Source: Balneolaceae bacterium (GTDB lineage Bacteria; Bacteroidota; Rhodothermia; Balneolales; Balneolaceae). Taken from it: a stretch of DNA of 35,027 bases. The position numbers and the translations under genes are program-made. Numbering within the stretch: position 1 is the first letter of the stretch; every line of letters starts with the position of its first letter. The stretch spans positions 1 through 35,027 of the forward strand of contig JAFIFA010000214.1 of assembly GCA_020832225.1 (NCBI GenBank), in the 5' to 3' direction. The notes below the pieces were generated by a model that had not been told where the DNA came from, searched no databases, and saw nothing but the letters and a program-made list of their open reading frames with translations. Positions 1-35,027 of this stretch are shown piece by piece.

Positions 1-102
1 TTCATAGAAATCTGGTATAACAGAAAACGACTGCATTCGGCTCTTGATTACCAAAGCCCGGTACAGGCCGAAGAAAACCTAAAACAAAAATCAGCCGCAT
101 AA
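1..102 (+). CDS. IS3-family transposase OrfB, C-terminal fragment (partial)
   Basis: Thirty-three residues and a TAA stop are visible, with no start because the gene enters from the left edge. The fragment carries the motif WYNRKRLHSALDYQSP, the very conserved C-terminal signature of IS3-family (rve integrase core) transposases. It follows the catalytic glutamate, which would lie just outside the window. In this family OrfB is made as an OrfAB fusion by programmed -1 frameshifting and catalyses copy-out/paste-in transposition. The fragment ends KQKSAA, a normal ending, so nothing suggests truncation at this end. Function is certain at family level only. Confidence 0.85.
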   Translation, partial: FIEIWYNRKRLHSALDYQSPVQAEENLKQKSAA

Positions 103-141
103 ATACCTTAACTGGTTGTCCACTTTTTTGTTGCAACTCCA
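1..141 (+). mobile_element. Right end of an IS3-family insertion sequence (truncated by window edge)
   Basis: The window begins inside an IS3-type element. The transposase tail ends at 102. About 40 bases later the sequence GTCCACTTTTTTGTTGCAA is followed by CTCCA at about 141. Read on the minus strand this starts TGGAGTTGCAAC and continues AAAAAAGTGGACA, which is the style of terminal inverted repeat seen in IS3-family elements (TG...CA ends). The left end and any target-site duplication lie outside the window, so the exact boundary near 141 is inferred. Whether the copy is intact cannot be judged. Confidence 0.65.
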
Positions 142-585
142 GAGTGCTGATATCATCCAAACCCCTCCTATCAAAACTCTTTCCACTGCAGCTCGGCTGC
201 CCCCGTTCCTTTTCAAAAACAACTTCTCGGCGCGGGGGGGGGTGCTCGCACGTTGTTTTTCTACCCATGTGTAGTCCCTAGAGGGACAAATGACCTTCAC
301 AATTCATTGTCGTTACCTGATGCTAAGATTGGCCGATCCTTCGGGGCTGAGATGGAGCGCCCTTTCAGTGCGGGGATTTGGGCAAATTTTCAGATTAGTC
401 CCCTCAGCGCGCTCTGCGCCTTCTCGGCGGTAAAAACTGTCCCAAGGATGTAAACGACCCAACAGTCAGATGTTTCCAAAAGCCCTGATTTTCAGATTCT
501 ACGCTAAAAATTGGTGCATAGCTCCAACTCATCCCTTTCAGCTTTGAGCTTTGAGCTCTTATAAACACGAAACCCACCAAGACTA
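142..585. repeat. Gene-free gap with REP-like palindromic repeats
   Basis: No convincing coding region is seen between the IS end and the metalloprotease gene. The stretch 228-400 has the texture of the GC-rich palindromic intergenic repeats common in Bacteroidota: a G-run (about 232-242), a perfect hairpin GTCCCT-AG-AGGGAC at 274-287, and a CCTTCGGGG-type turn near 335-345. Short tandem copies of CTTTGAG occur near 543-556, just before the convergent end of the metalloprotease gene. The short open frames here are not protein-like. The repeat assignment rests on resemblance, since other genomic copies are not in view. Confidence 0.5.
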
Positions 586-2361
586 CTATCGAATCAAAAG
601 CATCTTTTTCGATAAGGCCGTACGATCGGTGATAATACGGTAGTGGTAGACCCCGGATGCAAACCCTCTGCCATCAAACTCTACATTGTGGAATCCGGCC
701 TCTTTTCGTTCGTCAACCAAAGTGGCTACCCGCCGACCAATAGAGTCGTAAAGATCGATGCGAACGTTGGATGGTTCAGAAATGGAATACTCAATCCGGG
801 TTTGGTTGCGAAATGGATTGGGGTAGTTTTGGGCAATCAGATCCTCTTCGGCCGCTGCAGAGTCGAGTTTCAGGGTGTAATCACTCATTCCGTCCCGATT
901 GGTATTAACAACGGCAATGGTGATTTCAGTGAGGTCAGACCAATCCCATGTTGTCTGCAGTGATTGACTGTTTGATCCCGGGTTGAGGACAATCTGTTGG
1001 TCGGTGGTTCCATCCCTGAAATGACCAACAACACCGATAGCTACTCCGGGTTGCTCAGAATTGAGCTTAATAAGCGGTTGCCCCAGGCCGGTTCCCTGAG
1101 GTGTGGCACGGTAATAGGTGGCGGCAAAACTGCGGAGAGAGAAATTGGTTATGCTGTCGGGCAGAGCATTGAATGTCTGCCCGGAAAAGCTGGGAGTTGG
1201 ATAGTTCTCCCTGTCGCTGAACCCGAAATCACTGCCGGAGTAGTCAGGTCCCGACGACATGTGCCACATATGGCTGTTGATGTGCTCCAGCTCGAGTCGG
1301 AGTCCCTCACGGTCAAGACTGTTTTGAATGGCGGTAAAGAATGGTCGTGTACGGTCTTCAACCAGCTGATCCCATACATCTACCCAGAATTCGATCCCGT
1401 ACTGCTCATAAAAGTAGATCATCCAGGTTACGTGCCAATAGGCTCCCGGAGTTGGGTTTCCGGGTCTTCCAAAGATCGACTGAAAGTTGGGGTTTACCGA
1501 GTCGAAATCTTCGCGAATGTAGTTGTAGTAGTCGTTCACATCGGGGAAAACCACCTCCTCCATCAACGTGGCATCCATCTCAATCCAGTTGAAACTGCCG
1601 GCCTGCCCCTGCCATCGGTTTGTGGCGAACTGTATGGCGTGCTTGATTTCATGCGCGATGGTGACGTATAGAGCCCCAATCTGATCACCCTCAGGGTGGG
1701 TATTTGGAGGGAAGCCCAGAAAATTGTTATGAACCCTGATGAACGTAGTCGAACCGCTCTCAAAGGTGGCACCGTAAAAGTTAAGGTTCTGAAAGTAGAT
1801 CTCGTATGGCTGAGATCTCAAAAACTCCCGAAATCCGGCTTCCTCTACCTGGTATCGGTAGGAGGAGTCGGCAGCGAATGCAGCGGCTTCCACATAATCG
1901 GGAATACCGGAGTTGTTGGTGTCATCAAGAGGTACACCATTTACTCCCTCCGTTTCGTAGAAGAACCGAAAATTTCCTGATGGTGAGAGATACTCCTCGT
2001 AGGTAGTTGACTCCGGCATGGCGGTCATCTCTTCAATCTCCCTTATTGTTGAGGCGGGCAGCCGCTGCTCGGCACTGCGGAATTCCTGAAGCAGAGGCAC
2101 CAGGCATTTGACGGGTGCCGGAGTATCACTGTGAGAAAAACGGTCTGAGAGCTGATCCGGATCATAGGCCAGATAAAACTTTTCAAGAATCGCCTCAGAT
2201 TCCGAAAGTTCCCCCTGCTCCATGGCTGCCGTGATCTCGCCATATACCGGATGGTTTAATGCCCTGATCGTTTCCTGCACGCTTTGAGCATGGATCGATG
2301 AAGCCGACAGGGCGACAAAAGCCATCAAAATTATAATAAACAGTCGGTACGCCTGTCTCAT
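586..2361 (-). CDS. Secreted putative zinc metalloprotease with T9SS sorting domain (MXAN_6640-like)
   Basis: This 591-residue protein starts with a signal peptide (about residues 1-26, ending SSIHAQ). The central part has the order seen in the MXAN_6640-type putative metalloproteases: a strand-rich FRFFYET region, the turn DDTNNSGIPDYVE (about 146-158), and the zinc motif HEIKH at 237-241 (an HExxH match), followed by an acidic stretch WIEMDATLMEE (259-269) that may give the third ligand. The last ~88 residues, from QNYPNPF onward with GRRVATL and ending SKKMLLIR, form a type A T9SS C-terminal sorting domain. This implies export through SecYEG and then the T9SS to the cell surface or outside. 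The substrate is unknown and proteolytic activity is inferred from the motif alone. It stands alone, divergent from trhO. Confidence 0.8.
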   Translation of the reverse strand: MRQAYRLFIIILMAFVALSASSIHAQSVQETIRALNHPVYGEITAAMEQGELSESEAILEKFYLAYDPDQLSDRFSHSDTPAPVKCLVPLLQEFRSAEQRLPASTIREIEEMTAMPESTTYEEYLSPSGNFRFFYETEGVNGVPLDDTNNSGIPDYVEAAAFAADSSYRYQVEEAGFREFLRSQPYEIYFQNLNFYGATFESGSTTFIRVHNNFLGFPPNTHPEGDQIGALYVTIAHEIKHAIQFATNRWQGQAGSFNWIEMDATLMEEVVFPDVNDYYNYIREDFDSVNPNFQSIFGRPGNPTPGAYWHVTWMIYFYEQYGIEFWVDVWDQLVEDRTRPFFTAIQNSLDREGLRLELEHINSHMWHMSSGPDYSGSDFGFSDRENYPTPSFSGQTFNALPDSITNFSLRSFAATYYRATPQGTGLGQPLIKLNSEQPGVAIGVVGHFRDGTTDQQIVLNPGSNSQSLQTTWDWSDLTEITIAVVNTNRDGMSDYTLKLDSAAAEEDLIAQNYPNPFRNQTRIEYSISEPSNVRIDLYDSIGRRVATLVDERKEAGFHNVEFDGRGFASGVYHYRIITDRTALSKKMLLIR

Positions 2362-2388
2362 GCAAAAAGGGGGATGGTTATATAAAAG

Positions 2389-2403
2389 ACGATAAAAGAT
2401 CGT
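2389..2403. promoter_or_regulatory. Small dyad in the divergent intergenic region
   Basis: ACGAT-AAAAG-ATCGT is a 5-bp inverted repeat with a 5-base centre. It lies 28 bases upstream of the metalloprotease start, in the region shared with the divergent trhO gene. It could be an operator or part of the 5' untranslated region. It is short enough to occur by chance, so it is noted only as a weak candidate. Confidence 0.15.
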
Positions 2404-2442
2404 AAATTAAAGGTCGTTTAAAAAACGGTGAGTGCTGTTCAA

Positions 2443-2450
2443 TTAGTTTG
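2443..2450 (+). promoter_or_regulatory. Possible -7 box for trhO
   Basis: TTAGTTTG differs by one base from the Bacteroidetes -7 consensus TAnnTTTG and lies 60 bases before the preferred ATG of trhO. No TTTG is found 19 bases upstream, so only half of the promoter is recognisable. If it is real, transcription would begin near 2457. That would exclude the upstream TTG at 2448 as a translation start. Confidence 0.25.
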
Positions 2451-2510
2451 AAAAATTGCACTCTTCAAGGCAATAAGAACGAAGAGTTTCAGAAAATCGC
2501 ATACAAGAGC

Positions 2511-3467
2511 ATGAAGACCGAAGTTATTCTCTATTACTATTTCACCCCAGTAGAAGATCCGCATCGTTTTTGCGATGAGCACAAAGCGTGGCTAAAGGAG
2601 AGAGGCATCAAGGGGCGTGTTTATATCAGCAGTGAGGGGATCAACGGTACCCTTGGCGGTACGCCTGAGCAGATGGAGGAGTACAGAAACTACCTCCGAA
2701 GTCTCGATGGTTTTGAGAAGACGGAGTTCAAGACAGATGAACATGACGCAATACCGTTTGCCAAGCTGATCTGTAAGGTGAGAAAAGAGATCGTCGCCAT
2801 ACATGTGGATGAATTAAATCCGGCTGAAGGTGGCTATCATATGTCGCCCGATGAGTGGAGAAACGTGATGGAGTCGAATGAAGATTATGTGATGATCGAT
2901 GTCCGTAACAACTACGAGTCCAGAGTTGGACACTTTGAGGGTGCCATCAAACCCGATGTAGAGAATTTCTATGAGTTTCCGGAGTGGCTGGATCGTGCAG
3001 AGATCCCGAAAGACAAAAAGGTGCTGATGTACTGCACGGGCGGAATCCGCTGTGAGAAGTTCTCTGTTTTGATGAAACAGAAAGGGTGGGATGATGTAAA
3101 CCAGCTACATGGCGGTATTCTGAAGTACGCAAAAGAGGAGGGCGGAAAAAACTTTAAAGGGAAGTGCTTTGTGTTTGACGACCGATTGGTGGTTCCTGTC
3201 AATAGAGAGAATCTACAGCCGATAGCCCGTTGTGAGATCACCGGTAAACCTGCAGACAGTTACATCAACTGCGCGAATATGGAGTGCAACAAACTTTTTG
3301 TCTGTTCTGAAGAGGGAGCCATTCAGATGGAAGGGTGTTGCAGTGAAGAGTGTAAAAAAAGTGAGTTCAAGCGGCCGTTTGATGTGAATAATGCCTTTCG
3401 CCCTTTCAGAAAGTGGTATAACTATTTTGATGATGATTTCAAGCAGCGAGAGCTACAGGAGCAGTGA
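2511..3467 (+). CDS. trhO: tRNA uridine(34) hydroxylase, rhodanese-type
   Basis: TrhO (YceA/YbfQ family) uses prephenate-independent, oxygen-dependent chemistry to hydroxylate U34 of tRNA, a step toward 5-methoxyuridine or its derivatives at the wobble position. Numbered from the ATG at 2511 (318 residues), an acylphosphatase-like N-terminal domain with SEGINGTLGG (about 41-50) is followed by a rhodanese domain. This contains the active-site loop CTGGIRC (Cys175, Cys181) and the flanking HFEGAIKPD and QLHGGI motifs. A cysteine-rich tail (YINCANMECNK, EGCCSEECK) resembles a zinc site found in the YbfQ subgroup. An in-frame TTG at 2448 would add 21 residues, but the ATG at 2511 gives the family length and clears a possible promoter box. 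The pseudouridine synthase gene overlaps its 3' end, suggesting co-transcription. Confidence 0.9.
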   Translation: MKTEVILYYYFTPVEDPHRFCDEHKAWLKERGIKGRVYISSEGINGTLGGTPEQMEEYRNYLRSLDGFEKTEFKTDEHDAIPFAKLICKVRKEIVAIHVDELNPAEGGYHMSPDEWRNVMESNEDYVMIDVRNNYESRVGHFEGAIKPDVENFYEFPEWLDRAEIPKDKKVLMYCTGGIRCEKFSVLMKQKGWDDVNQLHGGILKYAKEEGGKNFKGKCFVFDDRLVVPVNRENLQPIARCEITGKPADSYINCANMECNKLFVCSEEGAIQMEGCCSEECKKSEFKRPFDVNNAFRPFRKWYNYFDDDFKQRELQEQ

Positions 3468-4353
3468 AGCCCGGATAGTAGCTCCCTATCCGCTTACCCG
3501 TACAATCCGCGTTAAACCATCTGATGATGGCAAACGTGTGCTGGACTTCTTTCTTGAGCGGTTTCCCTATCTATCAGAGCAGAAGTGGCAACATCGCATC
3601 GATCAGGGCTGGATCTGCTATGGAGGAGAGCCTTTGGCGGCAGACGACCGAATCTCCTCCCAGCAGCTGATCCACCACTTTACACCCCGGGTGATCGAGC
3701 CATCTGTTTCGGCCGGAGTCCGGATTCTTCAGGATAAAGATGAGTGGCTGCTGGTCTGCAAACCCGCTCCGCTTCCGATGCATCAGGGCGGGCGCTTCTA
3801 TAAAAATACATTGATCTATATTCTGAGTGAGATGGGGTTCAAGGGCCTAAGAATGGTGCACAGGCTCGATGCAGTTACCTCCGGTCTTGTGATCCTTGCC
3901 AAAAACAGAACGTTTGCCGCCACGCTGAGAAGTGAGTTTGAAGCCGGCCGGGTAGAGAAGTGGTACTACGCCGTAGTATCTGGCGTGGTTTCAGAGCCGT
4001 TCAGAGTTGAGGCTCCGATTCGCAGAAAGAGAGGGTTCGTATTTGAGTGCGGAGAGAATCTGCCCGGTACAAAACCTGCAGAGACCCGGTTTGAGCCTGT
4101 TGAGAGCCGTAATGGCCACACAGTAGTGAAGTGCTTTCCGGTAACGGGGCGAACTCATCAAATTCGGCTCCACCTGAAACATGCAGGCTTCCCGATTGTT
4201 GATGATCCGATCTATGGGCCATGGGGGGATAGTAGTGGAAAACGGCTCCAGAACTCTGCGATTAGTCTGCAGAGTTCTGGAATTAAATTACCTGCACTCG
4301 AGATTTCAGCTCAAATTTCCTTTGAAAAAATTTTACTGCTGTTCAACTTTTAG
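3430..4353 (+). CDS. RluA-family pseudouridine synthase
   Basis: This enzyme converts specific uridines to pseudouridine in rRNA or tRNA; the target is not evident. The start region is S4-like (RVLDFFLERFPYLSEQKWQ, then DQGWICYGG). The catalytic core contains MVHRLDAVTSGLVILAK, where the aspartate of HRLD is the nucleophile. It is followed by the RluA signature TGRTHQIRLHLKHAGFPIVD and DDPIYG. The start is uncertain: ATGs at 3391, 3430 and 3433 share the frame. The later pair is preferred because it shortens the overlap with trhO to 38 bases or fewer. The last ~35 residues after PIYGPW are poorly matched to relatives and are encoded across a 12-bp inverted repeat. The stop overlaps the stop of the convergent pilin-like operon by 4 bases. 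Confidence 0.85.
   Translation: MMISSSESYRSSEARIVAPYPLTRTIRVKPSDDGKRVLDFFLERFPYLSEQKWQHRIDQGWICYGGEPLAADDRISSQQLIHHFTPRVIEPSVSAGVRILQDKDEWLLVCKPAPLPMHQGGRFYKNTLIYILSEMGFKGLRMVHRLDAVTSGLVILAKNRTFAATLRSEFEAGRVEKWYYAVVSGVVSEPFRVEAPIRRKRGFVFECGENLPGTKPAETRFEPVESRNGHTVVKCFPVTGRTHQIRLHLKHAGFPIVDDPIYGPWGDSSGKRLQNSAISLQSSGIKLPALEISAQISFEKILLLFNF
4248..4280. repeat. Perfect 12-bp inverted repeat inside the 3' end of the pseudouridine synthase gene
   Basis: CCAGAACTCTGC (4248-4259) and GCAGAGTTCTGG (4269-4280) are exact reverse complements around a 9-base loop. The repeat lies about 70 bases before the convergent gene ends. It could fold in either transcript and might slow or end transcription of the convergent pilin-like operon. 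No T-run follows on either strand, so it is not a standard intrinsic terminator. Confidence 0.6.
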
Positions 4354-5444
4354 TTATTTGAAGTGTTTGTTCCACTAGTTTCATAGACGCTTAGCTGCTG
4401 GAATAACCTGTTATTCGAAAGCATTGAAGCAGCCTGATCTGCATATTGTTGTGCTGAGCAGTCGTAACGGATATTTGCTGCTCCACCTAAGTCAGCATCA
4501 AATTTTGGTATATTTTTATGTGTATTTCCAACAATAACTGAGCCACGGAATTCAGCATTACCCCTGCCATCGATTTTCATGGCATTTTCGAAAATTACCA
4601 ATCCGTCAAATTCGAAACCACCTCTTACTTCAATTCCCCCGTCTGAAGTAGTAGTCCCTTCTTCAACCTCAATCATGCCGCTATTTCGAACAATCATAAT
4701 ACCCGCACCTCTGTTTTGTTGGCCCGCGAACCTTACATTGCTGTCAACGATAAATATACCAGGGTTATCTTTGTCGCCTAAATCGTGTTGGTTTCTATTC
4801 GGATCTAATACAGTACCATGTGGACTCAAAGCCTCTATCAATTGGGTAAGTTCATCCATAGTTAATCCATCGAATAGATCAATTGGTGGGTCAGTGCCGT
4901 CAATAGTTGCACTGCCAAAAACATTATCTTCAACTTCACTGAGATCTTCCGAGTGATTTACAGTTACACCTGGTTTATCTTCACATGTACCGCTTAATTC
5001 AGTTCCATCTATTAATGGATTACCTTGAGCCTTGAAGGAGAATTTATCTGGGTCACTCATGATAAATCCTAAAGCTGAAAAAAATGTAGGGACTAAACTG
5101 CTCTGATTTTCTTGCAACAAGATGGAAATCAGTTGCGATTCACCGTTGAAAGTGCCGTTAGAGTTGAGCCTTAGCATTCCATCAGTGGTTTCTTCAATAT
5201 TTACAGCAGCAGTTCCACCTCCAACATTGAATGTAGCAGATGATCCGTCTCTCCAATCAGGGTCATCAATCATTTCCCTAATGGCTAGTTCAGTTCCCAT
5301 ATAGGCCACATTTTTTGCCTGTACGGCTTCTGTTATATTTGCTGAATGAGTAACCATCTGGCCCAAACCACCAAAAAGTGATGTCTGAGTTAATCCAACT
5401 GAAAGCAACAGCCCTGATACGATAATTAACATTGCTCGTCCCAT
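4350..5444 (-). CDS. PilX-like minor pilin / pilus-assembly protein
   Basis: This 364-residue protein is third in the operon. It has a single N-terminal hydrophobic segment (about residues 4-20, after MG) and a long extracellular part. The C-terminal third has a repetitive strand-rich pattern (GAGIMIVRNSGMIEVEEG, then FEFDGLVIFEN and NAEFRGSVIVGN) followed by ANIRYDCSAQQYADQA. This pattern resembles the C-terminal domain of PilX-type pilus-assembly proteins, where a shallow beta-helix ends in an IRYS-like motif. Family knowledge suggests a minor pilin priming or capping a type IV pilus-like filament. The leader is far shorter than usual and lacks the GFTLIE motif, so processing by a prepilin peptidase is uncertain. 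No other function is suggested by the sequence. Confidence 0.55.
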   Translation of the reverse strand: MGRAMLIIVSGLLLSVGLTQTSLFGGLGQMVTHSANITEAVQAKNVAYMGTELAIREMIDDPDWRDGSSATFNVGGGTAAVNIEETTDGMLRLNSNGTFNGESQLISILLQENQSSLVPTFFSALGFIMSDPDKFSFKAQGNPLIDGTELSGTCEDKPGVTVNHSEDLSEVEDNVFGSATIDGTDPPIDLFDGLTMDELTQLIEALSPHGTVLDPNRNQHDLGDKDNPGIFIVDSNVRFAGQQNRGAGIMIVRNSGMIEVEEGTTTSDGGIEVRGGFEFDGLVIFENAMKIDGRGNAEFRGSVIVGNTHKNIPKFDADLGGAANIRYDCSAQQYADQAASMLSNNRLFQQLSVYETSGTNTSNN

Positions 5445-5454
5445 AAAGAGCTCC

Positions 5455-6039
5455 TTATAGATTTAAGTTTGGAGGAGTAAAGACTTTTCTCCAGGAAGAT
5501 GTCGTGTAATAGTTATTTCTTCCGGTACCTTCTCGTGGTTCAATTTCTAATATCACTTCAACCCTATTGATATTTTCAAGAGTTGCTGCATCGATCGGGA
5601 ATGTCAAAGGTTCATGACTTCCCTGCACATAATACCTTAATTCAAATCGGGTTACACCAACATTGATATCCTGAGTGTCCCCATCAACGATTCTTGTTAG
5701 GGATCTGTGACGAGGGTTTGATGAGCCAGAAATAGGGTCAGTGTCCAATCGCCACGATATTGTTTGTACAGCTTCTGAAGGGTCATTCGTTAAATTAGCT
5801 TCAAACTGAATTTCATTTTCTTCTGCTACACTAATCGCATTCTCGATTGGACCTTGAACATTGTATCCAATTTTTTGGAAGTCAAACTCTACAATATCAG
5901 AAACACTTGAAACATGACTCTGACTCATTGTGTGCAGTGTGATATCAGCAGAATGCTGTCCCATTCTCACATTTAATGTCACAATGGTGATCATTAACAA
6001 GCCGGCTATGATAAAACTTATGGTTAATCCAAGATTCAT
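5455..6039 (-). CDS. PilW/GspJ-like minor pilin-like protein
   Basis: This 194-residue protein is the middle gene of the operon, beginning 2 bases after the stop of the upstream gene and ending 10 bases before the next. After the short leader MNLG there is a hydrophobic helix (about residues 5-23, LTISFIIAGLLMITIV). Next comes a helical region with DIVEFDFQKIGYNV, which resembles the start of PilW/GspJ pseudopilins (a 'D...R.IGY' pattern). The rest is strand-rich, ending RVEVILEIEPRE...WRKVFTPPNLNL, again as in GspJ/PilW proteins. Assignment comes from this pattern and from gene order rather than from a diagnostic motif. It could alternatively belong to a related Tad or competence-type filament. 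Confidence 0.5.
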   Translation of the reverse strand: MNLGLTISFIIAGLLMITIVTLNVRMGQHSADITLHTMSQSHVSSVSDIVEFDFQKIGYNVQGPIENAISVAEENEIQFEANLTNDPSEAVQTISWRLDTDPISGSSNPRHRSLTRIVDGDTQDINVGVTRFELRYYVQGSHEPLTFPIDAATLENINRVEVILEIEPREGTGRNNYYTTSSWRKVFTPPNLNL

Positions 6040-6041
6040 CT

Positions 6042-6545
6042 TTAGTTGGAGTTGTTATATACTCTCGTATAATTTAGTGCCACATCATTGCGAAGAGAGG
6101 GACTTGAAACAGTAACAGTGATTCTCTTGTAAATACTTTTTTGACTAAAAGTTTGGTCAAGATTATTTGGATCCATATAACTTACTTCTGTCGATATGGA
6201 GAAAATACCTAAACCGGTTGTGATATCTTCACTGTAACCGTTAAAGTCCTCAAAGTGCTGGAGGGAGTTACGGTTGTTGGAATTGTTATTTGCAGGAACC
6301 GGATCGGCATTAACAAAATCATCGGGGATATCTCCGGGAATATTACTACCGGAAGTTGCCGCATCAAATGGTAAAGATTTAGATAGTTCAATCATGTCTT
6401 GGGCAATGGTGACCGCATGAACTTCAACTTCAGATGTGATTTTTGCCTCTACGTTGCCCAGCATATAACGATTTGCTGTGGTCAGAATAAGCGAGAAAAT
6501 AATCATCGCTCCAATTACCTGTAAAACTTCTGTATAGCCTATCAT
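6042..6545 (-). CDS. PilV/GspI-like minor pilin-like protein
   Basis: This is the first gene of the three-gene minus-strand operon, 167 residues. After MIG it has YTEVLQVIGAMIIFSLIL, a hydrophobic helix with an early glutamate. This recalls the mature start of type IV pilins, although in classical pilins the glutamate is at position 5 and here it would be at position 3. The rest has an asparagine-rich loop (PVPANNNSNNRNS) and a strand-rich C-terminus (ISTEVSYM, YKRITVTVSSP) as in PilV-like proteins. The position before a PilW-like and a PilX-like gene supports the reading. The filament core, ATPase and peptidase genes are not in the window. Confidence 0.5.
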   Translation of the reverse strand: MIGYTEVLQVIGAMIIFSLILTTANRYMLGNVEAKITSEVEVHAVTIAQDMIELSKSLPFDAATSGSNIPGDIPDDFVNADPVPANNNSNNRNSLQHFEDFNGYSEDITTGLGIFSISTEVSYMDPNNLDQTFSQKSIYKRITVTVSSPSLRNDVALNYTRVYNNSN

Positions 6546-6651
6546 AGGACCGGGGTATTGTGTTGAGTCAGCCGTCTATAAAAACAAGTTTGGGGGTAAC
6601 GGCTTATTCTCCCGCTTTCGTGCTCATTCTTACTTTGAGACTGTAAAGATG

Positions 6652-6670
6652 AGGTAAAACGGTTTTACCT
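6652..6670. promoter_or_regulatory. 19-bp palindrome, possible operator of the pilin-like operon
   Basis: AGGTAAAAC-G-GTTTTACCT is a perfect 9-bp inverted repeat with a single central base, 107 bases upstream of the first pilin-like gene. On the minus strand a TTTG stands exactly 19 bases before TAAAACCG inside the palindrome, a partial match to the Bacteroidetes promoter layout. A dimeric regulator bound here would cover the -7 region. That promoter is a weak match, so repression is an inference. With a loop of one base it is more likely a protein-binding site than an RNA hairpin. Confidence 0.4.
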
Positions 6671-6732
6671 ATAATAAAGAGTATTTCAAAGCGGTTTCGT
6701 TACATATTTATTATTAAGGCCATTATACCATT

Positions 6733-6763
6733 AAAAAACCCCAACCCGGAGACCGGATTGGGG
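6733..6763 (-). terminator. Intrinsic terminator of mdh
   Basis: On the minus strand, CCCCAATCCGG-TCT-CCGGGTTGGGG is an 11-bp stem with one G-T-type mismatch, followed by TTTTTT. It begins 45 bases after the mdh stop codon. This is a textbook rho-independent terminator and separates mdh from the pilin-like operon downstream. Confidence 0.9.
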
Positions 6764-6807
6764 TATAAGTGCAAGTAGTGAAGAGCCAAGTCTTCTTTTT
6801 TTGCGGT

Positions 6808-7764
6808 TTATTTATCCATCAGGGATTTGAAGTCGTCCACGGTTCCGCGAACGGCTTTCTCTGATGCTCTTAAAAGTTCGGTTTCTGATTCGTCTAAATC
6901 AACCTCAATAATCTCCTTAATTCCACCCTTACCCAGTTTAACCGGGACGCCGAGGAACAGATCATTGATGCCATACTCACCGTTAAGGAGTGCACAGCAT
7001 GGGAAAATTCTGTTTTGATCGAGCATGATCGCCTCAACCATTTGCGCAGCAGCAGCTCCGGGTGCATACCATGCTGAAGTTCCCATCAGGCCAACAATCT
7101 CGCCGCCGCCTTTTTTGGTTCGTTCAACAATTGCATCGAGCTTATCACTGTCAATCAGTTGTGTAACGGGTATACCGGAGACGGTAGTATATCGCGGAAG
7201 AGGAACCATCGTATCGCCGTGACCGCCCATGAGCAGCGCCTGAATATCCTTCGGTGATACATCCAGCGCCTCTGCAAGAAATGCGCGATAGCGGGCTGTA
7301 TCCAGAATTCCGGCCATTCCCATCACTTTTTTGGAATCGAGCCCGGAAGCAGCGTGTGCAGCGTAGGTCATCACATCAAGCGGGTTGGAAACCACAATGA
7401 TGATGGTGTCCGGAGAGTGCTTCACCAGCTGCTCGGAGACGCTTTTTACGATATTTCCGTTGATCTCGAGAAGGTCATCTCGGCTCATTCCCGGTTTTCT
7501 TGGAATACCGGCGGTGATCACACAGACGTCGGAATCCTTGGTGTCTTCGTAGTTAACGGTTCCCTTGAGCCTGGTGTCAAATCCGACGATAGGCGCTGTT
7601 TCCCACTGATCAAGCGCACGCCCTTTGGATGGATAGAATGTTTTATCGTCTACTTTCTTCTCAAGATCCACCATCACAACTTCCTTGGCAAAATCACGCT
7701 CTGCGATGGTGTATGCTACTGTTGAGCCAACATTTCCACCGGCTCCAACTACAGTTACTTTCAT
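6808..7764 (-). CDS. mdh: Malate dehydrogenase (NAD-dependent)
   Basis: This enzyme interconverts malate and oxaloacetate with NAD in the citric acid cycle. It has 318 residues and belongs to the lactate-dehydrogenase-like MDH group. Visible motifs are the Rossmann glycine loop VGAGGNVG (6-13), the substrate loop IPRKPGMSR (Arg89, Arg95), VSNPLDVMTY (Asn127), and LDTAR (Asp155, Arg158). The catalytic histidine lies in GGHGDTMVPL (His182). An arginine at the first substrate site followed by KPGM is typical of MDH rather than LDH. A short insertion (about residues 36-47, KKVDDKTFYPSK) follows the NAD-binding acidic residue Asp33 and makes the protein slightly longer than the Chlorobium form. 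A purine-rich GAGGA lies about 10 bases before the ATG. Confidence 0.95.
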   Translation of the reverse strand: MKVTVVGAGGNVGSTVAYTIAERDFAKEVVMVDLEKKVDDKTFYPSKGRALDQWETAPIVGFDTRLKGTVNYEDTKDSDVCVITAGIPRKPGMSRDDLLEINGNIVKSVSEQLVKHSPDTIIIVVSNPLDVMTYAAHAASGLDSKKVMGMAGILDTARYRAFLAEALDVSPKDIQALLMGGHGDTMVPLPRYTTVSGIPVTQLIDSDKLDAIVERTKKGGGEIVGLMGTSAWYAPGAAAAQMVEAIMLDQNRIFPCCALLNGEYGINDLFLGVPVKLGKGGIKEIIEVDLDESETELLRASEKAVRGTVDDFKSLMDK

Positions 7765-7877
7765 TCTTTGTCCTCTGTTTGGGTTAGTATTTTATGATAA
7801 AAATCAGGTTGTCAGCAAGATCATTCTTTAGCTTTATAGCTCCACCCTTAAAGATAGGGGAAATTGCAGAGGGATAG

Positions 7878-7908
7878 AAAAAAAGCCCGAAAAATCACGA
7901 TTTACGGC
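7878..7908 (-). terminator. Probable terminator of the ddl-SBP-nadK operon
   Basis: On the minus strand, GCC and GGC flank an inner AAATC/GATTT pairing that overlaps the last codons and stop of nadK, followed by a run of seven T. The stem is imperfect and the inner loop is tight. Its position at the operon end and the T-run make a terminator likely. Confidence 0.4.
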
Positions 7909-8764
7909 GATCAACTCCCCACATCAGTTTGTTTCGGAGTGTTTCAAAATAGTTCTGACCCGGTAGCTGGATGATCTCAATCTCAAAGTTGCTCTCAGAG
8001 ATGCTGATGTCGATCTCGTTACCGGCCGGGATCGTTGTGCCGTCGCATGAGAAGAGCGTATGGTGCTCACTGTTTTCACTCAGAATCCGTAGCGTGCGAT
8101 TCGAGGGTAAGACCAGGGGGCGTGTGGTGAGCGTGTGTGGGTTGATGGGTGTGATTACCATCACCGGAGTATTGGGCATCACAATCGGCCCGCCTGCGGA
8201 GAGGTTGTACGCAGTGGAACCGGTTGGCGTAGATATAATCAATCCATCGGCCCAGTAGCTGTTGATAAACTCACCGTCATACTCTGCCCTGAGCGTGATC
8301 ATGGACGAGGTGTCTTTCTTTGCAAAAAGAAACTCATTCAGCGCATATCGAATGGAGCCGTCGTGCTGCTCACTTTTAAGCATTACCCGCCTGTCCAGAT
8401 TGTAGGTTCCATTCAGTACCTGTGTCAATGCCTTATCGATCCCGTCGGTTGAAATGTTGGCCATGAAGCCAAGCTTGCCTGAATTTATTCCGAGAATGGG
8501 GATCGATTCGCTCTTAACCAAATGAGCGGTATGCAGAATGGTGCCGTCACCGCCAATGGCAATGGCGATATCTGACTGAGAAATGGCCTCTTTTTCAGTC
8601 TGAGTTACTTCAAGGGCCGCTTTTTCGATCGCTTTTGGAAAGTGCTTCTGAAGCTCAGAAGTAACATAGACCGTTACCGGATTATCAGCACACCAGTTCA
8701 TAACCTCTTCGAGAGGCTCTTCAATGGAGTACTTTTCGGGATTGGCTAGAACGCAAAATTTCAT
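7895..8764 (-). CDS. nadK: NAD kinase
   Basis: This enzyme phosphorylates NAD to NADP, the only known de novo route to NADP. It has 289 residues, a normal length. Hallmark motifs are present in order: GGDGTILHT (71-79, with catalytic Asp73), NSGKLGF (94-100), NEF (143-145), DGLIISTPTGSTAYNLSAGG (173-192) and ITPINPHTLTTRP (204-216). The start overlaps the stop of the upstream solute-binding protein gene by 4 bases (ATGA), indicating translational coupling. It is the last gene of a three-gene operon. Confidence 0.95.
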   Translation of the reverse strand: MKFCVLANPEKYSIEEPLEEVMNWCADNPVTVYVTSELQKHFPKAIEKAALEVTQTEKEAISQSDIAIAIGGDGTILHTAHLVKSESIPILGINSGKLGFMANISTDGIDKALTQVLNGTYNLDRRVMLKSEQHDGSIRYALNEFLFAKKDTSSMITLRAEYDGEFINSYWADGLIISTPTGSTAYNLSAGGPIVMPNTPVMVITPINPHTLTTRPLVLPSNRTLRILSENSEHHTLFSCDGTTIPAGNEIDISISESNFEIEIIQLPGQNYFETLRNKLMWGVDRRKS

Positions 8765-10242
8765 AGAGATTCCCGGTCATTGCTTCGGACACGGATCTCG
8801 GCCGGGAACAACCTCCAGGGAACTGAATGTGATTCAATACCCATAATATTGGAGTGATGAAGTGACACAATTGGGTGCTGTGCTGTTAACCAGCTAATGC
8901 CTTTGGTGTTTGTGAATGAGTAATGCAGGGTATCAGTCGTTCTGGAGAAGAGTGCGGTCTCGGGGGTTGGTACACGGATATCGAGTAGTCTGAGCCTCGA
9001 ATCCGGCTCCATCACGGATGCATTTAAACGGCTGAGAATATGGCGTGTATAAGAGTCATCGGTATAGGTAACATAATATTCAGAGTCTGGGTCGCTATCT
9101 CCATTCTCCTCAAGCACATCCATGTTTAACTCAACATCGCCCATTAATTCAAGATCGTCTGTTTCAGTGTCCAGAAGGCGGCTTCTGAGCCAGGAGATAT
9201 CGATTTCTGCATTATCATTCAGGTAGAGAGAAGTAACCCGTTCACTGTTATGACGATTCAGCTCAAACTGATTGCGATAGGTGCTTCGGAGTTCGAACGA
9301 GTTATTTGCGACCTGTCTTAAGACCTGTGGGCCAACTTCAGGGATCCAGTCGATCTCGCCACGGGCAAATCTTTGGAATAGTCGCCCTTCATCAACGGAG
9401 AATGTGAAGTCGATCCGGTTGACGCGAGGACGGTCTGCCCGCTGCTCAGCCGCTTCACTATCGTCGAGGGTTAGAATGATGCGCTCGTCATTAAAAGAGG
9501 TAAAAAGAAAGTGACCGGTTCCTACAGGCTGGGTTTTGAGACCGTGCTCCCCTCTGTTAACTGCTTCTCTGGGGTAAATTGAGAGCAAGGGAGATGCCAG
9601 GCGCTTGAGGAAGTCGGGATCTTCCCGCTTCAATGCGATCAAAATTGTGCCGGAATCAACTACTTCAATTCCGCTTACTCCATCAACAACATGTCTGTCT
9701 GTGTCATAAACGTATCGCTGCTCGAGGTAGTAGTTCTGAAAACCGTGCACATTCATCAGAAGCTCGGCAGCATGTGGCGGGACATTGGGGAAGGCGGTCC
9801 TCTCAAGAGAGTATTTTACGTCTGCTGCGCTTATTCTACGACCAACTCCTGCAGGAAAGGCCGGGCTTTCATGGAAGAAGAGGTTTCGGTTGATGGTGAT
9901 CAAGTACTCACGCCCATCGTCAGAAACTTCAACCTCCTCAGCAATAACAGGTACAGGTTCTCCATCGCGATCCAGTGTAAATAGCCCGTCATAAATGAGA
10001 GAGATTACGCGCTTTGTGCTGAGGTTATCAGCGAAAAGGGGGTCAAAATTGGTGACTGAGTCGATCAACCCAACGGTAATCTGCTGAAAAAACTCCTCTT
10101 CATCATCGTCGGTGGTATCTGCCGCTGTCGTAGTTTGTGGAGAGGAGGGGACAACAGTGACGGTATCGGATGTGCCGCACCCCTTAAAAATTAAAATTGC
10201 TACAAAAAGTAGAAGAGTGGAGCGCAGTTTAGTTAGTGCCAT
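8761..10242 (-). CDS. ABC-type peptide/solute-binding lipoprotein (family 5)
   Basis: This 493-residue protein has an N-terminal hydrophobic segment and a lipobox-like IFKGC (Cys22), so it is probably lipid-anchored. A threonine/aspartate-rich linker (about 24-50) follows. The mature part matches the OppA/DppA-type extracellular binding fold: LIYDGLFTLDRDGEPVPVIA, then DDGREYLITIN, ISAADVKYSLER and a GTGHF segment. Such proteins capture oligopeptides or similar solutes for an ABC importer. No permease or ATPase gene is adjacent, and the C-terminal half is divergent and shorter than in typical OppA. The transport role and ligand are therefore unknown. It sits between ddl and nadK with a 2-base gap and a 4-base overlap, so it is surely co-transcribed. 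That context hints at cell-wall peptide handling, but this is inference. Confidence 0.75.
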   Translation of the reverse strand: MALTKLRSTLLLFVAILIFKGCGTSDTVTVVPSSPQTTTAADTTDDDEEEFFQQITVGLIDSVTNFDPLFADNLSTKRVISLIYDGLFTLDRDGEPVPVIAEEVEVSDDGREYLITINRNLFFHESPAFPAGVGRRISAADVKYSLERTAFPNVPPHAAELLMNVHGFQNYYLEQRYVYDTDRHVVDGVSGIEVVDSGTILIALKREDPDFLKRLASPLLSIYPREAVNRGEHGLKTQPVGTGHFLFTSFNDERIILTLDDSEAAEQRADRPRVNRIDFTFSVDEGRLFQRFARGEIDWIPEVGPQVLRQVANNSFELRSTYRNQFELNRHNSERVTSLYLNDNAEIDISWLRSRLLDTETDDLELMGDVELNMDVLEENGDSDPDSEYYVTYTDDSYTRHILSRLNASVMEPDSRLRLLDIRVPTPETALFSRTTDTLHYSFTNTKGISWLTAQHPIVSLHHSNIMGIESHSVPWRLFPAEIRVRSNDRESL

Positions 10243-10244
10243 AT

Positions 10245-11432
10245 TTATTTGGTTCCTTTTAAGCCTTTGATGCCCTTAACGGCTTTTTGACTCAGTAAGT
10301 TTGTTTCATAACTGAGAATTCGCCCGTTTTTCTCCCTGTGGCGTTCAAGCGCAATCTCAAGTAGTTCATGGATCAGTTCGCTGAAGGGGATTCCGGACTC
10401 CTTCCAGAGGTAGAACGAAAAGGATCCGGGTATGGTGTTAATCTCATTGAAATAGACCTCGCCACTATCGCTATTTACCAAAAAATCGAGGCGTGCAACA
10501 CCGCTGCAATCGAAAAGCTGGAAAATTCTGACGGAGAGATCCTGAATTTCCCGTGTCATCTTATCCGGGATGTCGGCCGGTATTTTACGGCTTGCTGATG
10601 CCATCCCTTTGGAACTACCCTCTTCACTGAGATATTTATCCCGGAATGAGAGCAACTCTTCGGATCCGAGCGGACGTTCACAGACGCTGGCCATACACTT
10701 CTGCGGTGTACCGAGTACTGAACAGTTGATCTCCATCAGTGGGGTAATTGCCTTTTCAATCAAAACGTGGGCATCATAACGGAATGCAGTCTCAACGGCT
10801 TTGATCAGTGATTTCCTCTCTTTTACAACTTTAACACCGATGCTGCTTCCAAGGTGAACCGGTTTTACCACAAGCGGATAGTCGATCTCTTCTGCCTGTT
10901 CTATGAGCTCTTTCTCGTTCTCAATCCAGTTCTGTTCAAGGAAATCGATTCCATCGGTAACGGGAATGGATTCAGCCCGGCAGAGACGTTTTGCCGTAAC
11001 CTTATCCATTCCGGCAGAAGAGCCGATAACCCCACTACCGGTATAGGGAACGTTGTAAAGTTCGCAGACGCCCTGAAATGCTCCATTTTCACCATCAGCA
11101 CCGTGAAATGCAGCAAGTACAGCGTAAACAGGGTATTCAGCAGGCTTTGAGAAGAGTCCTGTTTTTTCTTCCCTGAGTACAGTCTGCCCGAGTGAGTTTT
11201 TCGTAAAGTAGCATGGTGTACCCTTTTTTTCGAGTTGATCGAGCTTTTCATACTCTTCCAGTTCGAGAAGGGGGGCTCCGGTTAGCCACTGTCCCGATTT
11301 TGTAATGTATAGCGGTACAGGGTTTACGGAAGGATCTTCGATGGCAGCCACTGCCTGAAGTGCCGTGAGCACCGAAACCTCGTGCTCAGGCGAAGCGCCG
11401 CCGAAAGCAATAATGATATTCTTCTTATGCAT
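10245..11432 (-). CDS. ddl: D-alanine--D-alanine ligase
   Basis: This ATP-grasp enzyme joins two D-alanines for the peptidoglycan pentapeptide. It has 395 residues, longer than E. coli DdlB (about 306) because of an extended middle and C-terminus. Diagnostic segments are FGGASPEHEVS near the N-terminus, PYTGSGVIGSSAGMDKVTAK, the ATP-grasp VVKPVHLGSSIGV, GVARLDFLV and the metal/product loop YFNEINTIPGSFSFYLW. The INTIPGS.SFYLW form is found in one branch of the Ddl family, and D-Ala-D-Ala specificity is assumed rather than shown. It is the first gene of the operon ddl - binding lipoprotein - nadK; the start ATG at 11432 follows a short AT-rich upstream region. Confidence 0.88.
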   Translation of the reverse strand: MHKKNIIIAFGGASPEHEVSVLTALQAVAAIEDPSVNPVPLYITKSGQWLTGAPLLELEEYEKLDQLEKKGTPCYFTKNSLGQTVLREEKTGLFSKPAEYPVYAVLAAFHGADGENGAFQGVCELYNVPYTGSGVIGSSAGMDKVTAKRLCRAESIPVTDGIDFLEQNWIENEKELIEQAEEIDYPLVVKPVHLGSSIGVKVVKERKSLIKAVETAFRYDAHVLIEKAITPLMEINCSVLGTPQKCMASVCERPLGSEELLSFRDKYLSEEGSSKGMASASRKIPADIPDKMTREIQDLSVRIFQLFDCSGVARLDFLVNSDSGEVYFNEINTIPGSFSFYLWKESGIPFSELIHELLEIALERHREKNGRILSYETNLLSQKAVKGIKGLKGTK

Positions 11433-11653
11433 AGTCAGTTTTTGTATGAAAATGATGATACAAAGTTCACTCTATAAATCACAGTTTGTTGCAGGTATCC
11501 TTTTTGTCACTATTTAATTTCTCGGCAAACATATTGCAGCATATGACTGCACCGCAAAAAAGTGTTAACTTGCTCTTACAGAAAAAACATGTCGGGAATT
11601 ATCTTTTTGAAGAAAACAGTGTAACATCACCTCGCTCGGGTGCCTTGCCAAAT

Positions 11654-12031
11654 ATGGAGAAACAGAAAATTTTAGTGGTCGAAGATGAGGAGATGACGGC
11701 CAGACTGATCATCTACAGATTGAAAGCATTAGGTTACGATGTGTCTCATGCCAGGGATGGCGTGGAGGGGATGGGGCAGATAAAAAAAATACGCCCCGAT
11801 CTGGTTGTTCTCGATATCATGCTTCCCGGTCTCTCCGGTTTTGAAATATTGGAGGAGCTGAAAGCGGATCCGGAGTTCGATTCGAGTGGCATCAAGGTTC
11901 TGATGTTGACCAATAAAAAGAGCAGCGGTGATGTTTCGCGTGGCTTTAATCTTGGTGCGATGGAGTATGTTTCAAAACCGTTCAAAATGGAGGAGTTTCT
12001 CCTGAGAATGGACCGTGTTCTGAAAACCTGA
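11654..12031 (+). CDS. Single-domain response regulator (receiver only)
   Basis: This 125-residue CheY-like receiver has no output domain. The acidic pocket is EDEE (10-13), the phosphoacceptor is Asp54 in LVVLDIMLPGLSG, the switch threonine is in MLTNK and the conserved lysine is in YVSKPF. The frame is open upstream to 11486, but that part lacks protein-like features, and MEKQKILVVEDEE is the typical start. Partner proteins must carry the output. The gene lies 7 bases before a membrane-anchored helical-repeat protein that is coupled to a glycosyltransferase, so control of polysaccharide synthesis is a reasonable inference. No cognate kinase is adjacent; a HisKA_2 kinase lies about 21 kb away. 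Confidence 0.9.
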   Translation: MEKQKILVVEDEEMTARLIIYRLKALGYDVSHARDGVEGMGQIKKIRPDLVVLDIMLPGLSGFEILEELKADPEFDSSGIKVLMLTNKKSSGDVSRGFNLGAMEYVSKPFKMEEFLLRMDRVLKT

Positions 12032-12038
12032 CCCTGCT

Positions 12039-13154
12039 TTGATCGAATTCTTCACAACCTACGCAGAGAGAATCATTCTTGTGGTTCTCATACTGCTGAT
12101 TCTTGTATCGCTTGTCGTGTTTTCAGGGGCTGTAATGAGCCGGTGGCTGCTCAATCGCAATATCAAACGAAGGGAGAGAATTCGCATCTACTTCGGAGAC
12201 CTGGTAATCCGATATATCTCCGGCGATCTGAGCTTTGAAAAGCTTAAGAGGCAGCTCCATACCGTTACGGACTACATTATTCTTCTTGAGGTGGTTAACC
12301 GGCTCGATCTGGTACTGGAGGGCGAGGAAGAGAGAAGGCTGAAGCGTCTGCTGAACCTGAAGCGCATTCGTGAGTACTTTACGAAACAGTTTGAGAATGG
12401 TAAACCGCTGGATGCTGCCAGGGCTTGTCTCTATTTTTCGAGACAGAGAAAAGTGAAAGAGTCACTGCTGCCGAGAATTGCGGAAAAAACGGTCGATACT
12501 GTGCCGGCCATGGCATATTCGGCCGGTATGGCTATCATGGTGCATGGAAACGCTGCGCAGAAGAAGGTGGTGATCCACAACTTGATGAAGAACAGGGGTA
12601 TATCGAATCAGGCTATGAGCGATCTCATAAAGGCGTTTCAGAGTCATACCACCGACGATCGTGTTGCCGAAGGGGAACTCCTGATGGATTTGATTGCCGC
12701 GCGGAGCTACTCTCCGGAAAGAACCGCTCTTATGATTCGCGCATTGGGAGAGCTCGGTTTCTATGAGAGTGCCGGTTTTTTACTGAATGAATTTGAAGAG
12801 CTTGATGCAGATGATCACGACTGGCTAATAACCGAAGCGCTTATCGACGTGCTAACTGCATTTGGTATGCATGAGATTCAGTCCAAGGTGAGGGAGTGTT
12901 TTGTTGCCTCCTCTTACAATATTGTGCGACGCGCCTCGGCACGGGCTCTTGGGGTTTTTCCTGAGAAAATGAATGTTCATCATTTGGAGTGGTTGCTGGC
13001 AGATTCTGATTTCTATGTGCGGTTCGATGCCGCAAAATCACTAATCGACGGACACGGAATTGATCCGGATGAGCTGAATGTTGTGGCCCTCAGCGAGAGG
13101 GAGTGGAAAGAGCTGAAAGGTGAAATCATGGAATCGATAAAGGAGACAGCATGA
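12039..13154 (+). CDS. Membrane-anchored HEAT-like helical-repeat protein
   Basis: This 371-residue protein is best read from a TTG at 12039, because that start supplies the N-terminal membrane helix (about residues 12-33, ERIILVVLILLILVSLVVF). The first in-frame ATG, at 12135, would cut it. The rest is predicted cytoplasmic and almost all alpha-helical, with paired helices typical of HEAT/armadillo repeats. The clearest are NIVRRASARALGVFP and DFYVRFDAAKSLIDG near the C-terminus. Such repeats act as protein scaffolds. The gene lies between a lone receiver and a processive glycosyltransferase, with a 4-base overlap to the latter. It may relay the receiver's state to the enzyme at the membrane; this is inference. 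No catalytic motif is visible. Confidence 0.7.
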   Translation: MIEFFTTYAERIILVVLILLILVSLVVFSGAVMSRWLLNRNIKRRERIRIYFGDLVIRYISGDLSFEKLKRQLHTVTDYIILLEVVNRLDLVLEGEEERRLKRLLNLKRIREYFTKQFENGKPLDAARACLYFSRQRKVKESLLPRIAEKTVDTVPAMAYSAGMAIMVHGNAAQKKVVIHNLMKNRGISNQAMSDLIKAFQSHTTDDRVAEGELLMDLIAARSYSPERTALMIRALGELGFYESAGFLLNEFEELDADDHDWLITEALIDVLTAFGMHEIQSKVRECFVASSYNIVRRASARALGVFPEKMNVHHLEWLLADSDFYVRFDAAKSLIDGHGIDPDELNVVALSEREWKELKGEIMESIKETA

Positions 13155-14560
13155 GCGATATTGGAGTTAACATTCTGCTCGGCGCCAATATATTCTTCTT
13201 TCTCTATTTCCTCTATGTGAATGGAGCGTATATCGTTCTGATGCTCTTTTCCTTTATTCAGACAAAGAAAGCCAAAAAAGAGAGCGAAATTTTTCAGCTA
13301 AGCGGTCTCTACGATACCGGCCTCTACAAGTCGATCTCTATTTTGGCACCTGCCTACAATGAGGAGGCGAGTATCATTGAGTCGACCAGAGCGCTTCTTA
13401 ATCTCGAGTTTTCGGACTATGAAGTGATCGTTATCAACGATGGGAGTAAAGACTCCACGCTCGAAAAGCTTATAGGGCACTTCGGTTTGAAGAAGATCGA
13501 TAGATATGTGCCACATAACCTTGAAGCCAAGGATGTGCGGGCAGTTTACGGCTCCCGACGATACCCCAGCCTGTTTGTGGTGGATAAGGTAAATGGGGGG
13601 AAGGCTGATGCATTGAATGCGGGAATTAATGTTTCGCGCAAAGATCTGATCTGTGCCGTCGACTCAGACACCCTGCTGGAGCCTACCGTTCTAAAGCAGA
13701 TGCTGATGGCATTTGTCTCGAATCCCGATACAGTTGCCGTTGGCGGCGTAGTGCGTGTAGCAAACGGCTGCACCTTTGAGAATGGCGGTGTAAAGAGTGT
13801 GAGAGTACCTGATTCAGTGATCGGCAGGATCCAGGCTGTGGAGTATCTGAGGGCATTTCTCTTTGGCCGTACTGGCTGGGACTATTTTGACAGCCTTCTG
13901 ATTATATCAGGCGCATTCGGTGTTTTTGACAGAAAAGCAGTAGTGAAAGTTGGGGGTTACCTTCACGATACGGTTGGTGAAGATATGGAGCTGGTTGTGC
14001 GGCTGCACAGGCACTATCGTGAAAAAGGAGAACCCTACCGGGTGCGTTTTCTGCCTAAGCCCGTATGCTGGACAGAGGTGCCGGAGAACTGGACAACGCT
14101 TGGCAAACAGCGAAACCGCTGGCATCGGGGCTTGGCGGATACACTCTGGCGCCATCGGAAAATGATGTTCAATAAAAAATATGGCCGGCTCGGGTTTCTG
14201 GCGATGCCGTTTTTCCTCTTTGTGGAGCTACTCTCTCCCGTTATTGAACTGGTCGGCTACGTTGTTGTGACGGTCTCTCTGATATTGGGGGTCATAAATA
14301 TTCAGTTTGCCGCTCTTTTCATTGCCGCGGCCGTGCTGCTGGGGATGATACTATCTGTACTGTCGGTGATGCTTGAAGAGCTCACCTTCCGTCGCTACGA
14401 TCGGTTGAAGGACGTAATGATACTGATACTCTACGCCTTTCTGGAGAACCTTGGCTACCGTCAAATTCACGCTTGGTGGCGTCTTCGTGGTCTGTTTGAC
14501 TACCTGCGCGGTAACAAGGAGTGGGGTGAGATGGTGAGAACCGGAGCCTTCTCCAAATAG
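13151..14560 (+). CDS. Processive family 2 glycosyltransferase, membrane-bound
   Basis: This 469-residue protein has an N-terminal membrane helix (about 8-35), a cytoplasmic GT-A domain and a C-terminal membrane bundle (about 340-440). The catalytic motifs of processive GT2 enzymes (BcsA, PgaC, hyaluronan synthase) are all visible: APAYNEE, VINDGSKD (Asp97), VDSDT (Asp171, Asp173), SGAFGVF, GEDMEL (general base Asp278) and the acceptor-site QRNRW (320-324). It therefore polymerises a beta-linked polysaccharide and probably threads it through the membrane. The sugar donor cannot be told from the sequence; PgaC-like N-acetylglucosamine transfer is one option. Its start overlaps the helical-repeat gene by 4 bases (ATGA), and the response regulator opens the same operon. 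Confidence 0.87.
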   Translation: MSDIGVNILLGANIFFFLYFLYVNGAYIVLMLFSFIQTKKAKKESEIFQLSGLYDTGLYKSISILAPAYNEEASIIESTRALLNLEFSDYEVIVINDGSKDSTLEKLIGHFGLKKIDRYVPHNLEAKDVRAVYGSRRYPSLFVVDKVNGGKADALNAGINVSRKDLICAVDSDTLLEPTVLKQMLMAFVSNPDTVAVGGVVRVANGCTFENGGVKSVRVPDSVIGRIQAVEYLRAFLFGRTGWDYFDSLLIISGAFGVFDRKAVVKVGGYLHDTVGEDMELVVRLHRHYREKGEPYRVRFLPKPVCWTEVPENWTTLGKQRNRWHRGLADTLWRHRKMMFNKKYGRLGFLAMPFFLFVELLSPVIELVGYVVVTVSLILGVINIQFAALFIAAAVLLGMILSVLSVMLEELTFRRYDRLKDVMILILYAFLENLGYRQIHAWWRLRGLFDYLRGNKEWGEMVRTGAFSK

Positions 14561-14609
14561 GTATTCGCTCAGGCCTAAAACGCTACCCTTCTTAAGGAAA
14601 ACTGTTGAA

Positions 14610-14642
14610 GCCGGGCCTCAATTCAACTTTTTGAAGCCCGAC
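14610..14642. terminator. Hairpin between convergent glycosyltransferase and carB genes
   Basis: GCCGGGC (14610-14616) pairs with GCCCGAC (14636-14642), with one G-T pair, around an inner TTCAA/TTGAA stem. It lies in the 144-base gap between the two convergent genes and could serve both as a terminator. No clear T-run follows on either strand, so the call is tentative. Confidence 0.35.
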
Positions 14643-14704
14643 TCAAATTTAAAATGGTCTGTAGAGGATGATTAGCATGAACAAGCAGTTCAATTCATCA
14701 GCGT

Positions 14705-17533
14705 TTACTTGCTCAGATAGAGATTCTTGAACTCGTAAGGCTTTCTGAAATGCTCATCATCAAAATTATCCATGAAGTAGATACTCTCGCCGGTTGATTT
14801 CATCTCAGGGCCAAGCTCTTTTTTCACTTCCGGGAATTTATCAAACGGGAAGACAGGCTCTTTGATGGCCCAGTTCTTCAGCTTCGATTCCAGATCAAAC
14901 TCCTTCAGTTTTGCACCCAGCATCACCTTTACGCCGATCTTCGCTTCGGGGCGTTGCGTAGCCTTGGCAAGAAACGGAATGGTACGGGTGGTTCGGGGAT
15001 TGGCCTCCAGAATAAAGACTTTTTCATTCTTTACGGCATACTGTACATTCAGAAACCCGACAATCCCCATCTCTTTAGCGATGCGGTATTGATACTCCTC
15101 AATGGTCTTGATAACCTCCTTGCTGAGGGAGTAGGGTGGTACTACTGCGGTTGAGTCGCCTGAGTGAACCCCGGCTGGCTCAATGTGCTGCATGATGCCG
15201 GCAATGTGAAGCTGTTCGCCATCGAAGACGGAGTCGACATCCACCTCTACTGCTTTGTCGAGATATTTGTCGATCAGGAAGTCGTTTTCCGGGTGAGTTT
15301 CCAGAATTCGCTCCACATACCGGCCTAACTCGTCCTCTTTGACCGCAATCCGCATGCCCTGCCCGCCAAGTACATAGCTTGGACGTATCAGTACCGGGTA
15401 ACCAACACGATCTGCGATTGCGAGCGCATCTTCGGAGTTTCGTGCGGTTCCATATTCCGGGAAGGGAATGTCCAGTCGCTTCAGGAACTTTGAGAATTCG
15501 CCCCTGTCTTCTGCGAAGTCGATCTTCTCAAATTCGGTTCCAAAGATCTTGATACCCGCTTCAACGAATCGTTTTCCGAGTTTAAGCGCGGTCTGTCCTC
15601 CAACCTGCAGGATTACGCCTTCAGGTTTTTCATGCTCAAAAATGTCGAGAACCCGCTCCCAGTATACCGGCTCGAAGTATAGTTTATCGGCAATATCGAA
15701 GTCGGTGGATACGGTTTCGGGATTACAATTTACCATAATCGCTTCGTAGCCCATCTCCTGAGCAGCCAGTACGGCATGTACGCAGGAGTAGTCGAACTCA
15801 ATGCCTTGACCAATACGGTTCGGGCCGCTGCCAAGAATCATCACTTTCTTGCGGTCGGTAACTTCACTCTCGTTTTCCGATTCGTAGGATGAGTAGTAGT
15901 ATGGCGTTTCGGCCGGGAATTCTGCGGCGCAGGTGTCTACCAGTTTGAAAACCGGCTTGAGGCCCATTTCAAGCCGCTTTTTACGTACATCATCTTCATG
16001 GAGATCTTTCCCACCTTTACTGAGCAACCATGCGATCTGCACATCGGAAAAACCGGCCTGCTTCATTTCGTACAGATCCTCTTTGCTGATTGTATCAAGA
16101 GATTGCCCTTCGGTCCGGTTTTCCAGACTCACCATGTGGCGTATCTGCTGAAGGAACCAGGGGTCAACCTTTGTGATGTCGGCGATCTCTTCGACGGAAG
16201 CGCCCATTTTGAAGGCGTTTCGGATCTGCATGGTTCGATCCCAGTAGGGTTTAACGAGACGTTCCCTTATCGTCTTACGATCGGGGTTGTCGTAGCCATC
16301 CGCACCGAGACCGCTTCGTCCAACTTCAAGAGACTGCCACGCCTTGTTGAGTGCTTCAGGGAAGTTTCGCCCGATCGACATCACCTCACCTACCGCTTTC
16401 ATCTGGGTGGTGAGCTCTTCGTCCACGCCCGGAAACTTGTCAAAGTTGAATCGGGGAATCTTAACCACTACATAGTCGATGGATGGTTCAAAGCAGGCCG
16501 AGGAGACCTGGGTGATCGGGTTTGGCAGTTCGTCGAGCGTGTAGCCAACGGCCAGTTTGGTTGCTACTTTCGCAATCGGGTAGCCGGTAGCCTTGGAGGC
16601 AAGCGCAGAAGAACGGCTCACCCTGGGGTTGATCTCAATTGCTACAAGGCGATCAGAGCCAGGCTCCATCGCAAACTGAACGTTACAACCTCCTGCAAAG
16701 TCACCAATGGAGCGCATCATCTTAATGGCGGCATCCCGTAAAATCTGGTACTGCTTGTCGGTAAGGGTCTGTGTTGGAGCCACGGTTACGGAGTCGCCGG
16801 TGTGAACCCCCATCGGGTCGAGGTTTTCGATCGGGCAGACAATTACGACGTTGTCATTCCTGTCCCGGAGCAGTTCAAGCTCATACTCCTTCCAGCCAAA
16901 GATGCTCTCCTCAATCAGAACCTGATGCACAGGGCTGAGTTCAAGCCCGCGTAGAACCTTGCGTTCAAATTCACTCTCATTCCAAACGATGCCACCACCG
17001 GTGCCGCCCAGCGTGAAGGAGGGGCGGATCACAATTGGCAGGCCGCCAAGCTCCTCTACAATCTCTTTGGCATCCAACAGGGAGTTGGCCGTACGGCTGC
17101 GGCACTGCTCAATGCCGATGCTCTCCATCAGATCGCGGAAAAGCTGACGGTCTTCGGTGATGTCGACCGCATCCATGTTTACGCCGATAATCTTAACTCC
17201 GTTCTCTTTCCAGAACCCTTCGTGCTGCAGGTCGCGAGCCAGATTGAGCGCCGTCTGTCCACCCATGGTCGGGAGAACTGCATCCGGCTTCTCTTTAGCT
17301 ACAATCTCCTTGATAGAGGTGGTTGTGAGCGGTTTGAGATAGATCGAATCGGCCATCATGGGGTCAGTCATGATCGTGGCCGGATTGGAGTTGATCAGAA
17401 CAACCTTATATCCTTCCTCTTTGAGAGAGCGACAGGCTTGTGTCCCTGAATAGTCAAATTCGCAGGCCTGGCCAATTACAATGGGGCCGGAGCCTATAAT
17501 CAGAATTTTTGAGATATCTTCGCGGCGTGGCAT
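14705..17533 (-). CDS. carB: Carbamoyl-phosphate synthase large subunit, short form
   Basis: CarB makes carbamoyl phosphate from bicarbonate, ammonia (from CarA) and two ATP, feeding pyrimidine and arginine synthesis. The two homologous ATP-grasp halves are both complete: [20 protein letters not shown] near residue 14 and [20 protein letters not shown] near residue 567. Each half has its RPSF/RPSY.LGG.G and EINPR/EANPR motifs. The protein has 942 residues against about 1070 in E. coli and ends soon after [15 protein letters not shown]. The C-terminal MGS-like regulatory domain, which binds UMP and ornithine in enterobacteria, is therefore absent. The stop is followed by non-coding sequence, so this is not a frameshift within view. 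It lies downstream of carA across a repeat element. Confidence 0.95.
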
Positions 17534-17570
17534 TATGATTATTTAAATGATCGTTAGTTGTTGTTGAACT

Positions 17571-17686
17571 CTCCCCTTGAGGGGAGTACCGCCTTCGGGC
17601 GGGGTGGGGTGTTTCATGCAAACCCTTTCATTCATTATGATGAAAAGAGAACGATCACCCCTCGTCTTCGCTTCGCTCAAGGGGAG
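17571..17686. repeat. ~116-bp palindromic element with 10-bp terminal inverted repeats between carA and carB
   Basis: CTCCCCTTGA at 17571-17580 and its exact reverse complement TCAAGGGGAG at 17677-17686 bound the element. Inside the left end are two tight hairpins: CTCCCC-TTGA-GGGGAG (17571-17586) and CCGCC-TTCG-GGCGG (17589-17602). The right end has a CTTCGCTTCG stretch. The layout resembles REP/MITE-like intergenic repeats of Bacteroidota. The right end overlaps the 3' end of carA, so the carA stop and its last codons (KASP) are encoded by the repeat. It also forms the whole of the spacer transcribed between carA and carB. Confidence 0.7.
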
Positions 17687-18804
17687 GCTTTTTCTCCTCG
17701 CCCTTCCTTAACCATCTCCAGGAACTGATCAAACAGATAGCTCGAGTCGTGTGGTCCGGGGGATGCCTCAGGGTGGTACTGCACCGACATCCCCGCAAAG
17801 TTCCGGAAGCGGAGGCCTTCTATTGTGTTGTCGTTCAGATTGATATGGGTTACTTCCACTTTGGATTCGTCGATCTGTTTCTCATCCACGGCAAATCCGT
17901 GATTCTGAGTTGAAATCTCAACGAGGCCAGTAGCTGTATTTTTCACGGGTTGATTAGCTCCGCGGTGCCCCACAAACATTTTTCGGATCGGGATTCCCTC
18001 CGACATCGCCATCAGCTGATGGCCAAGACAGATGCCGAAAAGAGGCTTTCCGCTCTTTTTGGCAGCTTCAACAACCGGTAGTCCGTAACTCGCCGAGGCG
18101 TTAGGGTCTCCGGGACCGTTGCTGAAGAAGTATCCGTCAGCTTTCCACTCCATCACCTCTTCAGGAGGTGTCTCAGCTGGGAAGATTCGCAGGGTGCAGC
18201 CCCGTTTCACGAAATTGTTTATGATATTCTGTTTTACCCCGTAATCCATCACGGCAACTCGATAGGATCCATCGGATGGAACAGTCTGGGCCTCCTTGCG
18301 GGTCACCTTCGTGGCGAGTTCCAGACCCTCCATCGAATCCCACGCGCGGGCTTTTTCGATCAGCTCCTCCTCGTCTGTGATCTCTGAACTGATTACGGCA
18401 TTCATCACTCCTTTTGTTCGGATGCGCCGTACCAACATTCTCGTATCAACTCCTGAAATCCCGACAACCTTATTCCTCTCGAGATACTCCTGAAGACTGC
18501 CGTCGGCAATCGGGTTACTGTAGTCGTCGGAGAAAGAACGGACAATCATTCCGGCAATCATCACCTTGCGGGCTTCATCATCCCTGTTCATGGTGCCGTA
18601 ATTCCCGATATGGGGATAGGTCATCATCATAAGCTGACCATAGTAGCTGGGGTCGGTAAAGATCTCCTGATAACCGGTCATGCTGGTGTTGAAGCAGAGT
18701 TCACCACCGGTGGTTCCGATCATTCCCACGGCTCGGCCCCGAACCACGGTGCCATCGGCAAGTGCAAGAATGGCTGGTTTATGACTTGTTTTAGCTGGCG
18801 TCAT
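17677..18804 (-). CDS. carA: Carbamoyl-phosphate synthase small (glutaminase) subunit
   Basis: CarA hydrolyses glutamine and channels ammonia to CarB. It has 375 residues, a normal length. The N-terminal domain contains GELCFNTSMTGYQEIFTDPS and the C-terminal class I amidotransferase domain contains SNGPGDP. The nucleophile is Cys259 in FGICLGHQLM, and the His344/Glu346 pair lies in VQYHPEASPGP. The C-terminus after EMVKEGRGE (EKASP) runs into the palindromic element downstream and is probably not conserved. carB begins about 143 bases further on in the same direction, so the two are likely one transcript. The ATG at 18804 comes one base after the stop of a small upstream ORF, and a terminator-like hairpin lies about 70 bases before it. 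Confidence 0.95.
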   Translation of the reverse strand: MTPAKTSHKPAILALADGTVVRGRAVGMIGTTGGELCFNTSMTGYQEIFTDPSYYGQLMMMTYPHIGNYGTMNRDDEARKVMIAGMIVRSFSDDYSNPIADGSLQEYLERNKVVGISGVDTRMLVRRIRTKGVMNAVISSEITDEEELIEKARAWDSMEGLELATKVTRKEAQTVPSDGSYRVAVMDYGVKQNIINNFVKRGCTLRIFPAETPPEEVMEWKADGYFFSNGPGDPNASASYGLPVVEAAKKSGKPLFGICLGHQLMAMSEGIPIRKMFVGHRGANQPVKNTATGLVEISTQNHGFAVDEKQIDESKVEVTHINLNDNTIEGLRFRNFAGMSVQYHPEASPGPHDSSYLFDQFLEMVKEGRGEKASP

Positions 18805-19148
18805 ATCAATTGCTAATGCTGTTTTTAGGATGTTTTCTGTTTTGGCGAGAGGAAGAGTGCGAACTGAAGGCCAAAAAAAATCCGACTACGGGAACCGCGT
18901 CGGATTGGGTCTTTAGAAAGTGGTGTATGTAGTTGTCCGGGTGGAACAATTTCATCAGCTCGGTTTTAAGTTTCGAAAAGGTAAGGAGTCGCAGGATTAG
19001 TTGAAAGGTTTTTTTATCGGGCAAACGTAATTGGTTCATGCGATTGAAAAAAAATCTAGCTCGAAACACATTTGATATCAATGTTCAGACATACCATGTT
19101 TAACCCGATCAAGTGCACTGCATTTGTTAACTACTTCCAAACTGGTTT
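18805..19148 (-). promoter_or_regulatory. carA leader region with a possible leader ORF
   Basis: This 344-base stretch between the AbgT transporter gene and carA has no clear protein gene. On the minus strand a 49-codon ORF starts at ATG 18955 (MKLFHPDNYIHHFLKTQSDA) and runs through the hairpin at 18879-18906. It ends with TGA at 18808-18806, so only one base separates the stop from the carA ATG (TGATATG). The same frame is open further upstream, to 19081. The arrangement would suit translational coupling or attenuation of carA, but the ORF could be open by chance. No promoter was identified with confidence. Confidence 0.3.
18873..18906 (-). terminator. Terminator-like hairpin upstream of carA
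   Basis: On the minus strand, AATCCGAC (from 18906) pairs with GTCGGATT (to 18879) around a 12-base loop and runs into T8 (18880-18873, shared with the stem's last bases). It ends about 70 bases before the carA ATG and starts about 240 bases after the AbgT stop. It may terminate the AbgT transcript, or it may act as an attenuator in the carA leader. The sequence does not decide between these. Confidence 0.65.
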
Positions 19149-20864
19149 CTAATCCTCGCCCACGGTAGCGGCTCCTTCTATGATATAGTAAATTTCCTCT
19201 CCGGGACCTACCGGCATACCCAGCCCGAAAACTGTGACATAGAACAGAACGATCCATCCCAGCAGGAAGAAGATACTGTAGGGGAGCATCATGGCGATGA
19301 TGGTGCCTATCCCCAGGTCTTTGTCATACTTGTTGGCAAAGGCAAGGATCAATCCAAAGTAGCTCATCATCGGGGTGATGATATTGGTTACCGAATCACC
19401 AATTCGGTAGGCCGCCTGAATCACTTCCGGGGTGTAGCCGATCAGCATCAGCATAGGTACGAAGATCGGGGCGGTTACTGCCCATTGAGCGGAGGCAGAG
19501 CCAAGCATCAGGTTTACGGAGCCGGAGACGAGAATAAAGCCGATAAAGATGATTGGTCCGGTAGCTCCCATATCCTGCAGAAATTGGGCGCCCTTCACGG
19601 CGAAGATCTGTCCGAGGTTGCTCCATCCAAAGTAGGCCACAAACTGAGCGGCAAAAAAGACAATTACGATATAGAGCCCGAGGGTCGACATCGCCTGCGA
19701 CATTCCTTTAATCACGTCCCGGTCATCCTTCATGGTTCCGGTTACCCGGCCATAGACGAAGCCTGGTATCAGGAAGCAGACAAAGATAAAGGTCACAATT
19801 CCCTGCAGGAATGGAGAGTCTTTCCAGTCGCCTGTTTCGGGATTTCTCAGCACACCATTTTCAGGTACAATGGTGAAGGCCAGTACACCAAACATGATCA
19901 ATACAGAGATTCCGGTCCACTTAAGGCCGTTGAGCTCATTCTTTGTGAGCGGCTCCATGGATCCCTCATCAGAGATATCTTCCATCGCCATGCTTTCGTC
20001 ATATTCGCCAAGCTTTGGCTCCACAATTTTCAGCGTTACAAACGCGCCGATTGCGGTGATCATGAAGGTACTTACGAACATAAAATAGTAGTTGGCTGTA
20101 GCCACTACGGTGTACTCAGGATCGATCAGCTGTGCGGCTTCCTGGGTGAGTCCGGCCAGAAGCGGGTCGATGGTGCCGAGCAGCAGGTTGGCACTATACC
20201 CGCCTGAAACGCAGGCAAAGGCGCAGGCGAGTCCGGCCAGCGGGTGTCGCCCCATTGAGTGAAAGATGACCGCTGCCAGCGGCACCAGAACTACATACCC
20301 CATCTCAGAGGCCGTATTGGAGACCACCGCAGCAAAACAGATGGCAACCGTTACCAGGTTTTTCGGGGTGAGAAAGAAGTGAATGATCTTTTTTGGAATG
20401 TTAATGAGGCCCTTTCCAGGCTTTTCGGAAGGCTTGATGGAGGCCGCTTTCAGTACAATGCCCCGGATACAGGCACTGATCAGGCCGGAGTGCTCTGCCA
20501 CACCTACACCTAAAAGGGCAACAAGTACAACACCAAGAGGGGCAAAGTTGGTGAAGTTGCTCACCATATTTTCAACAATCATACGAAGCCCTTCTGCATT
20601 CAGAAGGCTGATCGGGCGAATTACCCCATCTTCTGCACGGCCAGCGGCACCCTCCGGACGAGGATCGGGTGCGCTCCAGTCGAGCCATTCGGCAACGCCA
20701 CTGAGCAGCACAACTCCAAAGGCAAAGAGTGCGAAAAGGGTTACGGGATGCGGAAGAAGATTACCCAGCCACTCTACAAAATCGAGAAAACGGGTAAACA
20801 GGGTTCTCTTCTCAGAACTCCTTTCAGGTATTTTGGGGTCGTCGGTTTTGGGATTTTCGCTCAT
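19149..20864 (-). CDS. AbgT-family transporter
   Basis: This 571-residue multi-spanning inner-membrane protein opens with the family-typical sequence RFLDFVEWLGNLLPHPVTLF, followed by a periplasmic loop and FTNFAPLGVVLVALLGVGVAE. Later segments NTASEMGYVVLVPLAA, GYSANLLLGTIDPLLAGLTQ and FGLILAFANKYDKDLGIGT also fit. AbgT in E. coli takes up p-aminobenzoyl-glutamate, a folate breakdown product, and relatives (MtrF) export antimetabolites such as sulfonamides. Which direction or substrate applies here cannot be read from the sequence. The family works as a proton-motive-force-driven dimer. A small membrane protein gene lies 22 bases upstream in the same direction. Confidence 0.92.
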   Translation of the reverse strand: MSENPKTDDPKIPERSSEKRTLFTRFLDFVEWLGNLLPHPVTLFALFAFGVVLLSGVAEWLDWSAPDPRPEGAAGRAEDGVIRPISLLNAEGLRMIVENMVSNFTNFAPLGVVLVALLGVGVAEHSGLISACIRGIVLKAASIKPSEKPGKGLINIPKKIIHFFLTPKNLVTVAICFAAVVSNTASEMGYVVLVPLAAVIFHSMGRHPLAGLACAFACVSGGYSANLLLGTIDPLLAGLTQEAAQLIDPEYTVVATANYYFMFVSTFMITAIGAFVTLKIVEPKLGEYDESMAMEDISDEGSMEPLTKNELNGLKWTGISVLIMFGVLAFTIVPENGVLRNPETGDWKDSPFLQGIVTFIFVCFLIPGFVYGRVTGTMKDDRDVIKGMSQAMSTLGLYIVIVFFAAQFVAYFGWSNLGQIFAVKGAQFLQDMGATGPIIFIGFILVSGSVNLMLGSASAQWAVTAPIFVPMLMLIGYTPEVIQAAYRIGDSVTNIITPMMSYFGLILAFANKYDKDLGIGTIIAMMLPYSIFFLLGWIVLFYVTVFGLGMPVGPGEEIYYIIEGAATVGED

Positions 20865-20886
20865 AGAATTTGTGTCGTAATCAAAA

Positions 20887-21237
20887 TCAATCCGGGTTAA
20901 CCGGCCTCAATACGGTTTTTAGTCTGTTGCCAAAGAGAGTGGCGGAGCCGGTAATCAGGGCTCCTGTCAGGAATGTGATGGCCAATACAGCGATCGGCAG
21001 ATGAACCTGAAGCATTTCAGCAATTCTTGCCGTCAAAATCCCCTGATTTGCAACATGGATATAGAGGGCCTGAATGAGCCAGGCCAATCCTCCGGCCGTG
21101 AACCCGACTGTAAAAGCAGTGCGGGCCCGCTCGGTAAGCCACGCTCCGAACAGAATACACGGAATTAACGCAGACCACCAGGGCAGGAAAAGGTTCAGGA
21201 ACCAGACTGCAAAGAGTATAACCAGAAATGCACGCAT
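20887..21237 (-). CDS. Small hypothetical membrane protein
   Basis: This 116-residue protein was not recognised as a named family. It has three or four hydrophobic segments (about residues 3-30, 40-60 and 76-100). The first contains VWFLNLFLPWWSALIPCILFG, and short polar turns such as LTERAR and FGNRLKTVLRP carry positive charge. It would sit in the inner membrane. It lies 22 bases upstream of the AbgT transporter gene on the same strand and is probably co-transcribed; a partner role is possible but unsupported. It starts at an ATG next to the 303-base gap shared with the divergent E2 gene. Confidence 0.65.
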   Translation of the reverse strand: MRAFLVILFAVWFLNLFLPWWSALIPCILFGAWLTERARTAFTVGFTAGGLAWLIQALYIHVANQGILTARIAEMLQVHLPIAVLAITFLTGALITGSATLFGNRLKTVLRPVNPD

Positions 21238-21450
21238 CTGTTACGCAGCATGAGGTGAAAAATTGTAACCATCCCCCTTTGAAAGAGGCAGTACTGAGTA
21301 TAGGAGTTTGAAAGCTAAAGGGAAATATTTCTAATTCAGCTTCTCTGTATAAATGGTTGACTGCCCAAAAGCCGGAACTTTCCCACCATTGAAAGCGATT
21401 TTTTAGCCGTTAAAGGGTGGTAAGCGGCTTGGATTTGTTGCCTGCTTCAT

Positions 21451-21481
21451 TTTGATCTGATACCGATTATTCTGATCTTTG
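21451..21481 (+). promoter_or_regulatory. Bacteroidetes-type promoter of the E2 gene
   Basis: TTTG (21451-21454) is followed after exactly 19 bases by GATCTTTG (21474-21481), one base away from the TTTG-N19-TAnnTTTG consensus of the primary sigma factor in Bacteroidetes. Transcription would start near 21488, about 53 bases before the ATG. The rest of the 303-base gap (21238-21540) shows no gene or further clear site. Confidence 0.6.
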
Positions 21482-21540
21482 AGGCTCATAATTTCTATGC
21501 CAATACCAACTTACCAATTCAAAAAAAGAGCTAAATACGA

Positions 21541-23301
21541 ATGGCAAAGGTTGAAGTCGTGATGCCCCAGATGGGCGAATCTGTTATGGAGGGGACCGTT
21601 ATTGAGTGGACCAAAAATGTGGGCGATAGTGTGGAGGTGGATGAGACACTTCTTGAGATCGCAACCGACAAGGTTGACACTGAAGTGCCTTCTCCCGAAG
21701 CAGGAATTCTTGTAGAAATTTTAGTCGAAGCCGATGAAACCGTTGAGGTTGGACAGGCAATCGCGATTATTGAGACCGATGCCGATGCAGCCGGAGATGC
21801 TGCGGGCGACTCAGGTTCTGCAAAATCTGAGAGTGCTGCAAAATCTTCATCAAAAGAGGAGAGTGAGCCTGTTGAGGAGCAAGAGACTGAAGAGGAGCAG
21901 CCGGCCGAGGCGTCTTCTGATGATGGTGGCGAGCGCATCGAGGTTGAGATGCCGCAGATGGGCGAGTCGGTAATGGAAGGAGAAGTTATTGAGTGGCTTA
22001 AAAATGTTGGCGATACCGTAGAGGTAGATGAGCCACTGCTCGAAATTGCAACCGACAAGGTTGATACTGAAGTACCATCTCCTGAAGCCGGCACGCTGGC
22101 AGAGATTCTGGTTAAGGCGGGTGATACCGTTGAAGTTGGACAGCCGATCGCCATCATTACAACAGGCAAGGCGGCATCAGGCGGATCTGCTCCCAAGAAG
22201 GATCAGCCGAAAAAAGAGTCTGCACCCAAGCAGCAAGAACAGGCTTCTCAGAAAGAGGAGCAGGTTGCTGCCGAAGGAGGATCCGAGCCACAACGCATGG
22301 GCAGCGACGGACGATTTTTCTCACCTCTGGTACGATCTATTGCCAAGGAGGAGGGTATCAGCCAGGAGGAGCTCGAATCAATTGAAGGGAGCGGAAAAGA
22401 TAACCGTGTATCGAAGGCCGACATTCTCCAGTATGTTGAGGACAAAAAAGCCGGTAAGGTGAAAGCACCTGCCTCGAAGAGCCAGAGCGGTGGCCTTACC
22501 AAGCCAACCTCTCAGCCTCAGGCATCCGGTGCTTCAATAGACAAGATCTCTGCGGGTGAACTGAACGTTCAGCGTCCAAATGAGAATGTGGAAGTGATTA
22601 AGATGGACCGTATGCGCAAGATGATTGCAGAGCATATGGTTCGATCCAAGCAGACTTCCGCCCACGTCTCCACATTCAGCGAAGTGGATGTCACCAATAT
22701 TGTGCGGTGGAGAACGGCCAATAAGAAGAAGTTTCAGGATCAGGCGGGTGTAAAACTTACCTACACCCCGATTTTTATCGAGGCATTTATTAAAGCAATT
22801 GGTGAGTTCCCGCTTATCAACAGCTCTGTTGATGGTGATGAGATTATTCTCAAGAAGGATATCAACTTCGGCCTGGCGGTAGCGCTTGGAGAAGGTGGTA
22901 AGGGAGGCCTCATCGTTCCTGTGATCAAAAAAGCACAGGATAAGAACCTGATTGGCATCGCGAAATCGGTGAACGATCTTGCAACAAAGGCGCGAAACAA
23001 GGAGTTGAGCCCAGACGATCTCGTTGGCGGAACCATCACACTCACCAACTATGGTAGTGTTGGAAACTTGATGGGAACTCCAATTATCAATCAGCCTCAG
23101 GTAGCGATCCTTGGAACCGGCGTGATCGAGAAGCGACCGGTTGTAATGGAGACCGAGCAGGGTGATGTAATTGCGATTCGCCACATCATGTACCTCACCA
23201 TGAGCTACGACCACCGTATTATTGACGGTGCTCACGGCGGTGCTTTTACCACACGCGTAAAAGAGCTGCTTGAAAACTTTGATGTGAACCGCGCCATCTA
23301 A
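21541..23301 (+). CDS. 2-oxo acid dehydrogenase E2 (dihydrolipoamide acyltransferase), two lipoyl domains
   Basis: E2 is the core of a 2-oxo acid dehydrogenase complex; it moves acyl groups from E1 to CoA by swinging lipoyl arms. The 586 residues contain a lipoyl domain (about 1-80, Lys44 in ATDKVDTEVPSPEAG) and an acidic Glu/Ser-rich linker. A second lipoyl domain (about 133-210, Lys173 in the same motif) and an Ala/Lys/Gln linker follow. Next are a subunit-binding domain (258-300, FFSPLVRSIAKEEGI) and a catalytic domain (about 350-586) with YDHRIIDG (His558, Asp562). The substrate could be 2-oxoglutarate, branched-chain oxo acids or pyruvate. The HVSTFSEVDVTNI segment looks most like the succinyl/branched-chain side, but this is not decisive. 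E1 and E3 genes are not nearby. Confidence 0.9.
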   Translation: MAKVEVVMPQMGESVMEGTVIEWTKNVGDSVEVDETLLEIATDKVDTEVPSPEAGILVEILVEADETVEVGQAIAIIETDADAAGDAAGDSGSAKSESAAKSSSKEESEPVEEQETEEEQPAEASSDDGGERIEVEMPQMGESVMEGEVIEWLKNVGDTVEVDEPLLEIATDKVDTEVPSPEAGTLAEILVKAGDTVEVGQPIAIITTGKAASGGSAPKKDQPKKESAPKQQEQASQKEEQVAAEGGSEPQRMGSDGRFFSPLVRSIAKEEGISQEELESIEGSGKDNRVSKADILQYVEDKKAGKVKAPASKSQSGGLTKPTSQPQASGASIDKISAGELNVQRPNENVEVIKMDRMRKMIAEHMVRSKQTSAHVSTFSEVDVTNIVRWRTANKKKFQDQAGVKLTYTPIFIEAFIKAIGEFPLINSSVDGDEIILKKDINFGLAVALGEGGKGGLIVPVIKKAQDKNLIGIAKSVNDLATKARNKELSPDDLVGGTITLTNYGSVGNLMGTPIINQPQVAILGTGVIEKRPVVMETEQGDVIAIRHIMYLTMSYDHRIIDGAHGGAFTTRVKELLENFDVNRAI

Positions 23302-23334
23302 AGCTGTTCACACGTTTGATCTGACGATACGTAG

Positions 23335-23373
23335 AGAAGCGGCATAAGATAATTGTGCCGCTTCTTTTGTTTT
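23335..23373 (+). terminator. Terminator of the E2 gene
   Basis: AGAAGCGGCA (23335-23344) pairs with TGCCGCTTCT (23356-23365) around an 11-base loop and is followed by TTTGTTTT. It is a strong rho-independent terminator only 27 bases before the panC ATG. panC therefore depends either on readthrough or on a promoter overlapping the hairpin. Confidence 0.85.
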
Positions 23374-23399
23374 ATACACAAACCGAATCTCTGCCATAC

Positions 23400-24248
23400 A
23401 TGAACGTTTGCCGAACCGTAGACGAAATCCGTGCCGAAATAGCTTCCCTGAAAAGCGATGGAAAGAGCGTTGCTCTTGTGCCCACAATGGGTGCTCTTCA
23501 CGACGGACACCTTCGGCTGATTAGAGAGGCGCATGAGCATGCAGACGAAGTCGTGGTCTCAATTTTTGTGAACCCGGCGCAATTCGGTCCAAATGAAGAT
23601 TTCGACTCCTACCCAAGAGAGCTGGAACAAGATCTGGAGAAGTGCAGGAAAGAGAATGTTTCAGTGGTTTTTGCACCAAACAGAGACGACGTCTACGATG
23701 AAGAGAGTTTTCTGAAGATCGAGATTGGCACGCTCAACAAACATATGTGCGGAGGGAGCCGCCCGGGATTTTTTGAGGGAATTCTATTGATAGTAAACAA
23801 ACTCTTCAATATCACAACTCCGGACCTTGCACTGTTTGGTCAAAAAGATATTCAGCAGTTTCAGATCATAAGCCGCATGGTGATGGAGTTTAACCATGCC
23901 GTTCAACTGAAGATGGTGCCAATTGTAAGGGCTTCTGATGGACTGGCTCTAAGCAGCCGGAATGCCTATCTCTCCGCCGAGGAGAGATTGACAGCGCCCG
24001 GACTCTACCGCTGCCTCACCTATATTGAGAAGCAGATTCGTGATGGTGTTGATGAACCGGGACTGCTGATCAGCCATCAGACAAGCGAGCTTGAAGCAAA
24101 AGGTTTCAGAATTGATTATCTTGGTATGTTTTCACTTAAAACTTTGCAGCCGGCAGAAACGTTAGTTGCAGGTGAGAACTATATACTTGCCGGGGCAGCC
24201 TGGCTGGGAGAGACCCGGCTCATTGATAATATTTTGATAGAATTGTAA
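23400..24248 (+). CDS. panC: Pantoate--beta-alanine ligase (pantothenate synthetase)
   Basis: PanC condenses pantoate with beta-alanine using ATP to give pantothenate, the precursor of coenzyme A. From the ATG at 23400 it has 282 residues, matching E. coli PanC (283). The open frame starts earlier (23355), but those codons overlap the terminator and add no conserved sequence. Motifs visible are [13 protein letters not shown] (HDGH, 34-37, nucleotidylyl-transferase HxGH), [29 protein letters not shown] and the [11 protein letters not shown] loop corresponding to KMSKS. panD follows 13 bases later, so the two enzymes that make and use beta-alanine are encoded together. Confidence 0.96.
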
Positions 24249-24261
24249 GTCATACGTTTTT

Positions 24262-24684
24262 ATGAAGCTCACGATGTTTAAATCCAAACTGCACCAGATG
24301 AGGGTTACCGAGGCTAACCTGATGTATGAGGGCAGTATTACGATCGATCAGGATTTGCTCGATATGTCCGGCATTTTGCCTTACGAAAAAGTGCAGGTTG
24401 TAAACATTACAAACGGATCCCGACTCGAAACCTACACCATTCCTGGTGAGCGCGGGAGTCGTATCTGCTGCCTAAATGGGGCAGCCGCACGTCTTACTCA
24501 GGTTGATGACCGGATCATTGTGATCTGCTACGCCCAGATGGAGCCTGAAGAGGCCAAAAATCATAAACCAACCGTTGTGATTGTTGATGAGAACAACGAT
24601 CCCAAGGATGTTCTTGAGAACACAACCCACGGCCAGAAATATGGTTTGGAAAACGGTCTTCTGGAAGAGGAGCAGATTCGCTGA
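24262..24684 (+). CDS. panD: Aspartate 1-decarboxylase
   Basis: PanD removes CO2 from L-aspartate to make beta-alanine for pantothenate synthesis. The proenzyme cleaves itself at Gly24-Ser25 (in [10 protein letters not shown]), leaving a pyruvoyl cofactor on the new N-terminus of the larger chain. The 140-residue protein also shows [20 protein letters not shown], the conserved core. The start [18 protein letters not shown] aligns with family members; an alternative ATG at 24274 would remove four residues. The C-terminal tail (about 115-140, acidic and Gln/Gly-rich) is slightly longer than in E. coli PanD (126). Confidence 0.96.
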
Positions 24685-24713
24685 TATCGGTATCGATGAA
24701 TATTCGATGAAAT

Positions 24714-24751
24714 AAAAAAAGCCTCCCGTTTGTAGCAGGAGGCTTTTTTTT
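24714..24751. terminator. Bidirectional terminator between panD and the M20 dipeptidase gene
   Basis: GCCTCC (24721-24726) pairs with GGAGGC (24738-24743). An A-run precedes it (24714-24720) and a T-run follows it (24744-24751), so the hairpin with its U-tract works in both directions. It lies 30 bases after panD and 24 bases after the end of the convergent dipeptidase gene. Confidence 0.9.
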
Positions 24752-24774
24752 GTTGGTGATAAATCGGTTTGTTC

Positions 24775-26148
24775 TTACTCCACAAAATCGGGAAGTACCT
24801 CAAAGAATCGAGCCGAAGTCTTGATGCCTCTGTGAAAGTCCTTCAGGGAGAAGCTCTCATTTGGGGAGTGAAGTGCATCTTTGGTCTGGCCGAATCCCAT
24901 CAATATTGAGTTGACGCCCAAAACCTTTTTGAAGTCTGCCACGATCGGTATCGAACCTCCTTCACGACTGAAAAGCACCTCTTTATCATAGATATCACCA
25001 AAAGCTTTGGCTGCCGCTTTAAGTCCGTAGTAATCGAGATCGATTACTACAGGGTGTCCGCCGTGGTGCGCTTCCACCTCAACCGTGACGGTGTCGGGGG
25101 CAATCGACTCAACATGCTTTTTGAACAGTTCAGCGATTTTGTCCGGATGCTGATCGGGTACAAGCCTCATGCTCACCTTCGCTCCTGCTTTCGCCGGGAG
25201 AACGGTTTTTGCGCCCTCACCCTGATAACCGCTCCAAAGCCCGTTAACATCGAGTGTAGGCCTTGCTGAGGCGCGCTCGTGAGTGGTGTACCCTTTCTCG
25301 CCGTGAACGGCCTTGAGGTTGAGCTCTTTTTTGTAGGCCTCCTCATCAAACGGAAGCTTGCGGGCAGATCCGCGCATCTCTTCCGTCAATGGTACCACAT
25401 CATCATAAAATCCATCGATCTGAATAACGCCATCACTGTCCTTGAGCTGAGCGATAATCTCGCATAGTACATTTGCCGGGTTTTCAACCGCACCCCCATA
25501 GACACCGCTGTGAAGATCACGATTCGGGCCGGTTACATGGATCTCCATATAAGCCAGGCCACGAAGCCCGTAGGTAATGGATGGCTGATCTTCGCCATAC
25601 ATGGCGGTATCAGAGATCAGCACCATATCGCAGGCGAGGAGATCCTTATGCTTTTTGATAAATGGAACCAGGTTCGGCGAACCGATCTCCTCTTCACCTT
25701 CCAGTATAAATTTCACGTTGACAGGAAGTTCGGTGCCCGTCTTCATATATGACTCGATCGCCTTAACATGAGTGTAGGCCTGTCCCTTATCATCACTGGC
25801 TCCCCTGGCGTATACCCTCCCGTTCTTGACGGTTGGCTCAAAAGGTGGGGTGTCCCAAAGTTCATCCGGATCGGAAGGCTGAACATCGTAATGGCCATAG
25901 ATCAATACTGTTGGCCGGTCATCGTGGGGCGCTTTTTCAGCTGTGATGATTGGATGCCCCGGAGTTTCATGGAGGGTCACTTTGTCAAGGCCGATATTCT
26001 TCAGCTGCTCTACCAGGAAGTCAGCTGCTTTGCGAACATCGCCCTTTCTCTCAGAGTCTGTACTGACGCTGGGGATTTTCAGCAGGTCGAATAGTTCTTT
26101 TTTGAAAGTTTCAATGTTGCTGTCAATATAGGACTGGGGGTTACTCAT
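24775..26148 (-). CDS. M20-family dipeptidase
   Basis: This metallopeptidase of the M20 family (CNDP/carnosinase-like subgroup) hydrolyses dipeptides with two zinc or manganese ions. It has 457 residues. Zinc ligands lie in LIYGHYDVQP and in GASDDKGQ, and the catalytic/zinc glutamates are in ILEGEEEIGSPNL. A lid domain with VTGPNRDLHSGVYGGAVENP contains the histidine that crosses the dimer, and SREGGSIPIV forms the C-terminal ligand loop. There is no signal peptide, so it is expected to be cytoplasmic and to degrade imported or recycled peptides. It stands alone, convergent with panD. Confidence 0.93.
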   Translation of the reverse strand: MSNPQSYIDSNIETFKKELFDLLKIPSVSTDSERKGDVRKAADFLVEQLKNIGLDKVTLHETPGHPIITAEKAPHDDRPTVLIYGHYDVQPSDPDELWDTPPFEPTVKNGRVYARGASDDKGQAYTHVKAIESYMKTGTELPVNVKFILEGEEEIGSPNLVPFIKKHKDLLACDMVLISDTAMYGEDQPSITYGLRGLAYMEIHVTGPNRDLHSGVYGGAVENPANVLCEIIAQLKDSDGVIQIDGFYDDVVPLTEEMRGSARKLPFDEEAYKKELNLKAVHGEKGYTTHERASARPTLDVNGLWSGYQGEGAKTVLPAKAGAKVSMRLVPDQHPDKIAELFKKHVESIAPDTVTVEVEAHHGGHPVVIDLDYYGLKAAAKAFGDIYDKEVLFSREGGSIPIVADFKKVLGVNSILMGFGQTKDALHSPNESFSLKDFHRGIKTSARFFEVLPDFVE

Positions 26149-26310
26149 GAGTTTCTTTTTATGAATTTATGATAGTCTATTAATATAGACGATTGAGCCG
26201 TTAATTTCATGGAGAAATGCCCCTGAGGATTCCTACATGCATATTTTGTGATGGCTTAATAGATAAAAAAGTGGAGCGGGCTGTTTCTTAAATGGAGTGG
26301 AGCCGATTAC

Positions 26311-27072
26311 TTAAAAAATGAGCAGTCCGCCTCGTTCAATCCAGCCGGTCATTCCATTTTCGAGTCGAACGAAATACCATTCATCCTCACTCTCACTGCG
26401 TCTGTGGTCAATACGCATCGTATACCCTTCGTAAGCCGTACTAACGGCGGCCGACTCAGGTTCCGGCTGCTGGTAAACAACCGATTGCCTCTCTTTCAGT
26501 ACACCTGTGCCATACCGATCACTCTGGTAGCTCAAATAGAGAGCACTTGAAAAAATGAGGGCCGAAATGAGAATGACGGTAAGCCCCGAATAGCGCCAGA
26601 GTTTGATACGTCCCGAAACAAACCAGCTGGTAATAAAAAGTGCTACCCCGCCATAGAGTACAAGAAAACCGATGATGTAGAGATTGCTTTCACCCGGTGA
26701 CCGTGCCAGATTAGCAAAGAAGCGATCCCACGGAAGAGGTGGTAAAACTGAGGAGCGACGGGTGAAGCGTTCGTTCACAAAATCGAGAGCCTCACGGGCC
26801 TGCGCTTCAATTTCACGGTGCTGCTCAGCCTTCATTAAATAGTACTTTGAGACTCCCAGGGAGTCGAGGGTGGCATAGGCTACACCCAGATTAAACCAGA
26901 GAGCTCCCGATGAGTATCCGTCATCAGCAATCGATTTATAGAGATCGATAGCCTCGCGATACTCCTGCACTTCGAGGAGGTCGGTTGCGCGATCAAACCT
27001 GGCCTGCTGAGCTGTAGCAGCCTGCCAACCAGTTAAGAGGATAAAGCTTGTAAGAAATAGGTATCTGATCAA
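26311..27072 (-). CDS. batE: BatE-like protein: TPR, two membrane helices, SH3 domain
   Basis: This 253-residue protein has a signal peptide (1-21, ending TAQ), TPR-like helices (about 24-105, with ALWFNLGVAYATLDSLG) and two membrane helices (131-152, 160-182). A C-terminal bacterial SH3-like domain (185-253) ends GMTGWIERGGLLIF. This architecture is that of BatE in the Bacteroides aerotolerance (Bat) operon. The Bat proteins work in the periplasm and are linked to oxygen tolerance or envelope stress, but their molecular action is not settled. The ATG overlaps the end of batD by 4 bases. It is the last gene of the cluster; the 162 bases after it hold no gene. Confidence 0.8.
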   Translation of the reverse strand: MIRYLFLTSFILLTGWQAATAQQARFDRATDLLEVQEYREAIDLYKSIADDGYSSGALWFNLGVAYATLDSLGVSKYYLMKAEQHREIEAQAREALDFVNERFTRRSSVLPPLPWDRFFANLARSPGESNLYIIGFLVLYGGVALFITSWFVSGRIKLWRYSGLTVILISALIFSSALYLSYQSDRYGTGVLKERQSVVYQQPEPESAAVSTAYEGYTMRIDHRRSESEDEWYFVRLENGMTGWIERGGLLIF

Positions 27073-28856
27073 AGCAGTTTTTTGAGTTTGGTGATCAGTT
27101 GCTCGGAGCGATCAATATCGGCTTGTTGATCGGCACTATCACCAGCAGGAGCGTAGCTGATGGTTGCGCATTTATCCATAACCGACTTCAGTGTTTTAGT
27201 GAGAGATGGATCGGGATCATTTTCCTGCACTTTGGCAATAAGTTCATGATCTGAAAACCCCGCTTCCGGCAGCCCCAGTCGGTCTGAGATGAACCCGGTG
27301 ATCGCTTTGTGCATCTCATTGTATGCAAATTTAGGCTCTCCCGATTCAACATGCTTTCGGGCGCGTTCCAACCTTTCAGATGCACGATCGGAGGCCATTT
27401 TGGCTCTTGCATATATATTGTCGCTTAAAAGACGGTCTTTATGCTGCTTCAGGTAGAGTGCGATTCCGAGAGCTACAACAGGGATTGCCAGTAAAAACCA
27501 GAACCATATGGTTCGACGGATTGCCTGGGGAGTGGTATTCCAAACGGCAAGTCCGCTAACCGGCTGCAACACTTCCCGTGCGCTGCTTCTGCCGGCAACT
27601 GCGTTGCCTGCCGAAGGAGTTGCCCTGAATGTGAGTTCCGGGAGTTCTATGTATCGATAATTGCGGGATGATGGGTCAAATATGGCAATCCGTTCCGCAG
27701 GTATTTCGAAGTTGCCCGGTGCCCTGGCAACCATCAACTCGGTAAAACTCTTTTCGCCCCGGATATTGAGCCCACGTCGCTCTACCTCACTGCTCTCCTG
27801 TGGGTTGTAGAAGTCAAGACCATCCGGAAAGTTGTAGTTTGGACGTCTGACAAGCGGAATATTTCCGGTGCCTTCGATTGTAGTGATCAATTCAAACGTT
27901 TCACCGGTTTCGGCTTCAGTTCGGTTTAATCGTCTCTCCACTCGCAGATCGCCAACCGCATTCATTGCAACCGACTGCTCACTCGGTGCCGGCAATGGCC
28001 TTACGCGAATGTTCACGGGCTCAGACTCTATCGATACCCGTCTCTGGTTGGAGGCAGAGCCGAAAAAGCTGCCAAAAGGGTCGTTCCGCTCGGGTCTGGA
28101 GCGTATTCCCACGTTCATTGGAAATTCGTTCAGGGTTAGTTCACCGCTTCGGCTCGGAAAGAGGGCGTATCGCATCAGCGTTGCTTTCCGATAGCGTACA
28201 CCATCAAGTATTACCGATTCGGCTTCGGGTTGACGGATGTTCTGGAGCTCCTCTTTCCAGAAACCATCGGTTCGCCATCCCGCCCTGGGTTGAAACGATG
28301 TGATCTCTACGCCCTGTCTAAAATAGAGAACAACGGCTGCCACAATCTGCTGTCCCGGTACCGGGTTGTCGTCGTCCACTTCCACTTCAAGGAAAATATC
28401 GGGCATTTGCCGTCCGCCGTTGCGGCTAAGGTTGCCCCGTTCGGTAATTTCGATGCGAAGGGGTCGCGTGGCGTGCTCCTCACCGTCAATCTCGATTGAG
28501 ATGGGTGGAATGGTGTACTCACCGGTTTCCCGGGCAATCAGCGACCAGCTATATGATGTGGTGGTTGCAGTTCTGCCGTTAACTATTGAGATGCTGGTGC
28601 TTCTGGATGGATTGGAAGAGAGGACTCTAGCCCCATCAATCTGCGGAAGTCTTGGCAGTGAAACATTACGGGATGTGGATCCTCTAACTTCAACCGAAAG
28701 GGTAAACTGCTCACCGATAAAGATCCGGTTTTCGGATACGGTCGCTTCCAGCTCAAAATCCTGTGCGAAAAGCAACGCAGATGGAAGGAGGAGAAGCAGT
28801 GTGAATGCCGCAAGAAATACCGGCCTGAATATGATGATACTACCAGTCTCTCTCAT
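27069..28856 (-). CDS. batD: BatD family protein (Bat aerotolerance cluster)
   Basis: This 595-residue protein is best read from the ATG at 28856. The open frame continues to 28952, but those 32 extra residues overlap batC and precede a clear signal segment (about 8-31, PVFLAAFTLLLLLPSALLFA). The periplasmic part has repeated immunoglobulin-like strand units typical of BatD: VSENRIFIGEQFTLSVEV near the start and LNRTEAETGETFELITTIEG in the middle. A membrane helix lies near residue 455-475 (FWFLLAIPVVALGIALYL), followed by a ~110-residue cytoplasmic helical tail. BatD belongs to the MoxR-linked Bat system, with batC and batE as neighbours. The 17-base overlap with batC suggests coupling. Confidence 0.85.
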   Translation of the reverse strand: MRETGSIIIFRPVFLAAFTLLLLLPSALLFAQDFELEATVSENRIFIGEQFTLSVEVRGSTSRNVSLPRLPQIDGARVLSSNPSRSTSISIVNGRTATTTSYSWSLIARETGEYTIPPISIEIDGEEHATRPLRIEITERGNLSRNGGRQMPDIFLEVEVDDDNPVPGQQIVAAVVLYFRQGVEITSFQPRAGWRTDGFWKEELQNIRQPEAESVILDGVRYRKATLMRYALFPSRSGELTLNEFPMNVGIRSRPERNDPFGSFFGSASNQRRVSIESEPVNIRVRPLPAPSEQSVAMNAVGDLRVERRLNRTEAETGETFELITTIEGTGNIPLVRRPNYNFPDGLDFYNPQESSEVERRGLNIRGEKSFTELMVARAPGNFEIPAERIAIFDPSSRNYRYIELPELTFRATPSAGNAVAGRSSAREVLQPVSGLAVWNTTPQAIRRTIWFWFLLAIPVVALGIALYLKQHKDRLLSDNIYARAKMASDRASERLERARKHVESGEPKFAYNEMHKAITGFISDRLGLPEAGFSDHELIAKVQENDPDPSLTKTLKSVMDKCATISYAPAGDSADQQADIDRSEQLITKLKKLL

Positions 28857-29544
28857 TGCGGGGAGTGCTGCGTTCTGACTCTTTTTTACGATTTTCGAGG
28901 AGTTCTCGCTCCAGTTGTTCAAGGGCATCGAGAAGGTTTTCGGCCTGTTCACGGCTCATGTCATCAGGAGATCCGGGATCCTGTAGTTCATCGCCGGGAT
29001 CTTGTGGAGATTCCGGTTGCTGCCCCGCATCGGGTTGTTGATCCGGCTCACCCTGCTGATCCTGGTCCTGATCATCCTCATCCTCTCCGTCACCGTCCTG
29101 CTCCTGTTGCTGTTCTTGCTGCTGCTCCTGTTGTTGCTGAAGGCGGCGCTGGGCCAGCTCGTAGTTGTGTCGGGCATCCTCATCATCCGGATTTTTCCTT
29201 AGGGCATCCCGGAAATTTGAGAGAGCTTCATCATACTGCTCTCTGTCGGTTTGCATTTTCCCCCTGTTGTAATCAGCCAGAGCCTGCTCCTGAGGTGTTG
29301 AGGCACGATCTCTGAACTCCTGAAACGCTTCATCAGCCTCCTCATCACTGCCCAGATTTGCAAGCGCATTTCCCAGGTTGAAATAGAGGCGTGCATCGTC
29401 CGGGTTCTGTTCAATAGCCTGGCGATAGAGCTGAGCGGCAAGGTCATACTCCCCTCTCTGAAACGCTTCGTTTGCTTTGCGCGCATCGTTTAGTGCGGAT
29501 GCGGAGAGCAACAGTGCCAGTATGATCAGTGAAAAAATTTTCAT
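28840..29544 (-). CDS. batC: BatC-like TPR protein
   Basis: This 234-residue protein has a short signal segment (1-18), three TPR-like repeats (about 22-135; for example DARLYFNLGNALANLGSDEE and DYNRGKMQTDREQYDEALSN) and a low-complexity stretch. Residues 135-195 are made mostly of Gln, Asp, Glu and Pro. The C-terminal helix EQAENLLDALEQLERELLEN (199-218) is conserved in BatC proteins. BatC is a periplasmic or membrane-associated TPR adaptor thought to work with BatA, BatB and BatD. It is the first Bat gene here; batA and batB are not upstream, where yebC lies 76 bases away. The acidic/Gln-rich repeat is long and may vary between strains. Confidence 0.83.
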   Translation of the reverse strand: MKIFSLIILALLLSASALNDARKANEAFQRGEYDLAAQLYRQAIEQNPDDARLYFNLGNALANLGSDEEADEAFQEFRDRASTPQEQALADYNRGKMQTDREQYDEALSNFRDALRKNPDDEDARHNYELAQRRLQQQQEQQQEQQQEQDGDGEDEDDQDQDQQGEPDQQPDAGQQPESPQDPGDELQDPGSPDDMSREQAENLLDALEQLERELLENRKKESERSTPRNERDW

Positions 29545-29620
29545 TGCGTCTGCAAATGTTCGGTTTGAACCAGTTTGATTAACGTGTTTCGGTCCGTTTC
29601 CGTATACGTTTTTGTAACCT

Positions 29621-30379
29621 CTACTCCTCTTCGAGAAGGGCCAGGGTTTTGTCGTCGAGCGTCATGTTGGTGAAGATGTTGGATACATCATCATTGTCGT
29701 CAAACTTGTCCATCATCTTCAGGTTTGATCGCGCCACGTCGGGCTCTGCAGTAACTTCGGTTGATGGTACCCTGATCAATTCAGCGCTCTCTATTTCGAT
29801 ACCGTCCTCTTCAAGTGCCTTTCGCACGTCGATCAGCTGCTCACGTGTGGTGAAGATCTCAAAAAAATCTTCTTCAACCACCACATCATCAGCGCCGGCG
29901 TCGATAGCCTGTAGCATGAACTCCTCCTCATCGAGCCCTTCCGATTTTACCTTTATCGATCCTTTCTGCTCAAAGAGGTAGGCCACGGAGCCGTCGGTTC
30001 CCAGGTTCCCGCCATGCTTGGTGAATATGTGGCGTATCTCTCCAACAGTTCGATTCAAATTGTTGCTGGTTGCTTCAATAAAATAGGCAATACCACCGGG
30101 GCCATACCCTTCGTAGGTCACCTCTTCATAGTTTCCGGAGCCATCATCCAGTTCACCGGTACCTTTTTTTATGGCACGTTCGATATTGTCTTTAGGCAGG
30201 TTTACCGCCTTGGCATTATCGATCGCCAGGGAGAGTCTTGGGTTTGCATTGGGGTCGCCACCTCCAACCCGGGCGGCCACCGTTATTTCACGGATATGCT
30301 TGGTGAAAACCTTGGCACGCTTAGCATCCTCTTTCGCCTTCTTGTGCTTGATGTTAGCCCATTTGGAATGTCCTGCCAT
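29621..30379 (-). CDS. yebC: YebC/PmpR family regulatory/translation factor
   Basis: YebC-family proteins act as DNA-binding regulators in some species and as factors that relieve ribosome stalling at proline-rich sequences in others. Numbered from the ATG at 30379, this protein has 252 residues. It starts with the invariant [15 protein letters not shown] and has the family core [39 protein letters not shown] and [15 protein letters not shown]. An in-frame extension to 30445 would add 22 residues before MAGHSKW and is rejected. It is divergent from bshA. A possible -7 box lies 39 bases upstream. Confidence 0.95.
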
Positions 30380-30417
30380 AATACCTTCAGAATCGTTTTT
30401 TTGATGGATGTAACTAA

Positions 30418-30425
30418 CAAATATA
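30418..30425 (-). promoter_or_regulatory. Possible -7 box of yebC
   Basis: On the minus strand TATATTTG matches the Bacteroidetes -7 consensus TAnnTTTG perfectly. It ends 39 bases before the yebC ATG, which fits a short leader. No TTTG is present 19 bases upstream, so the -33 element is not supported. The rest of the 190-base gap to bshA shows nothing definite. Confidence 0.35.
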
Positions 30426-30569
30426 ACGGAATTCGGAAATTTCACCTAATGGCTGTTGGCAGATCTTCGCTTTGAACGCATCTTTAGCTGTTAGGGTTTT
30501 CGGATGGGAGTGAATGGCTAACTCTGCCACGATCTTCTTATATTGGGCTGAACCCATGATAAGTACTCT

Positions 30570-31715
30570 ATGAATATTGGAATAGTCTGTTATCCTACAT
30601 TTGGCGGGAGTGGTGTGGTTGCTACCGAACTGGCTAAGGGGTTGGCAAACCGTGGACACAATCTGCACATCCTGAGCTATGCGCGTCCGGCGCGTCTAGA
30701 CTCTTTCCGTACCGATATCACCTTTCATGAAGTAGATTTAAGTTCCTATCCCCTTTTTGAGTACCCTCCATACGACCTTGCCCTGGCGAACATGATGGTG
30801 AATCTGATTCAGCATGCAAAGCTGGATGTTCTGCACGTTCACTACGCGATCCCACATGCTACCAGTGCCTACCTGGCCAAACAGATTTTGAACAGCAAGG
30901 CCAGCCATGTGCCGGTAATCACCACCCTTCACGGAACAGATATCACGCTGATCGGAAGTGATCCGAGCTACAAGCAGGTGGTCGACTTTTCAATCAACCA
31001 AAGCGATGGTGTAACGGCGGTTTCCGAATATCTGAAGCGGGAGACCTACAACCATTTTGACATCAAAAAGGATATTCGGGTCATTCCAAATTTCATCGAT
31101 CTGGATCGTTTCAAGCGCTCAAAGAAGGAGCACTTCAAGAAAGCGATCTGTCCGGAGGATGAGAAGGTGATTACCCACGTCTCCAATTTCAGGGAGGTGA
31201 AACGGGTGCCGGATGTAGTTGAAGCGTTTAATCATGTCCTGAAAAATGGTATCAAAGCCAAGCTGTTGATGGTTGGTGATGGGCCAGACCGGCCGCGTGC
31301 TGAGATGAAGTGCAGGGAACTTGGAATGTGCGATCATGTCCGCTTCCTCGGAAAGCAGGAACAGGTAGAGGAGGTACTCTCCATTTCAGATCTCTTTATG
31401 ATCCCTTCCGGTAGTGAAACATTTGGATTGGCGGCCCTTGAGGCGATGAGCTGCAGCGTACCGGTGATTAGTTCAAATATCGGCGGACTACCGGAGGTGA
31501 ATATCGACGGGGAAACAGGCTACCTGTGTGAGCTGGGTGATGTAGAGTGCATGGGGAAGGCGGCGACGAAGATTTTGAGCAATGAAGAGCTCCACTCCAG
31601 GATGGCAAAGGCTGCCAGGGCCCGGGCCGAAATTTTTGAGCTCGATAAAGTGGTCACCGTCTATGAAGATTACTACCGGGAAGTGAAAGAGACACTGCCT
31701 GAAAAGAAAAAGTAA
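30570..31715 (+). CDS. bshA: N-acetyl-alpha-D-glucosaminyl L-malate synthase
   Basis: BshA is a GT-B-fold (GT4) glycosyltransferase that joins UDP-GlcNAc and L-malate, the first step of bacillithiol synthesis. The 381 residues match BshA closely: CYPTFGGSGVVATELAKGLA at the N-terminus, FHEVDLSSYPLFEYPPYDLA and LHVHYAIPHATSAYLA. The C-terminal half holds VSNFREVKRVPDV, LMVGDGPDR and the donor-binding SGSETFGLAALEAMSC. These features separate BshA from general GT4 enzymes. The bshB and bshC genes are not in the window. Bacillithiol is the usual low-molecular-weight thiol in many Bacteroidota relatives, so a redox-buffer role is expected. A lipoprotein hydrolase gene follows 22 bases downstream. 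Confidence 0.92.
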   Translation: MNIGIVCYPTFGGSGVVATELAKGLANRGHNLHILSYARPARLDSFRTDITFHEVDLSSYPLFEYPPYDLALANMMVNLIQHAKLDVLHVHYAIPHATSAYLAKQILNSKASHVPVITTLHGTDITLIGSDPSYKQVVDFSINQSDGVTAVSEYLKRETYNHFDIKKDIRVIPNFIDLDRFKRSKKEHFKKAICPEDEKVITHVSNFREVKRVPDVVEAFNHVLKNGIKAKLLMVGDGPDRPRAEMKCRELGMCDHVRFLGKQEQVEEVLSISDLFMIPSGSETFGLAALEAMSCSVPVISSNIGGLPEVNIDGETGYLCELGDVECMGKAATKILSNEELHSRMAKAARARAEIFELDKVVTVYEDYYREVKETLPEKKK

Positions 31716-31737
31716 ACTGAACCTATTCCTTCAGCCC

Positions 31738-32970
31738 ATGAAGTTCTCTTCTCTCCTCTGGCTTCTGCCACTGTTTATCCTGATTGGTTGCTCCCCGCGT
31801 GAAGCGGAGGATCCATCGCTCGAAAAACTGGATGAACTGGTTGAGGAGGCCCTAAGAGACGATCAGTTCACCGGCGCCGTACTCTATGTTGGCGTTTACG
31901 ATTCGCTTATCCACAAAAAGGCGTATGGGTTTGCCGATCTATACGATGAGAACCTCAGAGTTGTGGAGAGACAGGACAGTATGACCACCGGCCACATCTT
32001 TGATCTGGCATCACTAACCAAGATTTTTACCACCACGTATGGGCTTATGGCTCTTTACAGCGATGGGCTCATCGATCCCGAGGATCCGATTGGTGAGTAT
32101 CTGGAGGAGTTCAGCGAAGAGAAGCATCAGGCAATCACTATCGCAAAGCTGCTGAACCATACATCCGGTCTTGCGCAATGGTTCCCCACCTATTACATAG
32201 CGGAAAACAGCCGGGAGAGGAGAGCGTGGAGTGCGGATCAGCCACTAATTGGTGTGCCGGGTGATCAACGTAGATATAGTGATCTGGGATTTATGCTGTT
32301 GGGAGACCTGATTGAAGAGGTTTCAGGAAAGGAACTGAATCAATATCTCTATGAAAGGATCTATTCACCTCTTGGACTTAATGATACGCAGTTTAATGTG
32401 GGGCAACGTGTGGCCGATAACGTAGTCTCAACCTCACACGGAAATCCATTTGAACGGAAAATGGTATACGATCCGGATTTCGGTTATGAGATTGATATCG
32501 ACCCGGACATTTGGCAAGAGTGGAGAGAGTACACCCTGAATGGTGAAGTGAACGATGGCAATGCTTTCTACACACATGGCGGAGTAGCCGGGCACGCAGG
32601 CCTCTTCAGCACGGCCGATGATCTTTTGAAACTTCTGATGGCTCTGTTTGAGGACGGTACTCCCGGAGGAGTAGAGATATTCACACCGGAAGCGATCGCC
32701 CGATTTACAACCGAGGATGAGCATGGAAATGGACTGGGTTGGGCGATGGAACCATCGGCCCTTCATGCTGTGGAATTGCCCGCAGGAAGCCTGGGGCATA
32801 CCGGTTTTACCGGAACAAATTTTGTGATAGATCCGGAGAGTGGAAGATGGTATATCCTTTTAACAAACCGTCAGCATGTGGGAGTAGATTCAGAGGGAAA
32901 TTACCCCAATTTGAGACCTCTGAGAGAGAGGATCTCAGGATTAGTTTTTTACAATTCACTGAGTAGTTAG
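31738..32970 (+). CDS. Serine hydrolase lipoprotein, beta-lactamase/PBP-like fold
   Basis: This 410-residue protein has a lipoprotein signal with lipobox LIGC (Cys18). The class C beta-lactamase/DD-peptidase motifs are in place: SLTK (nucleophile Ser92, Lys95), YSD (Tyr180) and HTG (354-356). The fold covers a large family that includes esterases, D-aminopeptidases and PBP4-like carboxypeptidases. No real antibiotic resistance role is implied, and the substrate is unknown. The membrane anchor suggests envelope or periplasmic work, such as peptidoglycan trimming. It starts 22 bases after bshA with no terminator between, so the two may share a transcript. Confidence 0.88.
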   Translation: MKFSSLLWLLPLFILIGCSPREAEDPSLEKLDELVEEALRDDQFTGAVLYVGVYDSLIHKKAYGFADLYDENLRVVERQDSMTTGHIFDLASLTKIFTTTYGLMALYSDGLIDPEDPIGEYLEEFSEEKHQAITIAKLLNHTSGLAQWFPTYYIAENSRERRAWSADQPLIGVPGDQRRYSDLGFMLLGDLIEEVSGKELNQYLYERIYSPLGLNDTQFNVGQRVADNVVSTSHGNPFERKMVYDPDFGYEIDIDPDIWQEWREYTLNGEVNDGNAFYTHGGVAGHAGLFSTADDLLKLLMALFEDGTPGGVEIFTPEAIARFTTEDEHGNGLGWAMEPSALHAVELPAGSLGHTGFTGTNFVIDPESGRWYILLTNRQHVGVDSEGNYPNLRPLRERISGLVFYNSLSS

Positions 32971-33156
32971 GAGATTTATACTATATTGGTTGCCCTCTTG
33001 TAAACTGCGTTACAGTTACATACGGCAGGATTATTAGGGGTACAGACGGAAAATTAACAGGCAGTATAGGGGAAAACTGCCCAACTACAGACAGTGCCAC
33101 AGTATACAGGGTTGAGGTTTGCCCGGAGACAGCTGTGTGCTGTCGGGCTTTACGCT
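32971..33156 (+). other. Structured leader upstream of the histidine kinase gene
   Basis: This 186-base stretch carries two hairpins in the sense of the kinase gene. The first is GGCAGT (33060-33065) with ACTGCC (33076-33081). The second is at about 33121-33148, where GCCCG pairs with CGGGC and ACAGC pairs with GCTGT. The frame of the kinase stays open upstream to a GTG at 33094, but the codons there overlap the second hairpin and do not look coding. No known riboswitch class was recognised. Confidence 0.3.
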
Positions 33157-34908
33157 TTGACGGAAAAAATCAAAAGCATATCGTGGGGTAACATCAAGCC
33201 GGTTACGGGTGTAATCGTGCTATTCGTGTTCCTGGGAGCAGTTTTGCTGCTTATGAACAACTACGGGAATAAGTTCCTGGATGGCGCCAGAGGGTATATT
33301 ATGGGGGAAAGCTATTGGGCCTCAGCACAAAAACAGGCTTCACTCTCCCTCATACGCTACATCGATACGGATGATGATGAGGCATATCTTGCTTTTCTGG
33401 GTCACCTGGATGTAGTTGAGTCTGCACGGCAGGGAAGAAACGAGTTGCTTAGCACCGATCCCGATTACGATGTGGTCCGAACCTACTACCAAAACATCGG
33501 CCACAGGGAGCAGGACATCGATGGATTGATCTGGTTATATGAGAATTTTAAAACATTTCCTCAAATCCAGAGGGTCGTTGATCGTTGGATTGAAGGGGAG
33601 ATGCTGACCGAACAGATGCGCCGGGCGGCAACGCTGACATACGATCTCGGAGTGGCCGGAGAGTTAAACAGAGAGGAGCGACAGCGTCTTATGATTCGGG
33701 TCTACACTCTTGATCAGCGGATCACCGAAAATCAGACAGCGTTGAAGAACGAATTGAAAGAGGCAGCCGATTGGGCCTCATCATTGGTTTACTGGTTTAA
33801 TGTTGTTGTTATACTGATACTTTTCTTTGCAGCGGCCACCTTCCTGATCCTGCAGATTCGTACCATTCGGAAGTATGGCAAGAAAGTGCGTGTTTCTGAA
33901 AACAAGTTCCGCGATGTTCTGAACTACTCCCGTGATGTGATCTATCGTCTCGACGTTAATACGGGCAAATATGTATACATGAGCCCATCGGTGAAGAAGA
34001 TAACCGGATATGATGTAAAGGAGTTTATGGAGGGGGGAATCGATTTTGTGCTCGATATCACACACCCTGAAGATGCGAAGAGGATGGAAAGTGAAGTAGT
34101 GGATTATGACGCTGCTAATGCCGTTGAAAAACTCTCTCAGGATAGTGAGTTCAGGATAAAGACAAAAGATGGACGCTATATCTGGATCAACAACAAGCGA
34201 TCCCTGGTTCTGAATGGGGATGGAAAAGCGACCGCAATAATCGGTAACGTCAGGGATATCTCAGAGCGTAAAGAGTACGTTGAGGCACTGGATGCATCAC
34301 TGAAGGAGAAGGAGATGCTTCTCTCCGAGATACATCACCGTGTTAAAAATAACCTCTCCATTGTGTCGAGTCTGGTGGAGTTACAGAAGAGTAGTTTTGA
34401 AGGGGAAGAGAGCAAGGCAGATGCAAGCCTATCGGAGATTCAGTCCCGAATCAAATCGATCGCCCTTGTTCATGAAAAGCTTTATCAAAACGAGACCTTC
34501 GCTGATATTGATCTCTCTGATTATATCGCCGACCTGGTCGACATGATCCACACAACGTTTGCGTCGAAGAAGCGAAATATCACAATGAATAAAGAGATGG
34601 ATTCGCTGATTGTGGATATCAAAGAGGCCGTTCCGCTTGGTTTGATCTGCAATGAACTGATCAACAACTGTTATAAATACGCTTTTACCGACAGGGATAG
34701 TGGTGAAATTCGGATCGAACTAAGCGTAAACGGGGAGACGGCTGAACTGAAGGTCTCAGATGACGGGGTCGGACTGCCGGATGACTTCGACAAGGAGAGC
34801 ACTTCGCTTGGAATGACGCTAATTAATGTTCTGACTCAACAGATAGGTGGTGAGTTGAACTTTGAATCTGATAATGGTACCACAGTTACGATTACATTTG
34901 AAGTGTGA
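33157..34908 (+). CDS. Sensor histidine kinase with PAS and HisKA_2/HATPase domains
   Basis: Read from a TTG at 33157 the protein has 583 residues; a GTG at 33094 would add 21. A first membrane helix (about 15-34) leads to a helical periplasmic sensor (about 36-210), a second helix (212-235) and a linker. A PAS domain (about 247-375) ends in the PAC motif IIGNVRDISERK. The dimerisation helix EIHHRVKNNLSIVSSLVELQ (His393/His394) is of the HisKA_2 type, found in kinases such as PdtaS. The ATP-binding domain has NELINNCYKYAF (N box), VSDDGVGLPDDF and the late glycine-rich SLGMTLINVL. It autophosphorylates on histidine and passes phosphate to an unlinked response regulator. No receiver gene is adjacent. 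The periplasmic signal is unknown. Confidence 0.88.
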   Translation: MTEKIKSISWGNIKPVTGVIVLFVFLGAVLLLMNNYGNKFLDGARGYIMGESYWASAQKQASLSLIRYIDTDDDEAYLAFLGHLDVVESARQGRNELLSTDPDYDVVRTYYQNIGHREQDIDGLIWLYENFKTFPQIQRVVDRWIEGEMLTEQMRRAATLTYDLGVAGELNREERQRLMIRVYTLDQRITENQTALKNELKEAADWASSLVYWFNVVVILILFFAAATFLILQIRTIRKYGKKVRVSENKFRDVLNYSRDVIYRLDVNTGKYVYMSPSVKKITGYDVKEFMEGGIDFVLDITHPEDAKRMESEVVDYDAANAVEKLSQDSEFRIKTKDGRYIWINNKRSLVLNGDGKATAIIGNVRDISERKEYVEALDASLKEKEMLLSEIHHRVKNNLSIVSSLVELQKSSFEGEESKADASLSEIQSRIKSIALVHEKLYQNETFADIDLSDYIADLVDMIHTTFASKKRNITMNKEMDSLIVDIKEAVPLGLICNELINNCYKYAFTDRDSGEIRIELSVNGETAELKVSDDGVGLPDDFDKESTSLGMTLINVLTQQIGGELNFESDNGTTVTITFEV

Positions 34909-34934
34909 TCTGAGAGACAATAGCTTTTCATCTG

Positions 34935-35027
34935 TACATTCCATCTCCCCCACTCCCCCACAGGCCCTTATCTTCGTTCGCTCCCCTCACTTCGATACCC
35001 GAGTAAAAGATTCGGGACAGGCAGGAT
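34935..35027. repeat. Palindromic intergenic repeat at the right edge (partial)
   Basis: The C-rich run CTCCCCCACTCCCCCA, a CTTCGTTCGCTCCCCTC stretch and the small hairpin CCCGA (34998-35002) / TCGGG (35012-35016) resemble the repeat material between carA and carB and in the gap at 142-585. The element is cut by the window end, so its full form is not visible. Confidence 0.4.

Follow-up and report, generated by a model that had tools for sequence, protein, structure and literature searches.

A conserved receiver, HEAT-repeat protein and glycosyltransferase gene trio in a Balneolaceae bacterium points to a possible, little-studied phosphorylation switch for surface-polysaccharide production

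Introduction

The post-translational control of synthase-type exopolysaccharides has been reported to frequently involve c-di-GMP (PMC12802240). The closest precedent for a lone phosphorylated receiver which activates a polysaccharide enzyme after translation is the EpsW-EpsZ pair of Myxococcus xanthus, where EpsW~P was reported to activate EpsZ post-translationally (PMC12802240). As described there, EpsZ is a phosphoglycosyl transferase of the Wzx/Wzy pathway and is contacted directly, with no HEAT partner described, unlike the GT2 synthase considered here (PMC12802240). Among the synthases, PgaC/IcaA is of the same GT2 type as the enzyme of this study, whose partners differ in being a HEAT-repeat protein and a receiver. 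BcsA and hyaluronan synthase have a whole-length fold likeness to it (Z about 19–29) and have the QxxRW motif in common with it, but the enzyme described here is without a PilZ domain, shares an identity of 13–19% with them and has different partners.

Two described regions bear a partial likeness to the locus. The yaiO-yaiX-yaiP-yaiS region of Escherichia coli likewise has a GT2 enzyme near a YaiO barrel, with neither a HEAT-repeat protein nor a receiver annotated there. YaiP was considered as a close relative of the synthase and was set aside as a distant GT2 relative, the match being 29% over a 258-column stretch only. In the NELoc-2 locus of Clostridium perfringens, CP4_0467 and CP4_0468, which lie side by side, encode a HEAT-repeat protein of 377 aa and a GT2 "chitin synthase" of 466 aa (PMC2879425). 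The table in which this pair is annotated proposes no joint function and lists no receiver directly adjacent, and the likeness is one of description (PMC2879425). The twisted-stalk sfz genes were dropped as candidates, there being no HEAT-repeat or receiver match in the main text, and a "HEAT repeat" match from Xanthomonas belonged to an unrelated effector table. Within the open-licence PMC literature, judged mostly by title and the start of the abstract, no account of a receiver-HEAT-synthase system was found.

Gene Layout of the Locus

The window (the whole stretch of DNA analysed, 35,027 nucleotides) is one of the 231 contigs of a 3.37 Mb draft genome with a completeness of 96.5%. It was found to possess three consecutive genes on the plus strand, encoding a single-domain response regulator of 125 aa (11654..12031; PF00072, 1.1e-24), a HEAT-repeat protein of 371 aa with a TTG start, predicted to be membrane-anchored (12039..13154; PF13646, HEAT_2, 1.4e-7), and a GT2 membrane synthase of 469 aa (13151..14560; PF00535, PF13641 and PF13632, GT2 families at 1.7e-21). 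All three ORFs were recovered at the positions given in the preliminary description, which had read them as one operon, with the same gap of 7 bases between the receiver and HEAT genes and the same overlap of 4 bases between the HEAT and synthase genes. The trio is flanked on the minus strand by a divergent ddl (10245–11432) and a convergent carB (14705–17533). A scan for promoters and terminators gave a signal near shuffle level, and Pfam detected no DNA-binding domain in the trio. No kinase gene was found beside the trio of the window or in the other slices of the same type (trio between ddl and carB), with 19 HisKA matches over cut-off present in the genome as a whole.

The Receiver

A longer, TTG-started reading of the receiver from position 11486 exists. 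The ATG at 11654 is favoured as the start because the receivers of relatives are similar in length to the shorter form, mostly 118–131 aa. The protein contains PF00072 alone and has the acidic pair (E10/D11), D54, T86 and K108, the set of residues expected of a single-domain response regulator. The predicted phospho-acceptor Asp54 (11813..11815, +) is D in 33 of the 35 stand-alone receivers in the alignment, the two exceptions with E being those of Desulfosporosinus, while Lys108 (11975..11977, +) is conserved in 35/35. The EpsW model NF041866 scored 57.1 bits against a cut-off of 200, which places the receiver outside that family.

The Synthase

The GT2 enzyme carries the sequence features of a processive synthase. 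The conserved Asp97 of the GT domain (13439..13441, +), a DxD motif at residues 171–173 (DSD in the window; 13661..13669, +), GED in the place of TED at residues 276–278 (13976..13984, +) and QRxRW at residues 320–324 (QRNRW in the window; 14108..14122, +), equivalent to the QxxRW of processive synthases, were each found in all 64 aligned synthases, and transmembrane helices follow the GT domain. An AlphaFold2 model (pLDDT 90.9) resembled hyaluronan synthases over nearly its whole length (Z about 26–29 over 378–393 residues), for example 8snc (Z 29.4, 387 residues, 3.0 Å). A processive enzyme could not be called from fold alone, as an archaeal mannosyltransferase took the top row of the VIA ranking, with Z 32.1 for 340 residues; processivity therefore rests on motif and family.

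The enzyme had been called a BcsA/PgaC-type synthase. This holds for the GT2 motifs and the fold, but not for the curated families: the PgaC/IcaA model TIGR03937, the closest NCBIfam model by score, gave 160.3 bits (cut-off 422.3), and the CelA/BcsA cellulose synthase model TIGR03030 gave 42.2 bits (cut-off 699.1). The polymer is likely to be an amino-sugar or glucan chain.

The HEAT-Repeat Protein

The second gene had been described as encoding a one-helix membrane protein with HEAT-like repeats, and this was borne out. Its sole hydrophobic segment, at residues 12–30 (12072..12128, +; hydropathy 3.29), is taken as a single transmembrane segment. PF13646 scored over its cut-off, and an AlphaFold2 model (pLDDT 94.9) consists of a long N-terminal helix (residues 2–60) followed by an alpha-solenoid (residues 61–371; 12219..13151, +), so that domain and model both place the protein in the HEAT solenoid family. 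The solenoid is predicted to be cytosolic, its side of the membrane being deduced. Both features recur in the alignment of HEAT proteins (A3), with HEAT_2 in 56/56 members and a TM-like N-terminal segment in 54/56.

A fold search of the PDB returned artificial alphaReps and importin solenoids as the best likenesses. As these are generic binding scaffolds, no function follows from the fold. Single-domain receivers can be parts of phosphorelays or of localisation systems, and a solenoid of this kind might serve as a positional scaffold, with the receiver acting on the expression or localisation of a surface-polymer machine rather than on catalysis. Given that the trio lacks a DNA-binding domain, and that the membrane anchor and the near-invariant pairing with the synthase (see below) suggest a local role, we consider this explanation quite improbable.

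Conservation of the Trio in Related Genomes

A failure of the three genes to occur together in related genomes had been named beforehand as one observation that would speak against the proposal; instead, they were found together, strongly so and across many phyla. The HEAT protein is encoded in 23 of the 58 genomes from the order, a set to which the own genome belongs. Loci with the trio between ddl and carB were found in the genus of the window and one other genus of the family (L022, L024, L026 and L027, plus L025 with a partial carB; the other genus is represented by genome G028). Other loci in relatives hold the same three genes with HEAT proteins about 16–26% identical, and have a histidine kinase, hybrid kinases, a YaiO barrel or a sulfatase/TPR protein as neighbours. 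Among 34 synthase-holding slices, a HEAT gene was present in 34 (a count which is not independent, as the loci were mostly found by HEAT), a receiver in 33, a kinase in 16 and YaiO in at least 20. The sole slice without a receiver (L095) stops at a contig end.

A search of genome contigs with the HEAT protein of the window gave no match, and a synthase-only alignment (A1), which succeeded instead, was used for the distant survey against genome contigs. Of 558 stretches that were confirmed, the best 80 are considered here. In 7 of them the called ORF is preceded by fewer than 900 bases, leaving 73 that are informative. In 72 of these 73 a HEAT gene immediately precedes the synthase, comprising 69 HEAT-profile matches and three loci first counted as HEAT-less, namely L124 (an over-extended synthase ORF) and L152 and L170 (diverged HEAT proteins recognized by Pfam HEAT_2); only L175 has no HEAT gene in this position. 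Upstream of the HEAT gene, 57 of the 64 loci with room for one have a receiver-containing ORF in the same orientation and no more than 2.5 kb away, 38 of these ORFs being under 170 aa and 19 longer, although some of the long ones are over-extended since ORF starts were set at the longest readings. No ORF fusing receiver with HEAT or HEAT with GT was found among these best 80 of 558 loci.

The best 80 loci come from Bacteroidota/Balneolota, Ignavibacteriota, Gemmatimonadota, Acidobacteriota, Bacillota, Pseudomonadota, Actinomycetota, Spirochaetota, Cyanobacteriota and others. Many are from MAGs, and three labelled archaeal may be binning errors. Isolates with such loci include Geothrix fermentans, G. 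rubra, Halolactibacillus alkaliphilus, Bacillus infantis, Brevundimonas sp. Root608, Idiomarina aquatica, Desulfosporosinus sp. HMP52 and Solirubrobacter taibaiensis. The conservation of gene order is far above chance.

Within the Bacteroidota, the synthase subfamily was found in 94 of 395 genomes and 49 of 170 genera (E <= 1e-100). At 40 loci hand-chosen across the score range, HEAT was upstream in 40/40 and a receiver in 32/40, with YaiO at no fewer than 22 and a kinase at 11; one of the eight receiver-less slices stops at a contig end. Ten further loci picked for low score (eight from Bacteroidota and two second copies in the genomes of the named isolates) had HEAT in 8/10, an upstream receiver in 0/10 and a downstream receiver in 1/10. 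The two without HEAT were a 305-bit synthase relative (the second copy of Bacillus infantis) and a stop-split synthase gene. From the absence of an upstream receiver in 8/40 and 10/10 loci it follows that the HEAT-GT pair can occur with no receiver beside it, and the two sets of counts together indicate that HEAT marks the synthase subfamily while the receiver marks its higher-scoring part. HEAT and synthase are a near-invariant core, to which the receivers supply exchangeable inputs that some branches lack.

The tighter tie of HEAT than of receiver to the synthase (40/40 against 32/40, and 8/10 against 0/10 upstream in the low scorers) is also what would be seen if the HEAT protein were a mere assembly or stability partner, a co-synthase like BcsB or PgaD, and the receiver acted elsewhere, for instance as a phosphate sink or transfer protein for neighbouring kinases, without touching the synthase. 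The extra REC domains and hybrid kinases at several loci fit such a role. However, no more than 300 bp separate the end of the receiver gene from HEAT in 48 of the 64 loci, in diverse phyla (best 80 of 558), and the two are close in the window too, where no kinase gene adjoins, and we regard this explanation as unlikely while granting it some weight. The linkage of the trio indicates a shared process, from which direct contact does not follow.

Phosphorelay Components at Related Loci

Kinase genes adjoin related loci, some of them next to the receiver. One synthase of the 64, from a Spirochaetales MAG (L118), has an Hpt domain with an HxxKG motif at its C-terminus (41.3 bits) and lies in a cluster with the order kinase-REC-REC-YaiO-HEAT-GT/Hpt-REC. 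Among 20 longer receiver proteins, REC was found in 20, Hpt in nine and GGDEF in eight, with several having the architecture Hpt-REC-GGDEF-REC. On the synthase tree, in which 15 of 64 rows are unlabelled, the label of single or multidomain receiver undergoes eight changes, at least five of them forced by well-supported branches. As HEAT-GT stays in place throughout these changes, the front end appears to be swapped. It had been suggested that the trio carries out phosphorylation-controlled synthesis of an exopolysaccharide; the kinases beside related loci and the synthase-Hpt fusion strengthen the first part of this suggestion, but the relay through the repeat protein, also proposed there, and the polymer are deduced. 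As a whole, the suggestion is plausible and supported in part.

Absence of c-di-GMP Components

No PilZ domain was present in any of the 64 synthases, that of the window included, as the preliminary description had noted for the latter. Across the 58 genomes, PilZ was found in one (G057) and not in the own genome, and no GGDEF domain scored over cut-off in any, with one weak match (G015), in a search whose controls were positive in 8/14. Neither the PilZ domain nor the diguanylate cyclases that mark c-di-GMP/PilZ-controlled synthases were thus detected, and the counts for GGDEF (0/58) and PilZ (0/64) make c-di-GMP control unlikely in the organism of the window.

It may still be asked whether c-di-GMP is the true activator, with the receivers feeding diguanylate cyclases and the HEAT protein or the synthase binding the nucleotide at a non-PilZ site. 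For one synthase, BgsA, a c-di-GMP site other than PilZ has been reported (PMC5567048), the gene immediately before HEAT encodes an Hpt-REC-GGDEF-REC protein in Bacillus infantis, Halolactibacillus and others, and the GGDEF domains in 8 of the 20 long receiver proteins imply that c-di-GMP may matter in other phyla. The absence of GGDEF over cut-off from all 58 genomes, though 23 have HEAT, largely refutes this explanation for the present lineage, the near absence of PilZ also speaks against it, and overall we hold it to be highly improbable. The claim that the system differs from the known c-di-GMP PilZ control accordingly stands for the lineage of the window and is weakened in other phyla, where the receiver gene often carries GGDEF.

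YaiO and Export

PF19413 (YaiO) was matched in 23 of the 58 relatives, in 22 over cut-off. HEAT and YaiO occur together in 21 genomes, HEAT alone in two (G041 and G046), YaiO alone in two (G030 and G035) and neither in 33 (Fisher p 1.7e-11, uncorrected for kinship). The two genomes counted as YaiO alone each have one locus with receiver, HEAT, synthase and YaiO (L248 and L250), too diverged for the first HEAT query. In the own genome, the barrel is encoded outside the window, on contig C11 (169.6 bits), where a kinase match lies at a distance of about 5 kb. The in-house YaiO profile, for which 10 of 27 slices were dropped owing to stops in the assumed frame, was used for the 34 slices and the Bacteroidota loci; as in-house profiles miss the YaiO of E. 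coli, those counts are lower bounds.

Proposed Mechanism and Significance

Taken together, these observations argue for a phosphorylation-gated, synthase-type polysaccharide module running from kinase to receiver to HEAT scaffold to synthase, a reading to which we give a slightly better than even chance. Phosphorylation of the receiver would come from a histidine kinase whose gene lies in another part of the genome, and the receiver would bind the cytosolic HEAT solenoid. The near-invariant pairing and the topology suggest that the HEAT protein is the dedicated partner of the synthase and is held beside it by its single transmembrane helix. The phosphorylated receiver may then switch the synthase on or off post-translationally, in a presumed direction and without the need for c-di-GMP. 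From motifs and model, the synthase is predicted to polymerise a UDP-sugar and to carry the product across the inner membrane. A barrel of the YaiO type in the outer membrane, the gene for which lies outside the window, probably helps in export, as its co-occurrence suggests.

More broadly, the trio could represent a pan-bacterial class of systems for synthase-dependent polysaccharides, in which a HEAT-solenoid co-subunit would convert the phosphorylation of a receiver directly into activity of the synthase. Such systems would parallel PilZ/c-di-GMP gating, with phosphorylation as the gate and with phosphorelay front ends that can be exchanged; the chances of this wider proposal seem to us evenly divided. 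The module points to a little-studied phosphorylation switch for surface-polysaccharide production. If this is true, signals from the environment would have a second general way of acting on biofilm or capsule polymer, present in a lineage without detectable GGDEF proteins, and the HEAT protein would be a defined partner of the synthase. By extrapolation from the 94 of 395 Bacteroidota genomes, this would also provide a hypothesis of function for many neighbouring genes annotated as "HEAT-repeat protein" and "glycosyltransferase".

Variation among related modules

The position between ddl and carB (10245–17533 in the window) was found to be kept by type-1 trios (receiver, HEAT-repeat protein and synthase) in relatives with both flanks on the contig. 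The window also encodes a PAS-HisKA_2 histidine kinase (33094–34908), which lies approximately 18.5 kb from the trio. The module was additionally found on three contigs bearing archaeal MAG labels (loci L143, L149, and L157), which may be due to contamination or transfer.

In a Spirochaetales MAG locus (L118:6950–8674), the synthase is fused to a C-terminal phosphotransfer (Hpt) domain and is neighbored by three receivers, a dCache kinase, the outer-membrane barrel YaiO and a HEAT-repeat protein. Synthases of 1134–1270 aa with a long extra region occur in loci from several Bacteroidota families (L249, L255, L256, L257, L258, and L262). Long C-terminal extensions, for which a Pfam scan gave no match, are present on two further synthases (L037:9078–11663 and L035:5054–7120). 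As both genomes holding these synthases (G041 and G046) lack a YaiO match, the extension may substitute for YaiO.

The module receivers of Desulfosporosinus (L122:369–749 and L166:5531–5914) possess E at the expected phospho-acceptor D position, perhaps representing a fixed “on” form. A sulfatase-fold protein is located near YaiO in six related loci (L028, L033, L081, L082, L110, and L121), with TPR repeats present in those scanned (L028 and L081); a candidate role for this protein could be modification of the polymer.
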